Made by a program: the position numbers and the translations under genes. A DNA stretch of 64,000 nt, taken from positions 1 through 64,000 of the forward strand of contig NZ_NOIT01000010.1 of the NCBI RefSeq assembly GCF_004136555.1, given 5' to 3'. Below, piece by piece: positions 1 through 64,000 of this stretch. The notes under the pieces were generated by a model. The model made no database searches and was not told the DNA's origin. It saw nothing but the letters and a program-made list of their open reading frames with translations. How positions within the stretch are numbered: the first letter of the stretch is position 1; each line of letters opens with the position of its first letter. The stretch comes from Kocuria carniphila (GTDB lineage: Bacteria > Actinomycetota > Actinomycetes > Actinomycetales > Micrococcaceae).

Positions 1-389
1 ACCAAGAAGTCCTCGGGCAATTCCGTAGAGGTCACCCTCCCCGCACTGGGCGAATCCGTCACCGAAGGCACCGTGACCCGCTGGCTCAAGGAAGTCGGCG
101 AGCAGATCGAGGTCGACGAGCCCCTGCTGGAGGTCTCCACCGACAAGGTCGACACCGAGGTTCCCTCCCCCGTGGCCGGCACCCTGCTGGAGATCAAGGT
201 CCAGGAAGACGAAGACGCAGAGGTCGGCCAGGTCCTGGCCATCGTCGGCGACGAATCCGACGCATCCTCCGACGACTCCGGCTCCGACAGCTCGGACGAC
301 TCCAGCTCCGAGGGCCCCTCCGATGAGCAGGTCGAGGACGCCGCAACCGAGGCGGACTCCGGTGAGAACACCGAAGAGGCCGCCGAGGA
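1..389 (+). repeat. Lipoyl-domain direct repeat, copy 1
   Basis: By eye these 389 bases match 424-812 base for base, with a period of 423 bases (141 codons, in frame). The unit covers a linker end, one lipoyl domain and most of the acidic linker. Third-position identity is complete, so the copies were recently duplicated or are homogenised by gene conversion. The window edge cuts the left end, so the true repeat may be longer. Confidence 0.9.
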
Positions 390-1887
390 GAAGGAAGAGC
401 CCAAGGAAGCACCCAAGGCCGATACCAAGAAGTCCTCGGGCAATTCCGTAGAGGTCACCCTCCCCGCACTGGGCGAATCCGTCACCGAAGGCACCGTGAC
501 CCGCTGGCTCAAGGAAGTCGGCGAGCAGATCGAGGTCGACGAGCCCCTGCTGGAGGTCTCCACCGACAAGGTCGACACCGAGGTTCCCTCCCCCGTGGCC
601 GGCACCCTGCTGGAGATCAAGGTCCAGGAAGACGAAGACGCAGAGGTCGGCCAGGTCCTGGCCATCGTCGGCGACGAATCCGACGCATCCTCCGACGACT
701 CCGGCTCCGACAGCTCGGACGACTCCAGCTCCGAGGGCCCCTCCGATGAGCAGGTCGAGGACGCCGCAACCGAGGCGGACTCCGGTGAGAACACCGAAGA
801 GGCCGCCGAGGACAAGGCTCCCGCCAAGAAAAAAGAGCCCAACAAGGCCGAGCCGAAGAAGGAAGAGTCCAAGCCCGCTCCCAAGCAGGACGACTCCTCT
901 TCCGAGAAGCCCAAGTCCACCTCCGGGCCCTCCGAGGCCGCCGGTTACGTGACTCCCCTGGTGCGCAAGCTCGCTCGCGAGAAGGGCGTGGATCTCGCGA
1001 CCCTGTCCGGCACCGGTGTGGGTGGTCGCATCCGCAAGCAGGACGTGTTGGCTGCGGCCGAAGAGTCCTCCAAGGCTTCCGAGTCCAAGGATCAGTCCGT
1101 CGACATGGCCCCGGCAGTGGCCGGCGGTACCGAGGAGAAGTCGGCTGCTCCGGCAGCGGACGCCAAGCGCGGCACCACCGAGAAGGCTCCTCGCATCCGC
1201 ATGACCATCGCCAAGCGCATGCGCGAGTCCCTGGACGTGTCCGCTCAGCTGACTCAGGTCACCGAGGTGGACATGACCCGCGTGGCTCAGCTGCGCACCA
1301 AGGCCAAGGACCAGTTCCAGAAGCGCGAAGGTGCCAAGCTGACCTTCCTGCCGTTCTTCGCCAAGGCTGTCGCTGAGGCGCTGCAGACTCACCCTGTCCT
1401 CAACGCCACGTTCAAGGAGTCCGACAAGGAGATCGTGTACAACGGCTCCGAGGACATCGCGATCGCCGTTGACACCCCGCGTGGACTGCTCGTTCCGGTC
1501 ATCAAGAACGCCGGTGATCTGAACCTGGGTGGTTTGTCCAAGCAGATCGCAGAGTTGGGTGCCGCCGCCAAGGACGGCTCCATCTCCCCCGATCAGCTGA
1601 CCGGTGGCACGTTCACCATCACGAACATCGGTTCCTTCGGTGCGCTGTTCGACACCCCGATCATCAACCAGCCGCAGGTTGCGATCCTGGGTACGGGCAC
1701 CATCGTGAAGCGCCCCATGGTCATCACTGATGCGGACGGTAATGACACCATTTCCATCCGTCACATGTGCTACCTGTCGCTGACCTACGATCACCGCTTG
1801 GTCGACGGCGCGGACGCCGGTCGCTTCCTCTCCACGATGAAGAAGCGACTGGAAGAGGGTCACTTCGAGTCCGAGGTCGGTCTCTGA
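1..1887 (+). CDS. sucB: Dihydrolipoamide acyltransferase (E2 of 2-oxoglutarate/pyruvate dehydrogenase), 5'-truncated
   Basis: The reading frame is open from base 1, so the gene starts left of the window. This E2 core carries acyl groups on lipoyl-lysine between E1 and E3 of the 2-oxo acid dehydrogenase complexes. Visible order: linker, lipoyl domain with the DKVDTEV lysine motif, acidic Ser/Asp/Glu-rich linker, a second identical lipoyl domain and linker, Lys/Pro-rich linker, peripheral subunit-binding domain (VTPLVRKLAREKGVDL) and the catalytic domain ending with the HRLVDG motif. A linker precedes the first visible lipoyl domain, so at least one more domain probably lies upstream (inference). 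The lipoate genes lipB and lipA lie downstream. Whether it serves one or both dehydrogenases cannot be told from sequence. Confidence 0.93.
   Translation, partial: TKKSSGNSVEVTLPALGESVTEGTVTRWLKEVGEQIEVDEPLLEVSTDKVDTEVPSPVAGTLLEIKVQEDEDAEVGQVLAIVGDESDASSDDSGSDSSDDSSSEGPSDEQVEDAATEADSGENTEEAAEEKEEPKEAPKADTKKSSGNSVEVTLPALGESVTEGTVTRWLKEVGEQIEVDEPLLEVSTDKVDTEVPSPVAGTLLEIKVQEDEDAEVGQVLAIVGDESDASSDDSGSDSSDDSSSEGPSDEQVEDAATEADSGENTEEAAEDKAPAKKKEPNKAEPKKEESKPAPKQDDSSSEKPKSTSGPSEAAGYVTPLVRKLAREKGVDLATLSGTGVGGRIRKQDVLAAAEESSKASESKDQSVDMAPAVAGGTEEKSAAPAADAKRGTTEKAPRIRMTIAKRMRESLDVSAQLTQVTEVDMTRVAQLRTKAKDQFQKREGAKLTFLPFFAKAVAEALQTHPVLNATFKESDKEIVYNGSEDIAIAVDTPRGLLVPVIKNAGDLNLGGLSKQIAELGAAAKDGSISPDQLTGGTFTITNIGSFGALFDTPIINQPQVAILGTGTIVKRPMVITDADGNDTISIRHMCYLSLTYDHRLVDGADAGRFLSTMKKRLEEGHFESEVGL
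424..812 (+). repeat. Lipoyl-domain direct repeat, copy 2
   Basis: This is the second copy of the in-frame lipoyl unit. Identity with copy 1 stops at base 813, where the acidic linker gives way to the Lys/Pro-rich linker before the subunit-binding domain. A long identical direct repeat like this can change copy number by recombination and is easily collapsed in assemblies. Confidence 0.9.
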
Positions 1888-1933
1888 TCGCCACTGACTG
1901 ACTCGTAGCGGTCAACCATTCGGTTGATTTATC

Positions 1934-1983
1934 ACCGCCGGGATGTGTTCTGGATCACTCAGAGCGCATCCCGGCGGTTTTGT
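1934..1983 (+). terminator. Rho-independent terminator after sucB
   Basis: A 12-base perfect stem (ACCGCCGGGATG at 1934-1945 with its complement at 1967-1978) is followed by a short T-rich run. It lies 47 bases after the sucB stop and ends the transcript before the next small gene. Confidence 0.8.
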
Positions 1984-2010
1984 TGAGGGGGACTCGGATA
2001 GGGTCGAAGC

Positions 2011-2361
2011 ATGGACTTCCTCTTCAGCCTCATGTTGTTCTTGCACTTCGTCGGCCTGGCCGTGATCATCGGTACCTGGATCTTCACGATGAAGCGCCCC
2101 ACCGTGACCGTGGGCCAGTTCTGGTCCGCGATCGTCATGCTCCTGACCGGTCTGGCCATGGTGGCCATGCGCGAAATGCAGGAGGGCTTCGAGGTCAACC
2201 ACATGAAGATCGGCATCAAGCTGGTCATTCTGCTGGTGGTTGCCGTGGCCGCATTCATCGGAATGCGCAAGACCAAGCGCGGCGAGCCCGTCTCGACCGG
2301 CCTCGCTCACGCTGTGGGCGGCATGGCCTTGATCAACGCCGCCGTCGCCGTCTTCTGGTGA
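2011..2361 (+). CDS. Small four-helix membrane protein of unknown function
   Basis: The 116-residue product is almost entirely hydrophobic with four predicted membrane spans (about residues 3-26, 36-55, 69-86 and 97-115) and short charged loops. The ATG at 2011 directly begins the first helix. I do not recognise the family; short four-helix proteins of this size are common in Actinobacteria. It lies between the sucB terminator and a convergent pseudokinase gene, so it is probably transcribed alone. Confidence 0.75.
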   Translation: MDFLFSLMLFLHFVGLAVIIGTWIFTMKRPTVTVGQFWSAIVMLLTGLAMVAMREMQEGFEVNHMKIGIKLVILLVVAVAAFIGMRKTKRGEPVSTGLAHAVGGMALINAAVAVFW

Positions 2362-2386
2362 TCCTGCAGCCCTGAACCTTCCTTTC

Positions 2387-2421
2387 GGAGCCTCGCCGCG
2401 CCTGGTGCGCAGCGGGGCTCC
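2387..2421. terminator. Imperfect hairpin between convergent genes
   Basis: GGAGCC...GGCTCC arms with a GC-rich interior fold into an imperfect hairpin between the plus-strand small membrane gene and the minus-strand pseudokinase gene. It lacks a clean T tract, so the terminator call is tentative. Confidence 0.45.
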
Positions 2422-2509
2422 TCTCATGGCCGGGGTGCCGCCGCCGTATCGTCCGCGGTGGGTCGACTGCAACAGTTACCGCACCCGCAACGGGCTGAAT
2501 GTGCACGTT

Positions 2510-4234
2510 TTATCCCTGGCGTTCAACCGGAGTGACATCCACGATTCGCCACCCCTGGTTCGTGTGGGCCACGGTGATGTGCACGTTCTGGCGCACCGTG
2601 GCGTCCTCGCGGTCCACGTGCGAGTCCGAGGGAAGCTCCCCGTGCCAGCCACGTGTGAGGATCTCGGCGTAGAACGTCTGCGCGTCTTCGCTGCCCCGCT
2701 CGTCATCCCGTTCGTCGTTGGATCTCGCCGAGGCATCGGAAACACTCGCCGGCTCAAGGCGATCCACTTCCATACTCAGTCCGGAGAGGACCGAGTAGTC
2801 ACTGGCGCCACCGTCCCGGTCAGCGGCATGGGCGATGGTCGACCTGTCAGATTCTGCCAGCGCGGAGCCTTTCACGTACACCGCCGTGAGCGCCTGCTCA
2901 TCCCCCGCAGCCAATGCATGGGCACGCGAGGAAACAAGGCGGCGCGCCGCTTCCTCCGCGGCCCCCGGCGATTCAGCACCGGCACCGGCGTCAGCCCCCG
3001 AAACCTCCCGCTCGGTCGCCACGGGGGATGTCTCTCCCCCTGTAAGTTCGGCGACCCCGAACCACGCGCATCCGACCACGGCGGTGGCAGCCAGTGCCAG
3101 AACCAGTGGTCGCCGCCAGGAGCGCCCTTCAACCGCGGAAGCCGTACTGGAACTCGATCCACGGCGTGATCTCGGTCGCCAGGCCCGTCCCAGCCTCACT
3201 TCGGTGCCGTCCGCTCGAATGATCTGCGGGGTTGACGGGCGGGCTGTCCTGGGCGCGGTTCTGGCAGCCGGAATGGCCGCGATGCCCGTGGCGAATTCAT
3301 GGGCGGTGGGTCTAGGTTCGGGGTCATCATTGAGTGCGGCCTCCAGCATGAGCACCAGGCCCCTGGGCGCGGCGGGACACACGAGGGTCAACGGCACCCG
3401 GTGAGAATCCGAACCCGGCACCCTACCCGTCAAAGCCACCCATGCGAGGGTGGCCAATGCTTTGACGTCATCCGCCGGGATTCGCGCAACACCGCGGTCC
3501 AGCATCTCGGGCCGGTCATCGTGGCCCCACGACACCACAGCTGGCAGATCAGGATCAGAGCGCACATCAGTGATCGCAGGCACCCCGTAACCGTCCAACC
3601 ACACCTCCCGGTCCGGACCAAGCAGGATGTTGTGTTGACTCAAGGTGCCGTGCACCCACCCCTGATCGTGCAGGGCGGCCAACCCTTTGGCCGCCGCGGT
3701 GAGGATCGGAGAGATCTCGGCTGGAGGCACCCGTCCGTCCTGGGCGATTCTGCGGGCCAGGGAGATACCGGTCACGTGGCCGGACACCAACGCCTCTGCA
3801 CAGTCAGAGTCGCCTATGATTCCACGCACCGGCACCAAGTGAGGATGGGAATTACCGGCCCAGAACTCGGCCACTCGGGACATGGAGCGCTGTTGCGCCT
3901 CACGCTCTTCCCTCGCGGTACCCGTGGCGAACGTGACCGTGAACTTCTCGCGGCTGAATTCTTCTTTCGCGAGCCACGTACGGGTCCCCCTCCCCGTTCC
4001 CAAGTGGCCGACCAGTTCCAACCCCTCGGAGTGAGCGGCTGCACGGTCGTGAGATTCCAAGAAAGCCTCCGGTCCGTCCGCGCCCGGTGAATCTGCCAAG
4101 CTGTCGCCGCCGGTCGTTGTCTCGGATGATGAACCCTGTGAATCCGGGACGTGCGACCGTGCTCGTTCAGCAGGCGGCCGTTGGGCGGCCAAGAGCCGTT
4201 CCTGGGCTCGGGTCCGTTTCTCTGGTGCGCTCAT
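2510..4234 (-). CDS. Membrane-anchored protein-kinase-like protein (probable pseudokinase)
   Basis: The fold resembles a bacterial Ser/Thr kinase followed by a basic linker, one membrane span near residues 380-405 and an extracytoplasmic C-terminal domain of about 150 residues. The usual catalytic residues are changed. The beta-3 strand reads FTVTFATG with no VAxK lysine, the HRD loop reads HGTLSQHN without the catalytic Asp, and DFG is replaced by DGYG. The glycine-rich loop (GTGRGT) and the Asn of the catalytic loop remain. It therefore probably binds partners or nucleotide without phosphotransfer (inference). The ATG at 4234 is preferred; a GTG at 4249 is also in frame. It is divergent from lipB. 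Confidence 0.75.
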   Translation of the reverse strand: MSAPEKRTRAQERLLAAQRPPAERARSHVPDSQGSSSETTTGGDSLADSPGADGPEAFLESHDRAAAHSEGLELVGHLGTGRGTRTWLAKEEFSREKFTVTFATGTAREEREAQQRSMSRVAEFWAGNSHPHLVPVRGIIGDSDCAEALVSGHVTGISLARRIAQDGRVPPAEISPILTAAAKGLAALHDQGWVHGTLSQHNILLGPDREVWLDGYGVPAITDVRSDPDLPAVVSWGHDDRPEMLDRGVARIPADDVKALATLAWVALTGRVPGSDSHRVPLTLVCPAAPRGLVLMLEAALNDDPEPRPTAHEFATGIAAIPAARTAPRTARPSTPQIIRADGTEVRLGRAWRPRSRRGSSSSTASAVEGRSWRRPLVLALAATAVVGCAWFGVAELTGGETSPVATEREVSGADAGAGAESPGAAEEAARRLVSSRAHALAAGDEQALTAVYVKGSALAESDRSTIAHAADRDGGASDYSVLSGLSMEVDRLEPASVSDASARSNDERDDERGSEDAQTFYAEILTRGWHGELPSDSHVDREDATVRQNVHITVAHTNQGWRIVDVTPVERQG

Positions 4235-4309
4235 GAGCCCACTGTGCACCCAAACCGCCCGGGCCCGCTCACGTTATCCACAGGCTGGTACAAGGGATAA
4301 ACTAACCGA

Positions 4310-5011
4310 ATGGCTTTGCACTTCGAACGCATGGGGTTCGACCCGAACTTCGTGGACTACCGTTCCTGCCTGCAACTGCAGCAAGAGGTCCACGACCAGA
4401 TCGTGGGCGGTGAACGCGGTAACACCGTGATGTTGCTCGAACACAACCCCGTCTATACGGCCGGTCGCCGCACTGAGCAGCACGAATACCCCCGGGACGG
4501 TACCGAAGTGGTCCCCATCGGCCGAGGTGGGAAACTCACCTATCACGGTCCCGGAATGCTCATCGGCTACCCCATCATGCGACTGCCCATCCCCCTGGAC
4601 GTGGTCAAGGTAGTACGCGTCCTGGAAGAAATCATCATCGCCGTGGTCAAGGATTTCGGGGTCGAAGCCACCACTGTGGAGGGCAGATCCGGGGCGTGGG
4701 TGCCCGCCGATGATCGAGGACCGGACCGCAAAATCTCCGCCATCGGCCTGCAGGTCTCCAAGCGTGTGACCATGCACGGGTTCGCGCTCAACTGTTCCAA
4801 CGACCTGTTGCCCTTCGGCAACTTCATTCCGTGCGGCATCACCGATGCCGGCGTGACCTCCATCAGCAAGGAAACGGGGAATCAGATCAACCCCGCTGAC
4901 GTTGTTGAACGCATGGAGCAGGAGCTGGCGGCCCGCGAATTGGACCTCTGCGCCCCGTTCGAGCCCGACTCACCCGCAACACCCCTAACCCTGGACTCTC
5001 TGGTCTCCTAA
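4310..5011 (+). CDS. lipB: Octanoyltransferase (lipoate protein ligase B)
   Basis: LipB moves the octanoyl group from acyl carrier protein to the lipoyl lysine of E2 subunits and GcvH, the first step of lipoate assembly. The 233-residue protein has the family motifs [14 protein letters not shown] (about 71-84), the conserved lysine in RKISAIG (Lys141) and the acyl-intermediate cysteine in [11 protein letters not shown] (Cys175). It starts at ATG 4310, soon after an AT-rich GATAAACT stretch that could be a -10 box. lipA follows 69 bases downstream, and both serve the E2 encoded at the left edge. Confidence 0.96.
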
Positions 5012-5080
5012 GCTGGAGGACAGTGACTTGCCTGCACCACCGCGTCAGGCACAACCGAGCGCCACAAGCGAGGAGTACGT

Positions 5081-6088
5081 ATGACCATCGCGCCCGAAGG
5101 CCGCAAGCTGCTGCGTGTTGAACAGCGCAACGCGTCTGTTCCGATCGAGAAGAAGCCCAATTGGCTCAAGAACACCGCCAAGATGGGCCCGCAGTTCCAG
5201 GAACTGAAGTCCATGGCGCGCGGCCGCGGGCTGCACACGGTGTGCGAAGAAGCCGGTTGTCCCAACATCTACGAATGCTGGGAAGATCGCGAGGCCACGT
5301 TCCTGATCGGCGGCGACACCTGCACCCGTCGTTGCGACTTCTGCGATATCGCTACCGGCAAGCCCGGCATGCTCGACGCTTCCGAGCCCCGTAAGGTTGC
5401 CGAGTCCGTCCTTGATCTGAACCTGCGCTACGCAACCGTGACCTCGGTGGCCCGCGACGATCTCCTGGACGGCGGCGCATGGCTGAACGCGGAAACCATT
5501 CGTCAGATCCACGAGCTCAATCCCTCCACCGGCGTCGAGATCCTGATTCCTGATTTCAAGGGTCAGCCGGACGCCGTTCAGCAGGTCATCGACGCCCAGC
5601 CCGAGGTTTTCGCGCACAACCTGGAAACTGTGCCGCGGATCTTCAAGCAGATCCGCCCCGCGTTCTCCTACGAGCGTTCCCTGGATGTCCTCACGCAGGG
5701 CAAGGAGAACGGGATGATCGTGAAGTCCAACCTGATCCTGGGTATGGGCGAGACGGACGAGGAAGTCTACGAAGCCCTGTGCGATCTGCACGACGCCGGT
5801 TGCGACATCATCACCCTCACCCAGTACCTGCGTCCAGGCCCCACTTTCCACCCCATCGAGCGCTGGGTGACCCCGCAGCAGTTCGTCGACTTCTCCAAGC
5901 AGGCCGAGGAGATCGGTTTCCTGGGTGTGATGGCCGGTCCCATGGTGCGTTCGTCCTACCGCGCCGGCAAGCTGTGGGCTCGCGCCATGAAGAAGATGGG
6001 CCGCGAGATCCCCGAGCACCTGTCCCACATCGACGATTCGGGTTCGGCCAGCCAGGAGGCTTCCTCCCTGGTCGCCCGCCTGAGCTGA
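5081..6088 (+). CDS. lipA: Lipoyl synthase (radical SAM)
   Basis: LipA inserts two sulfur atoms into the protein-bound octanoyl chain. It has both iron-sulfur sites: the auxiliary cluster cysteines Cys55, Cys60 and Cys66, and the radical-SAM motif CTRRCDFC (Cys81, Cys85, Cys88). The 335-residue length is normal for actinobacterial LipA. A GAGGAG Shine-Dalgarno sequence precedes ATG 5081. It follows lipB, likely in one transcript, and a 34-base palindrome lies after its stop. Confidence 0.97.
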
Positions 6089-6103
6089 GCCCGCTCTCCC
6101 GGT

Positions 6104-6137
6104 ACGACGACGCCGCCCGGCCGGGCGGCGTCGTCGT
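6104..6137. terminator. Perfect 34-base loopless palindrome after lipA
   Basis: ACGACGACGCCGCCCGG at 6104-6120 is followed directly by its exact complement at 6121-6137. The position, 15 bases after the lipA stop, fits a terminator, but there is no poly-T tract and no spacer loop. The arm shares GACGCCGC with the palindrome after cysE. Confidence 0.6.
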
Positions 6138-6229
6138 CCTGTGTCCGGCGCTGCCCGAGAACGCGTCACGGGCACCTGCCAGCGGTTAGAATGGCCGCAA
6201 TCCCCTACCAGCAATCGCGAGGAACAAAA

Positions 6230-6979
6230 GTGTCACCTAGCACCTCATCCACAGCCCGTGCTGCCGAGCGCGAACGCAAGCGCGAGGATAGGCGCAAGCG
6301 CAAAGCGGCGAAGGGTCCGGGCATTTTCGCCCAGATGAAGCAAGTCTTCCAGATGACCAAGGAGCGGGAACCCAACATCCTGCTCTGGATGATCCTGCTG
6401 GGTCTCGGTGTGCTGCTGGTGTTCCTGCTCATCGGTGTGCTGCTCAACAACTGGCTCACGTGGCTGTTGATCGGTATTCCGTTCGGCATTCTGGCCGCGG
6501 TGATCCTGCTGTCGAGGCGAGCCGAACGTGCTGCCTTCTCCCGGATCGACGGCCAGCCCGGTGCAGCCGGCGCTGCCCTGTCCACTCTCAAGCGCGGCTG
6601 GATCATTGAGGAAGAACCCGCCGCCATGGATCCCAAGTCCAAGGATCTGCTGTTCCGCGTGGTGGGTCGCCCCGGCGTGGTGTTCGTGACCGAGGGTCCC
6701 GTGAACCGCGTGGACAAGCTGGTCAAAAAGGAACGTCGCCGCATTGGTCCCGTGATCCAGAACGTACCGATTCACGTGGTGAAGTCGGGTAACGGTGAGA
6801 GCCAGGTTCCGCTGAGCAAACTCGCCAAGCACCTGAAGAAGCTCGACAAGACCCTGACCAAGCAGGAAGTGCACGTGGTCTACAAGCGTCTGAACACGCT
6901 GCAGAACCGCTTGCCGATTCCCAAGGGCATTGACCCCATGAAGGCCCGCCCGGACCGCAAGGCCATGCGCGGGCGCTAA
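6230..6979 (+). CDS. DUF4191 family membrane protein
   Basis: The protein has a basic, Arg/Lys-rich N-terminus, two adjacent membrane helices (about residues 45-95) and a charged cytoplasmic domain of about 150 residues. This matches the DUF4191 family, often found directly after lipA in Actinobacteria. The GTG at 6230 preceded by GAGGA is preferred to an upstream in-frame ATG at 6191. Its function is unknown; the position suggests co-expression with lipoate synthesis, though the palindrome after lipA may separate them. Confidence 0.85.
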   Translation: MSPSTSSTARAAERERKREDRRKRKAAKGPGIFAQMKQVFQMTKEREPNILLWMILLGLGVLLVFLLIGVLLNNWLTWLLIGIPFGILAAVILLSRRAERAAFSRIDGQPGAAGAALSTLKRGWIIEEEPAAMDPKSKDLLFRVVGRPGVVFVTEGPVNRVDKLVKKERRRIGPVIQNVPIHVVKSGNGESQVPLSKLAKHLKKLDKTLTKQEVHVVYKRLNTLQNRLPIPKGIDPMKARPDRKAMRGR

Positions 6980-7015
6980 ACCGCCCCGGGGTGATGCGCC
7001 GTCAGCTGGCGACGG

Positions 7016-7462
7016 TCAGCGAACCTTCACCAGAATGGTGCCCACGGCCCGATCGTGGAGCCCGCGCTGATCCTGGTCGTAAATGACCGGGGGGATCACC
7101 AGACACAGCAACAACGACCGAATGGCCGCTTTGCCGAAACCGGCGGGGCGGCCATTCATCGTCTGTACCTGCAGCCCCATGAGCCAATGACCAATGGTGC
7201 GGCCGAAGGCACCGACCAACAGCACATTGAGGACGAACAGCACGGCGAGGTTCATGAGCCCGTTCTGGTTCCACTGGGTCAGGAACAGGTTGGCAATGAC
7301 CATGGCCAGGAGCCAGTCGAGGCACAGCGCGAAGAACCGCGGCACGAAGCGTGCCACCGACGCGGGGCCGTCAATGGGCCTGCCCAGCCGCTCCCCCGGA
7401 TATTCATTGGTGCGCGAGGGGCCACCTTCGAGCCAAGAACCCAGATCCTGCCGTGAAATCAT
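7016..7462 (-). CDS. RDD family membrane protein
   Basis: The 148-residue protein has an RDD-type domain: VARFVPRFFALCLDWLL in the first helix, two further helices (about 68-85 and 105-122), and the conserved GRTIGHWLMGLQV segment. The family name residues are partly altered (R-F-F...D). RDD proteins are small membrane proteins of mostly unknown role, some proposed as transporters. It is convergent with the DUF4191 gene and divergent from glnA, so its promoter shares the 7463-7720 intergenic region. Confidence 0.85.
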   Translation of the reverse strand: MISRQDLGSWLEGGPSRTNEYPGERLGRPIDGPASVARFVPRFFALCLDWLLAMVIANLFLTQWNQNGLMNLAVLFVLNVLLVGAFGRTIGHWLMGLQVQTMNGRPAGFGKAAIRSLLLCLVIPPVIYDQDQRGLHDRAVGTILVKVR

Positions 7463-7584
7463 GCTCTCAGCCTATCTGCCCTTCCGGTGTTGGACGTGCC
7501 AAGCCCAGTAGACTGAGGATGTACCGACCGGTCGGTGTTGTCCGGGATTCCAGGTCGGCCATGTGCGCGTGTGCCCTTGAACGT

Positions 7585-7622
7585 GTTACATGGTCGAAAC
7601 ATTGGTGTCACGGACGGGCAAT
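7585..7622 (+). promoter_or_regulatory. GlnR binding site upstream of glnA
   Basis: The blocks read GTTAC, six bases, GAAAC, six bases, GTCAC, six bases, GCAAT. This is the a1-b1-a2-b2 arrangement with fixed 6-base spacers described for actinobacterial GlnR boxes. A likely -10 element (TAGGAT, 7633-7638) lies about 10 bases downstream, placing the box over the -35 region. This suggests nitrogen control of glnA by GlnR, which lies outside this window. Confidence 0.8.
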
Positions 7623-7720
7623 GCCAGGTTCTTAGGATGGACATCAGAACCGAGCGCGGTGATCACCCCAGGGTGACACTGTCGCTGATCGGGACGCCCA
7701 TACAGAAGGAGAACAGGTCC

Positions 7721-9145
7721 ATGTTCCAGTCAGCCGAGGAAGTCCTCGCCTACATCAAGGATGAGGAAGTCGTTTTCGTCGACCTCCGATTCACCGATAT
7801 GCCGGGTGTGCAGCAGCACTTCAACCTGCCCGCCAAGTCGGTGGACAACGATTTCTTCACCGACGGACAGTTGTTCGACGGTTCCTCCATCCGAGGCTTC
7901 CAGGGAATTGCTGAATCGGACATGCAGCTGATTCCGGATCCCACGTCCGCTTTCGTGGATCCCTACCGCGTGGAGAAGACCTTGGTGGTCACCTGCTCCA
8001 TCGTGAACCCCCGCACCGGCGAGCCCTACCACCGCGATCCCCGCGGCGTGGCAGAGCGTGCCGAGGCCTACCTGAACTCCACCGGCATCGCGGACACCGC
8101 GAACTTCGCCTCCGAGGCCGAGTTCTTCGTCTTCGACGACGCTCGGTTCCAGGTTTCCCCGGAGAGCACCTTCTACAAGATCGATTCGGAAGAGGCTCCC
8201 TGGAATTCCGGCCGCAAGGAAGAGGGCGGCAACCTGGCCAACAAGACCCACACCAAGGGCGGCTACTTCCCGGTCTCCCCCGTGGACAAGCAGGCCGACC
8301 TGCGTGACGCCATGTGTGTTGCTCTGGACGAGGTCGGTTTGTTCGTGGAGCGTTCCCACCACGAGGTGGGCGCACCGGGCCAGGCGGAGATCAACTACCG
8401 TTTCTCCACCCTGACTGCCGCCGCTGACGACCTGCTGAAGTTCAAGTACGTCATCAAGAACACCGCGGACATGTTCGGCAAGACCGTGACGTTCATGCCC
8501 AAGCCCGTCTACAACGACAACGGCTCCGGCATGCACTGCCACCAGTCCCTGTGGAAGGGCGGCGAGCCCCTGTTCTACGACGAGAAGGGCTACGCGGGCC
8601 TCTCTGACGTGGCACGTTGGTACATCGGCGGTCTGCTGGAGCACTCCTCCGCAGTGCTGGCGTTCACGAACCCCACGGTCAACTCCTACCGCCGCCTGGT
8701 CAAGGGCTACGAGGCACCGGTCAACATGGTGTACTCGCAGGGCAACCGCTCCGCCGGTATCCGTATCCCCATCACGGGCACCAACCCCAAGGCCAAGCGC
8801 CTGGAGTTCCGCGCACCGGACCCCTCCTGCAACCCGTACCTGGCCTTCGCTGCTCAGCTGATGGCCGGTCTGGACGGTATCCGTAACCGCATCGAGCCCG
8901 CGGATCCGATCGACAAGGACCTCTACGAGCTTCCCCCGGAGGAGGCCAAGGACATCAAGAAGGCCCCGGCCACTCTTGAGGAGGCCCTGGTGGCACTCGA
9001 GGAGGATCACGAGTTCTTGCTCGCCGGTGACGTGTTCACCGAGGACCTCATCGAGACCTGGATCGAATACAAGCGTGAGAACGAGCTCAAGCCGCTCTCG
9101 CTGGTGCCGCACCCGCTCGAGTTCGAGCTCTACTACGGCGTGTGA
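7721..9145 (+). CDS. glnA: Glutamine synthetase type I
   Basis: GlnA makes glutamine from glutamate, ammonia and ATP. From ATG 7721 the protein has 474 residues, the usual type I length. It shows the [38 protein letters not shown] and NRSAGIRIP motifs, and the [10 protein letters not shown] segment whose tyrosine is the adenylylation site in GSI-beta enzymes. An AGAAGGAGAA ribosome site precedes ATG 7721; an earlier in-frame start at 7535 would include the GlnR box and is rejected. A strong terminator follows. Confidence 0.97.
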
Positions 9146-9172
9146 TCCACTGATCCAGCGCTGACCGAATTC

Positions 9173-9206
9173 GGCCCCGACCAACACACGTTGGTCGGGG
9201 CCTTTT
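9173..9206 (+). terminator. Rho-independent terminator after glnA
   Basis: A 12-base perfect stem, GGCCCCGACCAA at 9173-9184 with its complement at 9191-9202, has a 6-base loop and is followed by TTTT. It lies 27 bases after the glnA stop. The next 146 bases up to the mptB stop hold further GACGACGCCGC-rich imperfect dyads that may end the convergent transcript. Confidence 0.9.
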
Positions 9207-9352
9207 CGCTTCCGGCCAGGATTCATGTCCCGGCTAGATGACGCCCGGTTCGACGACGCCGCTCGGCCGGCCGAACGCGCGGCCAGGCACGCGCCGTGGG
9301 TGGTGACGCAGCGACGTCGTCGTGTGTCGCTCCGTGCTCCGTGCCGAACTCG

Positions 9353-10927
9353 CTAGATGATCGTGGAGCGCATGTCCGTGCGATAGCGGGAACGGAACAG
9401 GCGTTTGGTGGCCGGGTCGAAGAACCAGAGGTACACGCCGAAGGTCAGCGCCACAATGGCGGAAATGACACGGGCGGAGATCAAGCTCAGATCAAGGTAC
9501 GGGAACACGTCCAGCTGATCGGCCACGGCGTAGATGGTGAAGAAGGCCGTCAGGAAGAAGAGCGTGTCCAGCTGCCAGTCGCTGCGGATGCCCGTGATGG
9601 CGAACAACGGGATCAGCCACACGACGTACCAGGCCTGGATCATGGGGGCCAGCAGGACGAGTGCGGCGAAGGCCCAGGCCAGGCGGCGGAAGATCTTGGC
9701 ATCCCGGCCCACGAACATCAGGATCAGGACGACCAATGCGGACAGGACGGTGCCGATGGTGTGGACGACATCCATCCAAACGCGCCCGTTGGATGTCAGT
9801 GAATCACCGACGATCATCGCGAGGAACCCGATCAACCCGATGGGCGCGTACCAGATGAACACCGTGCCCGGCGTGGACATGGCCGCCACCCAGCCGAACC
9901 CGAACCCGTTGATCAGACCCATAAGGCCTAACAACGCCAGCGAATAGGCCAGCGTGAGCGCCCAGATATAGAACCGGCGCGGCCACGACGCGCTGCGGCC
10001 GGCCCAGAGCAGCCCGATGAAGGGCAGGAACACGAGCGTGATGGGTTTGATGCCGATCGACAGCGTCACGAGCGTGGCACCGATCAGCCCGCCCTTCCAG
10101 TTGCGTTGGATGGCGGCCGCGTAGATGCCGAACAGGGCGAGAGCGACCATGATGGCGTCGTTGTGAACGGCCGCAATGAAGTTGGTGAGAAACAGCGGGT
10201 TAGCCACGGACAGCCACAGGGCGCGAGCGGGGTTGACGCCGTGCAGCCGGGCCAGTCGAGGGATCACCCACATACAGGCGATCACCGATACCACGCACAT
10301 CGAGCGGAAGAGCATCACCGACGTATCCGGGCTCGCGTTGGTGATCATCACCACGAGCTGTTCGAGCCACAGGAACACGGGTCCATACGGTGGTGGAGAC
10401 TCTGCCCACAGCTGGTCGGCGCCCAGCTGGAAAAAGTTCTCGATGGTCGACACACCGTATTCGTAGGGGTTCAGCCCGCTCTGCATCACGCGGCCCTGAC
10501 CGATGTACGAATACACGTCACGACTGAAGAGCGGAACCGCGAACAACAGGGGCACCGACCACGCTGTGATGGCCGTGAGGACCCAACGACCGGTGCCGTC
10601 TCCCCATTTATTGAGTTTCTGACCCAGGCGCAGCCACTCGCGCACCATGATCATGCTGCCAATGGCCAGCAACAGGATGGAGAGGACTACCCCGCCGGTT
10701 TCATAGCGCATCCAGATGATCAGCGGGTTCTGCCGCAGTGGGGAAACACTCGCGAGCCAGCCCACGCCCAGGGAACCGGCCAGCACCATGAGGGAGCCCA
10801 GAGTTCCCATGATCACGGTGCGCAGCGGGGACTGGGAGGTGTAGGCGGATCCCTGGCGGGTGGCCAGAACCGTGCCCGGGTGCGGGCCAGATTCGGGACG
10901 GCCAGCAGCCTCGGGGTTGCTCTCCAC
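9353..10927 (-). CDS. mptB: Polyprenol-phosphomannose-dependent alpha-1,6-mannosyltransferase MptB-like
   Basis: This 524-residue protein has about 12-13 membrane spans and the GT-C loop signature FSRDVYSYIGQGRVMQSGLNPYE split around the first extracytoplasmic loop, with the acidic pair expected for sugar-phosphate-polyprenol use. In Corynebacteriales MptB builds the alpha-1,6-mannan core of lipomannan; the role here is inferred by family and fits lipomannan-bearing Micrococcaceae. It starts at GTG 10927 and is convergent with glnA and divergent from orn. Confidence 0.85.
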   Translation of the reverse strand: MESNPEAAGRPESGPHPGTVLATRQGSAYTSQSPLRTVIMGTLGSLMVLAGSLGVGWLASVSPLRQNPLIIWMRYETGGVVLSILLLAIGSMIMVREWLRLGQKLNKWGDGTGRWVLTAITAWSVPLLFAVPLFSRDVYSYIGQGRVMQSGLNPYEYGVSTIENFFQLGADQLWAESPPPYGPVFLWLEQLVVMITNASPDTSVMLFRSMCVVSVIACMWVIPRLARLHGVNPARALWLSVANPLFLTNFIAAVHNDAIMVALALFGIYAAAIQRNWKGGLIGATLVTLSIGIKPITLVFLPFIGLLWAGRSASWPRRFYIWALTLAYSLALLGLMGLINGFGFGWVAAMSTPGTVFIWYAPIGLIGFLAMIVGDSLTSNGRVWMDVVHTIGTVLSALVVLILMFVGRDAKIFRRLAWAFAALVLLAPMIQAWYVVWLIPLFAITGIRSDWQLDTLFFLTAFFTIYAVADQLDVFPYLDLSLISARVISAIVALTFGVYLWFFDPATKRLFRSRYRTDMRSTII

Positions 10928-11089
10928 CGCATTGCCTCCAGATTGCCCGTCGCTCAGTCTTGTGTCTCACCCTACCGACGCCGCCGCGCGGGCAGACCTG
11001 CGAAAGGCCCCGGAACGGCGTCGGCCTGAATCCTATCGCGATGCGGGGGGCGCACGCGCCGGGGGCTCCGGCGCGGTAAGTTAGAGGAC

Positions 11090-11716
11090 GTGTCTATTTC
11101 TAATCAGAGAATCGTGTGGATCGACTGCGAGATGACGGGCCTGTCCCTGTCCGACGACGCCTTGATCGAGGTGGCCGCGCTCGTGACGGACGATGAACTG
11201 AACGTCCTGGGCAACGGCGTGGACGTGGTCATCAAGCCGAGCGACGCCGCGCTGGAGCAGATGAACGACTTTGTGCGGAACATGCACGTGACCTCCGGCC
11301 TGCTGCCCGAGCTGCCCCAAGGCCTCGGAATGGAAGAGGCCGAGGCCGAGGTTCTCGATTACATCAAGGAATGGGTCCCCGAACCCCGCAAGGCGCCTCT
11401 GGGCGGTAACTCCGTGGGCACCGACAAGACGTTCCTCACGCGAGACATGCCCAACCTTGTAGATCACCTGCACTACCGCGTGATCGATGTCTCCACCATC
11501 AAAGAACTTGCACGCCGCTGGTACCCGCGCGCCTATTTCCAGGCACCGGAGAAGACCGGCAACCACCGCGCCCTGGGTGACATCGAAGATTCCATTGACG
11601 AGTTGCGCTACTACCGGCAGATCCTGTTCGCCGCGGAACCCGGTCCCAGTTCCGACGACGCTCGTAAAGTTGCGGCGTTGATCAATGCTTCCCGGACGCG
11701 TTCCGGAAACTCCTGA
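11090..11716 (+). CDS. orn: Oligoribonuclease
   Basis: Orn is a 3'-5' exonuclease that degrades short RNA and dinucleotides such as pGpG. The DEDDh catalytic set is visible: VWIDCEMTGL, NSVGTDKTFL and NHRALGDIEDSIDELRYY. The 208-residue length is slightly above average because of a C-terminal tail. The start is GTG 11090 with GAGGA just upstream. tRNA-His follows after about 100 bases. Confidence 0.96.
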   Translation: MSISNQRIVWIDCEMTGLSLSDDALIEVAALVTDDELNVLGNGVDVVIKPSDAALEQMNDFVRNMHVTSGLLPELPQGLGMEEAEAEVLDYIKEWVPEPRKAPLGGNSVGTDKTFLTRDMPNLVDHLHYRVIDVSTIKELARRWYPRAYFQAPEKTGNHRALGDIEDSIDELRYYRQILFAAEPGPSSDDARKVAALINASRTRSGNS

Positions 11717-11820
11717 CCACTCCCCTCCGCGTCGCGTGCCCGATGCGGAGTTAACGCAAACTTTGCGCTATAGTGGTCGTCGTTGCCCGCGCAGGTGTTA
11801 CACCTCGTGACGGGTTACAT

Positions 11821-11894
11821 GGTGGGCGTAGCTCAGTTGGCAGAGCGCCTGGTTGTGGTCCAGGAGGTCGCGGGTTCAACCCCCGTCGTTCACC
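11821..11894 (+). tRNA. tRNA-His (anticodon GTG)
   Basis: The cloverleaf folds with acceptor GTGGGCG (11822-11828) against CGTTCAC (11887-11893). The extra G-1 of histidine tRNAs at 11821 pairs with C73 at 11894. The anticodon stem CCTGG/CCAGG holds the loop TTGTGGT, giving anticodon GTG, and the T arm is GCGGG-TTCAACC-CCCGT. A possible -10 box (TATAGT at 11769-11774) lies upstream and a long hairpin follows. Confidence 0.96.
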
Positions 11895-11900
11895 CCGTAT

Positions 11901-11956
11901 AACGAGGTCCGAACTTTCGTCAGGATAGTGTCATGACGATGAGTTCGGACCTCGTT
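11901..11956 (+). terminator. Long two-stage hairpin after tRNA-His
   Basis: AACGAGGTCCGAACT at 11901-11915 pairs perfectly with 11942-11956. Inside it TCGTCA (11917-11922) pairs with TGACGA (11934-11939). The structure starts 6 bases after the tRNA. The trailing sequence is CTCGTT rather than a clean T tract, so it may act as terminator, processing signal or both. Confidence 0.7.
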
Positions 11957-12054
11957 CTCGTTGTCCGGTGCGGCTCTCTACTCGAGGTGGCGACCATGTG
12001 GGCACTTGCCGGGCACGTTCCACATCCTCAGCCCGCGCTACATCATGGACGGTG

Positions 12055-13344
12055 TTAGTGGGAATGCCGGGACTGCGCCAGATTCTCTGCCGCCCGACGG
12101 CGCAGGACGGCTCGTTCGCTCGCATTCCTGGACAACTTTGCTACCTCCGCGAACGTCTCACTGGCCATCCTGTGCTGCCCAGACCGTTCGAAGAGATCTG
12201 CGCGCACGCTCGGGACGAGTGGCGAATCACGGAGCGCTGCAGAATCAAGTGCGTCGAGCACGGCCATGCCGGCCTCCGGACCGAACGCCCGTCCATAGGC
12301 GACGGCCCGGTTGACCTCGATGGTCGGCCCCGGAGCGGCGCCGGCCAAGAGATCGTACAGCATGGCGATTCGGCGCCAATTCGTGTTCTCGGCGTGTTCT
12401 GACCTGGCGTGCTGCGCTGCGATCGCAGCCTGGAGGAAATACTGCCCCACGGGTTGTCCCGTGGCCGCAAGGTGTTCGGCCTGCTGCAGAGCTACTAAAC
12501 CTCGCTGGATCATCGACTGGTCCCATCGTGTTCGATCCTGAGATTCCAGGAGCACGGGCTCCCCGTGGTCGTCGAGACGGGCCGCGAACCGGGAGGCCTG
12601 AAGCTCGAGGAGCGCTTGCAGTCCGAGGACTTCGGGCTCGTCACGAGCAACCGAGCTCAATAAGCGCGCCAGCCTCAGGGCTTCCGTGGCCAGTGCTGGT
12701 CGCATCCAGTCCTCACCGGCAGTTGCCGAATATCCCTCATTGAAGACCAGATAGATCACGGCCATGACGTCACCAAGTCGTTGTGCGCGTGCCTCACCTG
12801 TTGGCAACTCGAAGTCTGCGCCGGCGTTGGACAGTGACTTCTTCGCACGAGAGATGCGCTGGCCCATGGCGGTTTCCGTGGTCAGGAAGCCCCGGGCGAT
12901 TTCGCTTGTCGTGAGGCCGCCGACCAAGCGCAGTGTCAATGCCGCCCTAGAAGCGGGGCTGAGCTTGGGATGGCAGCACAAGAACATCAGCCTCAGGACA
13001 TCGTCCTCGATGAAATCCACGGCACTTTCGAGGTCGGTCATATCGTCCTCCCCAGGCGGGGCGTGTTCGAGTTCGCTGACCTTGCGGTTGAGTGTCTCTG
13101 CTCGCCTGAAGTGATCGATGCGTCGCCGCTTTGCCGTGGTCATCAACCAGGCTGTGGGGTTGTCCGGGACACCCATTGCAGGCCACTGTTCCAGTGCAGC
13201 CACCAAGGCGTCCTGTACGAAGTCGGCTGCAAGCTCCACGTCGCGGGTCATCCTGGTGAGAGCGCCGACGAGGCGGGCCGAATCAGCCCGCCACGCGGTA
13301 TGGACGGCCTCAATGGGGTTGTCGGGGACGGCTTTCTCCGCCAT
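12055..13344 (-). CDS. ECF42-group RNA polymerase sigma factor with C-terminal extension
   Basis: The N-terminal part holds sigma region 2 (RDVELAADFVQDALVAAL, PTAWLMTTAKRRRIDHFRR) and region 4 (LTLRLVGGLTTSEIARGFL). The motif LMFLCCHPKLSP is typical of the ECF42 group. The remaining 200-plus residues form the helical, TPR-like extension with the VIYLVFNEGYSA motif. ECF42 factors lack a separate anti-sigma factor, and the extension is thought to regulate activity. It lies 23 bases after the YCII/DGPF partner gene, in the same direction, behind a matching promoter at 13789-13815. Confidence 0.92.
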   Translation of the reverse strand: MAEKAVPDNPIEAVHTAWRADSARLVGALTRMTRDVELAADFVQDALVAALEQWPAMGVPDNPTAWLMTTAKRRRIDHFRRAETLNRKVSELEHAPPGEDDMTDLESAVDFIEDDVLRLMFLCCHPKLSPASRAALTLRLVGGLTTSEIARGFLTTETAMGQRISRAKKSLSNAGADFELPTGEARAQRLGDVMAVIYLVFNEGYSATAGEDWMRPALATEALRLARLLSSVARDEPEVLGLQALLELQASRFAARLDDHGEPVLLESQDRTRWDQSMIQRGLVALQQAEHLAATGQPVGQYFLQAAIAAQHARSEHAENTNWRRIAMLYDLLAGAAPGPTIEVNRAVAYGRAFGPEAGMAVLDALDSAALRDSPLVPSVRADLFERSGQHRMASETFAEVAKLSRNASERAVLRRRAAENLAQSRHSH

Positions 13345-13367
13345 GAGGCCAGTGTAATGAAGGCGAG

Positions 13368-13742
13368 TCAGTCGCCGGATTCCTCCGGGCCTGTGGAGAT
13401 CTGGCGCATGGTAGTGATGACGGTGACCTCGGGCCAGTACTTCGCGTGCAGCTCAGCGAACTTCTCCTGATCGGCCACTGCTTCCTCAAGCGAGTCGTAT
13501 TGCAGGATGGACCAACCACCGACAACCTCTTTGACTTCCGCGTACGGCCCGTCGACCCGGCTGATCTCGCCGTTCCGCACGACGAAGTTCACCGCATCCT
13601 CCGTGCCGTACAGCCCACCCCCGTCGAGAAACACGCCGTTGGCCACCCGTTCGCCGATGTGTTCATCCATTGCGTCGAACAACGCCTGCGGAGGTGTTCC
13701 AATGTTCTCTTCCATCCTGACGAATCCCATGAATCGCGGCAT
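13368..13742 (-). CDS. YCII/DGPF domain protein (ECF42 partner)
   Basis: The 124-residue YCII-fold protein carries MGFVRMEE at the start and VDGPYAEVKEVVGGW, the DGPF signature with Tyr for Phe. Proteins of this family are the usual gene partners and targets of ECF42 sigma factors; their reaction is unknown. The ATG at 13742 is chosen because AGGAG lies 8 bases upstream. An ECF42-type promoter lies about 45 bases before it. Confidence 0.88.
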   Translation of the reverse strand: MPRFMGFVRMEENIGTPPQALFDAMDEHIGERVANGVFLDGGGLYGTEDAVNFVVRNGEISRVDGPYAEVKEVVGGWSILQYDSLEEAVADQEKFAELHAKYWPEVTVITTMRQISTGPEESGD

Positions 13743-13788
13743 CGTGATCACTCCTGTTGATTGTTGGTGAGATGCTGTGCACACCTAT

Positions 13789-13815
13789 GTCGAATGACCA
13801 ATACGGTTTTCGACA
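13789..13815 (-). promoter_or_regulatory. Candidate ECF42 promoter
   Basis: On the minus strand the sequence reads TGTCGA (-35), a 17-base spacer, then CGAC (-10). This agrees with the TGTCGA / CGA(T or C) motif reported for ECF42-controlled promoters. The two boxes also form an 8-base inverted repeat, ATGTCGAA...TTCGACAT (13787-13816). It should drive the YCII gene and the sigma gene, giving autoregulation (inference). Confidence 0.75.
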
Positions 13816-13977
13816 TCCTCCTCAGAAGATTTTTCGACCATCTTTTCTTCACAGCGATTTGGTCATCCGGATCTCGTATTGATTGTCGCGGACGGGATCA
13901 CGCTGTCCAGTGGCCTTGAATCCAATACGCCCATAGTCCAGGATCGCGGCCGGATTGTTGTCTACGACGCTACGTAT

Positions 13978-14283
13978 TTAGAACCGGATCGGAATGGGGA
14001 TGCCTCCGCAGCAGCAGACGCCGTTTACTCGGGGGCGCTCCCTCCCGAGCATCATCGCGGCTTGATAGCACGCGGCGAACTGGATCATGGTCGGGACAAC
14101 ACCGCGCATCACCCCGCGCTCGGCAATGATGTTTCGGATCACCCCTGAGCAGGAGTCTTGGCCTCGAGCCACGAGGTAGGCGCAGCTGAATCCCTTACGC
14201 GGAGACAGATACCGCTGGTACCCGCGGATAGCGAGGTCAACGCCCTTGCGAGGAGCGGAAGTAACCAAACTTAGTGTCGTCAT
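13978..14283 (-). CDS. YidD-like (DUF37) protein
   Basis: The 101-residue product has the core of membrane-protein-insertion-efficiency factor YidD: AIRGYQRYLSPRKGFSC, a Cys-containing DSCSGVIRNIIAERG segment and an amphipathic start. Canonical YidD is encoded between rnpA and yidC near the origin; this copy is isolated and ends in an unusual C-terminal CCCGG stretch. It is therefore probably a divergent paralogue rather than the housekeeping copy. No strong ribosome site is seen at ATG 14283. Confidence 0.7.
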   Translation of the reverse strand: MTTLSLVTSAPRKGVDLAIRGYQRYLSPRKGFSCAYLVARGQDSCSGVIRNIIAERGVMRGVVPTMIQFAACYQAAMMLGRERPRVNGVCCCGGIPIPIRF

Positions 14284-14355
14284 GGTGCAACCCTAGCCCT
14301 CACGCTCGAGTTCTTGGGAGATCACGGCTCCCCTGAACCACGGACGCCCGGTGTG

Positions 14356-16340
14356 TTAGCGGTCATGGATCAGTGCCTCTGCCGTTTCGTAGCGACCGCG
14401 GAATGCCAACGCGATGAGTCTGCTGCCGAGCGTGAAAGCGAAGAGGAGCAGGACGAGACCCGCATAGGTCACGAGTTGTAGCCGCGGTGCTAACAATGGC
14501 CCCATGTCGCTGAGCACCAGAGCCGTGCCACATGCTGCGAATGTCGCCGTGAGTACGGCCAGCACGAGTTGCTGGACCAGCCCACTGAGAAACCGCTCGC
14601 CGTGCGTGTCCGAAACCAGGCTCATCCGCACCCCGAGGTTCGATCGATCGACACGATCAATGATGGACCGTACGTGTTCGGGCAACCCTTGCGCCAAGCT
14701 GGCCACGGTGACGAGTTGCTCGTGTGCTTGTTCGACCAGATTCTCCCGATTGAATCCAGCGCGCACCACAATTCCAGCACGATCACGTACCAAGCCGACC
14801 ACATCGATAGAGGGGCTGAGGAGCCGCAGAGTGCCTTCCAACGAACTGATCGCACGAAACGCCGCGGCAAGCGGCGGTGGAACACGCAGTCGATGGTCGA
14901 GAGCGATGGTGAAAAGTTGCCCCAGCAATTCATCAACGGGGATACCCCCGACTCTCATGACCAGGTCGGCCATCTGGCGTTTCAACAATGCCATGTTCAT
15001 GTCTTCGGGTGCTTCCAGCAGCGCTGTGAGTCGTTTTGCCGCCGCGGCGCCGTCCTGCCGGTTGATGGACAGCAGTAGCGACACCAAAGCAGTCCGCAGT
15101 CCTCGGTCCATGCGGCCCACAGACCCGAAATCGAGGAGCCCGAGACGCCCATCTGTCAAGAGCAGGACGTTGCCGCCATGGAGGTCCGCGTGAAAGATGC
15201 CATCCACGAAAATCTGTTGCATCACCACGTCGACGAGCGACTCCGCCAACTCGACTCTGATTTCGGGGCTCAGGTCGGCGATCTCCTGTGCCGCACTCGT
15301 GAGGGGAACGCCATGGAGTTGTTCCATGGTCAGGACGCGATGGGTTGACTGGTCCGGAAAAGCCCTGGGAATGACCACCATGTCACTCCCGCGCAGCGTC
15401 GTCGGATTGTGGAGTTCGACTCGGTAGTCAAGTTCTTCGTCGAGGGAGCGGTGGAAACCAGCGGCCAGGTCTTTTGTTCCCAACCTGCGTGCCCACGCGG
15501 CGCGGCGCTCAGTCAGTGCGGCCAGATGGTTGATGATGTCCAGGTCACTGCGAACCAGGCCATGGGCTCCCGTCCGTTGAATCTTGACGACCACCGGTTC
15601 CCCGCTCACAAGAGTTGCGGTGTGCACTTGTCCCACGGAGGCCGCCGCCAGGGGCAGCGGATCGACGTCTGCGAATACCTCGCCCGGTTCTCTGCCTAAC
15701 TCCTCGCGGAGAGTGCGGTGAACCGCCGGCCATGGTTCTGGGGGACCTGGCTGTGCAAGCGCGAAAGTTCTTCGATATACCGCCGAGGCAGCAGGTCCGG
15801 TCTGGACGCCAACGACTGACCGAGCTTGATGAAGGTCACGCCACCCTCGGTCAGTGCCTCCCTCAGTGAGGTGGCGGTGTCACGCCGGGTCCTCGAGCCT
15901 CCCGCCACGGCCGGAGCAGAGCGTGAAAGGAAACGGATCAAGCCGTGGCGAGCCGCAATGCTGAGGATGCTCAGATACCGCCGAACACGGCGTAACCAAC
16001 CGGGCAACCCCCGGATCAATTCAACGGGCCCTGCTACCGACCCGGTTGGGAACACTGCCTCGGCAACTGCCAGGATGCTGATCAGGAACACCAACACCCA
16101 GGCCCCGTAGAGTAAGGCCACCATGGTCGCGGCGAGCGGGTGGGTCACGCCGTTCTCCACGGTTTGGATGCCGATCCATTCCAGGATTTGCCCCAAAGGT
16201 GAGAAAGCCGCGAGGGTGGCTATCGCTGAGAGGAACAGGGTTCGAGGCCATCCCACCGCAACTCCCAGCAATCTCCGGGCGATGACCGTGATCACCACCG
16301 TATTGAAGATGGTTGCCAAAAGGACGATCACGGCGGCCAT
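14356..16340 (-). pseudogene. UbiB/AarF (ABC1) family atypical kinase, disrupted by a single frameshift
   Basis: Two adjacent frames together make one complete UbiB-family protein of about 660 residues. The N-terminal part (16340 to about 15745) has several membrane helices and the family motif FIKLGQSLASRPDLLP. The rest has ASVGQVHTA, the lysine in VVVKIQ, HADLHGGN and LLDFGS, and two C-terminal helices. They are out of register at a run of five G (15740-15744; CCCCC on the coding strand). One extra C restores VPPEPWPAVHRTLREELG, as the family requires. It is either a true pseudogene or a sequencing error. The ATG at 16340 lies 5 bases after the tetR stop, so the two form an operon. Confidence 0.85.
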
Positions 16341-16345
16341 CAGGC

Positions 16346-16924
16346 TCAGTCCCCGAGTGCCAATACCGCGGTAGAACTGGCAACGACCACGGCGGGTAGC
16401 CATTCGGGAACGGTGTCCCACAAGTAAGGACGCACGAAACCATAGGGCCCGTCTGCGGCGGCGATCCTGACGAGTTGCCTGCGTTTTTCCGTGACTCGTC
16501 CGTATCGAAGCTGAGCGAGTTCACTCAATCGTTCATGGATCTCGTCGTTGATGTGAGCAACCGCCTCCCTGCAAGAGTCCGGGGTGTTCTCAACCAACCG
16601 TTTTTGCCGGAACAGCGCCATCGATGCCGCATCCTGCGGATGATCGCGAGTGAAAGTCACCACGCTCTCAGCCATTCCCAGGAGGGCCTTCTCCGGGTCC
16701 TCGCTGCGCCCGGCCGCCAGATATACCTCGTGAAAGCGGCGCACACTTCGGAGCCACAAATGGACCAACAACTCTTCTCGGGAACCGAAGCGGTGATAGA
16801 TCGACCCGGTCGGCGCGCCCACTCTGGCGGCGATGCTGGCGATTCGCACTGCTGACCCGTGATTGCGAACTTCCTCCGCAGCGGCGTCCAAAATGCCGTC
16901 AGTAGTGAATTTTGCCAAGGCCAT
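16346..16924 (-). CDS. TetR/AcrR family transcriptional regulator
   Basis: The 192-residue protein begins with a TetR DNA-binding domain (FTTDGILDAAAEEV, IASIAARVGAPTGSIYHRFGSREELLVHLW) followed by an all-helical ligand domain. It is the first gene of an operon with the UbiB-like gene and diverges from the membrane-protein gene at 17037. A 22-base dyad in the shared promoter region is the likely operator. Confidence 0.92.
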   Translation of the reverse strand: MALAKFTTDGILDAAAEEVRNHGSAVRIASIAARVGAPTGSIYHRFGSREELLVHLWLRSVRRFHEVYLAAGRSEDPEKALLGMAESVVTFTRDHPQDAASMALFRQKRLVENTPDSCREAVAHINDEIHERLSELAQLRYGRVTEKRRQLVRIAAADGPYGFVRPYLWDTVPEWLPAVVVASSTAVLALGD

Positions 16925-16940
16925 GGCGCAAGCGTACCCC

Positions 16941-16976
16941 TTGACGAACCAAACATCTAGAATCTATGCTCTAGAT
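16941..16976 (+). promoter_or_regulatory. Promoter with overlapping TetR-type operator dyad
   Basis: TTGACG (16941-16946) and TATGCT (16965-16970) are separated by 18 bases and point toward the gene at 17037. The inverted repeat ATCTAGA-8 bases-TCTAGAT (16955-16976) covers the spacer and -10 box. It lies 30 bases from the tetR start, so binding could repress both directions. Confidence 0.6.
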
Positions 16977-17036
16977 TATTCATTCCAGTAAGCGGCTCTT
17001 ACGCTCACTCATTACTGCCTTGCGGAAGGACCCGTC

Positions 17037-17624
17037 ATGGGACCTGTCTCGATAGCCGCTCTCAAGCCCTTGGCACCACCCGCAACACCGTTCATCAAAG
17101 TCATTGGTATTCTCATCGCCCTCTGGTGCGCAGCGTTCGCAGTCATCACCATTTGGTTCGAATCCAGTGACTACTTCGCCCAAGGCCCCCATGCAGCCGA
17201 CGCCGCCGCCCTGTCCGTTGTGAACTGGTACGTCGTGGCCGTCAAAGTTCTGGGCATCGCCGTTGCACTACTCGCCATACGGCAGCCCCGTTCAGCCCGC
17301 ACGGCCACGCTTGTCGGCATGACGCTCTGGGCGGCCTTCGCCACCATCGGTATTTACGTTGTGGGCAGCCTCGTTCAAATCATCACCATGCTGGTCGGAA
17401 TAATGGGAGACCCGTCCAAGCTCACTCTCGGCTCAGTGGGCTATGTGCTCGCATTCAGTGCGGCAGGCACCGGATTCGGGATTCTCGCCGTCTCCTACAA
17501 ACGACGAACCAGCCTGAGGACTTTCGCGGTCGTGCTGGGCATTCTCGGCGCGCCCCTGATGCTCGGGAGCATCCTGGTGTTTCTCCCCGCTCTGCTCCGT
17601 ATGGCAGGTCTGCTATCCAGCTGA
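17037..17624 (+). CDS. Membrane protein of unknown function
   Basis: The 195-residue protein has about five hydrophobic spans (near 20-42, 62-80, 92-118, 128-148 and 160-190) with no recognised motif. ATG 17037 follows a GGAAGGA ribosome site. It diverges from tetR and precedes a DoxX-like gene by 55 bases, so these two probably form the TetR-controlled transcript. I do not recognise the family. Confidence 0.75.
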   Translation: MGPVSIAALKPLAPPATPFIKVIGILIALWCAAFAVITIWFESSDYFAQGPHAADAAALSVVNWYVVAVKVLGIAVALLAIRQPRSARTATLVGMTLWAAFATIGIYVVGSLVQIITMLVGIMGDPSKLTLGSVGYVLAFSAAGTGFGILAVSYKRRTSLRTFAVVLGILGAPLMLGSILVFLPALLRMAGLLSS

Positions 17625-17679
17625 CGACGGCGCCTCGAGACTCGCACTCGCGCGTCTCGCCGAGAAAGGAACAAGTCCG

Positions 17680-18111
17680 TTGTTCCCATTAATCGTGCTC
17701 GTCCTCACAACTATCGGCGCGCGTCAGTTCGGCATTCTCTTCGACGTGGAATACCTCTTCGCATGGCCTAACGCCCTGGCTGTCGGGCTATCCGTCATGC
17801 TGCTTTTCACCGCGAGCGCGCACTTTTTTCAGCCTCGCCGGAATGCTCTGATCGAGATGGTTCCGTGGGCACTGGGGCGCCCGAGAGTGTGGGTAACGTT
17901 TACCGGCGTCCTGGAGATACTTGGCGCCATCGGACTCCATGTACCCGTGACTCGAACTGTCGCGGCCATCTGTCTGGCTCTGCTCTTCGTGGCGATGTTC
18001 CCGGCCAACATTCGGGCCGCTCAGAACAACACGGGTCTATCCAGCATGAAGCTGTCCTTACGAGTTCTGGTCCAAATGGTCTTCGTGGTTGCCTGTCTGA
18101 TCGTCGCCTGA
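17680..18111 (+). CDS. DoxX-like four-helix membrane protein
   Basis: The 143-residue product has four membrane spans and DoxX-type features: FTASAHFFQPRR in an early loop, then VTFTGVLEILGAIGLHVP and LALLFVAMFPANI. The start is TTG 17680, preceded at 9 bases by GAAAGGA. DoxX-like proteins are quinone- or redox-linked membrane proteins of uncertain role. It lies downstream of the membrane gene at 17037. Confidence 0.8.
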   Translation: MFPLIVLVLTTIGARQFGILFDVEYLFAWPNALAVGLSVMLLFTASAHFFQPRRNALIEMVPWALGRPRVWVTFTGVLEILGAIGLHVPVTRTVAAICLALLFVAMFPANIRAAQNNTGLSSMKLSLRVLVQMVFVVACLIVA

Positions 18112-18224
18112 ACCGACGTCGCTCGTGCTCACTCGAACGTTATAAACGCGGCCACCCAGGCCATGTGGTCACTGGCGTCTTGGGAGTGGCCAAATCCCGC
18201 TTCTAGCGTGTTGAATATGTAGTT

Positions 18225-18240
18225 GGGGACATTTGTCCCC
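18225..18240. promoter_or_regulatory. Short perfect dyad before the exported-protein gene
   Basis: GGGGAC-ATTT-GTCCCC is a perfect inverted repeat 12 bases before ATG 18253. Its placement fits an operator or an RNA hairpin next to the start. No known regulator motif can be assigned. Confidence 0.45.
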
Positions 18241-18252
18241 TAAAGCGCTTAC

Positions 18253-19053
18253 ATGAGGGAGAGCATGAACACGCAGACTGAACCGCAGATCTCACGCAGA
18301 TCGATTGCCAAGGGTGTCGCGTGGGCCACGCCCACTATCATTGCCGCGAGTGCGGCCCCGGCGTTCGCGGCGTCTCCGCCCGATTGTTTGTACACGGTTG
18401 ACATGTCCTCTGTGAACACGACGTCGGGCACGCAAACTTACGTAGCCAGAAATCAGAGGACAGGTCGTGTCCTCACCTTTACGGCTTCAAGCACCATGAA
18501 TGGCACCACAGGCACGCCCGTCAACATGACCAACGACATGTTCGCTCGAGGTGCGTCGTCAAGTTGCGGTTCCTACAGCACGATCAACTCTAGTTTCCAG
18601 CAAAACGGCCTCATGCTGGCACAGTACGCAACGGGAGCAAACACTTGCTCGGCCACGAGGGCGAGTTCCTCTCAAACCGTCAACTTCACCATCACCGACC
18701 AGAGGACCGGCCAGACCATTCCCAGTGAGAGTATTGGCGGAGGTTCAATGACCGTGGTCGATATCAGCTCTCAAGCCACCGGTGTCACACCCGCGAACTG
18801 GCGGCAGTACTGGGACCAGGTGACGTTCTCCAGTTCCGCCACGCGGACCGGGGGCACGAACACCGGCTTGAACGCGACGAGCGGCACGACTTTTTACGTG
18901 ACCGGTAATAACCAGGTGTCTGCATCCACCAAGGTCACCGATAACTTCTCTTTCACGAAGTTCCCCACCACGGTCACTTATGGACAGCGCGGCTCCTACT
19001 ACGGCGTGCAATTCATTCAGTTGAGGAACATCCAGTTCTACGGACCCTGCTGA
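18253..19053 (+). CDS. Tat-exported protein of unknown function
   Basis: The N-terminus has a twin-arginine signal, SRRSIAKG, then a mildly hydrophobic stretch and an APAFAAS cleavage site. The mature part is about 230 residues, rich in Ser, Thr, Asn and Gly, with four cysteines (DCLYT, SSCGS, NTCSA and the C-terminal GPC). It looks beta-rich and adhesin-like, but I recognise no family. Either ATG 18253 or ATG 18265 could be used, the second lying very close after GAGGGAG. Base composition is more AT-rich than its neighbours, suggesting acquisition. Confidence 0.75.
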   Translation: MRESMNTQTEPQISRRSIAKGVAWATPTIIAASAAPAFAASPPDCLYTVDMSSVNTTSGTQTYVARNQRTGRVLTFTASSTMNGTTGTPVNMTNDMFARGASSSCGSYSTINSSFQQNGLMLAQYATGANTCSATRASSSQTVNFTITDQRTGQTIPSESIGGGSMTVVDISSQATGVTPANWRQYWDQVTFSSSATRTGGTNTGLNATSGTTFYVTGNNQVSASTKVTDNFSFTKFPTTVTYGQRGSYYGVQFIQLRNIQFYGPC

Positions 19054-19170
19054 TTCTGAAATGCATTCTGCGCGGCTGAAATTGTGCCGGTTAGACTCAA
19101 GGCACACATGGCGGTGGGGGCCGCGAGCATCGCCGATCCCCGTAGCTACCTCCAGCAGTCAGGAGTTCCC

Positions 19171-19599
19171 ATGTCTTTCAAGCTCAACCCGTATCTCCGT
19201 TTCCACGGCAAAGCCAAGGAGGCCATGGAGTTCTACCACGGTGTCTTCGGCGGGCAGCTGACGATGACCACAATGGGTGAGATGCAGTCTGACCTGCTCG
19301 GTCCGGACGCCGAAAGGATCATGCACGCGCAGCTCGACACGGACCACCTCACCCTGATGGCCTCGGACGGTTTCGAGGATGCAGAACCGGCACACACCGA
19401 GTCCAATGTCTCGCTGGCGCTCACCGGAACCGATGAGGCAGCCCTCCGCAGTTTTTGGGACGGCCTATCCTCGGACGGGACTGTGACACAGCCGCTGGTC
19501 GACGCACCGTGGGGCGGGGCCTTCGGCATGGTGGTGGACCGCTTCGGCACGGACTGGATGTTCAACATCCAGCCCGCACCGACAGCACAGCGGAACTGA
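19171..19599 (+). CDS. VOC family (PhnB-like glyoxalase fold) protein
   Basis: From ATG 19171, 7 bases after AGGAG, the protein has 142 residues. It starts with KLNPYLRFHGKAKEAMEFYHGVFGG and ends with WGGAFGMVVDRFGTDWMFNI, the pattern of PhnB-like vicinal-oxygen-chelate proteins. Such proteins include small-molecule and resistance enzymes; the substrate is unknown. It is convergent with the dehydrogenase at 19606, only 6 bases away. Confidence 0.9.
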   Translation: MSFKLNPYLRFHGKAKEAMEFYHGVFGGQLTMTTMGEMQSDLLGPDAERIMHAQLDTDHLTLMASDGFEDAEPAHTESNVSLALTGTDEAALRSFWDGLSSDGTVTQPLVDAPWGGAFGMVVDRFGTDWMFNIQPAPTAQRN

Positions 19600-19605
19600 T
19601 CCCGT

Positions 19606-20790
19606 TTACGGCTTGAGCACCACCTTGATGCACCCGTCGCTCTTCTCCTGGAACATCTTGTAGGCCTCGGGGGCATCCTCCAGGGACACCCTGTGAGTTG
19701 CGAAGTGATCCAGGCCCAAAGTGTCATCGGGTTCGGAGGCAATGGCTAAGAGGTCATCGGTCCACTGCTTCACGTGACATTGCCCCATGCGCATGGTGAT
19801 GCCCTTGTCGAACATGGTCATCAGAGGCATGGGATCAGCCATGCCCCCGTACACGCCCGACAGCGACACGGTACCGCCGCGCCGCACCGCATTGATCGCG
19901 GTGTGCAACACCTCGAGCCGGTCGATGCCAACATTCTCGATTGCCGCACGACCCAGTGGCTTGGGGAGTCTTGCAGCCCCGGCGATGATTTTTTCGGAGA
20001 TGGGGTTACCGTGCGCTTCCATGCCCACGGCATCGACGACGCCGTCCGGCCCCCTGCCGTCCGTCATTTCTTGAAGTGTTGCGGCAATGTCCTTGACTGT
20101 ACGCCGGTCCACGGTTTCAACGCCCCATGACTGGGCCAGTTCGAGGCGCTCGTCCACGAGATCCACGCCAATGATCCGATCCACGCCCATGTGCTTGGCG
20201 GAACGAACGGCCATCTGTCCCACAGGCCCCAGACCAATGACGGCCAAGGTGTCACCGGGGCCCACATTGGCCCACTTCACGCCCTGCCACGCGGTGGGCA
20301 GGATGTCGCTGAGGTAGAGGAACCGCTCATCGGAGTACGTCTCGGGAAGCTTGACCGGCCCGAAGTCTGCGTGGGGAACACGCACCATTTCTGCCTGGCC
20401 ACCGGGTACGGAGCCGTAGAGGGACGAGAAGCCGAACAGCATGGCTCCCTTGTTCTTGGACTTCACCTGAGTGGTCTCGCACTGTGCGTAAAGCCCACGG
20501 TCGCACATCCAGCATTCGCCGCACCCAATGGTGAAGGGGACCACCACGCGGTCCCCCGGTTTGAGGTTGGTGACCTGCTCCCCTACTTCTTCCACGATGC
20601 CCATGAACTCGTGACCGAGCACATCGCCGGGCGAGAGATACGGGCCCAGCACTCCGTAGAGATGCAGGTCCGAACCGCAGATCGCAGTGGAGGTGACCCG
20701 GACGATTGCATCCTTGGGGTGCTGGATGACGGGGTCGGGAACGAATTCGACTCGGACGTCGCCGAGGCCTTGCCAAGTAAGTGCACGCAT
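19606..20790 (-). CDS. Zinc-dependent alcohol/formaldehyde-type dehydrogenase (MDR family)
   Basis: The 394-residue protein has the medium-chain dehydrogenase layout: catalytic zinc ligands ICGSDLH and GHEFMG, a structural zinc site GCGECWMCDRGLYAQC and the NAD-binding VIGLGPVGQMAV. The long insertion and the DAVGMEAHGN segment resemble the formaldehyde-dehydrogenase-like subgroup. The substrate is not certain. It diverges from the SDR gene at 20894. Confidence 0.9.
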   Translation of the reverse strand: MRALTWQGLGDVRVEFVPDPVIQHPKDAIVRVTSTAICGSDLHLYGVLGPYLSPGDVLGHEFMGIVEEVGEQVTNLKPGDRVVVPFTIGCGECWMCDRGLYAQCETTQVKSKNKGAMLFGFSSLYGSVPGGQAEMVRVPHADFGPVKLPETYSDERFLYLSDILPTAWQGVKWANVGPGDTLAVIGLGPVGQMAVRSAKHMGVDRIIGVDLVDERLELAQSWGVETVDRRTVKDIAATLQEMTDGRGPDGVVDAVGMEAHGNPISEKIIAGAARLPKPLGRAAIENVGIDRLEVLHTAINAVRRGGTVSLSGVYGGMADPMPLMTMFDKGITMRMGQCHVKQWTDDLLAIASEPDDTLGLDHFATHRVSLEDAPEAYKMFQEKSDGCIKVVLKP

Positions 20791-20893
20791 GACGGCCAGT
20801 TAACTGATCATCAGTCGCCTTTGCAACACCTCAGCGAAAGTTCCCTGTGAGCGAAGTCCTTACATGATCGGTCGTCTCCCATAGACTGGCCCC

Positions 20894-21832
20894 ATGGTAA
20901 GCACACTGAAGACTGCACTCGTGCCCGGCGGATCGCGAGGACTCGGTCTGCTCGTCAGCCGCGAACTCCTGGACCGTGGTTTTGCCGTGGCCATCGCAGC
21001 GAGAGACGACGCCGAGCTCGCTCGCGCTCGTGACCAGCTGTCCGAACACGGCACAGTCAAGGACTACGTCTGCGACGTTCGCGATACCGAGGCGGTCCAA
21101 GGCCTGGTGCACGACGTCGAACGAGATCTGGGCCCCATTGACGTTCTCATCACCGTGGCCGGGATCATCCAGACCGGCCCGCTCGAAGCCGTCACCCTCG
21201 AACATTTCCGGGACGCCATCGACACCATGACGTACGGCCCGATTCACTGCGCTCTGGCAGTGCTACCGAGCATGAGGGGTAGGCGCTCCGGACGGATCGG
21301 AACCGTGGCCTCCGTCGGCGGGCTGGTGTCCCCGCCTCATCTGCTCCCCTACGCGACCGCCAAGTTCGGTGCCGTGGGATTCAGCGAAGGCCTCGCCGTG
21401 GCGTTGGCTGGTTCCGGGGTAACGGCCACCACGATCGCACCCGGCCTCATGCGCACCGGGTCCCATGAACGGGCCTTTTTCACGGGTCAGTCGGAGAAGG
21501 AGTACGCGTGGTTCGGCCCCGCTGCGTCTTTGCCAGTGCTGTCCATGAACGCGGAACGTGCAGCCCGAATCATCGTTGACGGCGTACTGGCCGGCAAACC
21601 CACAGTTCTGGTCGGCTGGCTGCCCAAGGTCGCGCATCGGGTCCACGGTCTCGCACCGGGGCTGACCACGCGAGCAATGGGCATTGCCAACCGGCTGCTT
21701 CCGGGAGCACGTCCGGAACAGTCGGATCTCCGGGAAGGCCGCGAGGCGGCGTCGGGCCTTAACTCGAAGGTCGTGAAAGTACTCACCACCTTGGGTTCCA
21801 AGGCGGCTCGCAAGAACAACGAACGCGGATAA
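20894..21832 (+). CDS. Short-chain dehydrogenase/reductase
   Basis: The 312-residue Rossmann protein has GGSRGLGLLV for NAD(P), a VAGIIQTGP strand replacing the usual NNAG, and the catalytic pair YATAKFG with an upstream serine region. A C-terminal extension of about 70 residues follows the usual SDR core. The substrate is unknown. A 19-base-stem terminator follows. Confidence 0.88.
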   Translation: MVSTLKTALVPGGSRGLGLLVSRELLDRGFAVAIAARDDAELARARDQLSEHGTVKDYVCDVRDTEAVQGLVHDVERDLGPIDVLITVAGIIQTGPLEAVTLEHFRDAIDTMTYGPIHCALAVLPSMRGRRSGRIGTVASVGGLVSPPHLLPYATAKFGAVGFSEGLAVALAGSGVTATTIAPGLMRTGSHERAFFTGQSEKEYAWFGPAASLPVLSMNAERAARIIVDGVLAGKPTVLVGWLPKVAHRVHGLAPGLTTRAMGIANRLLPGARPEQSDLREGREAASGLNSKVVKVLTTLGSKAARKNNERG

Positions 21833-21850
21833 GGCCCGCGCGAGGTCAGC

Positions 21851-21895
21851 AAAGAACCCGGTGTCACGCCTAGTCTGCGTGACACCGGGTTCTTT
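21851..21895. terminator. Strong bidirectional terminator
   Basis: AAAGAACCCGGTGTCACGC (21851-21869) pairs perfectly with 21877-21895, with a 7-base loop and T/A-rich flanks on both sides. It ends both the SDR gene and the convergent SMR operon. Confidence 0.9.
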
Positions 21896-21901
21896 TGTTG
21901 G

Positions 21902-22273
21902 TCAGTGAGTGGTCGACGAGGCCGTACCCGGTGCGGGGGTCGCTGCCTTACCGGGCTTGCTCGGCACGAGCTTGAGACCGACCACCGCGGCGATAATGCC
22001 GGAAATGAAGATGATCTTCCCGAGCGAAACGCTCTCGGTGCCGGTCGCCATCGCGTAGACCACCGTCAACGCGGCGCCGATGCCGGTCCACACGGCATAC
22101 GCGGTTCCGATGGGAATGTGTTTGGCAGCCCAGCCGAGTCCCGCCATGCTCACGGCGAGTGCTGCGAAGAACACGATGCTGGGTGCGAGCTCACTCAGGC
22201 CGTTGGATTCACCGAGCGCGGTGGCCCACACGGCTTCAAAGACGGCGCTGATCAGAAGCACGATCCATGGCAT
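21902..22273 (-). CDS. Small multidrug resistance family exporter subunit B (probable guanidinium exporter)
   Basis: The 123-residue protein has four helices, the conserved glutamate in ISAVFEAVWATALG (residue 13), and GTAYAVWTGIGAALTV. The C-terminus adds a soluble tail of about 20 residues. It starts one base after the stop of a second SMR gene, and the pair is preceded by a guanidine-III riboswitch. It probably forms a paired, two-gene exporter of guanidinium (inference from family and riboswitch). Confidence 0.92.
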   Translation of the reverse strand: MPWIVLLISAVFEAVWATALGESNGLSELAPSIVFFAALAVSMAGLGWAAKHIPIGTAYAVWTGIGAALTVVYAMATGTESVSLGKIIFISGIIAAVVGLKLVPSKPGKAATPAPGTASSTTH

Positions 22274-22274
22274 G

Positions 22275-22589
22275 TCAGCTCACCACCTTCAGGCCGATCA
22301 CGGAGCTGACCAACAGCACGAGCAGTAGCACCCGTGCGGTCGTTGGACTTTCATAGCCCTTCACGAAGCCCCAGATCACGGTGAGAGTTGCGCCAATTCC
22401 TACCCAGACTGCGTAAGCCGTACCGGTCGGCAGAGACGTCATCGCCCACGCGAGACCGGCCATGCTGAGGGCCATGCTGACGGCAAAAAAGAGGGTCGGG
22501 ATTTTACGTTTGAATCCGTGCGATGCTCCAAGAGCGGCCGCCCAGACCGCTTCGAGCATTCCAGACAGAACAAGAATGATCCACGCCAT
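22275..22589 (-). CDS. Small multidrug resistance family exporter subunit A (probable guanidinium exporter)
   Basis: This 104-residue SMR protein has four helices, the conserved glutamate in LSGMLEAVWAAALG (residue 13) and GTAYAVWVGIGATLTV. ATG 22589 lies only 15 bases after the guanidine-III aptamer, so ligand binding could directly control translation or access to the ribosome site. It is cotranscribed with the second SMR gene. Confidence 0.93.
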   Translation of the reverse strand: MAWIILVLSGMLEAVWAAALGASHGFKRKIPTLFFAVSMALSMAGLAWAMTSLPTGTAYAVWVGIGATLTVIWGFVKGYESPTTARVLLLVLLVSSVIGLKVVS

Positions 22590-22604
22590 GACATGCGTCT
22601 TTCT

Positions 22605-22646
22605 GAGTCAGTCTTGTCGTGGTGCGGGTACTGCTCCCTCGTCCGC
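22605..22646 (-). promoter_or_regulatory. Guanidine-III (ykkC-III) riboswitch aptamer
   Basis: On the minus strand the region carries the three conserved blocks of the class in order and spacing: GCGGACGAGG, then GTACCCG, then GACAAGA. The stem GCGG/CCGC (22643-22646 with 22624-22627) forms. GAGCAGT (22630-22636) pairs with ACTGACTC (22605-22612), bulging one A, as the pseudoknot. A GAGCCC/GGGCTC hairpin lies just 5'. The aptamer precedes a paired SMR operon, the typical context for guanidine-responsive switches. Confidence 0.93.
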
Positions 22647-22823
22647 GAGCCCTGCTGCCGGGCTCCAATCCAAAAATTAGCAAATGCTCCTACGGTTTTC
22701 TACCCAGATTGGGCATGACGTACCTCTCCGTCGGCCGCCGCAAGAGTACGAGCGGCACAGCAGCTTTCGACGCCGCTCCGGTCACCTTCCGCGAAGCGCG
22801 GTGTTCCCTCCTCAAGCGGGTGG

Positions 22824-24092
22824 TCACGACCCGTTCTGTTCCGATCCACGACGGCGCACCAACACCACCCGGTACAAGATCCCAGCGGCGACCAGAATGA
22901 CTCCTCCGATGATGGATGCGATCGGCAAGGTCGCCACCAACACCAGACACAACAGCGCGCCGATGATCTGCACGATCGTGGGATACATCCGCGCCTCACG
23001 ACCCTGGGTGTAGGCGGAGACGTTGGCCACGAAGTAATACAGCAACACCCCGAAGGACGAGAAACCAATCGCCCCGCGCAGGTCCATCGTCAGCACCAAG
23101 ACGATCACCACCGCGCCCAGAACCAGTTCCGCACGATACGGAACGCTGTGCACGGGGTGCACCGCGGACAGCCACGCCGGTAGGTCACGGTTGCGGGCCA
23201 TGGCCAGACTCGTGCGGCCAATTCCGGCGATCAACGCCAGCAACGCACCCAGGGCCGCGGCCGCCGCACCAATACGGACGACGACGCTCGTCCACTCCCA
23301 GCCGCCGGCCGCGGCGACGTCCGCGAGCGGCGTCGTCGTGGTTGCGAGGTGTGAGGCGCCCAGGGTCGAGAGGGCGACCACCGCGATGACCGCGTAGACC
23401 GCGAGCGCGCCGAACAGGGCAACGAGGATTGCACGGGGAATGGTGCGGGACGGGTCGCGGACTTCTTCACCCATGGTGGCGATGCGCGCGTAACCGGCGA
23501 ATGCGAAGAACAGCAGCCCCGCGGACTGCAGGATGCCGTAGAACCCGGAGGGGGCGCCGTCGCCGGTCAGTCGGGATGCATCCGCCTCGCCGGAAACCAA
23601 TCCGGCGACCACCACGAGAGCCAGGACCACGAGCACGATCGAGACGATGATCTTGGTGAGTCCCGCGGTGCGCGTGACCCCGAAGTAGTTGACCGCAACC
23701 AATGCGGCCACCGCGAGCGCCGCCACGGGCCGTTCCCACCCTGCCGGCGCCGCGTACGCGGCGAAGGTGAGCGCCATGGCCGCGCAGCTGGCGGTCTTGC
23801 CGATCACGAAACACCAACCGGCCATGAAGCCGGCCCACGACCCGAGTTGCTCGCGCCCGTAGACGTAGGTGCCGCCGGACGTTGGATACTGCGCGGCGAG
23901 TTGCGCGGAGGAGGTCGCGTTGCAGTAGGCAACTACTGCCGCAAGGGCCAGGCCGATGAGCAGTCCCGAACCGGCCGCCGCGGCAGCCGGCGCAAAGGCG
24001 GCGAACACGCCGGCGCCGATCATTGATCCCAGACCGATAGCGACCGCGTCGCCCAGACCGAGTCGTCGTTGCAGGGCGCCGGAGTTGGTCAT
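22824..24092 (-). CDS. APC family amino acid/amine permease
   Basis: The 422-residue protein has about 12 membrane spans and the APC start signature (LGLGDAVAIGLGSMIGAGVFAAFAP, split across helix 1), TSGGTYVYGR and WAGFMAGW. The substrate cannot be read from sequence. It follows the PQQ dehydrogenase gene by 2 bases and ends 178 bases before the guanidine riboswitch, so it is upstream of, not under, that switch. Confidence 0.9.
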   Translation of the reverse strand: MTNSGALQRRLGLGDAVAIGLGSMIGAGVFAAFAPAAAAAGSGLLIGLALAAVVAYCNATSSAQLAAQYPTSGGTYVYGREQLGSWAGFMAGWCFVIGKTASCAAMALTFAAYAAPAGWERPVAALAVAALVAVNYFGVTRTAGLTKIIVSIVLVVLALVVVAGLVSGEADASRLTGDGAPSGFYGILQSAGLLFFAFAGYARIATMGEEVRDPSRTIPRAILVALFGALAVYAVIAVVALSTLGASHLATTTTPLADVAAAGGWEWTSVVVRIGAAAAALGALLALIAGIGRTSLAMARNRDLPAWLSAVHPVHSVPYRAELVLGAVVIVLVLTMDLRGAIGFSSFGVLLYYFVANVSAYTQGREARMYPTIVQIIGALLCLVLVATLPIASIIGGVILVAAGILYRVVLVRRRGSEQNGS

Positions 24093-24094
24093 AG

Positions 24095-25180
24095 TCAGGG
24101 CAGGTCCACTTCTAGGAGTCGGTCATCACCGTCCTGCGGTTGACCGCGCCCATCCGTGTTGTTGGTCAGCAGCCACAAGGTGCCGTTCGGTCCGGGCACG
24201 GCATCGCGCAGGCGGCCGTACGCGTCCTGAAAGTAGTCGGTCGAGGTGTCCGGGGAGTTAACGGGCACGGCGCGCAGCACCCGTCCGCGCAGGTTGGCGA
24301 TGTACAGCGTGTCCCCCACCCGTGACATACCGCTCGGGCTCGCCTCGCTGGTCTCCCATTGCTGCACGGGGTCCACGAACTCGTCCCGCTCCGCGATGCC
24401 TTCTACCTCTGGCCACCCATAGTTGGCGCCGGGCTCGATCACATTCAGTTCGTCCCACGTGTTCGCTCCGAACTCGCTGGCGAACATGGTGCCGTCCTCT
24501 GCCCAGTCGATGCCCTGCACGTTGCGGTGACCCAGGCTGTACACGGGCGAACTTTCGTGGGGGTTGTCGTCGGGAACGGTACCGTCCGGCATCAGGCGCA
24601 GGATCTTGCCGGCCATCGAGTTCGGGTCCTGGGCTTCGCCGCGCTCCCCTGCGTCCCCGACCGCGACGAAGAGCATGTCGTCCGGTCCGAACTTGATGCG
24701 CCCGCCGTTGTGGACGCCCGCCGACGGGAGGTCGTCCAGGATGACCTCACTCTCGCCGAGAATCAGCGACCCTCGCTCGCCCGTGACCGTCCACCGAGTC
24801 ACTCTGTTGCCGTTGCCCGTGGTGGCGTAGGAATACAGGTCACCGTTGGGGCCGGCCGTCAGCCCCAAGAGTCCGCATTCTCCCCCGGCCATTACTTCAG
24901 GCTGTTCCCCCACGGTCCGGCTTCCGCCGTCCGGCAAGATTTCCAGAATGCGGCCGCTGTCCCGTTCGCTGATCAGCGGGGCGTCCTCGAGGAACGTCAC
25001 GGACCACGGCGCTTCCAGGTCGTTGACGACGGTGTTCGCGTCGCCGAGCGGGCGGTACCCCGTGTCATCCGTTCCATCATGGGGCATGGGAGAAGCCGGT
25101 GGCTCCCCTCCCGTGAGTGGGCCGCAGCCGCTCAGAACGAGCGCAGCCACGAGAAGGGATACCACCGGCTTCTTGATCAT
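24095..25180 (-). CDS. PQQ-type sugar dehydrogenase (soluble GDH beta-propeller) lipoprotein
   Basis: The signal peptide ends with lipobox LSGC (Cys19), so the protein is lipid-anchored outside the membrane. The rest is a six-blade propeller of the glucose/sorbosone dehydrogenase type, with LEAPWSVTFL, GECGLLGLTAGPNG, HNGGRIKFGPDDMLFVAVGD and HRNVQGIDW. Family members oxidise aldoses or have unknown substrates. It is coupled to the APC permease gene 2 bases downstream. Confidence 0.9.
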   Translation of the reverse strand: MIKKPVVSLLVAALVLSGCGPLTGGEPPASPMPHDGTDDTGYRPLGDANTVVNDLEAPWSVTFLEDAPLISERDSGRILEILPDGGSRTVGEQPEVMAGGECGLLGLTAGPNGDLYSYATTGNGNRVTRWTVTGERGSLILGESEVILDDLPSAGVHNGGRIKFGPDDMLFVAVGDAGERGEAQDPNSMAGKILRLMPDGTVPDDNPHESSPVYSLGHRNVQGIDWAEDGTMFASEFGANTWDELNVIEPGANYGWPEVEGIAERDEFVDPVQQWETSEASPSGMSRVGDTLYIANLRGRVLRAVPVNSPDTSTDYFQDAYGRLRDAVPGPNGTLWLLTNNTDGRGQPQDGDDRLLEVDLP

Positions 25181-25224
25181 CAGTTCAGTCCTTGGTCAGG
25201 GAGCTGAGAACGTGTCCGGTCAGT

Positions 25225-26130
25225 TTAGAAGACCGGCTTGCCTCCGGTGACACCGATCACGGTGCCGGACACGTAGGAGGCCTCAGCCGGGCTGGCCAGG
25301 AACACGAACGCGCCGGCCAGTTCGGACGGCTGACCCGCACGCCCCAGAGCGGTGTCTCCGCCGAAAGCGGGCATCGACTCGCCGGCCTTGGTCGCGGGCT
25401 GGAGCGGAGTCCAAATGGGGCCCGGTGCCACGGCGTTGACGCGGATACCCTTTTCACCGATCTCGTTGGCCAGGTTGACAGTGAAGTTGTTGATCGCGGC
25501 CTTGGTCGAGGCGTAGTCGATCAGGTTCTCCGAGGGATCGTAGGCCTGGATGGAGCTCACGTTGATGATGCTCGAGCCGTCCTTCAGGTACTTCAACGCC
25601 TGCTGAGACACCCAGAACAGGGCGTACAGGTTGGTCTTGAACACACGGTCCATTTCTTCGGTCTTCAGACCCTGCAGACCACCGTCGCGGCGAGCCCACT
25701 GGAAACCGGCGTTGTTGACTACGATGTCCAGGCCACCCAGCTGGGATGCTGCATCGTCAACGACACCGCGCGCTGCCTGCTCATCACGCAGATCTGCGGG
25801 CAACAACACGGCCTTGCGGCCAGCCTTCTCGATCCACTGCTTGGTGTCCTCGGCGTCGGACTGTTCCTCGGCGAGGTAGTTGATGGCAACATCCGCGCCC
25901 TCTCGCGCGTAGGCAATGGCGACGGCGCGACCGATACCGGAATCGCCTCCGGTGATCAGCGCCTTCATACCTTCGAGCCGACCGCGGCCGACCCAGCTTT
26001 CTTCACCGTGGTCGGGCAGCGGGGTCATATCGGTGGTCAGACCGGGAGGGGCTTGTTCCTGCGTTGGGAATCCGCCTTCTTCTCCGGCGAGTTCACGGGC
26101 GGCTTTGTCTGCAGCAAATTGATCAGTCAT
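25225..26130 (-). CDS. Short-chain dehydrogenase (YhdG/YghA-like)
   Basis: The protein carries an N-terminal extension of about 50 residues with PPGLTTDMTPLPDHGEESW, then the SDR core: LITGGDSGIGRA, NNAGFQWARR, YASTKAAINNFTV with catalytic Tyr and Lys, and VAPGPIWTPLQPA. This extended group is common in general-stress gene sets. ATG 26130 is preferred to the upstream in-frame start at 26169. It lies between the response regulator and the PQQ dehydrogenase in the same direction. Confidence 0.9.
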   Translation of the reverse strand: MTDQFAADKAARELAGEEGGFPTQEQAPPGLTTDMTPLPDHGEESWVGRGRLEGMKALITGGDSGIGRAVAIAYAREGADVAINYLAEEQSDAEDTKQWIEKAGRKAVLLPADLRDEQAARGVVDDAASQLGGLDIVVNNAGFQWARRDGGLQGLKTEEMDRVFKTNLYALFWVSQQALKYLKDGSSIINVSSIQAYDPSENLIDYASTKAAINNFTVNLANEIGEKGIRVNAVAPGPIWTPLQPATKAGESMPAFGGDTALGRAGQPSELAGAFVFLASPAEASYVSGTVIGVTGGKPVF

Positions 26131-26182
26131 ATGACTATTCTGCCCGGTCAATCTGAGTGCTTCCACCACCTCAAGGGTGAAA

Positions 26183-26821
26183 TCAGGAACGCGCGACCTT
26201 GGGCTGCATGCCGTTCTGCACGCCCCAGAGCACCGCTTGGCTGCGCCGCTCGACGCCCATCTTGCGATACGCGGACCGGATGTAGGACTTGACGGAGTTG
26301 ATGCTCAAATAACACGTGCGGGCGATTTCATCGTTGGTGGCACCCTGTGTGATCAGAGCTACGACCTCTGCTTCGCGGGGTGACAGTCCGGCGTGTCGTC
26401 CCGGCCAGTCGGCGATCTCGATGTCTTCGTTCGTCGGTTCCGGCATGACCACGCGTTCGCCTTCGTGGATTCTGACCAGCGCTTCTGCCAACTGATCGGC
26501 CGTAAGTTCTTTCGACAAATACCCGTGGACCCCCAGGGCCAGAGCTTTGTGCACCTGATCCTCGGCTACGTTCCAGGTGTAGATGACCAATTTCCGGTTC
26601 TGCACGTCCTCAAGCAACCGTGACACGTCGTACTCGCCGCGGTCACGAGCGGCGAACGCATCGAACAGCACGAGGTCCACAGCGTGACCTGGGATTTCGC
26701 CGGAGTCCAACTCGTTCACCACGAGTCGGTCATGGTTTTGGAGCATTCGCGCCACACCCTGAATGACCACCGGGTAGTCGTTCACGAGCGCGAGGGTAAT
26801 TGCAGCAGACTGATCTTCCAC
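26183..26821 (-). CDS. NarL/LuxR-type response regulator (orphan)
   Basis: The receiver domain spans about residues 1-120 with acidic site VNDYP, the phospho-acceptor Asp in LVLFDAF, and the switch lysine in YLSKEL. A LuxR helix-turn-helix follows (LSPREAEVVALITQGATNDEIARTC). No histidine kinase is encoded nearby. It lies 34 bases downstream of the glycosyltransferase operon and may be cotranscribed with it. Confidence 0.92.
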   Translation of the reverse strand: MEDQSAAITLALVNDYPVVIQGVARMLQNHDRLVVNELDSGEIPGHAVDLVLFDAFAARDRGEYDVSRLLEDVQNRKLVIYTWNVAEDQVHKALALGVHGYLSKELTADQLAEALVRIHEGERVVMPEPTNEDIEIADWPGRHAGLSPREAEVVALITQGATNDEIARTCYLSINSVKSYIRSAYRKMGVERRSQAVLWGVQNGMQPKVARS

Positions 26822-26855
26822 GTGAACGACCTTAGTGGCAAGTGCTCCTTAAGTG

Positions 26856-27689
26856 CTATCGCGGTTGATCCGCAGCCCGCCAATGACCGGCTTCATGCGT
26901 TAGGTGCCCCGTGTCGAGCATGTCATTCAGCCAGCCCTCCATAGGGTCGAATCCCCACTTCTCGCGGAAGATGTTGGCGTTGCGGGCAATGGACGCCGCG
27001 TGCTGGACCGGCGGAGTCACCGTGGGGTGGTACTGGTGGTAGGCGCAGGCCCGGCCACTCCACCACATGGTCCCTCCGGCCGCGGCCAAGCGCTGGCCGA
27101 AGTCCGTGTCCTCTCCCCCGTACCCCACATAGGCCTCATCGAACCCGCCGATCCGGTTCCAGCTCTCGACCGTGGAGGCGATATTGAGCGACCACAGCAT
27201 TCGGGGATCGGCAGGTTCCAAGGAGTCGCCTGGTGGGATCCGCCGCGCCGGGTGGTCCCGGCCCAATTCCGCTACGCCGCTGGCGGTGTAGTCGGCCTCG
27301 GTCATGCCTTCAGGTAGGTACTTGACCCGGCCGCTGATCACGGCGGTGCGTGTCCCGGTCTCTGCCAACGCGCCCGCGTAGTCGCCGATCAGGTCGCGAT
27401 CCGGTAAACAATCCACGTCCAGCAGCACTACGGCGTCCGCACCGAGTTCCGCTGCCTTGGCCACGCCCGCGTTCCGCGCCACCGCGAGGTGAAGTTCTTC
27501 GGTGGGCTCCATCGCGACGACGACGCCGCGGCCGTTCTTGTTCTCGGCCACCAGGCCAGAGATCTTGGGATCGCCCATGCTCACCACCACGTGGAACTCC
27601 GGCTGGGGCGCCAACCGTGACACCCATCTCAACTGTCGTCGGAGGTGCTCGTGGCGACCGCGGACGATCGTGATCAGCGCGGTTCGCAC
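26856..27689 (-). CDS. Family 2 glycosyltransferase
   Basis: The 277-residue GT-A protein has NAGVAKAAELGADAVVLLDVDC (split region holding the DxD), WSLNIASTVESWNRIGGFDE and GYGGEDTDFGQRL, typical of GT2 enzymes with a GT27-like C-terminal ED motif. The donor and acceptor are unknown. Its start overlaps the preceding gene by 16 bases; it is the last of four coupled glycosyltransferase genes. Confidence 0.88.
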   Translation of the reverse strand: MRTALITIVRGRHEHLRRQLRWVSRLAPQPEFHVVVSMGDPKISGLVAENKNGRGVVVAMEPTEELHLAVARNAGVAKAAELGADAVVLLDVDCLPDRDLIGDYAGALAETGTRTAVISGRVKYLPEGMTEADYTASGVAELGRDHPARRIPPGDSLEPADPRMLWSLNIASTVESWNRIGGFDEAYVGYGGEDTDFGQRLAAAGGTMWWSGRACAYHQYHPTVTPPVQHAASIARNANIFREKWGFDPMEGWLNDMLDTGHLTHEAGHWRAADQPR

Positions 27690-28690
27690 GTCAACGCCAC
27701 ATCGTCGAGTCGTTCAATAGCCTGGGCCGCGCGGCGCGCTCCGCAGTCATAGCGCCAGCGTGCCCAGCCGGAACCTCCGCGTTCCCGCGCGTTCTCCAGG
27801 AGGCTGTGCCACTCATCCGGCTCCGGCCAGTGATCCAGCGCGGTGCACACCCCGGCCTTCTCGAGCGCGCGAGCGGTTGCGTGCTGTTCGTCGAAGGGCC
27901 GCGGCTGTGCGATGACCACTGCGGGCCGGGCCGCCGCGGAGAGCTCTGCCACGGCGTTGTTCCCGGCGTGGCTGACCACCACATCTGCCGCTTGCAGGTC
28001 GGCCCACAGGTCCGGTGACGGGTTGGCAGGGCTGCGCACGGTCCAGTCCCAGTCCGGCGTGGCCAGCCGCGCCCGGTCGATGTCGCTATCGGTGACGTCG
28101 GTGCCGCCGCCGCCCCAGACCACCAGGACCTTGCGCCGGGAATCGGACCGGGCGACGTCGTCAGTGGTTGCTACCGGCGTGACCGCGAGGTGATCGAACC
28201 GCGAGATAGCGCCCGCGAACACGGTTTTCTCGGTCCACTCGCGCGGCCAATAGTCCTCGGCCGACTCCGCCGTCCACGGGGCCACGATCATGGACGCGGC
28301 GTCGTAGGCGTCACGGTGCGTACGGTCCGTACGATTGCCGCGCATGGCCATGACCACCGTGCGAACGCCGAAAAGCCGGGCGAGGAGTGTCACCTCGGCG
28401 GAGGTGTCCGTGACCATGACCGAGAGCTCGGACCCGAGGTACTCGGCCATCAATCGCATACGTTCGCGGTAACCGGCGTGGTCCAACGGCGCCCAGTGCA
28501 TGACGCCGTTCGCCGTGGGATCCACCGGCCTACGGGGAACGTCCATGGGCAGGGTGCACCATTGACCGGGCCAATTCTCCGGGGCCGTCAAGGAACTGAA
28601 TCCGATTACGGGGACCTCAAGTTGACGAGCGATTCCCGTCGCGCGAGTCCGGTGGCCCAGTCCCTGATGGTGAATGTAGTACCCGATCAT
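27674..28690 (-). CDS. GT-B glycosyltransferase (MurG/GT28-like C-terminal domain)
   Basis: From ATG 28690 the protein begins MIGYYIHHQGLGH, a short first strand and GxGH loop of GT-B enzymes. Near the end it has VVVSHAGNNAVAELSAAARP and PFDEQHATARALEKAG, the nucleotide-sugar site of MurG-like enzymes. ATG 28690 forms an ATGA overlap with the upstream gene. The substrate is unknown. Confidence 0.85.
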   Translation of the reverse strand: MIGYYIHHQGLGHRTRATGIARQLEVPVIGFSSLTAPENWPGQWCTLPMDVPRRPVDPTANGVMHWAPLDHAGYRERMRLMAEYLGSELSVMVTDTSAEVTLLARLFGVRTVVMAMRGNRTDRTHRDAYDAASMIVAPWTAESAEDYWPREWTEKTVFAGAISRFDHLAVTPVATTDDVARSDSRRKVLVVWGGGGTDVTDSDIDRARLATPDWDWTVRSPANPSPDLWADLQAADVVVSHAGNNAVAELSAAARPAVVIAQPRPFDEQHATARALEKAGVCTALDHWPEPDEWHSLLENARERGGSGWARWRYDCGARRAAQAIERLDDVALTCEPR

Positions 28691-29748
28691 CGGGCAACCA
28701 GCTCCCGGTACAGGTCCACGTACTGATCCACGGTGGCGTCCAAGGAACACCGAGCGCGAGCGTGCTCGCGTACCGTGGCGCGATCCATGGCCACCACGCC
28801 GTCGAGGGCGCGGGCGGCCGCGGTGACGGTCTGCTCCTCGGTGGCCTCGGGGAGCACGGACCGACCACCCGGTGCCTGCACCACTTCAGCGAGGCCACCG
28901 CGAGCAATCGCCAGCACCGGAGTACCGCATGCCATGCTTTCCGCGGCGACCAGCCCGTAGGGTTCTTCCCACTGCGGAGTCACCAAGCACGCCGCACTGT
29001 GGGAGACCAGGTGATGTAGTTCATCCGGTTCCAGGTGCCCCGCGTAGGTGATGTCCTCCGACAGCAGCGGCTTCAACTGTGATTCGTAGTACTCCTGGTT
29101 GGAGAGTGGTCCCGCGATGCGCAGTTTCCATCCGGCTTCCCGGGCGATCATCGCGGCAAGGTGGGGGGCCTTCTCCGGAACGATACGCCCGGACCAGACC
29201 AGCGAATCCCCGCCCGGTCCCAGGGACCAATGATCCAGGTCCACACCGTTGGGAATCACGCGCGCGGCGGTGACATCGCGCCACATGTGGGCGATCGATG
29301 AACTCACGGCGGCAGTCGTGACACCCGGGCTCAACCGCAGGGCCGGTTCCATCCACGGGGTGTTGGGCGTGTGGAGTGTCGTGAGGAAGGGCTGCCTGAG
29401 TGATTGGGCCATGGCGATGGGCAGGTAGTGGAGCGAGTTGTTGTGGACCACGTCAATGTCATCGCGCTGTGCCAGTGCGGTCATCACCTGCAGGTAGGAA
29501 ATGGTCTCCCGCACTTGCCCCTCGGGTGGCATCGACACGTCGTTGCGAGCCTGTTCACTGAGCGAGACCGGTTCCACGGCCAATTCTTCGGCTTCCAGGG
29601 CCGGATCGCTGCCGGGCGCGGCAAAGACCACCACGTCGATCCCTCGTTCGCGCAGTCCCTTGGCCAGGTACCACGTGAAAGATTCCAGCCCACCGGCAAA
29701 GGGGGCTGCGATCGGGAATCGGTCGTGTGCGAGCAAAGCAATTTTCAT
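28687..29748 (-). CDS. Family 4 glycosyltransferase
   Basis: The protein is a GT-B, GT4-type enzyme with MKIALLAHDRFPIAAPFAGGLE, LVWSGRIVPEKAPHLA and EPYGLVAAESMACGTPVLA, the E(x7)E retaining motif. ATG 29748 is chosen because GGGGAGA lies just upstream and the codon forms an ATGA overlap with the preceding stop. It probably adds a sugar from a nucleotide donor to a cell-surface acceptor (inference). Confidence 0.9.
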   Translation of the reverse strand: MKIALLAHDRFPIAAPFAGGLESFTWYLAKGLRERGIDVVVFAAPGSDPALEAEELAVEPVSLSEQARNDVSMPPEGQVRETISYLQVMTALAQRDDIDVVHNNSLHYLPIAMAQSLRQPFLTTLHTPNTPWMEPALRLSPGVTTAAVSSSIAHMWRDVTAARVIPNGVDLDHWSLGPGGDSLVWSGRIVPEKAPHLAAMIAREAGWKLRIAGPLSNQEYYESQLKPLLSEDITYAGHLEPDELHHLVSHSAACLVTPQWEEPYGLVAAESMACGTPVLAIARGGLAEVVQAPGGRSVLPEATEEQTVTAAARALDGVVAMDRATVREHARARCSLDATVDQYVDLYRELVAR

Positions 29749-30806
29749 GAAGGTCTCCCCGCCACTGCTGTTCGATAAATCTCGTCGTGTGCGCGAGCGA
29801 TCTCTCGTCGCTGCGCCATGCGTTCCTCGCGGGTTGCCCGCCACGGCCCCAGTTTCTCGACCTCGTCCAATGCCGCGGCTATCTGACCCGCCTCCGGCTG
29901 ACCTTCGTCAGTCCAGTCGAAGCTCAAGACACCCGGATGCTGCTGGTGGTAGAACCCCACCGACGGTGCCAGCACGCGGGTACCCAGGTCGTAGCAAGCT
30001 TCGAGCCAGCCCGAATGAGTCCCGAACCGATACGCCAATACGGATAGATCCAGTCCGGCAATGTAGTCCCACAGATCGTCATCGGTGTAGAAGTCGTGAA
30101 CGTGTACTCGGACATCTTCACGTTCCTGCACGGTCCGTAAGAGCTGCGCGACCTCGGCGTTGTAGTGGGTCCCCTCGGAGCGCACCACATCCGTGTGAAC
30201 GTCAATGAGCAGGTTCATGTCCCGGTCGCGAATCTCGTCCAACAGGGTTCGAAGCACCGGCATCGGATTCATGTTGGTGCGCATGCTTTTGAGGTGCAAA
30301 CCCACGGTCACGCAGCGGTGTTCGGGCCGCGGTCGATCCAGCAGGTCGAGGGGCACGATGTGCGGATGCGGGATCACCGTGGCCGTTCGACCCCAGCGCC
30401 GCTCGATCTCGTCCGCCGCACCCCGGGTGAGGGTGATGAGCTGGTCCGCTTGGGGAATCAGGACGTCGAGGGCCGCATCCTGAATTGCGGGATCCACCTG
30501 GTGAGGATTGCGCAGATCATGGACCGTGTAGACGAACGGCTTGGCGTGGGCGTGCAACGCGGACACAATGCGTTCGAGCTCCGCTGGGGCCACGGCATCA
30601 AAGCCGAAATGCAAATGAAAGACATCGAACTGGTGGGCGTGTTCGTTGATCCATTCCACGTCCAACATGACCAGGGGCCACCAGGGCGCACCGGGAACGG
30701 AGCGCTCCGGTGTGGGGTCGGGAAGTCGATAGACGCCGTCCGAGGTGTCGGGGTCGGCCAGGTGTTGGATGTACACGTGTCCGTGCGGTGCTGACGCAAC
30801 CCTCAC
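29745..30806 (-). CDS. GT-B glycosyltransferase, first gene of a four-gene operon
   Basis: The start is GTG 30806 with an AAGGAGG ribosome site 9 bases upstream. The 353-residue product shows HLHFGFDAVAP, PFVYTVHDLRNPH, a central TVGLHLKSMR and LSVLAYRFGTHSGWLEACYDLG, consistent with a GT-B/GT4-like fold. No close family is recognised. It heads a strictly overlapping set of four glycosyltransferases. The 206 bases between it and def carry the divergent promoters. Confidence 0.82.
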   Translation of the reverse strand: MRVASAPHGHVYIQHLADPDTSDGVYRLPDPTPERSVPGAPWWPLVMLDVEWINEHAHQFDVFHLHFGFDAVAPAELERIVSALHAHAKPFVYTVHDLRNPHQVDPAIQDAALDVLIPQADQLITLTRGAADEIERRWGRTATVIPHPHIVPLDLLDRPRPEHRCVTVGLHLKSMRTNMNPMPVLRTLLDEIRDRDMNLLIDVHTDVVRSEGTHYNAEVAQLLRTVQEREDVRVHVHDFYTDDDLWDYIAGLDLSVLAYRFGTHSGWLEACYDLGTRVLAPSVGFYHQQHPGVLSFDWTDEGQPEAGQIAAALDEVEKLGPWRATREERMAQRREIARAHDEIYRTAVAGRPS

Positions 30807-31012
30807 TCGGACGTTCCTCCTTAGGTTCAGACAATTTGGCCCACCGGCCAGTTCAGCCCGTAGAGCGCGCACGACACCACACCCCTGTGGGGGAGATATT
30901 CAGCGGGCTTAATGTTAGCCGGACGAAGGAGCATCCCGTGACATGCCCGGTCTCGCGATATATTGACGTGCGGATCACCCGCCCCCGATTGCACCGCGTG
31001 AGGAACATCAGT

Positions 31013-31582
31013 ATGGCCATTCGCCCCATCGTCATGACCGGGAATCCGGTGCTTCACCGCCCAGCGGCGAAGGTCACCGAGTTCAATGACGAACTGCGCG
31101 AGCTGATAGCGGACATGTACGAGACCATGGACGCGGCTCACGGAGTAGGCCTTGCTGCTCCCCAGATCGGCGTGGGGCTACGCATCTTCACCTACGTCTT
31201 CGACAACGAGGACGGCGTGGCACCTCGCGGCGTGCTCGTGAACCCGGTGCTCACCACGGGAAAGATCTCCGAGCTCGCCCCGGACCCGGATGAAGAAGCC
31301 GAGGGTTGTCTGTCCGTGCCCGGTTATTCATGGCCCTTGAAGCGCGCGGACTGGGTTCGCATTGCGGGCCAGGACGAGAACGGCGACCCCGTCGGATTCG
31401 AGGCCAACGGCTGGTTCGCTCGCGTGATGCAACACGAGTACGACCACCTGGACGGCAAGCTCTACGTGGACCGTCTCAACACCAGATGGGGCAAAAAAGC
31501 CAAGAAGGCCATCAAGAACGAAGCTTGGTCCACCGATTCCACCTGGCTACCCGGTGAGGACGAGGACCCGTTCGGTCACTGA
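31013..31582 (+). CDS. def: Peptide deformylase
   Basis: Def removes the formyl group from new proteins. Motif I GVGLAAPQIG, motif II EGCLSV (metal Cys99) and motif III QHEYDHLDG are present in 189 residues. ATG 31013 follows a GAGGA ribosome site; longer upstream frames lack family similarity. A possible -35 TTGACG lies at 30963-30968. It is convergent with yaaA. Confidence 0.96.
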   Translation: MAIRPIVMTGNPVLHRPAAKVTEFNDELRELIADMYETMDAAHGVGLAAPQIGVGLRIFTYVFDNEDGVAPRGVLVNPVLTTGKISELAPDPDEEAEGCLSVPGYSWPLKRADWVRIAGQDENGDPVGFEANGWFARVMQHEYDHLDGKLYVDRLNTRWGKKAKKAIKNEAWSTDSTWLPGEDEDPFGH

Positions 31583-31663
31583 TCACAGGGAACTGACTCG
31601 AATCGGGCACCCGTTCATCGGGTCCCGGGTCAACGCAGTCCTGGATTGCGCGGCCCATGGCCG

Positions 31664-32446
31664 TTACACGGTCGGGGGATCCAGTACCACGGTGAGCGTT
31701 CCGGCCTTGCGCGCGGTGGGCTCGGTCAGTTCGACCCTCCAGCGCTTACTCAGGGCATCCCGAACGGCATGCACGGTTTCGAACGCGCCGTGCTCGGCCT
31801 CGTACTCACACAGGAACCGGGCCACCAGACCCCGTGTGTACTTCGCGTTGTGGGAGACCACGGAGCGTTTGCCCGCCTCGTTGAGCTGTTCGACGCGCAC
31901 CGCAATGGTCTCCGCCGCGGGCGCCTTCCACGCCGCGGCGTAGGCGGCAGACCGGCAATCCACAATGACCTGATCGGTTGCCACTCGATCCAACACCGGG
32001 GACAGCCGCGGTTTCCACCACGTATTGAGTTTCCCGTGCCGGGGCAGATCCGTGCCCATCGACAGGCGGTACGCGGGAATGTGATCGCTCGGCCGTACCG
32101 CACCCCACAAGGCGGAAATCACCATCAGCGACCGTTCCGCAACCTCGTGTGCGGCCGCGGAGAGAGAATCAGCGTCGAGGGCGTCATAAAGCACCCCGGA
32201 GTACACGGACAGTGCCGGCGCGGTTGGTGCGGTGGGAAGCTCACGGTTGCGAGCGACGTCGGTAGCCAAGGACTCCCCCACGCCCAGGACGGACAGCGCG
32301 TTCTTCTGCCCGCTGACGCGAGCCAGCGTGGTTGCCAAGTGGTCGCGGTCTTTTGTCAGTTCGGGAAAGCTCAGTGTGTCCAATGACACGGGATCGCCGC
32401 TGACGGGAGCGGTCTTGGACTCGGATGGGGGTAGCAGAATCAGCAC
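31664..32446 (-). CDS. yaaA: YaaA family peroxide-stress protein
   Basis: The 260-residue protein starts LILLPPSESK, the family hallmark, and has YSGVLYDALDA, ALWGAVRPSDHIPAYRLSMGTDLP and SHNAKYTRGLVARFL. In E. coli YaaA lowers free iron during peroxide stress and its fold binds DNA; the role here is inferred by family. It is adjacent to rnpB. Confidence 0.92.
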   Translation of the reverse strand: MLILLPPSESKTAPVSGDPVSLDTLSFPELTKDRDHLATTLARVSGQKNALSVLGVGESLATDVARNRELPTAPTAPALSVYSGVLYDALDADSLSAAAHEVAERSLMVISALWGAVRPSDHIPAYRLSMGTDLPRHGKLNTWWKPRLSPVLDRVATDQVIVDCRSAAYAAAWKAPAAETIAVRVEQLNEAGKRSVVSHNAKYTRGLVARFLCEYEAEHGAFETVHAVRDALSKRWRVELTEPTARKAGTLTVVLDPPTV

Positions 32447-32460
32447 CCCAGAAGTCTAGG

Positions 32461-32837
32461 GGACAGGCGGGCCTATGAGCCGGGTTCTGTGCCGCGGCCG
32501 GTTACCCGAGCCGCGGTGGTGACCATCCATCTAGGCCGTGCGTTGCCGCACGGCTCAAGCAGCCTACCCGGGCGCTCGGGCGAGCAGCCCTCGAACGCAC
32601 CCTGCATGGCCTTGCTCCGGATGGGGTTTACCAAGCCGCACCGGTCACCCGGCACGCTGGTGGTCTCTTACACCACCTTTTCACCCTGACCCGCTCGAGG
32701 CGGGCGGTCTATTTTCTGTGGCACTGTCCTGCGGGTTTCCCCGAGTGGGCGTTACCCACCATCCAGCTCTGCGGAGCCCGGACTTTCCTCGAGACGCGCC
32801 TTTCGATGCGCCGCGCGGTCACCCGGCCCGCCTGTCC
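32461..32837 (-). ncRNA. rnpB: RNase P RNA, bacterial class A
   Basis: On the minus strand it begins GGACAGGCGGGCC and ends with the complementary GGCCCGCCTGTCC. It contains the conserved CGAGGAAAGTCCGGGCT (P4/CR-I), AGGGTGAAAAGGTG and GTAAACCCCATCC, and the 3' CTAGATGGATGG element. The length of about 377 bases is typical of actinobacterial RNase P RNA. It lies between yaaA and the zinc-ribbon gene. Confidence 0.96.
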
Positions 32838-32893
32838 AGCGTCGATCCTACCGCGCCGTGCGCGTCCCCCGATTCACGCCGGATCGAACGGCC

Positions 32894-33622
32894 TCACCGG
32901 ACCAACAGCGCGGAACACTCAATACAGGTGGGAATGCTGCCCGCCGGAGTATGGGCGATGGTTTCTGCATCCCCCGGGCTCATGTGCGTACCACACGCTC
33001 CGCAGGTGTCACGTTCGAAGCGCGCGACGGCGATTCGACCACCGCCCCGCGCGTTGCGCAGCGAGTCATATCGCTTGACCAGGGCGTCATCGCCCACCGC
33101 GCTCACCCGTCCGGGTCGTTGCGCGGTGAGCTCCTGGTGGCGTTCCTTCAACGCGGCGAGGTCTTGGTCCCGCTGCGCGACGGCCTCCTTGGCCTGCGCA
33201 TCCGCGGCCCGCAGCAGGGGCAGTTTCTGTTCCCGGTCCGCAGCGACGGCCTCTGCGTGCTCCATTGCTTGGTACTGGGCGTTCTCGGCCTCGCCGCGCT
33301 GCTTGGTGAGCGTGTCGATCTCGTGCTGAATCCCCATCAGGTCCTTGGCGGTGCCACCGTGATTCAGTCGCTCGGTGTCCCGGTCGATCTTGACCTGGAT
33401 CTCCCGCACCTTGGCCTCCGCGGTGTCGACGCCGCTCGCAGCCTCCTTGCCTCGGGCGTCCAATTGCTTGGCCGCCTCAATAGCCTGGGTGCGGCGTGCC
33501 AATAGCGCTTTCACATGCTCGGATTCTTGCAGGGACTTTGCTTTGACCATGATTCCGTGCAGTTCGGAGTCCACCGTTTGCAGGCCCAAGAGCGCGGTCA
33601 AGGCAGGATGTTGCTCGGTCAT
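32894..33622 (-). CDS. Coiled-coil protein with C4 zinc ribbon
   Basis: The first 170 residues are a long coiled coil rich in Ala, Glu, Gln and Lys, followed by a C-terminal zinc ribbon with CGACG and CIEC cysteine pairs. This matches the actinobacterial C4-type zinc-ribbon proteins paired with NIF3. ATG 33622 overlaps the NIF3 stop as ATGA, so they are translationally coupled. The function is unknown. Confidence 0.9.
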   Translation of the reverse strand: MTEQHPALTALLGLQTVDSELHGIMVKAKSLQESEHVKALLARRTQAIEAAKQLDARGKEAASGVDTAEAKVREIQVKIDRDTERLNHGGTAKDLMGIQHEIDTLTKQRGEAENAQYQAMEHAEAVAADREQKLPLLRAADAQAKEAVAQRDQDLAALKERHQELTAQRPGRVSAVGDDALVKRYDSLRNARGGGRIAVARFERDTCGACGTHMSPGDAETIAHTPAGSIPTCIECSALLVR

Positions 33623-34542
33623 GAGGTCTCTCCTGAAGTGAGATTCGGCGTTGAATCGGAGTCGGGTGAGGCTACGCGGAAATCCCACGGGTCGGTGCGC
33701 AGGTCGCTGACGTACACCTCTACGTCAAGTCCCTGGGCGGCGAGCGCTCGCTGCAGGTCTTCGGCTCCCCACGGAAGCCACAGAGCCTCGCTCGCGGAGT
33801 GGGCGGCGTCGATCAGTGCCGGTGTGCCCTTCTCCCCCGGTCCCAGGGCCTGTTCGCGAGCCTCGGATGCGGGGTGATGACGCAGGTCGGCGGTGACGTA
33901 CACGTCCGCACCGGAGGATCGCACCGTGTGGAAGAGCGAGTCGCCGGAGCCACCACACACTGCGATGGTGGTGACCATTCGGTCCGGATCACCGGCGATG
34001 CGCAGCCCCTGGGCAGTACCGGGGATGTTCGTCGCCAGGCGTTGGGCCAATTCTCGTAGCGTGACGCTACGAGTCAGGGTGCCCACTCGACCCAGCCCCG
34101 CGTTCGGGTCCGTGGCGTCCGGGACGAGCGGTGCGGCGTCGTCGGGATTGACCCCCGCCGCAGCGATCAAGGCGTCTGATACGCCTCGACGGGCGGAATC
34201 CGCGTTGGTGTGGCAGGCCAGGAGTGCACAGCGGTTCTCGATCAGGTCGTGGATGACCTTGCCCTTGAAACCCTCGGCCGCAACGGAGGTGACCCCGCGG
34301 ATGAGCAGGGGGTGATGGGTGATCAGCAGATCGGCGTCGAGGGCGATGGCCTCTTCGGCCACCGCGGCGACCGGATCCACCGCAAATTGGATGCGTCGCA
34401 CGGGCTGATCAGGACGGCCCGTGACCAAGCCGGACGCGTCCCAGTCCTCCTGGAGCCGGAACGGCCACAGTGAATCCGCAGCGGCCACCACCTGGGCAAG
34501 CGTGGGAATCGTACGGTCCTGCGATTGAGCCTCAGACGTCAT
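33619..34542 (-). CDS. NIF3-like dinuclear metal-centre protein
   Basis: The 307-residue protein has EDWDASGLVTG, ADLLITHHPLLIRG with metal-binding His residues, CHTNADSA and a late HAASE-type segment written as DAAHSASEALW. It belongs to the NIF3/YbgI family, proposed GTP cyclohydrolase-like or metal chaperone proteins with no settled role. It is the first gene of the pair with the zinc-ribbon protein. Confidence 0.92.
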   Translation of the reverse strand: MTSEAQSQDRTIPTLAQVVAAADSLWPFRLQEDWDASGLVTGRPDQPVRRIQFAVDPVAAVAEEAIALDADLLITHHPLLIRGVTSVAAEGFKGKVIHDLIENRCALLACHTNADSARRGVSDALIAAAGVNPDDAAPLVPDATDPNAGLGRVGTLTRSVTLRELAQRLATNIPGTAQGLRIAGDPDRMVTTIAVCGGSGDSLFHTVRSSGADVYVTADLRHHPASEAREQALGPGEKGTPALIDAAHSASEALWLPWGAEDLQRALAAQGLDVEVYVSDLRTDPWDFRVASPDSDSTPNLTSGETS

Positions 34543-34612
34543 GGAACCATCCTAGGAGCGACGGCAACTTCCGGCGCGGGAATTGTGCGGCGGTTTGCGC
34601 GTTATATGGACT

Positions 34613-35152
34613 ATGAGTTCTTCCTCAACCGAAACCTTTGTGCTCGCCGGCGGTTGCTTCTGGTGCCTGGATGCCGTCTACCGCCGTGTTCGCGGTGTGC
34701 TGGATGTCCGCAGTGTGTACACCGGAGGCCAGACCGAACACCCCGATTACGAATCCGTGTGCTCCGGCACCACAGGTCACGCTGAAGCCGTGGTGGTCAC
34801 CTTCGACCCCATGATCGTTCCGGCTGACGTGATCCTGGACCTGTTCTTCACCGGTCACGATCCGACCACGTTGAATCGGCAAGGTTACGACGTTGGCACG
34901 CAGTACCGCTCCGCAATGTTCCCCGCCAACGAGCAGCAGCGCACACTGTTCGAACAGGCCATCAACAAGGCACAGCCGCTGTTCCAGGACCCGATCGTCA
35001 CGACCATCGAGGAACCGCAGAAGCTGTGGGAGGCCGAGGATTTCCACCAGGACTTCTACGGCAACCAGCCGTTCAACGGCTACTGCCAGGTGATCATCAA
35101 CCCCAAGCTGGCCAAGGTCCGCAAAGATTACGCTGTATGGCTAACTCACTGA
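34613..35152 (+). CDS. msrA: Peptide methionine-S-sulfoxide reductase A
   Basis: MsrA repairs oxidised methionine. The catalytic GCFWC motif (Cys15) lies near the start, with VYTGGQTEHPDYESVCSGTTGHAEAV and DPTTLNRQGYDVGTQYRS following. ATG 34613 gives 179 residues. It diverges from the NIF3 gene. Confidence 0.95.
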   Translation: MSSSSTETFVLAGGCFWCLDAVYRRVRGVLDVRSVYTGGQTEHPDYESVCSGTTGHAEAVVVTFDPMIVPADVILDLFFTGHDPTTLNRQGYDVGTQYRSAMFPANEQQRTLFEQAINKAQPLFQDPIVTTIEEPQKLWEAEDFHQDFYGNQPFNGYCQVIINPKLAKVRKDYAVWLTH

Positions 35153-35238
35153 GATCCACCCAACACCGGCGCTAGGCTGAAAATCAGTTCTGTGCTGACA
35201 CACCTCCGAGCACGAATCTACGACAGGAGAGAACATCC

Positions 35239-36174
35239 ATGGGCAAGATTTATGACAACGTCACCGAGATCGTCGGCGGCACTCCCCTGGTCCGCTTGAA
35301 CCAGCTGGACAAGGACCTTCCCGGCAACGTTGCCGTCAAGCTCGAGTTCTACAACCCCGCCAACTCGGTCAAGGACCGGATCGGTAAGGCCATCATCGAC
35401 GCCGCCGAGGCCTCCGGTGAACTCAAGCCCGGCGGCACCGTGGTGGAAGGCACTTCCGGTAACACCGGTATCGCCCTGGCCATGGTGGGCGCGGCCCGCG
35501 GTTACAAGGTCATCCTGACCATGCCCGAGACCATGTCCACCGAGCGTCGCGTCATGCTGCGCGCTTACGGTGCGGAGATCGTGCTGACCCCGGGTGCCGA
35601 AGGTATGCGCGGTGCTGTGGACAAGGCCCAGGAGATTGTCGATGCCTCGGACAACGCTGTGCTGGCCCGTCAGTTCGCCAATCCCGCGAACGTGGATGTC
35701 CACTACGGCACCACCGGCCCGGAAATCTGGGAAGATACCTCAGGCCAGGTGGACGTGTTCGTGGCTGGCATCGGAACCGGCGGGACCATTTCCGGAGCAG
35801 GTAAATACTTGCGCGAGCAGAAGCCTGACATCCGTCTGGTAGCGGTTGAGCCCGCCGATTCCCCGCTACTGACCGAGGGCAAGGCCGGTCCCCACAAGAT
35901 CCAGGGTCTCGGCGCAAACTTCATTCCCGACATCCTCGACCGCGACATCTACGACGACGTCTACGACGTCACCGTGGAAGACTCCGTGTCCACCGCTCGT
36001 GATCTGGGTTCCCGAGAAGGCATCCTGGGCGGCATCTCGTCCGGAGCCATCGTGTGGGCCGCCCTTGAGGAAGCCGCAAAGGAAGAGAACCGCGACAAGT
36101 TGATCGTGGCGGTCGTGTGCGACTTCGGTGAGCGCTACATCTCCACCATCCTCTACGAAGACATCCGCGGCTGA
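35239..36174 (+). CDS. cysK: Cysteine synthase A (O-acetylserine sulfhydrylase)
   Basis: CysK makes cysteine from O-acetylserine and sulfide. The 311-residue protein has the PLP lysine in NSVKDRIG (Lys45), the phosphate loop GTSGNTG and the GIGTGGTISG loop. AGGAGAG precedes ATG 35239. cysE follows downstream after a terminator, so the two cysteine genes are adjacent but separately terminated. Confidence 0.97.
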   Translation: MGKIYDNVTEIVGGTPLVRLNQLDKDLPGNVAVKLEFYNPANSVKDRIGKAIIDAAEASGELKPGGTVVEGTSGNTGIALAMVGAARGYKVILTMPETMSTERRVMLRAYGAEIVLTPGAEGMRGAVDKAQEIVDASDNAVLARQFANPANVDVHYGTTGPEIWEDTSGQVDVFVAGIGTGGTISGAGKYLREQKPDIRLVAVEPADSPLLTEGKAGPHKIQGLGANFIPDILDRDIYDDVYDVTVEDSVSTARDLGSREGILGGISSGAIVWAALEEAAKEENRDKLIVAVVCDFGERYISTILYEDIRG

Positions 36175-36198
36175 TTCGACCCCACTTCGCATGATTTG

Positions 36199-36250
36199 AA
36201 AACACACGCGCGGCGGGCGGCCCACAAGGTCGCTGCCGCGCGTGTGTTTT
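36199..36250. terminator. Terminator after cysK
   Basis: AAAACACACGCGCGGC (36199-36214) pairs with 36235-36250, ending in TTTT on the plus strand. It lies 25 bases after the cysK stop. Confidence 0.9.
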
Positions 36251-36408
36251 CGCATCCTCCCCGTCATGACCTGTGCAAACTCGTGCCCAGGGTCGGGCGG
36301 GAATAGCATGAAGGTTCTGTAGCGTTGGCACGAAGGACGCCCCGGCGTCAGCTACATCACGAGATCATTGGGCCCTGACACGGGGCGGAGCAGAAGAGGT
36401 ACGGACAC

Positions 36409-36993
36409 GTGAGCTTTTGGCGCAGACTCAAGGAAGATCTCGAAACTGCCCGCAGCCACGATCCCGCGGCGCGTTCCAATGTGGAGGTCGCGCTGAACTA
36501 TTCGGGGCTGCACGCCATCTGGGCGCACCGGCTCTCACACATGCTGTGGCAGGACCCCAATAAGCGTCTGCTGGCTCGCACGGTGTCCCAGGCAGCCCGG
36601 TGGGCTACGGGTGTGGAGATCCACCCGGGTGCCACGATCGGACGGCGCTTCTTCATCGACCACGGCATGGGTGTGGTGATCGGTGAGACCGCCGAGATCG
36701 GTGAAGACGTCATGATTTACCACGGTGTCACCCTGGGTGGCCGCTCCCTGGAACCGGTCAAGCGCCACCCCACCATTGGCGACCGCGTGACCATCGGCGC
36801 GGGTGCCAAGATTCTCGGCCCCCTGGTCGTGGGCGCGGATTCGGCCGTGGGAGCGAACGCCGTGGTCGTCAAGGACGTTCCCGAGGATTCGATCGTCACG
36901 GGCATCCCGGGCAAGATTCGCCAGCGGACTCCCGAGAAGCAGGAGCCCCTGGTGGACCCTTCCAGCTACATCGATCCCGCAATGTGGATCTGA
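36409..36993 (+). CDS. cysE: Serine O-acetyltransferase
   Basis: CysE forms O-acetylserine for CysK. The 194-residue short-form enzyme has the left-handed beta-helix repeats and the motif [20 protein letters not shown] with its catalytic histidine, followed by HGVTLGG. The start is GTG 36409 after GAAGAGG. Its position after cysK completes the two-step cysteine branch. Confidence 0.96.
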
Positions 36994-37017
36994 TGCACTA
37001 GTTTTTCCCGGTATTCC

Positions 37018-37061
37018 GACGCCGCGGGCCACCTTTCGTACGAAAGGTGGCCCGCGGCGTC
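37018..37061. terminator. Perfect 44-base loopless palindrome
   Basis: Bases 37018-37039 (GACGCCGCGGGCCACC...) are followed at once by their exact complement at 37040-37061, giving a zero-spacer 44-base palindrome between convergent cysE and gnd. It can end both transcripts, though no strong T tract follows. The outer arm GACGCCGC repeats the theme of the palindrome after lipA. Confidence 0.65.
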
Positions 37062-37085
37062 GTCGTTGGTTCTACTGCGTACGAA

Positions 37086-38543
37086 TCAGGAGACGACCTC
37101 TGAACGATCGCCGCTCCACAGGACGTGGAACGAGCTCTCGGGATCGTCCACGCGCTTGTAGGTGTGCGCGCCGAAGTAATCGCGCAGGCCCTGGGTGAGG
37201 GCGGCGTTGAGGCGCGGGCGGCGCAGCGCGTCGTAATAGGCCAGCGCCGAGGAGAAGACCGGGGCCGGGATGCCGCGCTCGACCGCGCGAGCGACCACGC
37301 GGCGCCATGCGGGCAGGCAGTCTTCCATGGCTGCGACGAACTCGGGAGCGAACAGCAGGTTCAGCGGATCCTTGTCCCCCGCGTAGGCCTCCATGATCAC
37401 GTTGAGCAACTCGGCGCGAATGATGCAGCCTTCGCGCCACAGACTCGCGATGGTCGCGAGGTTCAGGTCCCAGCCGTACTCGCGGCCGGCCATGGTCAGC
37501 ATGTCCAGGCCCTGGGCGTAGGAGACCAGCTTGGATGCGTAGAGCGCCTTGCGGACGTCTTCCACGAACTCGGGATCCTTGACCACGTCCTCGGTGGTGT
37601 CACCGATTCCTGCGGGCAGGGTTTCCTGAGCTTCGCGGCGCATCTCCGGCTCGGAGGATGAGAGCGCGCGGGCGAACACTGACTCGGCAATGGCCGTGAC
37701 CGGGGAGCCCAACTCGAGAGCCTCTTGCACGGTCCAGCGACCGGTGCCTTTCTGGCCGGCGGCGTCCGCAATGATGTCGATGAACGGTTTGCCCGTCTTG
37801 GAATCCACCTGGCGCAGCACGTGAGCGGTGATCTCGATGAGGTAGGAGGAAAGCTCGGTCTTGTTCCATTCATCGAACACGACCGCCTGCTCAGCGGGTT
37901 CCAGGCCGGCCACCGAACGCAACAACTCGTGGGCCTCGCCGATGACCTGCATATCCGCGTACTCGATGCCGTTGTGGACCATCTTGACGAAGTGTCCGGC
38001 ACCGTCCGTGTCGATCCACGCGCAGCACGGCTTGCCATCGTTGGCCTTGGCGGAAATGTCCTCGAGCATGGGGCCCAGGGTCTTGTAGGACTCCTCGGAA
38101 CCACCGGGCATGATGGACGGGCCGTTCAGGGCACCCTCTTCACCGCCGGAGACGCCAATCCCCACGAAGTGCAGGCCGTTCTCCGCGCATTCACGCTCAC
38201 GACGGCGCGTGTCCTGGAAGTAGGAGTTGCCGCCATCAATGATGATGTCGCCTTCGTCGAGCAGCGGGGTGAGCTGTTCGATCACGGAATCCACGGGCTC
38301 GCCGGCCTTGACCATCACCAGGATGCGACGGGGTCGCTCCAGGGAATCCACGAGTTCCTGCATGGTTTCCGTACGGATGAAATCGCCCTCGGAACCATGT
38401 TCCTTGATGAGAGCGTCCGTCTTACCCACGGAACGGTTGTGGAGGGCCACGGTGTAGCCGTGGCGAGCAAAATTGCGGGCAAGGTTCGCGCCCATCACCG
38501 CGAGGCCGGTGACACCAATCTGAGCTTTCTTATCTTCAGCCAT
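37086..38543 (-). CDS. gnd: 6-phosphogluconate dehydrogenase (decarboxylating)
   Basis: Gnd oxidises 6-phosphogluconate to ribulose 5-phosphate in the pentose phosphate pathway. The 485-residue protein has GLAVMGANLARNFARHG (NADP site), IGVSGGEEGALNGPSIMPGG, KMVHNGIEYADMQ with catalytic Lys, and DAAGQKGTGRWT. It is the long, E. coli-type form. It is convergent with cysE. Confidence 0.97.
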   Translation of the reverse strand: MAEDKKAQIGVTGLAVMGANLARNFARHGYTVALHNRSVGKTDALIKEHGSEGDFIRTETMQELVDSLERPRRILVMVKAGEPVDSVIEQLTPLLDEGDIIIDGGNSYFQDTRRRERECAENGLHFVGIGVSGGEEGALNGPSIMPGGSEESYKTLGPMLEDISAKANDGKPCCAWIDTDGAGHFVKMVHNGIEYADMQVIGEAHELLRSVAGLEPAEQAVVFDEWNKTELSSYLIEITAHVLRQVDSKTGKPFIDIIADAAGQKGTGRWTVQEALELGSPVTAIAESVFARALSSSEPEMRREAQETLPAGIGDTTEDVVKDPEFVEDVRKALYASKLVSYAQGLDMLTMAGREYGWDLNLATIASLWREGCIIRAELLNVIMEAYAGDKDPLNLLFAPEFVAAMEDCLPAWRRVVARAVERGIPAPVFSSALAYYDALRRPRLNAALTQGLRDYFGAHTYKRVDDPESSFHVLWSGDRSEVVS

Positions 38544-38619
38544 GGCACAAGCCTACGCACCGTGCGGGGGTCTGAGCAGGGATTGCCCTTTGTTCCCACG
38601 CTCACAATTGGGCATGAGA

Positions 38620-38648
38620 AAACCCCGGACCGTTTGGGTCCGGGGTTT
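38620..38648. terminator. Bidirectional terminator
   Basis: AAACCCCGGAC (38620-38630) pairs with 38638-38648 around a 7-base loop, with A-rich and T-rich flanks. It directly follows the CCA of the tRNA-like element on the minus strand and lies upstream of gnd. Confidence 0.85.
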
Positions 38649-38651
38649 CAG

Positions 38652-38750
38652 TGGTGGAGACCGACGGAATCGAACCGCCGTATCTGTCACGCCCGAAGGC
38701 GATCTAGCGCACCAGCGTCCCCTGGTTCGAAAGCACCTCTCGGCGCGTTC
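38652..38750 (-). other. tRNA-like 3' end, possible tRNA remnant or structured RNA
   Basis: On the minus strand the 3' part is an intact tRNA tail: T arm GGCGG-TTCGATT-CCGTC (38663-38679), acceptor strand GGTCTCC (38656-38662), A and an encoded CCA (38652-38654), followed by a terminator. The 5' side does not give a cloverleaf. It has small hairpins (CGCC-TTCG-GGCG, ACCAG/CTGGT) but no anticodon arm and no matching GGAGACC strand. The length could be different from the span given. It may be a decayed tRNA or an integration scar. Confidence 0.4.
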
Positions 38751-38841
38751 GTGACTACAACGTTAACGCATGGTTGCCCTTTTGTGCCACTCCAAGGGGT
38801 GTTAACCGACTCACAAAGTGCACGCGGATAAGCTGCCGCCC

Positions 38842-39215
38842 GTGAGAATTCCAGCGAAAGCCGAAGCTATTGCCCGCGCAACGTCACTCCAATGGGCGGA
38901 CTGGGCCTCATTGTTGACCGGCGCCGGAGGGGCATCCCTATCTCACGCGCAACTGGCAGAGGTGTCACTCCAGAACATGCCCGAGGCTGTTACGAACCCC
39001 GGCTGGTGGGCGAGCCCCGAACGTCCGTGACGGAGAAGTGGTGGCGCTGGCGCAGGGATCTCTCCGACGGTTCCCGCGCGGCAGTGGAAATCACGCGCAA
39101 ACCCGACGGTCGAACGCTGGTCACGCTGACTCATTCGAAGCTCTCGGGCACCGAGTCCATCGCTCACCGGAAACTCGTCTGGAAACCGTTGTCGCAGCAG
39201 ATCAGCAGTGAGTAA
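38842..39215 (+). pseudogene. Gene remnant (DUF4287-like) with internal deletion and frameshift
   Basis: The N-terminal piece from GTG 38842 reads AEAIARATSLQWADWASLL and NPGWWA, like the start of DUF4287-type proteins. It stops at 39030. A second frame continues TEKWWRWRRDLSDGSR and VTLTHSKLSGTESIAHRKLVW to 39215, like the C-terminal end of such proteins. The central 80-100 residues are missing and the parts are out of frame. The family assignment comes from memory of the motif pattern and is moderate. Confidence 0.5.
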
Positions 39216-39340
39216 ATGCGTGATCAACGACACATAACCGAACGTTCGGTTGCAGTTGTCAGAAGTTACCTACGTGCAGGTAAGCTATACCCCAATCGGG
39301 TGCTGGCAGCTGTATCAGTTATGTCCACCCGATTATAAAA

Positions 39341-39413
39341 GGGCCTTTAGCTCAGCTGGTAGAGCGCTACGTTTACACCGTAGATGTCATCGGTTCGATC
39401 CCGGTAGGGCCCA
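39341..39413 (+). tRNA. tRNA-Val (anticodon TAC)
   Basis: The cloverleaf has acceptor GGGCCTT (39341-39347) against AGGGCCC (39406-39412), D arm GCTC/GAGC, anticodon arm CTACG-TTTACAC-CGTAG giving TAC, T arm ATCGG-TTCGATC-CCGGT and discriminator A. It is followed by a strong terminator. Confidence 0.96.
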
Positions 39414-39420
39414 CCGAATG

Positions 39421-39462
39421 AATGCAGAAGAGACCACCGAGGGGTGGTCTCTTCTGCATTTC
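39421..39462 (+). terminator. Rho-independent terminator after tRNA-Val
   Basis: AATGCAGAAGAGACCACC (39421-39438) pairs perfectly with 39443-39460 around loop GAGG and is followed by TT. Confidence 0.9.
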
Positions 39463-39557
39463 CGGGTCGTATGCCGTTATCTGACCTTAACGACGGGTAA
39501 TCGGCATAGCTCCCTCAGCGCTGGCTCTTACTCATGGGCGCTCCCTTGGTGCTTTGA

Positions 39558-40013
39558 TCAGGACTGGGATGTCAGTCGGCCCAGGACACCCGTTTGGGCC
39601 AGCAGAGCGAATCGGTCCGGCACTCCCCAGTGCTCGACGATCTGCCCGTCCATGACGCGGGCTACGTCGATCACGGTGAAGTCCACTTCACAACCGGTGG
39701 GTGGTCCGAAAAATGGACCTGTATTAGTGCCGTGCCCATGAGCACGGACCCAGACTGTGTCACCTTGTGGGCCAGGAGTCGTTGTTGAATCTTCAATGGT
39801 GAACTTGATGTCCGGAAAGGCTCCGTGCACATCCACCATGGCGGCTTTCACATGCTCAATAGCTTCCGCGCCGGTGCCCGCCAAGCCGAATTGGTGATCG
39901 ATCATGTCCGGGGAACATAACTCATCCGCCACTGCCCCGTCACCGGTGGCGAAACCTTCCTCGAACATTCGTTGCATGACCCGGACCGGATCGTTGGTGC
40001 CATTCTCATTCAT
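39558..40013 (-). CDS. SnoaL-like (ester cyclase) domain protein
   Basis: The 151-residue protein shows the SnoaL-like NTF2 fold pattern: ADELCSPDMIDHQFG, VKAAMVDVHGAFPDIKFTIED and VMDGQIVEHWGVPDRFALL. Such proteins include polyketide cyclases and many uncharacterised enzymes. It stands alone, convergent with the tRNA-Val transcript. Confidence 0.87.
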   Translation of the reverse strand: MNENGTNDPVRVMQRMFEEGFATGDGAVADELCSPDMIDHQFGLAGTGAEAIEHVKAAMVDVHGAFPDIKFTIEDSTTTPGPQGDTVWVRAHGHGTNTGPFFGPPTGCEVDFTVIDVARVMDGQIVEHWGVPDRFALLAQTGVLGRLTSQS

Positions 40014-40221
40014 GGCGTTCTCCGTTCAAGTGGGCTGTCCCACGCACGGCAAGGCAACCGATGGTTGATGCCTTTGACAGTAGACCTGCGGTGACGGCGC
40101 CACCAGAGATTCCCTCGCCGGGTGAACTTGACCTCGGTTTCGCCTGGCACACAACACCGGTCAGAATGGTGGAATACGCGTTGGGCCGCGCAGTCTCGGT
40201 TCACGCTCCCACCATCGAAAG

Positions 40222-40914
40222 GTGATTTCACTCTTGCGGCTCATTCTCGTTCGACACGGTCAGACCAGCTCCAATGTCGGTCATTGCTTGGACACCGCGG
40301 AACCCGGTGCAGATCTGACGGAGCTCGGACGAGAACAGGCCGAAGCGCTCGTGGACACATTAGGGAGCGAACCAGTCCGAGCGATGTTCGTGTCCAACCT
40401 CGTGAGAACGCAGCAGACCGCCGCTCCCCTGGCACGACATTTCAGGCTCGAGCCGATCGTCCGTGAAGGTCTCCGAGAGATCTCGGCGGGTGACCTGGAA
40501 ATGGCCAACGACGAGGAATCGATTCAGACGTACGTCCGCACCGCCGTGGGCTGGTCCGCGGGTAACTGGAACGCTCGCATCCCGGGCTCCGAAGAGGACG
40601 GCCACGACGTGATCCGGCGATTCGACGCCGTCGTGTCGGAAGCCATCGACAGCGCAGCAGACGGAGACGTCCCCATCCTCGTGTCCCACGGTGCCATCAT
40701 CCGTGCCTGGACTGCGGCCCGGTGCGAGAACATCGGCGTGGATTTCGTGGCGCACAACGCACTGTCCAACACCGGTGCCGTGGTGATCGAGGGCTCCGAA
40801 GACCGCTGGCTGGTGACGCACTGGCTGGTGACGCACTGGCAGGAGCAGGCCCTGGGCGGGGCGCCGTTCGAGGACCCCGCGACCGACGGTGCGGCAGCGG
40901 ATCCCGTCCGCTGA
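40222..40914 (+). CDS. Histidine phosphatase superfamily protein
   Basis: The phosphoglycerate-mutase-like protein has the RHGQTSSN motif with the catalytic His, a second arginine near SNLVRTQQTA, the catalytic Glu region LREISAGDLE and SHGAIIRAW. The start may be GTG 40222 or TTG 40234, both after GAAAGG. The C-terminal tail contains a 15-base tandem duplication. The substrate is unknown. Confidence 0.9.
   Translation: MISLLRLILVRHGQTSSNVGHCLDTAEPGADLTELGREQAEALVDTLGSEPVRAMFVSNLVRTQQTAAPLARHFRLEPIVREGLREISAGDLEMANDEESIQTYVRTAVGWSAGNWNARIPGSEEDGHDVIRRFDAVVSEAIDSAADGDVPILVSHGAIIRAWTAARCENIGVDFVAHNALSNTGAVVIEGSEDRWLVTHWLVTHWQEQALGGAPFEDPATDGAAADPVR
40810..40839 (+). repeat. 15-base tandem duplication inside the histidine phosphatase gene
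   Basis: CTGGTGACGCACTGG occurs twice without a spacer (40810-40824 and 40825-40839), duplicating LVTHW in frame. The exact identity points to a recent slippage event. Confidence 0.95.
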
Positions 40915-40918
40915 CCGC

Positions 40919-41941
40919 TCAAACGGTTAGCAACACCTTGGTGGCTCGGCGTTCGTCCATGGCCGTGTAGCCCTCCGCGGCCAGTTCCAACGGCAGTGTC
41001 AGGTCGAAGACGTCACCCGGGGTGATCTGACCCTTCATGATCAGGTCGATCAGTTCTGGCAGGAACCGTCGCACCGGAGCGGGGCCTCCGTGCAGGTGCA
41101 CCTCGGACATGAACAACTGTCCACCGTCGATGGACACACCGTGTGAGACGCCCACGAATCCCACGTGCCCACCCGGACGCGTGGACTTGATGGCCTGTTG
41201 CATGGCTTCTTGCGTTCCCACAGCCTCGATGACGCAGTGCGCGCCCAGTCCCCCGATCAGTTCTTTGATTTTCTCGACGCCGTCGTCGCCGCGTTCCTCG
41301 ACGATGTCGGTGGCGCCAAACTTGGTGGCCAGGGCTTGGCGATTCTTGTGTCGGCTCATGGCAATGATGCGCTCGGCGCCCAGCTGCTTGGCGGCGAGAA
41401 CCCCGGAAAGGCCCACGGCGCCGTCGCCGACCACCGCTACCGTCTTGCCCGGCCCAACCTCGGCGGCCACGGCGGCGAACCAGCCCGTGCCCAGGACGTC
41501 GGATGCAGCCAGCAAGTGCGGAATCTGCTCGTCGGTCGGCTGGGACGGGGTGGCGACCAAAGTGCCGTCGGCCAGGGGAATGCGTGCGTATTCGGACTGC
41601 GTGCCGATTCCGCCCATGCCCACGTTGTTGACGCAGCGGCTCTGGTAACCGTCCTGGCAGATTTCGCACGTGTTGTCCGAGGCGAAGAAAGAGCCGATCA
41701 CGAAATCCCCGACCTTCAGGTTCTTGACGTCGGCACCGATGTGCTCGACCACGCCCACGTACTCATGCCCCATGGGTGCGGGTTCGGAGATATCGCCGTA
41801 GCCGCGGTAGGGCCACAGATCGGAACCACAAATGCAGGTGGCCGCCATTCGAATGATGGCATCCGTGGGTTCTTCGATGACCGGGTCCGGGCGATCTTCG
41901 ACTCGGATATCACCGGGGGCGTGAATCATGACACCGCGCAT
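40919..41941 (-). CDS. Zinc-dependent alcohol dehydrogenase family protein
   Basis: The 340-residue MDR protein has catalytic zinc motifs TCICGSDLW and GHEYVG. The structural site is reduced to DNTCEICQDGYQSRC, and the NAD-binding segment is VVGDGAVGLSGV. It differs from the longer dehydrogenase at 19606 and lacks its insertion. It ends 4 bases from the convergent phosphatase gene. The substrate is unknown. Confidence 0.9.
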   Translation of the reverse strand: MRGVMIHAPGDIRVEDRPDPVIEEPTDAIIRMAATCICGSDLWPYRGYGDISEPAPMGHEYVGVVEHIGADVKNLKVGDFVIGSFFASDNTCEICQDGYQSRCVNNVGMGGIGTQSEYARIPLADGTLVATPSQPTDEQIPHLLAASDVLGTGWFAAVAAEVGPGKTVAVVGDGAVGLSGVLAAKQLGAERIIAMSRHKNRQALATKFGATDIVEERGDDGVEKIKELIGGLGAHCVIEAVGTQEAMQQAIKSTRPGGHVGFVGVSHGVSIDGGQLFMSEVHLHGGPAPVRRFLPELIDLIMKGQITPGDVFDLTLPLELAAEGYTAMDERRATKVLLTV

Positions 41942-42011
41942 AACGAGACTCTCCTTGAATTAGTGTGCGCCGTATTCTTACCGGTCAGGCTGCGAATTCC
42001 CCGAACGGCGC

Positions 42012-42584
42012 CTAGAGGTGTGTGTCGTCGATCCAGCGATTGAATTTCATGCGTAGCGCGCGGTCCAACCCGGCCAGGATGCCGCCGATCTGCAGGGCAG
42101 TGTTCAGCCAGCCCGGCAGGTCGAACGTGGGAACGGTGAAGTCGAGCAGCCGTCCCAGAAAATTCAGGAGTTCCGGAATCTGGGTCACCAGAGCCAGGAC
42201 CAACACAATCCAGGAACAAGCGGAAATGATCCTGTCAGCCGTCGGGTGATTGGCCGAGAATTTCGCACGCCGGTCCTCGCCCGTCCCCGCGCTTGGCCGG
42301 AATGATTCGGCGCGACGGCCGTCCAGATAAACCAGCCGCACGTATTGCATCCCGTACAGGGACAAAGCCGCTTCCACGGTCGCGTAATCGTCCACGCGCA
42401 ATCGGGCGGGCGAGCTGTCTACTGCCACAAACTTGCCGTCCCGGTACAACCGGATCTTCTCCGAGAAATCGAAGAAGTCCACGTCCGCAACCAGTAATGA
42501 GCCCCGGTACTCCAGCTCGAAGGTCGACCGCCAGAGCCAGTCCCACTTCTTGTATGGCGGAAGGTGTTCCGGATTCTTGGCCAC
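42012..42584 (-). CDS. Membrane-anchored hypothetical protein
   Basis: From GTG 42584, after AAGGGAA, the protein has 190 residues. The first 130 form a soluble, beta-rich domain (ELEYRGSLLVADVDFF, KIRLYRDGKFVAVDSS). One membrane span follows near 135-155 and an amphipathic or re-entrant helix near the C-terminus. A longer upstream frame overlaps nrdR and is not used. I recognise no family. Confidence 0.75.
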   Translation of the reverse strand: MAKNPEHLPPYKKWDWLWRSTFELEYRGSLLVADVDFFDFSEKIRLYRDGKFVAVDSSPARLRVDDYATVEAALSLYGMQYVRLVYLDGRRAESFRPSAGTGEDRRAKFSANHPTADRIISACSWIVLVLALVTQIPELLNFLGRLLDFTVPTFDLPGWLNTALQIGGILAGLDRALRMKFNRWIDDTHL

Positions 42585-42654
42585 GCACGTTCCCTTCGGC
42601 ACCGGGGGTTCAACTGGGACTTCTGTTGCCCAGACTAGGCGAAGGTTGACGAGG

Positions 42655-43320
42655 CTAGAGCAAACGCGGCTGCGTTGCCGCCTCCTGTTGCTTCTTGGCG
42701 GCGCGCTTTCGACGCGGCTTGGGTTCGCTCTCCCCCGCCTCATTCGCCGTTGCCGGCGACGACGCCGCTGCGGTTCCTTGCGATGGCTTGCGCGCCGGGC
42801 GGCGTCGTGCGGCGGCCGGTGCGGTGGTCCGACGGGACGTGTCCGGCACCAGGGTCTGCTGGCCGGCCAGTTCCGCTTGCTGCTCGCGCAGCACGTCGAT
42901 GGCGCGCTCGAAGTCCTCGAGACCCTCGAAGGCCTGGTACACCGAGGCGAACCGCAAGTAGGCCACCACGTCCAGGCGCCGCAGCGGGGTGAGGATCGCC
43001 AGGCCCACATCGTGGGCGTCGATCTCGGCTGAACCGGAGGCGCGCACCGATTCTTCGACCTCTTGAGCGAGCATCGCCAGGTCGTCCTCGCTCACCGGAC
43101 GACCCTGGCACGCCTTGCGCACGCCGTTCACGATGTTCTGGCGGTCGAACGGCTCGGTGACGCCGGAGCGTTTGATCACCGAGATCGAGGTGGTTTCCAA
43201 CGTGGAGAATCGTCGCCCGCACTCCGTGCACTGACGGCGCCGTCGAATGGCGGTGCCGTCATCGGTGGTGCGGGAATCGACCACCTTGGAGTCATTGTGT
43301 CGGCAGAACGGGCAGTGCAC
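42655..43320 (-). CDS. nrdR: Transcriptional repressor NrdR
   Basis: NrdR senses ATP/dATP and represses ribonucleotide reductase genes. It has the zinc ribbon CPFC...CTECGRRF and the ATP-cone with [14 protein letters not shown]. The usual length is about 150-160 residues. This one has 221, with a basic, Ala/Arg/Lys-rich C-terminal tail of about 65 residues. It follows hisD by 3 bases. Confidence 0.95.
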
Positions 43321-43323
43321 GGA

Positions 43324-44703
43324 TCAGCCTTCCCGGCCGGATGCTTCGGAGCGGATGGTCACGGCCCGGCCGTGGGCGGGCAGATCTTCGCTCGTGGCCA
43401 GTGCCACGATGTCGTCCTCGAGCTCGGCCAAGGCGTCCCGGCTGTACTCGATGACCTGCACGGCCTTCATGAACGACGCCGCGTGCAGACCCGAATTGAA
43501 CACCGCGGTACCGCCTGTGGGCAGCACGTGGTTGGAGCCGGCCGCGTAGTCGCCCAGCGGGACGGGGCTGTAGGAGCCGATGAAGATGGCCCCGGCGTTG
43601 CGCACTCGACCCGCTACCTCGCGAGCGTTCTCGGTGTGGATTTCGAGGTGCTCGGCGGCGTAGGCATCGGCCACTTCGATGGAGCGGTCCAGGTTGTCCG
43701 TGAGCACCACACCGGACTGGGGGCCGCGCAGGGCAATCCCGATGCGTTCGTGGTGCTTCGCCTCGGCGACTTGAGGGGCCAACTCGGCTTCGACGGCTTG
43801 GGCGAACTCGAAAGAATCGGTGATCAGTACCGAACCCGCATCCGGATCATGTTCGGCCTGGGAAATCAGGTCTGCCGCGACAAAACGAGCGTCGGCGCTG
43901 TCATCGGCAATGATCGCGATCTCGGTGGTGCCTGCCTCAGCGTCCACGCCCACGATGGAGCGCAGCTGACGCTTGGCCATCGCCACGAAGATATTGCCCG
44001 GACCGGTCACCGTGTTCACGGGTTCCAGCTCATCCTGGCCGTCAGTCAGGCCGTAGGCCATGGCGGCCAGCGACTGCGCACCACCGATGGCCCAGACCTC
44101 ATCCACTCCGAGTAGACCAGCTGCGGCGAGAATGACGGGGTGCGGGAGGCCACCGAAGTCCTTTTGCGGCGGGGTGCACAGCACCACGGACTCCACGCCG
44201 GCCGCCTGCGCGGGCACGACGTTCATGATCACGGACGAGGGGTACACGGCCAGCCCGCCGGGAATGTAGAGGCCCGCACGCTTGACCGGGGTCCAACGGT
44301 GGTTCAGGACGGCACCGGGCGCGATCTCCACCTCGACGTCCGCCGGGCGTTGGGCCTTGGCGAAGCGACGTGTCCGGTCGATGGCGGTTTCCAGGCCCTT
44401 GCGCACGGCGGGATCCAGCTCGGCAACGGCCTTCTGGATCTCTGCCGGATCAACCTTGATCCGGCCCTGGTCCACGCCGTCGAACTTCTGGGCGTACTCG
44501 CGGATCGCGGCAGCGCCGTTGGTCTGAACGTTCTCAATGATCGATCGCACGCTGGCTTCGGCCTCCGCCACGGACGACGCCGTCTGCCGGGGTACCGCAT
44601 GACGCAGCTCGTTCCAGCTCAGGTGCTGTCCGCGCAGGTCAATGACCCGCAGGAAGCCGGAGGGAGTGGTTGCGGTTGCAGAATCCAGGGTTTGTTCAGT
44701 CAC
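43324..44703 (-). CDS. hisD: Histidinol dehydrogenase
   Basis: HisD performs the last two oxidations of histidine synthesis. The 459-residue protein has PGGLAVYPSSVIMNVVPA, GPGNIFVAMAKRQL and the metal-binding HxxxxL region near GSYSPVPLGDYAAGSNHVLPTGG. It starts at GTG 44703, 96 bases after the dnaE stop. No other his genes are in the window, which is common when hisD opens the his operon. Confidence 0.96.
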   Translation of the reverse strand: MTEQTLDSATATTPSGFLRVIDLRGQHLSWNELRHAVPRQTASSVAEAEASVRSIIENVQTNGAAAIREYAQKFDGVDQGRIKVDPAEIQKAVAELDPAVRKGLETAIDRTRRFAKAQRPADVEVEIAPGAVLNHRWTPVKRAGLYIPGGLAVYPSSVIMNVVPAQAAGVESVVLCTPPQKDFGGLPHPVILAAAGLLGVDEVWAIGGAQSLAAMAYGLTDGQDELEPVNTVTGPGNIFVAMAKRQLRSIVGVDAEAGTTEIAIIADDSADARFVAADLISQAEHDPDAGSVLITDSFEFAQAVEAELAPQVAEAKHHERIGIALRGPQSGVVLTDNLDRSIEVADAYAAEHLEIHTENAREVAGRVRNAGAIFIGSYSPVPLGDYAAGSNHVLPTGGTAVFNSGLHAASFMKAVQVIEYSRDALAELEDDIVALATSEDLPAHGRAVTIRSEASGREG

Positions 44704-44799
44704 CCTTCCATTCTACAAGCGCGCGGCCACAGCCCCGGGTATCCCCGGCCCTGGATACTCGAGGCACCAATCGCACGCGCCTGACCTCCAGATGCCCGG

Positions 44800-47700
44800 T
44801 TACGCCTCCAGGCAGGCCGGTCCCAACAGCACCTTGAGATCCCCGAACAACGCCGGAGTGGGATTCACCCGATAATCAGGGCCCAGCCGAAGCACTTGCA
44901 GTGACCGGTGGGTGTCCAGGTGAATGCGCACTTCAGACTCGCCGCGGTGATTGCGCAGCACCTCCCCGATCTGGCGGATGGTGGCTTCCGTGGCGCGGTG
45001 CTCCGGCAATGCCACGCACACCGGGCCGGCCGAGCCATCCATACTGAGTTCCGGAACCGTGAGTTCCTGCGCGGAGATCGAGGTGGACCCGTCGTCGCGG
45101 CGCTGCATACGGCCCTTGATCACACAGATCAGGTCCTCCGCGAGCACCCCGGCAATCGGAGCGTAGGCCTTGCCGAAGAACATGATCTCGATGGAACCCG
45201 AGCGGTCCTCGAGCTCGATCCGGGCGTACGCGTTACCCGAGGTCTTGGCAATGCGTCGCGAGAGAGAGGTGATCATGCCACCCACGGTGACAATGGCACC
45301 GTCGGGCCGGTTGTTGTCATCGGACAACAGCGGCTGGATGGCCGTGTCCGTGTACTGGCTCAGGGCGTCGTCGAGCCCGCGCAATGGGTGGTCCGAGACG
45401 TACAAGCCCAGCATCTCGCGCTCGAAGGCGAGCATGTCCTTGCGCTCCCACTCGGGGACGTCGGGAACCTCGACCGAGAACGTGTCGCTCTCGGGATCGT
45501 CGGAACCGCCCATCGCGAAGAGATCGAAGGTGAATTCGCCGTTGTCTTCCTTCTTCTTCTGGGCGACCACGTCTTCCACGGCCTGCTCGTGACACATGAC
45601 CAGGCCGCGTCGGGTGTGTCCGAGTTGATCGAACGCGCCAGCCTTGATCATGGACTCGATGGTGCGCTTATTGCAGACCACCGCGGGCACCTTGGCCAGG
45701 AAGTCGTTGAACGACGTGAAGCGTTCCTTCTCGTTGCGGGCGTTGACCATCGCCTGGACCACGTTGGCACCCACGTTGCGCACGGCTCCCATGCCGAACC
45801 GGATGTCCGTGCCCACAGGAGTGAAGTTCAGCTCGGACTCGTTGACGTCCGGCGGGAGCACCGTGATGCCCATGTGGCGGCACTCGGTGAGGTAGAGGGC
45901 CAGCTTGTCCTTGTCGTCGCCCACAGAGGTGAGCAGTGCCGCCATGTATTCGGCCGGGTAGTGCGCCTTGAGGTAGGCGGTCCAGTAGGACACCAGACCG
46001 TAAGCAGCGGAGTGCGCTTTGTTGAACGCGTAGTCGGAGAACGGGAGCAGGATGTCCCACAGCGACTTGATGGCCGCCTCGGAGTACCCGCGGTCGATCA
46101 TGCCCTGGTGGAAGCCCTTGTACTGCTTGTCCAGCTCCGACTTCTTCTTCTTACCCATGGCGCGGCGCAGAATGTCCGCCTGGCCCAACGAGTAGCCGGC
46201 CACCTTCTGAGCGATCGCCATCACCTGCTCCTGATACACGATCAGGCCGTAGGTCGTATCAAGAATCTCCGCGAGCGGTTCTTCCAGCTCAGGGTGGATG
46301 GGCGTGATCTCCTGCGCACCGTTCTTACGAAGCGCGTAATTGGTGTGCGAGTTCGCGCCCATGGGACCCGGACGGTACAGGGCGATGGTCGCGGAAATGT
46401 CCTCGAAGTTGTCCGGGCGCATCAGCTTGAGCAACTGGCGCATGGGCCCGCCGTCCAGCTGGAACACGCCCAGCGTCTCACCGCGGGCCAGCAGGTCGTA
46501 GGACTCCTTGTCGTCCACGTCCAGCTGCTCCAGATCGAGCACGAAACCGTCCCTGTTAAGGGTGATGTTCTCGATGGCGTCCGAGATGATCGTGAGGTTT
46601 CGCAGCCCCAGAAAGTCCATCTTGATCAGGCCCAAGCCCTCACATGTGGGGTAATCGAACTGGGTGATCACCTGGCCGTCCTGCTCGCGGCGCATGAGCG
46701 GGATGATGTCGATGAGCGGGTCCGAGGACATGATCACACCCGCCGCGTGCACACCCCACTGACGCTTGAGCCCTTCCAGGCCCTGCGCGGTTTCGAAGAC
46801 CTTCATGGACTCCGGATCATCGGCCAGGGTGTCCCGGAGCTCGCCGGCCTCGTCGTAGCGCTTGGCGTCCTGGTCGTAGACGTCCTTGAGCGAAATGCCC
46901 TTGCCCATGACGTCCGGCGGCATGGCCTTGGTGAGCTTCTCACCCATCGAGAACGGGTAACCGAGCACGCGGGATGAGTCCTTGAGCGCCTGCTTGGCCT
47001 TAATGGTGCCGTAGGTGACGATCATGGCCACGCGCTCGTCGCCGTACTTCTCGGTCACGTAGTGGATGACCTCGGAACGGCGCCGATCATCGAAGTCCAC
47101 GTCGAAGTCAGGCATGGACACGCGGTCCGGGTTGAGGAAGCGCTCGAAGATCAGTCCGTGCTGGAGCGGGTTGAGCTCCGTGATACGCATGGCGTACGCG
47201 ACCATGGAACCGGCGCCGGAACCACGCCCGGGCCCCACGCGGATACCGTTGTCCTTGGCCCAGTTGATGAAGTCGGCCACGACCAGGAAGTACCCCGGGA
47301 AGCCCATCTGGATGATGATGCCCTTCTCGTACTCCGCTTGCTCGCGGACATCATCCGGGATGCCACTCGGGAACCGGTAGTGCAGCCCCTTTTCGACTTC
47401 TTTGACGAACCAGGACTCTTCGTTCTCGCCCTCGGGAACGGGGAATCGGGGCATGTAGTTGGCGGTGGTGTCGAACTCCACGTTGCAGCGCTCGGCGATT
47501 TCCAGCGTGTTGTCGCAGGCCTCAGGGAAATCGCGGAACAGCTCGCGCATCTGCTCCGGGGATTTGAGGTAGAACTCGTCCGCGTCGAATTTGAAACGCT
47601 TGGGATCCTGCAGTGTGGAACCCGACTGCACGCACAGCAGCGCGGCGTGGGACTTGGCATCCTCCGCGTGGGTGTAGTGCAAATCGTTGGTGGCCACGAG

Positions 47701-48354
47701 CGGCAGGTTGAGTTCCTTGGCGAGCTTCAACAGGTCCTGCGTGACACGCTTCTCGATGCCCAGACCGTGGTCCATGAGCTCGCAGTAGAAGTTCTCGGCG
47801 CCGAAGATATCGCGGTACTCGGCGGCCGCCTGCACGGCCTGGTCGTACTGTCCCAGGCGCAGGCGGGTCTGCACCTCACCGGACGGGCAACCGGTGGTCG
47901 CAATCAGGCCCTTGCCGTATTGGTTCAGCAGCTCCCGGTCCATACGCGGTTTGTAGAGCTGACCTTCCAAGGATGCCTTGGTCGAGGCGCGGAAGAGGTT
48001 CTGCATACCCTGGCTCGTTTCGGCCAGCAGCGTCATGTGGGTGTACGCGCCGCCACCGGAAACGTCGTCACGGCCACCGTCCGCAAATTTCACGCGTGTT
48101 CGATCCTGACGGGCGGTGCCCGGGGTCAGGTACGCTTCCACGCCGATGATCGGTTTGATCCCGGCGCTACGGGCGCGGTTCCAGAAATCGAACGCACCGA
48201 ACACGAACCCGTGGTCCGTTGTCGCCAGCGAGTCCATGCCCTGCCGGTGGCATTCCTCGAACAAATCGTCCAGGCGCGCTGCACCGTCGAGCATCGAGTA
48301 CTCGGTGTGTACGTGGAGGTGGGTAAAGCCTTTTTTGCCGGTCGCCGTGGTCAC
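44800..48354 (-). CDS. dnaE: DNA polymerase III subunit alpha
   Basis: This is the replicative polymerase catalytic subunit. It shows an N-terminal PHP domain (THLHVHTEYSMLDGA), the palm motif PDFDVDF with catalytic aspartates, the PYTF-like fingers, a helix-hairpin region and a C-terminal OB fold (GAIVTVGGMITSLSRR). The 1184-residue length is standard for DnaE1. Confidence 0.97.
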   Translation of the reverse strand: MTTATGKKGFTHLHVHTEYSMLDGAARLDDLFEECHRQGMDSLATTDHGFVFGAFDFWNRARSAGIKPIIGVEAYLTPGTARQDRTRVKFADGGRDDVSGGGAYTHMTLLAETSQGMQNLFRASTKASLEGQLYKPRMDRELLNQYGKGLIATTGCPSGEVQTRLRLGQYDQAVQAAAEYRDIFGAENFYCELMDHGLGIEKRVTQDLLKLAKELNLPLVATNDLHYTHAEDAKSHAALLCVQSGSTLQDPKRFKFDADEFYLKSPEQMRELFRDFPEACDNTLEIAERCNVEFDTTANYMPRFPVPEGENEESWFVKEVEKGLHYRFPSGIPDDVREQAEYEKGIIIQMGFPGYFLVVADFINWAKDNGIRVGPGRGSGAGSMVAYAMRITELNPLQHGLIFERFLNPDRVSMPDFDVDFDDRRRSEVIHYVTEKYGDERVAMIVTYGTIKAKQALKDSSRVLGYPFSMGEKLTKAMPPDVMGKGISLKDVYDQDAKRYDEAGELRDTLADDPESMKVFETAQGLEGLKRQWGVHAAGVIMSSDPLIDIIPLMRREQDGQVITQFDYPTCEGLGLIKMDFLGLRNLTIISDAIENITLNRDGFVLDLEQLDVDDKESYDLLARGETLGVFQLDGGPMRQLLKLMRPDNFEDISATIALYRPGPMGANSHTNYALRKNGAQEITPIHPELEEPLAEILDTTYGLIVYQEQVMAIAQKVAGYSLGQADILRRAMGKKKKSELDKQYKGFHQGMIDRGYSEAAIKSLWDILLPFSDYAFNKAHSAAYGLVSYWTAYLKAHYPAEYMAALLTSVGDDKDKLALYLTECRHMGITVLPPDVNESELNFTPVGTDIRFGMGAVRNVGANVVQAMVNARNEKERFTSFNDFLAKVPAVVCNKRTIESMIKAGAFDQLGHTRRGLVMCHEQAVEDVVAQKKKEDNGEFTFDLFAMGGSDDPESDTFSVEVPDVPEWERKDMLAFEREMLGLYVSDHPLRGLDDALSQYTDTAIQPLLSDDNNRPDGAIVTVGGMITSLSRRIAKTSGNAYARIELEDRSGSIEIMFFGKAYAPIAGVLAEDLICVIKGRMQRRDDGSTSISAQELTVPELSMDGSAGPVCVALPEHRATEATIRQIGEVLRNHRGESEVRIHLDTHRSLQVLRLGPDYRVNPTPALFGDLKVLLGPACLEA

Positions 48355-48499
48355 CGGACCAGTCTAGGGCGGGTCACCGACAACCTCACGTTCCGGCGGG
48401 CGCGATCTATGCCTCATCCCCGCAACCCCCGCCGACGACGCCGCTCACCCGCCCAGTTGCCCTCGGTCACGGATCGTTCCGACCACGGTCCCGGCGCGT

Positions 48500-49477
48500 T
48501 CAGAGTTGCGGTCCGCCATCCCTGAGTGTTTCTACGGCAAACGCGAGGTCCGCGGGATACGCGCTTTCGTATTCCACGTACTCCCCCGTTTCCGGGTGGG
48601 CAAAACCGAGCTTCTTGGCGTGCAACCACTGCCGGGTGAGCCCGAGCCCTGCCGAGAGCGCTGGATCTGCTCCGTACGTCAGGTCCCCCGCACACGCGTG
48701 CTTGAGGGCGGAGAAGTGAACGCGAATCTGGTGGGTGCGTCCGGTTTCCAGGTGCACCTCCACCAACGATGCGCGTCCGAAGGCTTCCAGCACCTCGTAG
48801 TGGGTGATGGAATCACGGCCGTCTTCGAGCACGGCGAAACGCCATTCGTGTCCGGGGTGACGACCAATGGGTGCATCTATGGTGCCCTTGAGCGGATCAG
48901 GAATTCCCTGCACCACCGTGTGGTACACCTTGGTCACCGTGCGTTCCTTGAAGGCCCTTTTGAGCACGGAGTACGCGTTCTCGTTGCGAGCCACGACCAT
49001 CAGCCCGGAGGTTCCCACGTCCAGGCGGTGCACGATCCCCTGCCGCTCGGGTGCGCCCGACGTGGAAATGGACACTCCCGCTCCGGCCAACGCCCCAACC
49101 ACTGTGGGTCCCTTCCACCCGGGTGACGGGTGGGCTGCGACACCCGCCGGCTTGTCGACCACCACGTAGCTGGGCGTCACGTGAACCAGCTGCAGATCGG
49201 CCACATGCTGGGGTGCGATGCGCGTGGGATCCTCAGGTACCGGGACCTCCACCGCGTAGGTCTCCGACGTCTCCACGCGGTGGGACTTGGCCACCGGCCG
49301 CCCCTTGAACAGCACACGGTCGTCGGCGCACAACTGGGCCGCCGCGGACCGTGACAGGCCCGTCCAAGCCGCGACGGCGGCGTCGGCGCGGGCACCGTCG
49401 AGTGCGTCGGACACGGTGAAGCGCTCGGCGACGAACTCGGGTTCGGAACCTGTGGGACGGGTGCGGGAGTCAGTCAT
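48500..49477 (-). CDS. RluA family pseudouridine synthase
   Basis: The N-terminal S4 domain is followed by the catalytic motif HRLDVGTSGLMVVARN with the active-site Asp and the RTHQIRVH motif. The 325-residue protein is most like RluD, which modifies helix 69 of 23S rRNA, but the exact target is inferred. Its start overlaps lspA by 8 bases, so the two are coupled. Confidence 0.93.
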   Translation of the reverse strand: MTDSRTRPTGSEPEFVAERFTVSDALDGARADAAVAAWTGLSRSAAAQLCADDRVLFKGRPVAKSHRVETSETYAVEVPVPEDPTRIAPQHVADLQLVHVTPSYVVVDKPAGVAAHPSPGWKGPTVVGALAGAGVSISTSGAPERQGIVHRLDVGTSGLMVVARNENAYSVLKRAFKERTVTKVYHTVVQGIPDPLKGTIDAPIGRHPGHEWRFAVLEDGRDSITHYEVLEAFGRASLVEVHLETGRTHQIRVHFSALKHACAGDLTYGADPALSAGLGLTRQWLHAKKLGFAHPETGEYVEYESAYPADLAFAVETLRDGGPQL

Positions 49478-50072
49478 TCTTGGGGGTGGGTCCTTCGGTC
49501 TCTGGTTCCTGCGTGGCGGATTGGTCGGCCTTGACGCCGCGATGCCCAGCGGGCTGCGTCAGGTCCCGGTCGCCCAGGATCAGGACCATGATCACCGCAA
49601 TACCCACGACCACGCCGCAATCGGCAAGGTTGAAGATCGCGAAGTTCGGCACGGCGATGAAATCGACCACGTGCCCCTGACCGAAACTCGGCTCGCGGAA
49701 CAAGCGGTCGGTGAGATTACCCGCGGCGCCGCCTAGCACTAGACCCAGGCCCACGGCCCAGAAAGAGTGCCGAACCTTGCGCAGGGTGAAGGCGATGAAC
49801 ATGACCACCACGGCCATCACCACCGTGAAGATCCATGTGAAATCCGACCCCAGTGAGAAGGCCGCGCCACCGTTGCGGATGTGCTGCCACCACAGCAGTC
49901 CCGGAATCACCGGGAACTGCTGGCCCAGGGGCAGTTCGGCCACGACCCATAGCTTGGTGAGCTGATCGGCACCATAGATCAGCGCGGCGACGAGCAAGGA
50001 CAGAATGAGGCAGCGGCGGCCCCGACCCGAAGGTGTGGGAGCCGCCGCTGTCTCGCGAGCTTGATGCGACAC
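49470..50072 (-). CDS. lspA: Lipoprotein signal peptidase (signal peptidase II)
   Basis: LspA removes signal peptides from prolipoproteins. It has four membrane spans and the catalytic aspartate motifs NLTDRLF and FNLADC. The C-terminal soluble tail of about 25 residues is typical of Actinobacteria. It lies between divIVA and the pseudouridine synthase gene. Confidence 0.95.
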   Translation of the reverse strand: MSHQARETAAAPTPSGRGRRCLILSLLVAALIYGADQLTKLWVVAELPLGQQFPVIPGLLWWQHIRNGGAAFSLGSDFTWIFTVVMAVVVMFIAFTLRKVRHSFWAVGLGLVLGGAAGNLTDRLFREPSFGQGHVVDFIAVPNFAIFNLADCGVVVGIAVIMVLILGDRDLTQPAGHRGVKADQSATQEPETEGPTPKND

Positions 50073-50078
50073 CGAGTG

Positions 50079-50777
50079 TTACTTGACCACGGTGCGGTTC
50101 GAAGCGTTACCGGACGGCGCGTTGCTGGGAGCCAATGAACCGGTGGAGTCGATGTCACGCAGCTGACCGTTAATGAAGTTCTTGAGGTTGCTGCGGTAAT
50201 CGCGTTCGAAAGTACGCAGTTCGCTGACGGAAGCTTCCAGACGGGACTTTTCCTTCTCCAGCGTGGAGAGAGTCTCTTCCTTGGTGCGCTTGCCATCGGA
50301 AACGAGCTTGTCGGCCTGGGTGCGGCCTTCGGAGATGAGACGTTCGCGCTCGGAACGACCCTGCGCCACGTACTCGTCGTGGAGCTTCTGGGCCATGGCG
50401 AGCACGCCCGCGGCGGACTGGGCAGATTCGGTGCCGGGCTGGCCTGCATCCGTGGTGGTACCCGCAGTTGCCGTCGCGGTGGGAGCCGCAGCGGAAGCAG
50501 GAGTAGTGGTCTCGCGAACCTCGCTGGTCTCGGAGACCTCCACGGTTTCCTTGGGTGCAACCGGAGCGGAAACAGCGGAGTCGCTGCGACCCTCAGTCGC
50601 CGCCTGGCCACCGGAGGTTTCGACCTCCTTGCGCAGGTCCTCGTTCTCCTGGTTCAGACGACGCAGTTCAACCACGATCTCGTCCAGGAAGTCATCGACC
50701 TCGTCCTGGTCGTATCCCTCGCGGAACTTGGTGGGCTGGAACCGCTTATTAATGACGTCTTCTGGTGTCAAAGTCAT
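50079..50777 (-). CDS. divIVA: DivIVA/Wag31 cell-pole protein
   Basis: DivIVA recruits growth machinery to poles and septa. The N-terminal domain with NKRFQPTKFREGYDQDEVDDFLDEI and a coiled coil (about 30-60) is followed by an Ala/Thr/Pro-rich linker and a second coiled coil (about 130-195). The ATG at 50777 follows GTAGGAGTG. Its position next to the dcw genes and sepF is typical of Actinobacteria. Confidence 0.95.
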   Translation of the reverse strand: MTLTPEDVINKRFQPTKFREGYDQDEVDDFLDEIVVELRRLNQENEDLRKEVETSGGQAATEGRSDSAVSAPVAPKETVEVSETSEVRETTTPASAAAPTATATAGTTTDAGQPGTESAQSAAGVLAMAQKLHDEYVAQGRSERERLISEGRTQADKLVSDGKRTKEETLSTLEKEKSRLEASVSELRTFERDYRSNLKNFINGQLRDIDSTGSLAPSNAPSGNASNRTVVK

Positions 50778-50897
50778 GTGAGTGCTTCACTCCTACTTCT
50801 AATCAAGCCGCGAATGCCAGGCCTCGGTCAAGATATCTAACGCTAAGGATACAACTACGGCGTAACCAACGCGCGGTGATCGGGGTATCACCGCAAC

Positions 50898-51194
50898 TTA
50901 ACCCCGCAAGAGCATTCCCCAAAGGATCGATTGAATGATGCTCACGGCGAAGACCAAGATCAGGAAACCCAGGTCCAGCGCGACACCACCGAATCGCAAC
51001 GGTGGCACCACCCGTCGCAACAAATTCATGGGCGGGTCCGTGACCGAGTAGATCAACGACGCCGCAATCAGCACGATGCCCTGAGGTCGCCAGTTCCGGG
51101 CGAACATCTGCACCCAGTCCAGCACGAGACGGCCCAGCAACGCCACATAGACTAGGTGGACCACCAGGTACAGAACGGAGATGAGAAGATCCAC
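50898..51194 (-). CDS. yggT: YggT family membrane protein
   Basis: The 98-residue protein has two membrane segments and the family pattern DLLISVLYLVVHLVY, PQGIVLIAASLIYSVTDPPMNLLRR. It sits between divIVA and sepF, the normal order. In other bacteria YggT affects septum positioning or membrane proteins; the exact role is not known. Confidence 0.92.
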   Translation of the reverse strand: MDLLISVLYLVVHLVYVALLGRLVLDWVQMFARNWRPQGIVLIAASLIYSVTDPPMNLLRRVVPPLRFGGVALDLGFLILVFAVSIIQSILWGMLLRG

Positions 51195-51196
51195 GA

Positions 51197-51721
51197 TCAG
51201 CCCTCAGCCTGTCCGTAGGACTCCGTGTCCTCGTCAATGTCACTCGTGTGGCCCTGATCGCGCACCTCGACGTACGAGGGGGTTAGCAAGAACACCTTGG
51301 CAGTGACACGTTCGATGGAACCGTGCAGGGCGAACACCAAACCGGCGGCGAAGTCCACCAGGCGCTTGGCCTCGGCCTCGCCCATGTCCGACACATTCAT
51401 GATCACGGGGGTGCCGTCACGGAACGCTTCACCGATCGACTTGGCGTCGTTGTAGGAGCGGGGGTGCACAGTGGTGATGGTGCGCAATTCGCTGTCGTCC
51501 TCTCGGGAACTGGGAGCCCTTCTAATGGGCGTCACGGGGGCTCGATACTCCGCGGAACGGCGCGCCACGGCACCGTTTCCGCTGTCACCGACCACTGCGG
51601 TGGAACCGCTTGCCGGTGCCTGCGTGACTTCCCGGGGACGGCTGGTCTCTTCGGAGGTGTAGTCGTCGTCGGTCTCGGCGAGGCCGAGATAAATCATGGT
51701 ACGACGCAGCGCTCCGGCCAT
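51197..51721 (-). CDS. sepF: Cell division protein SepF
   Basis: SepF tethers FtsZ to the membrane in Gram-positive bacteria. The N-terminal amphipathic helix ([13 protein letters not shown]), an acidic/basic linker and the core domain [21 protein letters not shown] are visible. GAGGAGAGAC precedes ATG 51721. Two bases separate it from yggT. Confidence 0.95.
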
Positions 51722-51784
51722 AGTCTCTCCTCAATCACTGGACGGGTGACAGAAATGTCACCCGCGAAATTATCTCTCATTACG

Positions 51785-52612
51785 CTACCGCACGGCGGGA
51801 CGCGGCCCGAGGACATCCGAGCCGATGCGCACGTGAGTGGCTCCCGCTGCCACGGCGGCCTCCAGGTCCCGGCTCATGCCCGCCGAGACGGCGGTGGCCC
51901 CGGGATGCTCTCTCTGCAATTGCTGGGAGATCTCCCACAGTCGTTCGAAAGACTCACGGGGGTCGCCCTCCTTGGGGGCCACAGCCATCACTCCCGCAAG
52001 TTCCAGCCCGTCGGTGTCGACGATCAGCCGTGCGAGCTCGGCCACCCGAGCCGGGTGCGCTCCACCTCGCTGGGAATCTTCCTCCGCCTCCGGGTCCAGG
52101 TTCACCTGGATGCAACACTTCAGGTCGGCGGTCGCTGCGGGGCCCGGGGCGACGTCGTTCTGGTCCACGGCGGCGCGATGGTTACCCACGGCCTTACCCA
52201 GGGCAACGACCAGTGACTCTCGATCCACAGAGTGCACCCAGCTTGCGTAGCGCACCACCCGCTTGGCCTTATTGGACTGGAGTTGCCCGATGAAATGCCA
52301 CACGGGCTCGCTCGTGTCCGCTTCCCGCTCGGTCAAAGACTCGGACACCTCCTGCGACTTGGGCAGGGCTTCTTGGTCCTTGTTCTCGCCGACGGCGCGC
52401 ACCCCCAGATCCCGCAGCCTCACCACATCTTGGGCGGGGAAGAATTTTGTCACCACGATCAGTGAGGGCAGTTCACCACCGTGGGCGCGGTCCTCCGTCC
52501 GTTGCTCTGCCGCCTCGAGAATGCGCTGTCTCACCGCGGACAGGCGCTGGGCCAGTTCGGCGGTGCGCGCACCGTCATCGGTGCTCTGCATCTGGTCTTC
52601 GGAATGCGTCAC
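51785..52612 (-). CDS. PLP homeostasis protein (YggS/PLPBP)
   Basis: The alanine-racemase-like barrel binds PLP through the lysine in LIVVTKFFPA and has VGENKDQEA, WHFIGQLQSNK and MSRDLEAAVAAGATHVRIG. GTG 52612 forms a GTGA overlap with the pgeF stop; longer upstream frames fall inside pgeF. Homologues keep free PLP and amino acid pools balanced. Confidence 0.92.
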   Translation of the reverse strand: MTHSEDQMQSTDDGARTAELAQRLSAVRQRILEAAEQRTEDRAHGGELPSLIVVTKFFPAQDVVRLRDLGVRAVGENKDQEALPKSQEVSESLTEREADTSEPVWHFIGQLQSNKAKRVVRYASWVHSVDRESLVVALGKAVGNHRAAVDQNDVAPGPAATADLKCCIQVNLDPEAEEDSQRGGAHPARVAELARLIVDTDGLELAGVMAVAPKEGDPRESFERLWEISQQLQREHPGATAVSAGMSRDLEAAVAAGATHVRIGSDVLGPRPAVR

Positions 52613-53385
52613 GGAGTGTCCTTTCCCGCGGAGGTGGTTGCCGAAGGTACCCAAACAACACCCGCAAGGCGAGAGGTCGTCTTGTCGCGCCGGTACGAAT
52701 AGAGCACATCGTGTTCCAGGGTGCACCATTCGGAACGATCGGCACTGCTCTCGCTCACCCTGACGTCTAGACCGTCGAGCAGCGTGCGGGCGGCTCCAGG
52801 CAGATCGAGCCCGGGGGTCTGCCACGAGGTTACGGTCTCGATCCCGGGCAGCAGGTCAGCCGACTCGGTACGCATGTCATCGGGGACTTCGTAGCACGAG
52901 CCGCAAATCGCGGGCCCCACCCACGCCGTGATGGATTCAGCACCGCGCTCGCGCAGTTCTCGAACAGTGTTCTGAAGTACACCGTCCAGCAGGCCCCGCC
53001 GGCCGGCGTGCGCCACGGCCGTGAGAGGGACGGTCATCTCGGCCCGTTCGGCGACGAAAACGACCGGAAGACAGTCCGCGGTGAGTACGGCCAGGGGTGT
53101 GCCATCATCGCTGATCGCCGCGTCCGCTTCGGGAGCTTCAGGGGCGTTCGACATCTCCTGGCCATTCGAGTGGTCGGTGGTACCGGTCGAGAAGGACACC
53201 ACGGTGGTCCCGTGAACCTGACGCATGAATCTCAAGGACCCCGCGGGCAGTCCTAGCGTCACTTCGAGCGCGGCCCGATGGGCCGCTACCTCCGAGGGGT
53301 CCTCCCCGGTGTGCGCCGCAACATTTCCCTCGTCCGCGTCCGTGAACGCAATGGCCGCACCCGCGTGCCGGTCGGTGAACCACAC
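52609..53385 (-). CDS. pgeF: Peptidoglycan editing factor (PgeF, YfiH/laccase-domain)
   Basis: The 258-residue protein has MRQVHGTTVV, TADCLPVVFV, AHAGRRGLLDGVL and GPAICGSCYEV, the multicopper-like residues of the YfiH family. PgeF proteins act on peptidoglycan precursors to correct misincorporated residues, or show laccase/phosphorylase activity. The start GTG 53385 has GAGGAGA 9 bases upstream. It follows ftsZ after a hairpin. Confidence 0.92.
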   Translation of the reverse strand: MWFTDRHAGAAIAFTDADEGNVAAHTGEDPSEVAAHRAALEVTLGLPAGSLRFMRQVHGTTVVSFSTGTTDHSNGQEMSNAPEAPEADAAISDDGTPLAVLTADCLPVVFVAERAEMTVPLTAVAHAGRRGLLDGVLQNTVRELRERGAESITAWVGPAICGSCYEVPDDMRTESADLLPGIETVTSWQTPGLDLPGAARTLLDGLDVRVSESSADRSEWCTLEHDVLYSYRRDKTTSRLAGVVWVPSATTSAGKDTP

Positions 53386-53412
53386 GACCCATCATCTCCT
53401 CACCACATGACA

Positions 53413-53447
53413 ACGGGGTGGGTACCGCTTGGCGATACCCACCCCGT
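53413..53447 (-). terminator. Hairpin between ftsZ and pgeF
   Basis: ACGGGGTGGGTA (53413-53424) pairs with 53436-53447 with an 11-base loop. It lies 47 bases after the ftsZ stop. Without a T tract on the minus strand it may only attenuate, letting some transcription continue into pgeF. Confidence 0.65.
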
Positions 53448-53493
53448 GATCCAATCTTTCGGGGGTCAACCCGGCGGGCAGAACCCGCTCAAC

Positions 53494-54741
53494 TCACTTC
53501 AGGAAGTCCGGGAAATCCAGGGAATCCTTGCGGGACGAGTTGGATGACGAGTTCGAGGACTCGCCCTCGGCGGGCAGATCGACGTCGAAGCCGGCGTCAT
53601 CCGGGATGTCGTCTTCCTGCGACTGGCGGGAGCCGAAGGACTGCGAGTTGTTGTTGCCGTAGGAAGAGCCACCGCGCTGCGGGGAACGACCCACGCCCGA
53701 GGGACGCGACGCGTCGCCGCCGAAGGCAGCACGGGTGTTGGCCGCCTGACGCTCCGCCGGGGAGGAGTTGTTGGCGTTGGTCTCCTGCGAGACGGAATCG
53801 AAACCGGCGGCGATCACGGTGACGCGGGCCTGATCACCCAGGGCGTCGTCAATCACGGCGCCGAAGATGATGTTGGCCTCGGGGTGAGCCACTTCCTGGA
53901 CGAGGCGAGCGGCCTCGTTGATCTCGAACAAACCAAGGTCGGAGCCACCCTGGATGGACAGCAACACGCCGTGAGCTCCGTCAATGGATGCCTCGAGCAG
54001 CGGGGACGCAATGGCGAGTTCGGCAGCCTTGACGGCGCGATCTTCACCCTGCGCCGAGCCGATGCCCATGAGTGCCGAACCGGCCCCCTGCATGACGGAT
54101 TTGACGTCCGCGAAGTCCAGGTTGATCAGGCCCGGGGTGGTGATCAAATCGGTGATGCCGGAGACACCGGACAGCAGAACCTGGTCCGCGGACTTGAAGG
54201 CATCCAGCATGGATACGTTGCGGTCCGAGATGGAGAGCAGACGATCGTTGGGGATCACGATGAGCGTGTCCACTTCGTCGCGCAGGGTCTCGATGCCGTT
54301 CTCAGCCTGGTTGGAACGGCGACGTCCCTCGAAGGTGAACGGGCGGGTGACCACACCGATGGTCAAGGCACCCAGCGAGCGAGCGATGCGAGCGACGACC
54401 GGCGCGCCACCGGTGCCGGTGCCGCCGCCTTCACCGGCGGTCACGAAGACCATGTCAGCTCCCTTGAGCACTTCCTGGATTTCTTCTTCGTGGTCCTCGG
54501 CAGCCTGGCGTCCGACATCCGGGTTGGCTCCGGCGCCGAGGCCCCGGGTCAGTTCACGACCGACGTCGAGCTTGACGTCTGCGTCCGACATCAGCAGTGC
54601 TTGTGCATCGGTGTTGATGGCGATGAACTCAACGCCGCGCAGACCTTCCTCGATCATGCGGTTGACAGCGTTGACACCGCCGCCGCCGATGCCGACCACC
54701 TTGATGACAGCCAAGTAGTTCTGGGGGGTTGAGGAGTCCAT
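53494..54741 (-). CDS. ftsZ: Cell division protein FtsZ
   Basis: The tubulin homologue has [14 protein letters not shown], the GTP-binding [25 protein letters not shown] with catalytic Asp, and the conserved C-terminal peptide [10 protein letters not shown] that binds SepF and others. ATG 54741 is chosen; a GTG two codons upstream is possible. The 255 bases to ftsQ carry no gene and probably hold its own promoters. Confidence 0.97.
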
Positions 54742-54996
54742 ATGCACCTAACTCGCGTGGGGCTTACCGACAACCGTTCCGCTCATCCAATAAGTTCAAG
54801 AATTACTTGAGACTTGAGCGATTTATGCGCAAACGGGTATGTCGCATTTCATGTCGACCTTAGAGTACCAATCACCTGCGCGTTCTCCATATCACGACCG
54901 TTTGTGTTTCCTGATAAGTCGCCACTCCCCCTAGTCACAGCGGAAGTGGGCAGATTCAAGGTGAGCTTGAAGCTGAGATATGCGAGTGAATGGGGA

Positions 54997-56022
54997 TTAT
55001 TCGATCGTGGGATGAAGCGGCGCGGAAACGTCGTACACGGTGCCGTCCGCCGTGGCCTGGTCGCCCACAAGAGCCGCGAGCACCTGGGCCTTCAACTCGC
55101 TGTCGGAGGAATCACCCCAGATCGCCTTCCGGCCGTCTGCGAAGGTGAGCTCGACCGACGATTCGGAGGGCGCGGAGGCGGTCTCGAGTTGGGTCAGTAC
55201 GTTCGAGGGCAAGGACGCCAACACATTGGAGATCGCCGCAAACTTATTGGTGCTCAGCACGTCTCGACCGCCCTCGATCATGGGGACGTCGGGACGATCG
55301 CCCTCGCCGTAGGTTGCCAACTGCTGCCCTTGAGAATCCACGAGGATGAGGTCCTGCCCGTCCTTCACCGCGGCCACTCCCACGCGCTCGTGCAACTGCA
55401 CGGTGATGGTGTGCGGCGGTTCCAGTACCACGTCCACGGATTTCACCTGGGGCACGTCACCCACGGCGGACCGTACGTCTTCCTTCGAAATCCGGGTCAG
55501 CGGAACGCCTTCGAATCGCTGCAGTGCTTCCTCGACGTTCTGGGGATCCGTCAGGCGGGCTCCCTCGACATCGATGGAACGGGTCGCGAACAGCGGTGAG
55601 AAGAACACGATGCCCACGAATAAGGCCGCAACCAGCAATGCGGCGAGCAGTGCGAGCCAGCGCTTGCGGCGGCGTCGGCGATGGGAACTACGGGGAAACG
55701 CGACCACGGTGTCCGGATCAGTGGAATCCGCATCGGCGTCGTCGGCGGCCGCTTCCGCTTTGGCGGACTTGCGGCGCTGTCGCCAGGTCGAGAACCGACC
55801 ACCCGGTAGCGGTGTCTCCTCCAACTGGCCGGTGTCCACGCGCGAGACCTTGGACTCGTCGTTGACGCTGACCCGCACGGGCTCGTTCTCACCCGCGTCG
55901 TCGAACTCGTCGTGGGCGGCGCCGTCGAACGGGCTGTCCTCGCTCTGCCCGGTCAGCTGAGGGTCCTCGGCGTCGCGGTCGCGGCCCAGGCGCGGTTGAT
56001 GTGGTGGTGTGGGCCTGACCAT
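54997..56022 (-). CDS. ftsQ: Cell division protein FtsQ
   Basis: FtsQ links early and late divisome proteins. It has a long acidic cytoplasmic N-terminus (about 115 residues), one membrane span (RRRRKRWLALLAALLVAALF) and a POTRA domain starting near ATRSIDVEGARLTDPQNV. The start ATG overlaps the murC stop by one base. Confidence 0.93.
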   Translation of the reverse strand: MVRPTPPHQPRLGRDRDAEDPQLTGQSEDSPFDGAAHDEFDDAGENEPVRVSVNDESKVSRVDTGQLEETPLPGGRFSTWRQRRKSAKAEAAADDADADSTDPDTVVAFPRSSHRRRRRKRWLALLAALLVAALFVGIVFFSPLFATRSIDVEGARLTDPQNVEEALQRFEGVPLTRISKEDVRSAVGDVPQVKSVDVVLEPPHTITVQLHERVGVAAVKDGQDLILVDSQGQQLATYGEGDRPDVPMIEGGRDVLSTNKFAAISNVLASLPSNVLTQLETASAPSESSVELTFADGRKAIWGDSSDSELKAQVLAALVGDQATADGTVYDVSAPLHPTIE

Positions 56023-57431
56023 CAGTTGAGCGCCAACCCGTCCACAATCTTGGGACCGAGTGCGGTGACGTCACCGGCACCAACGGTCAGGATCAGGTCG
56101 CCCTCGGCCGCGGATTGCAGGACTGCTCCGATCGCCTCTTCCGCCTCGGGTGTCGACACCACTCGACCGGACGGTGCCAGATCCGAAATGCTGCGACCCG
56201 TGATGCCCGGTAGCGGCTCTTCACGAGCGCCGTAGACGTCCAGGACGTACGCGTGATCCGCCAGCTCGAGCGCGGCGGCGAATTCGGCGGCGAACTCACG
56301 GGTCCGCGAGTACAAGTGGGGCTGGAAGATGGCGTGCACCTTGTGCTCGCCCGCGACCTCGCGAGCTGCCTTGAGCGCAGCCTGGACCTCGGTAGGGTGA
56401 TGCGCGTAATCATCGAAGACCCGCACCCCACGGGCCGTGCCCTTCAGGTCGAAGCGTCGCGCCGAACCGTGGAACTGACCCAACCCATCGACCAGGGCTT
56501 CGGGCTCCGCACCGGCTGCGAGGCCAGCGGTGAACGCCGCGGCGGCGTCGGCGATGTTGTGCGCACCGGGCACCAACAGGTCCAACTCGAGTGACCGGGG
56601 CTCACCGCCTGCCAAGGAGAAGGTCAGGGTGCAGTGCGAACCCACGCCGCGCGCCTCGATGCCCGAGACGACCACGTCCGCCGCAGGGTCCACTCCGTAG
56701 GTGAGGACGGCTTCGCCGGTCCCTCGACGCCGCTCGGCCAAATCGCGCGAGCCTGCGTCGTCCAGGCACGCGACCAGCGTGCCGCCGGGGCGAATGGTCT
56801 CCACGAAACGATCGAAGGACGCGAAGAACTCGTCCGGGGATCCGTAGTGATCCAGGTGGTCGGGTTCGACGTTGGTGATCACGGCGATTTCGGGCAGGTA
56901 GGCCAGGAAGGAACCGTCGGACTCGTCCGCCTCAGCGACGAACCAGGCGCCGTCGGCGAAGCCCGCGTTGGCTCCCAGGTCCGCCACGAAGGCTCCGATG
57001 GCCCACGACGGATCCAGGTCCGCCGTTCGGAAGGCCACGGTGGTCATCGAGCTCGTGGTGGTCTTGCCGTGGGTTCCCGCAACAGCCACCACGCGGCGAC
57101 CGTGCATGGCGGAGGCCAGAGCCTCTGAACGGTGTACAACGCGCAGGCCGCGCTCCCGTGCGGCGACAAGTTCGGGATTGCTGGGCTTGATCGCCGTGGA
57201 GATCACCACTGTCCCGGCACCGTCAACGTTCTGGGCCCGCTGGCCCACGAAAACGGTGGCGCCCAGTTCCTCGAGCTCACGTAGGCCCTTGGAGTCCTTG
57301 GCGTCCGACCCGCTCACGTCCACACCGCGTGCCAACAGGAGGCGAGCCACGGCGGACATGCCCGCACCGCCCATGCCGATGAAGTGGACGCGCCCCAGCG
57401 CGTGGGGGTCGAGCTGGACCTGGGAGTTCAC
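56022..57431 (-). CDS. murC: UDP-N-acetylmuramate--L-alanine ligase
   Basis: MurC adds L-alanine to UDP-MurNAc. The 469-residue protein has HFIGMGGAGMSAVARLL, the ATP loop VAGTHGKTTTSSM and DDYAHHPTEVQAALKAAR. It is upstream of ftsQ and downstream of murG, as in most actinobacterial dcw clusters. Confidence 0.97.
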   Translation of the reverse strand: MNSQVQLDPHALGRVHFIGMGGAGMSAVARLLLARGVDVSGSDAKDSKGLRELEELGATVFVGQRAQNVDGAGTVVISTAIKPSNPELVAARERGLRVVHRSEALASAMHGRRVVAVAGTHGKTTTSSMTTVAFRTADLDPSWAIGAFVADLGANAGFADGAWFVAEADESDGSFLAYLPEIAVITNVEPDHLDHYGSPDEFFASFDRFVETIRPGGTLVACLDDAGSRDLAERRRGTGEAVLTYGVDPAADVVVSGIEARGVGSHCTLTFSLAGGEPRSLELDLLVPGAHNIADAAAAFTAGLAAGAEPEALVDGLGQFHGSARRFDLKGTARGVRVFDDYAHHPTEVQAALKAAREVAGEHKVHAIFQPHLYSRTREFAAEFAAALELADHAYVLDVYGAREEPLPGITGRSISDLAPSGRVVSTPEAEEAIGAVLQSAAEGDLILTVGAGDVTALGPKIVDGLALN

Positions 57432-57484
57432 GGTGGTCTCCTCCGAACGGGAAGTGGGAAGTGATGAGTGGTCGGTGACTAACC

Positions 57485-58609
57485 TTAACGGCGTGCTGCG
57501 TGCTCCAGGACCAACCGCGCCATCGTCTGGGCCGCATTGCGGATGCCGTGGGCCGCTGAGGCCTGAGCCATGTTCGCTAGACGGGGCGCGTCGGTCACGA
57601 GCGCGGCGACCGTGTCCCGGTAGTACTGCGGGGTGAAATCGGAATCCTTGACGAGTTCCGCTCCCCCGGCCGCTACCAGCGACCGGGCGTTGAGAGCCTG
57701 TTCACCGTTACCGATCGGCAAGGGGACGAACACTGCCGGGAGCCCCACGGCGGCAACTTCACACACCGTGGCCGCTCCGGCTCGGGCGACCAACAGGTCC
57801 GCCGCGGCGTACACCTTCTCCATGCCGTCCACGTATTCGGTCTGCACATAACCCGGTGCCCGCAGCAGTTCACCCTTGTCGGTGCGGACCTCCTTGGTGC
57901 GCCCGGTCACGTGCAAGAGTTGATAGCCCTGTTCGGCCACTTCATGCGCGATCTTGGCCACGGTACGGTTCATGGATTGCGCTCCGGAGGAACCTCCGGT
58001 CACCACCACGGTGGGCAGGTCCGGATCCAGTCCGAGGTCTTCACGCGCCCGGGCACGCAGGGCGCCCCGGTCGAGCTGGGCGATCTCCTGGCGCATGGGC
58101 ATCCCCACGGCAACAGCCCCTTTGAGGGGGGTGTCGGCGAAGGCCGTGGCCACCACGGACGCGAAGCGGGCTCCCACTCGATTGGCGAGTCCGGGCCGCG
58201 CGTTGGCCTCGTGGATGATCACGGGAATTCGACGCCGCGCAGCGGCTAGGTACACGGGCGTGCACACGTAGCCGCCGACGCCCACCACCACGTCCGCTTG
58301 CTGGGAGTCGAGAATCCGACCGGCCTGCTGAACCGCCCGGTTAAGCCGTGCCGGTAGCCGCAGCAGATCTGCTGAGGGGCGGCGCGGCAGCGGTACCCGC
58401 TCAATGAGTTCAAGGGGCACGCCTGCGGCCGGAACCAGCCGGGTTTCCATACCCGACGCCGTTCCCACAGCGCACACGGAGGCCGTAGGGTCGGCGTCCC
58501 GAATGGCGTGCGCGATGGCGAGCAAAGGGCTCACGTGGCCCGCGGTGCCACCACCGGCGAGCATCACGTTCACCGTGGCCTCGGCGTTGTTCAGCGGTTC
58601 ACTGGTCAT
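57485..58609 (-). CDS. murG: UDP-GlcNAc:lipid I transferase MurG
   Basis: MurG makes lipid II. It has [30 protein letters not shown] and [10 protein letters not shown], with a final [24 protein letters not shown] motif. ATG 58609 is chosen because the ribosome site GGAAAGG lies just upstream; ATG 58612 and GTG 58624 are alternatives. It overlaps the ftsW end by 11 bases. Confidence 0.96.
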
Positions 58610-60026
58610 CATGTGCCTTTCCACCCTGCGAAGTCATACGTCGCAACCATTGTGGCCCCCGACGCCGCGGGTCCCCGTCACCGGAGACCTCGTGGGCCTC
58701 CTGCCGATCCAGGATCGCGGACTTGTCTCCCACCTCGACCGACCGTGGCACGCGGGCGAAGGACATGACCACGCCCACCGCGGCCAAGCTGATCAGCAAG
58801 GCCGAACCACCGTAGCTGATGAAAGGCAACGGAATACCGATCACGGGGAGCAACCCGGTGACCATGCCGAGATTCACAAAGGCTTGACCGACGATCCAGG
58901 TGGCAACACACGCCGTGGTGATTCGGACGAAAATGCTGCGGGTGCGCAGGATGATGCGGGCCATGGCAACCACGATGATCGCGAAGAGCAACAGGATGAT
59001 CGCGGTACCGAGCAGGCCGAGTTCTTCTCCGATGATCGAGAAGATGTAGTCGTTGTGAGCCTCGGGAACGTAGTTGTACTTGAGTCGCGACTGGCCCAGG
59101 CCCACGCCCCACCAGCCACCGGTGGCCAGCGCGTTCAGTCCCTGCTCGGCCTGCCAGCACGCATCGGTGGCACCGCATTCACCGAACAGCCAGCCCGTGA
59201 TGCGGTCCACGCGGTGCGGGGCGGTGATGATGGCGCCCACGCCGAGCACAACGCCCACGGCGGCTGCCCCGGCAAAAATTTTGAGCGGCGCACCGGCAAA
59301 GAAGAGCCCCGCCGCATAGATCAGCACGAACACGATGGCGGTGCCCATGTCACCGCCGGCCGCAACCAGGCCGGTGGGTACCAGGAAGCCGATGGCCGAG
59401 GGCCACAGGGCCTTCCTCCAGTCCTTAACCTCGTCACCCTGTTTCGCGAACTGCGCGGCCAACCACACGCACAGGGCTAATTTCGCGGCTTCGGAAGGCT
59501 GCAGGGTCAGACCGCCCAGGCTCAGCCAGTTGCGGTTGCCGTTGACCTCCTCACCCAACGGAGTGAAAACCAGGAGCAGCAGCCCGACACCCAGCCCCCA
59601 CAGCCCCCACGCGAACTTTCTGAAGAGCCACGCGGGAACGAACGACAAACCAATCATCACGATCAGTCCGACCACGCCGAACATGGCTTGGCGTTGGAAG
59701 AGGAAATAGGCGGAACTGTCCTCGGCAATGGCCTCGACCGCAGAGGCGGACAACACCATCATCATGCCGATCGCGGTCAGCATGATCACGGTGCCCGCGA
59801 GAGCCCAGTAGGAGTGGAACAAGGGCCCGTCCACCAGCTGGTGCCATAGGTGGCGCAGTTTGCTGGTCAGGGGACGCCCTCCCCCGCCGCTGGCCCGCAC
59901 CACACCCAGATCCTCGTCACGTACGCCGGGGCCCGGGCGGGTCACCGTTGAGTAAGTTCCCTTCGGGTGATCGGCTACCGCGCCGTTGCGGGTCGTGTTG
60001 GAGCCTCGGCCAGGGGATGTCGCCAT
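58599..60026 (-). CDS. ftsW: FtsW, septal peptidoglycan polymerase (SEDS family)
   Basis: FtsW polymerises lipid II at the septum. About ten membrane spans and SEDS motifs are visible ([51 protein letters not shown] in pieces). A soluble N-terminal tail of about 50 residues and a basic C-terminus are present. Its ATG overlaps the murD stop by one base. Confidence 0.96.
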
Positions 60027-61564
60027 CAGAGTCCCAGTTCCTCGCGTACGCCGTTCACAAAGGCATCTCCGCGGTCCGCGTAGTCCTGAAATTGGTCCAT
60101 CGACGCGGCCGCCGGTGCCATGAGCACGGTGTCTTTCGGATTCGCGAGCTTCCGCGCCTGTTGCACGGCGGCGTGCATGGCGGCGTGGCCGTCCGTGGGA
60201 TCGGCGGCAGGATCGAGCGCGTCGGGGCCCGACGTCGCCACGACGGCCACCTCGGGCGCGTGGCGTTCCAGCGCGTCCAGCAGCGCCTGGTTGTCGGTGC
60301 CGATCAGGATCACCGTGTGCAGACGAGAGGCATTGCGTTCGATGAGCTGGTCGTAGCTCACGCCCTTGGACAGCCCACCGGCGATCCAGATGACCGAGTC
60401 GAAGGCGGACAGTGACGCCTGGGCGGCGTGCGGATTGGTGGCCTTGGAATCGTTGACCCAGCGAACGCCGTCGGACTCGGCCACCAACTGGATTCGGTGG
60501 TCACCGGGCTGGAAGGCGAGCAGCCCCTCTCGGACAGCCTCCGGAGCGACACCGGCCGCGCGTGCCAGGGCTGCGGCGGCCAGAGCGTTGGCGACCACGT
60601 GCCGGGTGGGCAGCGCTCCCGTGTCGGCAACGGTGCCCAGCTCGGCGGCGGTGTTCTTCCGATCCGCCACGAAGGCCCGGTCCACCAGCAGGTCGTCCAC
60701 CACACCCACCATCGACAGATCCGGGGTGCCGGTCGTGAAGCCGATGGCGCGGCAACCTTCCTGCACATCCGCTTCCTCCACGAGCCCGACGGAGCCCTCT
60801 TGCTCCACGTTGAACACGCACGCGACCCGGGTGTTCTCGTAGACGCGGGACTTGTCCGCCACGTAGTTCTCGTATCCCTCGTGCCAGTCCACATGATCCT
60901 GGGCCAGGTTGAGCACCACGGACGCCAAAGGCGCCATCGAGTGGGTCCAGTGCAGCTGGAAACTCGAGAGCTCCACGGCCAGGACGTCGTATTCGACCGG
61001 ATCGCGCAATGCATCCAGAATGGGCGTTCCCACGTTTCCTACCGCGATCGCCTTGAGGCCCGCGGCCTGGAGGATGGATGCGGTCATTCCCACCGTGGTG
61101 GTCTTGCCGTTGGTGCCGGTGATGCACACCCATTCGGCGGTCTTGCGGCCTTCGCGTTCCCGCACCCGCCATGCCAGTTCCACGTCACCCCAGATTTGGA
61201 TGCCCTCTTCACGAGCGGCGACGAGCAACGGATGGGTGGGCGGGAAACCCGGAGAGGTGACGATCACGTCGGGGCGGTCCCCCGCGACGTCGGGAACGAA
61301 TGTCATGGCGTCCTGGCCGAGGTTGACGTCCAGGGCCCCCACGATGCGCAGTGTGTCGGCGCGCTGTCGGTTGCGTGCGGTGTCGTTGCCGTCCAGTACG
61401 ACGACGCGCGCGCCGAGTTCGATGAGGGTGTCCGCGGCCGCGAATCCCGAGACGCCGATGCCGGCCACGACCACTCGAAGGCCGCGCCAGTCGGCGTCCC
61501 AGCTGGTCAGCCCGGCTAGCCGCGGGTTATCGAGCACTGGGTTGTCATTACTCGCGTGAATCAT
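60026..61564 (-). CDS. murD: UDP-MurNAc-L-alanine--D-glutamate ligase
   Basis: MurD adds D-glutamate. The 512-residue protein has GIGVSGFAAADTL, the ATP loop CITGTNGKTTTVGM and NDSKATNPHAAQASL. It is slightly longer than the E. coli enzyme. It overlaps both neighbours, by 4 bases with mraY and by one with ftsW. Confidence 0.97.
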   Translation of the reverse strand: MIHASNDNPVLDNPRLAGLTSWDADWRGLRVVVAGIGVSGFAAADTLIELGARVVVLDGNDTARNRQRADTLRIVGALDVNLGQDAMTFVPDVAGDRPDVIVTSPGFPPTHPLLVAAREEGIQIWGDVELAWRVREREGRKTAEWVCITGTNGKTTTVGMTASILQAAGLKAIAVGNVGTPILDALRDPVEYDVLAVELSSFQLHWTHSMAPLASVVLNLAQDHVDWHEGYENYVADKSRVYENTRVACVFNVEQEGSVGLVEEADVQEGCRAIGFTTGTPDLSMVGVVDDLLVDRAFVADRKNTAAELGTVADTGALPTRHVVANALAAAALARAAGVAPEAVREGLLAFQPGDHRIQLVAESDGVRWVNDSKATNPHAAQASLSAFDSVIWIAGGLSKGVSYDQLIERNASRLHTVILIGTDNQALLDALERHAPEVAVVATSGPDALDPAADPTDGHAAMHAAVQQARKLANPKDTVLMAPAAASMDQFQDYADRGDAFVNGVREELGL

Positions 61565-62694
61565 CGAAGTGCCTCAGCTCCGGGGAAAGCCCCTCCGTTG
61601 TGAATCAACCAGTCACCGTAGAACACACCCAGTGCCGCGGCCACGAACAATCCGGCAATGATCCAGAACCGAACCACGATGGTGACTTCCTGCCAGCCCT
61701 TGAGTTCGAAGTGGTGCTGCAGCGGGGCCATCTTGAAGATGCGCTTTCCGCCGGACAGTTTGAAGTAGCCCACCTGCATGATCACGGACAACGTGATGAC
61801 CACGAACAGACCGGCGATCAGGATGAGCAACAGTTCGGTCCGGGACAGCACGGCGAACGCGGCCAACGCGCCACCGAGTCCCAGCGAACCGGTATCGCCC
61901 ATGAAGATCTTGGCGGGTGAGGTGTTCCACCACAGGAAACCGATCAGCGCGCCCACCAGGGCCGCGGCAACGATGGCGAGGTCCATGGGGTCGCGCACCT
62001 CGTAGCAGGCCGCCTGGTTCACGTTCTCGCACAGGTGGCCGGACTGCCACAGGGCAATGAGCATGTAGCCGCTGAACACCAGGATGGAGGCGCCGGTCGC
62101 CAGTCCGTCCAGGCCGTCGGTGAGGTTCACCGCGTTGGTGGTACCGGTCGCGATGAGGTTCACCCAGATCACGAACAGGATGGCCCCGATGATCGGCCCG
62201 GCAAAGGCGAGATCGACATTGGTGTCGCGGGTCCACGAGATGGCGGTGGATGCGGGGGTGTTGCCCGCCTCGTCCGGGAAGAACAGCACGAGCACGGCAA
62301 AGGCCACGCCGATGGTTCCCTGCAGGATCATCTTCCCGGCGGCCGTGAGACCCAAGTTCTGCTTCTTGGCGATCTTCTTGTAATCGTCCAGGAACCCCAC
62401 CAGACCCATGCCGAGCATGAGCCCGAGGGCAAGGACTCCGGACAGCGTGACGCCGCCGTTTTCTGGCCAGGCCAACATGCTGACCACATGGGTCACCAGA
62501 TAAGCGGCCACCACGGACAGCAGAATGGCCACACCACCCATGGTGGGCGTGCCGCGTTTGGTCTGGTGGCTAGTGGGCCCGTCGTCGCGGATGTATTGAC
62601 CGTACCCGCGGCGGGCCAACATCTTGATGAGCGCGGGGGTGCCGAAGATCGAAAAGACGAGGCCCAGCCCCGAAGCCATGAGCAACTGAATCAT
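61561..62694 (-). CDS. mraY: Phospho-MurNAc-pentapeptide transferase
   Basis: MraY makes lipid I. Ten membrane spans are expected in 377 residues, with TPTMGGVAI, GFLDDYKKI, NLTDGLDGLATG and MGDTGSLGLGG, which carry the catalytic aspartates. The ATG overlaps the murF stop as ATGA. Confidence 0.97.
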   Translation of the reverse strand: MIQLLMASGLGLVFSIFGTPALIKMLARRGYGQYIRDDGPTSHQTKRGTPTMGGVAILLSVVAAYLVTHVVSMLAWPENGGVTLSGVLALGLMLGMGLVGFLDDYKKIAKKQNLGLTAAGKMILQGTIGVAFAVLVLFFPDEAGNTPASTAISWTRDTNVDLAFAGPIIGAILFVIWVNLIATGTTNAVNLTDGLDGLATGASILVFSGYMLIALWQSGHLCENVNQAACYEVRDPMDLAIVAAALVGALIGFLWWNTSPAKIFMGDTGSLGLGGALAAFAVLSRTELLLILIAGLFVVITLSVIMQVGYFKLSGGKRIFKMAPLQHHFELKGWQEVTIVVRFWIIAGLFVAAALGVFYGDWLIHNGGAFPGAEALR

Positions 62695-64000
62695 GCGGGC
62701 TCGTTCCCCTTGCCGTTGGTCGTTTCATGGGTGGAGGCCGTTTGGTCGGACCCCTCGGCTGCCACGCGATCCCCCAGATGGTTGAGTCCTGCGGCGTTGG
62801 AGGATTTGAAAAGCACGATGTCACCGGGTTGCAATGCGCCCTTCAGATGATCCTCCGCTTCCTCCGCGGTGGCCACCCACTGGGCTTCGTCCCCCCAGGA
62901 ACCTTCAAGGGTAGCCGCGGTGAAAATGGGGCGTGCCAGGTCGCCCACGGCCACCACGTGTGAAATGTTCATGCGGACCAGCAGCTGGCCCAGTGCGTCG
63001 TGGGCCGCCACGGACTCGTCTCCGAGTTCGTACATCCCGCCCAGAACGGCCACGGTTCGACGCGGTGCGGTCTGTCCGTCGCCACGCCCCATTTGCGCGA
63101 GGGTCTGCAGTGCAGCGCGCATGGACTGCGGGTTGGCGTTGTAAGCGTCGTTGATCACGGTCACGCCGTCCGGGCGCTCGGTGCGTTCCATGCGCCAGCG
63201 CGACTGCGCACCCTGGCCGTTGAGACCGGCCACGATGGCCTGCGGCTCGATCCCTGCAGCGAAGGCGACGGACGCGGCCGCCAGAATGTTTGACACGTGA
63301 TGCGCGCCGATGAGTTTGGACTCGATCTCATGCGCGGAACCATCGGGCAGATGCAGGGTGAAACGCGGGCACCCGTCCGCGCCCACCGTCACGTCCTCAG
63401 CCCAGACCCGGTCGTCGCCGTGCTCGGGCGCGTTCGGCTCAGACCCGAGGCCGAAGGACACGATGTTGGCCTGGGTGCGGGTGCGCATCTCCCGTACACG
63501 GGGATCGTCGTCGTTGAGCACAGCGGTGCCGTTCGGGGCGAGACCCTCGACCATTTCGCCCTTGGTGCGCGCAATGTTCTCGACGCCGCCGAACTCACCG
63601 GCGTGCGCGGTTCCCACGCACAGCACGGCGCCGACATCCGGGTGCACCATGTTGCACAGGTATTCAATATTGCCCAGGTGATTTGCGCCCATTTCAATCA
63701 CGAAGTACCGGGTGTCCTCGTGCGCGGTGAACACGGTGAGCGGGACGCCCACCTCACCGTTGTAGGAATTGCGCGGCGCCACGGTCGGACCCTGGGATCC
63801 GAAGATTCCGGCCAGCAGGTCCTTGGTGGTGGTCTTCCCCACCGAGCCCGTCACTGCGACCACGGTCACCGGGTGCTTCTCTCGCAGCCGGTCGATCACG
63901 TTGCTCGCGAGAGCGCCCATGGCCTCGACGACGTCGGGCACGACCACACCGGGGTAAGGCTCCCCCGCGTCGTTGGTCACCTCGCGCTCGAGCAGGTTGA
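62691..64000 (-). CDS. murF: UDP-MurNAc-tripeptide--D-alanyl-D-alanine ligase, 5' end outside the window
   Basis: MurF adds D-Ala-D-Ala to complete the UDP-MurNAc pentapeptide. The frame stays open to base 64000, so the N-terminal UDP-binding domain is only partly present. The ATP loop VTGSVGKTTTKDLLAG, RNSYNGEVGVP, EMGANHLGNIEYL and NDAYNANPQSM are visible. A start at 63980 would cut the domain and is rejected. Confidence 0.95.
   Translation of the reverse strand, partial: NLLEREVTNDAGEPYPGVVVPDVVEAMGALASNVIDRLREKHPVTVVAVTGSVGKTTTKDLLAGIFGSQGPTVAPRNSYNGEVGVPLTVFTAHEDTRYFVIEMGANHLGNIEYLCNMVHPDVGAVLCVGTAHAGEFGGVENIARTKGEMVEGLAPNGTAVLNDDDPRVREMRTRTQANIVSFGLGSEPNAPEHGDDRVWAEDVTVGADGCPRFTLHLPDGSAHEIESKLIGAHHVSNILAAASVAFAAGIEPQAIVAGLNGQGAQSRWRMERTERPDGVTVINDAYNANPQSMRAALQTLAQMGRGDGQTAPRRTVAVLGGMYELGDESVAAHDALGQLLVRMNISHVVAVGDLARPIFTAATLEGSWGDEAQWVATAEEAEDHLKGALQPGDIVLFKSSNAAGLNHLGDRVAAEGSDQTASTHETTNGKGNEPA

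Follow-up and report, generated by a model that had tools for sequence, protein, structure and literature searches.

Our analysis suggests that Kocuria carniphila controls a two-gene guanidinium exporter through an ON-type guanidine-III riboswitch, a reading to which we assign a probability of about 0.9. The stretch analysed, hereafter the window, comprises 64,000 nt (contig NZ_NOIT01000010.1, positions 1 to 64,000), and the features on which the reading builds are collected in Table 1: a match to the riboswitch class, its ligand-site nucleotides and its helices, a pair of SMR genes, Gdx residues in both proteins and an opposite charge bias of the two are all observed here.

Table 1. Features of the riboswitch-SMR cassette in the window
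Feature	Coordinates	Strand	Basis
Guanidine-III aptamer, whole Rfam model	22602..22668	-	Covariance match
Upstream hairpin of the Rfam model, 6 pairs, 7-nt loop	22647..22665	-	Rfam match and folding
Pseudoknot helix P1, 5' strand GCGG (crystal nucleotides 1-4)	22643..22646	-	Sequence; numbering from the available part of PMC5696562
Conserved ACGA (A5-C6-G7-A8), with ligand-site C6 (22641) and G7 (22640)	22639..22642	-	Sequence; roles from the available part of PMC5696562
P2, 5' strand GAGCAGU, including ligand-site G17 (22631)	22630..22636	-	Sequence, folding
Pseudoknot helix P1, 3' strand CCGC (crystal nucleotides 21-24)	22624..22627	-	Sequence, survey, alignment
Conserved core strand GACAAGAC	22611..22618	-	Present in 76/80 G-type aptamers
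P2, 3' strand ACUGaCUC, bulged A at 22608	22605..22612	-	Rfam match, folding, alignment
Shine-Dalgarno-like AGAAAG, adjoining P2, 9 nt ahead of the start codon	22599..22604	-	Sequence, survey
GUC immediately 5' of the start codon	22590..22592	-	Enriched in riboswitch-led SMR genes
SMR1, 104 aa, Gdx-type subunit, charge bias -3 (N-out)	22275..22589	-	PF00893 72.3 bits; Gdx-Clo 6wk5 E 6.2e-22
SMR2, 123 aa, Gdx-type subunit, charge bias +4 (N-in), Ala10	21902..22273	-	PF00893 70.6 bits; 6wk5 E 5.2e-19
18-pair hairpin between SMR2 and the convergent SDR gene	21852..21894	-	-36.8 kcal/mol, z -6.9, 0/200 shuffles

The initial annotation had assigned the RNA to the guanidine-III class, with a pseudoknot, and a covariance-model search bears this out: a cmscan of the whole window (Rfam 15, gathering thresholds) returned four matches, one of which is Guanidine-III (RF01763) at 22668-22602 on the minus strand, covering model positions 1-67 of 67 at 44.7 bits (gathering score 36; E 4.7e-6, calculated for 64 kb and 4227 families). 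No other guanidine riboswitch class reached its gathering score when all Rfam families were searched in the window, and this is the one RF01763 match in the 3.42-Mb genome. The window also holds, at gathering score, an RNase P RNA of class A (32460-32834, minus strand) and tRNA genes at 11822-11894 and 39341-39413 (both plus strand). The interval 22605-22646 is the 42-nt pseudoknot core, and the upstream hairpin (22665-22647) lies outside it; the crystallised T. fusca guanidine-III RNA has 41 nt, according to the available part of PMC5696562. The folding energy of the aptamer does not differ significantly from that of shuffled sequences (z 0.08), so the case for it is made by the covariance match and the comparative data.

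The sequence allows an H-type pseudoknot with four pairs in P1 and seven in P2, and C6, G7 and G17 are all present by comparison with the crystal numbering (PMC5696562, available part); the remaining positions conserved at >97% were checked via the Rfam alignment alone. Of 223 related aptamers, 221 had a core that we could parse, and in 219 of these all four P1 pairs are possible when G-U is included; one pair is broken in each of loci L119 and L138, and compensatory changes occur at pair 1 (C-G, G-C, T-A) and pair 3 (G-C, T-A). Compared with the T. fusca RNA (5NWQ), the window shares the whole Rfam model, the ACGA, the three ligand-site nucleotides, GACAAGAC, P1, P2 and an SMR start just downstream, but its terminal P1 pair is G1-C24, inverted relative to the usual C1-G24, its stretch from A8 to C20 is one nucleotide shorter, and its P2 carries a bulged base. 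We put the missing nucleotide at U11; the Rfam alignment puts the gap right after ACGA. The shortened length, in the triplex region (G9, G10, U11), is found in 80/80 leaders of the G type, in 11/11 C-type leaders of pairs and in 49/124 C-type leaders of single SMR genes.

Downstream of the aptamer lies a two-gene SMR pair, as had been stated from the sequence: both proteins score well above the PF00893 cut-off (23.7), both contain E13, W16, S42, Y59 and W62, and their genes are joined by TGA C ATG with a 1-nt gap, a junction found in 24 of the 79 G-type pairs of our survey, in which starts were chosen mechanically. They are the sole SMR genes of the genome. The best solved relative of each is Gdx-Clo (6WK5), which shares family, length and these five residues but is one dual-topology protein, whereas the window has two genes with opposite bias and an SMR2 with Ala10. 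The available part of PMC7695847 gives the roles of these residues in Gdx, and there W16 is conserved in Gdx and replaced by Gly or Ala in Qac. The SugE equivalog NF008512 (cut-off 126) is missed by SMR1 (103.8) and SMR2 (87.3), though it is the top NCBIfam model for both, and we therefore file the two as a Gdx subtype and not as SugE. SMR2 is 90% identical to its Kocuria atrinae counterpart, and RF01763 followed by an SMR pair also occurs in Kocuria loci L149-L151 and L164 and in other actinobacterial genera. The hairpin beyond SMR2 is possibly a terminator for both SMR2 and the SDR gene; it is absent from the output of our terminator scan.

Judging from their sequences, SMR1 and SMR2 very probably form an antiparallel heterodimer that serves as one guanidine exporter. 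Charge bias was computed with the formula in the available part of PMC9574504, with loop limits that we set on the window's SMR1, for 209 distinct loci with SMR genes: the signs are opposite in 86/86 distinct pairs, always negative for the first gene and positive for the second, and the mean for the single SMRs (n=123) is 0.02. The heteromeric pair suggested in the initial annotation is likewise what the biases of -3 and +4 predict. E13, W16, S42 and W62 are invariant across the surveyed SMRs, and Y59 is missing from one single. Position 10 is Gly in all singles and all first subunits and Ala in 82 of 86 second subunits; the four departures are accounted for by L120, L124, L131 and L139, all of family f6, whose SMR2 has Gly three residues before the Glu. 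According to the same part of PMC9574504, pairs with opposite biases, as in heterodimers, make up about 20% of Gdx. The window's pair shares with these the adjacent genes and the opposite Arg/Lys bias and is of the same kind, here linked to one aptamer subtype; the two-gene Gdx arrangement behind guanidine-III is an already known kind of system.

The Rfam match ends 12 nt before the SMR1 start codon, which leaves no space for a terminator and so points to control at translation initiation or mRNA stability; control at translation initiation, as first suggested, is upheld in this wider form, and 15 bases separate 22605 from the start at 22589, as had been noted. The Shine-Dalgarno-like AGAAAG differs from the usual GGAGG; it presumably matches the 16S tail. 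A search of 21800-22900 gave no promoter-like site, so that read-through from the APC gene may occur. The available part of the review PMC12186494 describes guanidine-III as an ON switch of translation with an additional stabilising effect on mRNA; the available part of PMC5696562 classes the guanidine riboswitches as ON switches and cites the closeness of class III to ribosome-binding sites.

The GUC before the start codon is enriched among riboswitch-led genes: among the 199 leaders of distinct loci in which the first SMR gene starts 5-22 nt past the aptamer (others being dropped), 112 have it directly ahead of that start. The figures for the controls are 7 of 35 SMR genes without an aptamer, a set sorted by motif search and not by Rfam that includes second genes of pairs (Fisher p 8e-5), and 7 of 64 annotated genes from two actinobacterial plasmids (Fisher p 5e-11); relatedness of loci is ignored in both tests. 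Mechanically called starts (GTC fraction 0.023 of 214) were judged unreliable as a control, and annotated genes were used instead. GUC is complementary to the GAC of the core and could be its off-state partner, although the pairing tests lacked specificity. In the minimum-energy fold of 22680-22560, GACA is paired with the UGUC before AUG, but this fold is no better than those of shuffled sequences (z -0.63 and 0.09), and a longer stretch folds differently. When leaders were swapped, native ones paired 0.6 to 1.0 kcal/mol better for all three aptamer parts, and 0/40 swaps came as low; the effect is present in the 5' part too, which makes shared base composition its likely cause.

The terminal P1 pair goes together with the number of SMR genes downstream. 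Our sample of the order comprised 297 genomes, with RF01763 at E 0.001 in 144 and over cut-off in 136; all 148 matches were fetched (137 over cut-off, 11 under). A search with SMR2 added 80 named loci (the best 80 of 120), a set selected for SMR2 likeness, 75 of them with RF01763 at gathering score; five loci occur in both sets and are counted twice among the 223 combined leaders. The G type comprises 80 leaders (79 G1-C24, one G-U), of which 79 precede an SMR pair and one (L147) has no callable SMR, whereas the 139 C-G leaders precede a single SMR in 124 cases, a pair in 11 and no SMR in 4; the rest are one T-A (single SMR), one C-C (no SMR) and two unparsed. The order sample alone, which was not selected for SMR2, gives 24 pairs plus L147 for G-C and 105 singles, 10 pairs and 4 without SMR for C-G, and a plain ORF count with two SMRs at 34/148 loci agrees with the 24 + 10 pairs. 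The 11 C-G pairs are nine from the window's own family (f1), L038 (f8) and L226 (Ornithinimicrobium). After the G-type aptamer of L147, the sequence at 1300-1600 (minus strand) reads like an SMR gene remnant with its middle deleted. On the K. rosea plasmid NZ_CP127860 a C-G leader stands ahead of a single SMR; together with the pairs of the window's type, this means that both forms occur in Kocuria.

A hold-out across the phylum, for which the prediction was fixed beforehand, agrees with this association. We drew 396 genomes; 51 had a match, 7 already in the first set were not reclassified, and 45 new loci were classified, weak matches included. Both G-C leaders (2/2) precede pairs; they come from one genus (g97), one of them at 35.5 bits just under gathering, and amount to about one independent case. 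The 36 C-G leaders precede a single SMR (30) or no called SMR (6), all five T-A leaders precede singles, and two unparsed leaders have no SMR, so that 0/41 other parsed leaders stand ahead of a pair. A limited literature search turned up no description of this aptamer subtype or of its association with pairs, and we do not claim that it is absent from print.

Common descent of one cassette probably accounts for the association between subtype and pair: one old duplication with its own leader, followed by spread or loss, probably lies behind most of it. In a small tree (106 columns; 16/75 distinct G-type pairs, 9/11 C-G pairs and 18/123 singles; L038, L063, L118, L122 and L226 left out for their long rows, and L146 and Gdx-Clo left out of the topology tests), the second subunits of G-type and C-G pairs group together with a support of 97 when L120 and L131 are set aside. 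The AU test does not reject a single clade of all second subunits (p 0.82) or one of the first subunits without L120 and L131 (p 0.90); the tree sets both subunits of these two loci apart from the rest, and SMR1 of L137 falls among the singles. The independent changes are few, and the association alone therefore does not establish a functional link. We regard it as rather doubtful that guanidine-III comprises two subtypes and that heterodimeric Gdx pairs have a leader dedicated to them, the G1-C24 form with its shortened triplex strand and bulged P2, perhaps tuned for subunit balance through the GUC-AUG context as off-state partner of the core GAC.

Other gene contexts of guanidine-III came to light in the survey. 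At L110, L112, L119 and L138 the aptamer (over gathering in three of the four) lies ahead of a small membrane protein that is not an SMR; a CBU_0592-family match lies directly downstream in all four, three over cut-off, and GACGACG stands in place of GACAAGAC in the core strand, as in 3/124 C-G leaders of single SMRs. This family is over cut-off in 47/297 genomes, mostly away from the aptamer, and after guanidine-III it is possibly another exporter family. Leaders at L308, L321 and L330 precede a gene for a small membrane protein similar to PF06695 (putative small multi-drug export), whose N-terminal parts score 26.2 (L308) and 23.3 (L321), under the cut-off of 30.7, L330 being placed by likeness only; a limited search found no literature tying PF06695 to guanidine-III. 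Those at L303, L310 and L311 precede a putative arginase/agmatinase-family gene, for which the L303 fragment matches PF00491 weakly (14.3 bits). Known associations given in the available part of PMC2864571 are emrE and speB.

For the cassette in the window, the characterised members of the class serve as our guide to ligand, switching direction, translational coupling, heterodimer formation and transport, and they suggest the following course. Accumulated guanidinium would occupy the pocket formed by C6, G7 and G17 and lock the H-type pseudoknot and the P2 triplex; the locked aptamer would leave the adjoining AGAAAG ribosome-binding site and the AUG free, and may also protect the mRNA. SMR1 would be translated, and SMR2 would follow by termination-reinitiation over the 1-nt junction, such that coupled translation yields both subunits together. 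SMR1 would insert N-out and SMR2 N-in, and the resulting antiparallel heterodimer would export guanidinium in exchange for protons.

Two other readings part from this scheme. The aptamer could be real while SMR1 and SMR2 each work as a homodimer, or while the exported substrate is a compound related to guanidine (methylguanidine, other guanidinyl compounds or quaternary amines): the substrates of Gdx include guanidinyl compounds bearing a single hydrophobic substituent (PMC9574504, available part), and guanidine-III binds methyl- and aminoguanidine (PMC5696562, available part). We nevertheless consider this improbable, given the opposite bias of every surveyed pair against the near-zero mean of the singles, the presence in both subunits of W16, a position at which Qac have Gly or Ala (PMC7695847, available part), and the division at position 10 between Gly in SMR1 and Ala in 82/86 SMR2. 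That the RNA is instead a decayed or altered riboswitch without a guanidine response would fit its score, which at 44.7 bits is low within the order (27.7 to 70.9 bits for matches at E 0.001) and below most matches, as well as its missing nucleotide between A8 and C20 and its bulged P2; it is very unlikely, however, in view of the retained ligand-site nucleotides, the near-identical core of 18 G-type leaders that we picked from different genera, and the 10-nt spacing from ACGA to CCCG in 80/80 G-type aptamers. These observations argue for a maintained subtype.

Nor does the export cassette appear to belong to a larger operon. The initial annotation had raised a wider guanidine-linked unit with the APC permease and the PQQ-type dehydrogenase, which lie in the same direction and adjacent in the window, are also adjacent in K. 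atrinae, and have no separate promoter that we could find between them and the SMR pair; synteny does not support this unit, and a single guanidine operon of all these genes is in our estimate a far-fetched reading. Using tblastn (E 1e-10) with both proteins against flanks of up to 3 kb in the 80 named loci (best 80 of 120), we found both genes beside the cassette in just one, that of K. atrinae, where the locus ends within the PQQ match, and neither gene in 78 of the 80. At L151 (Kocuria sp. cx-455), the APC permease gives a pair of overlapping partial matches (residues 1-127 and 167-275, about 1852-2391) upstream of the cassette, as of a shortened gene. In the window, a gap of 155 nt separates the APC gene from the aptamer, and the permease reaches the cut-off of none of the 25 listed NCBIfam models. 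The APC and PQQ genes do not look like a guanidine unit and are local neighbours. As for other guanidine genes, TIGR02712 (urea/guanidine carboxylase type) has no match over cut-off in the genome, and its only arginase-family match, a putative agmatinase or guanidinase of 312 bits, lies on another contig (G000:C13:19381-20193, L239).

In conclusion, these results allow a guanidine detoxification cassette to be annotated cleanly in a Kocuria-like genome and speak against a larger guanidine operon there. The aptamer subtype predicts in most cases if the pump downstream has one gene or two, and the natural pairs of leaders offer material for testing how the riboswitch fits a homodimeric as opposed to a heterodimeric pump.
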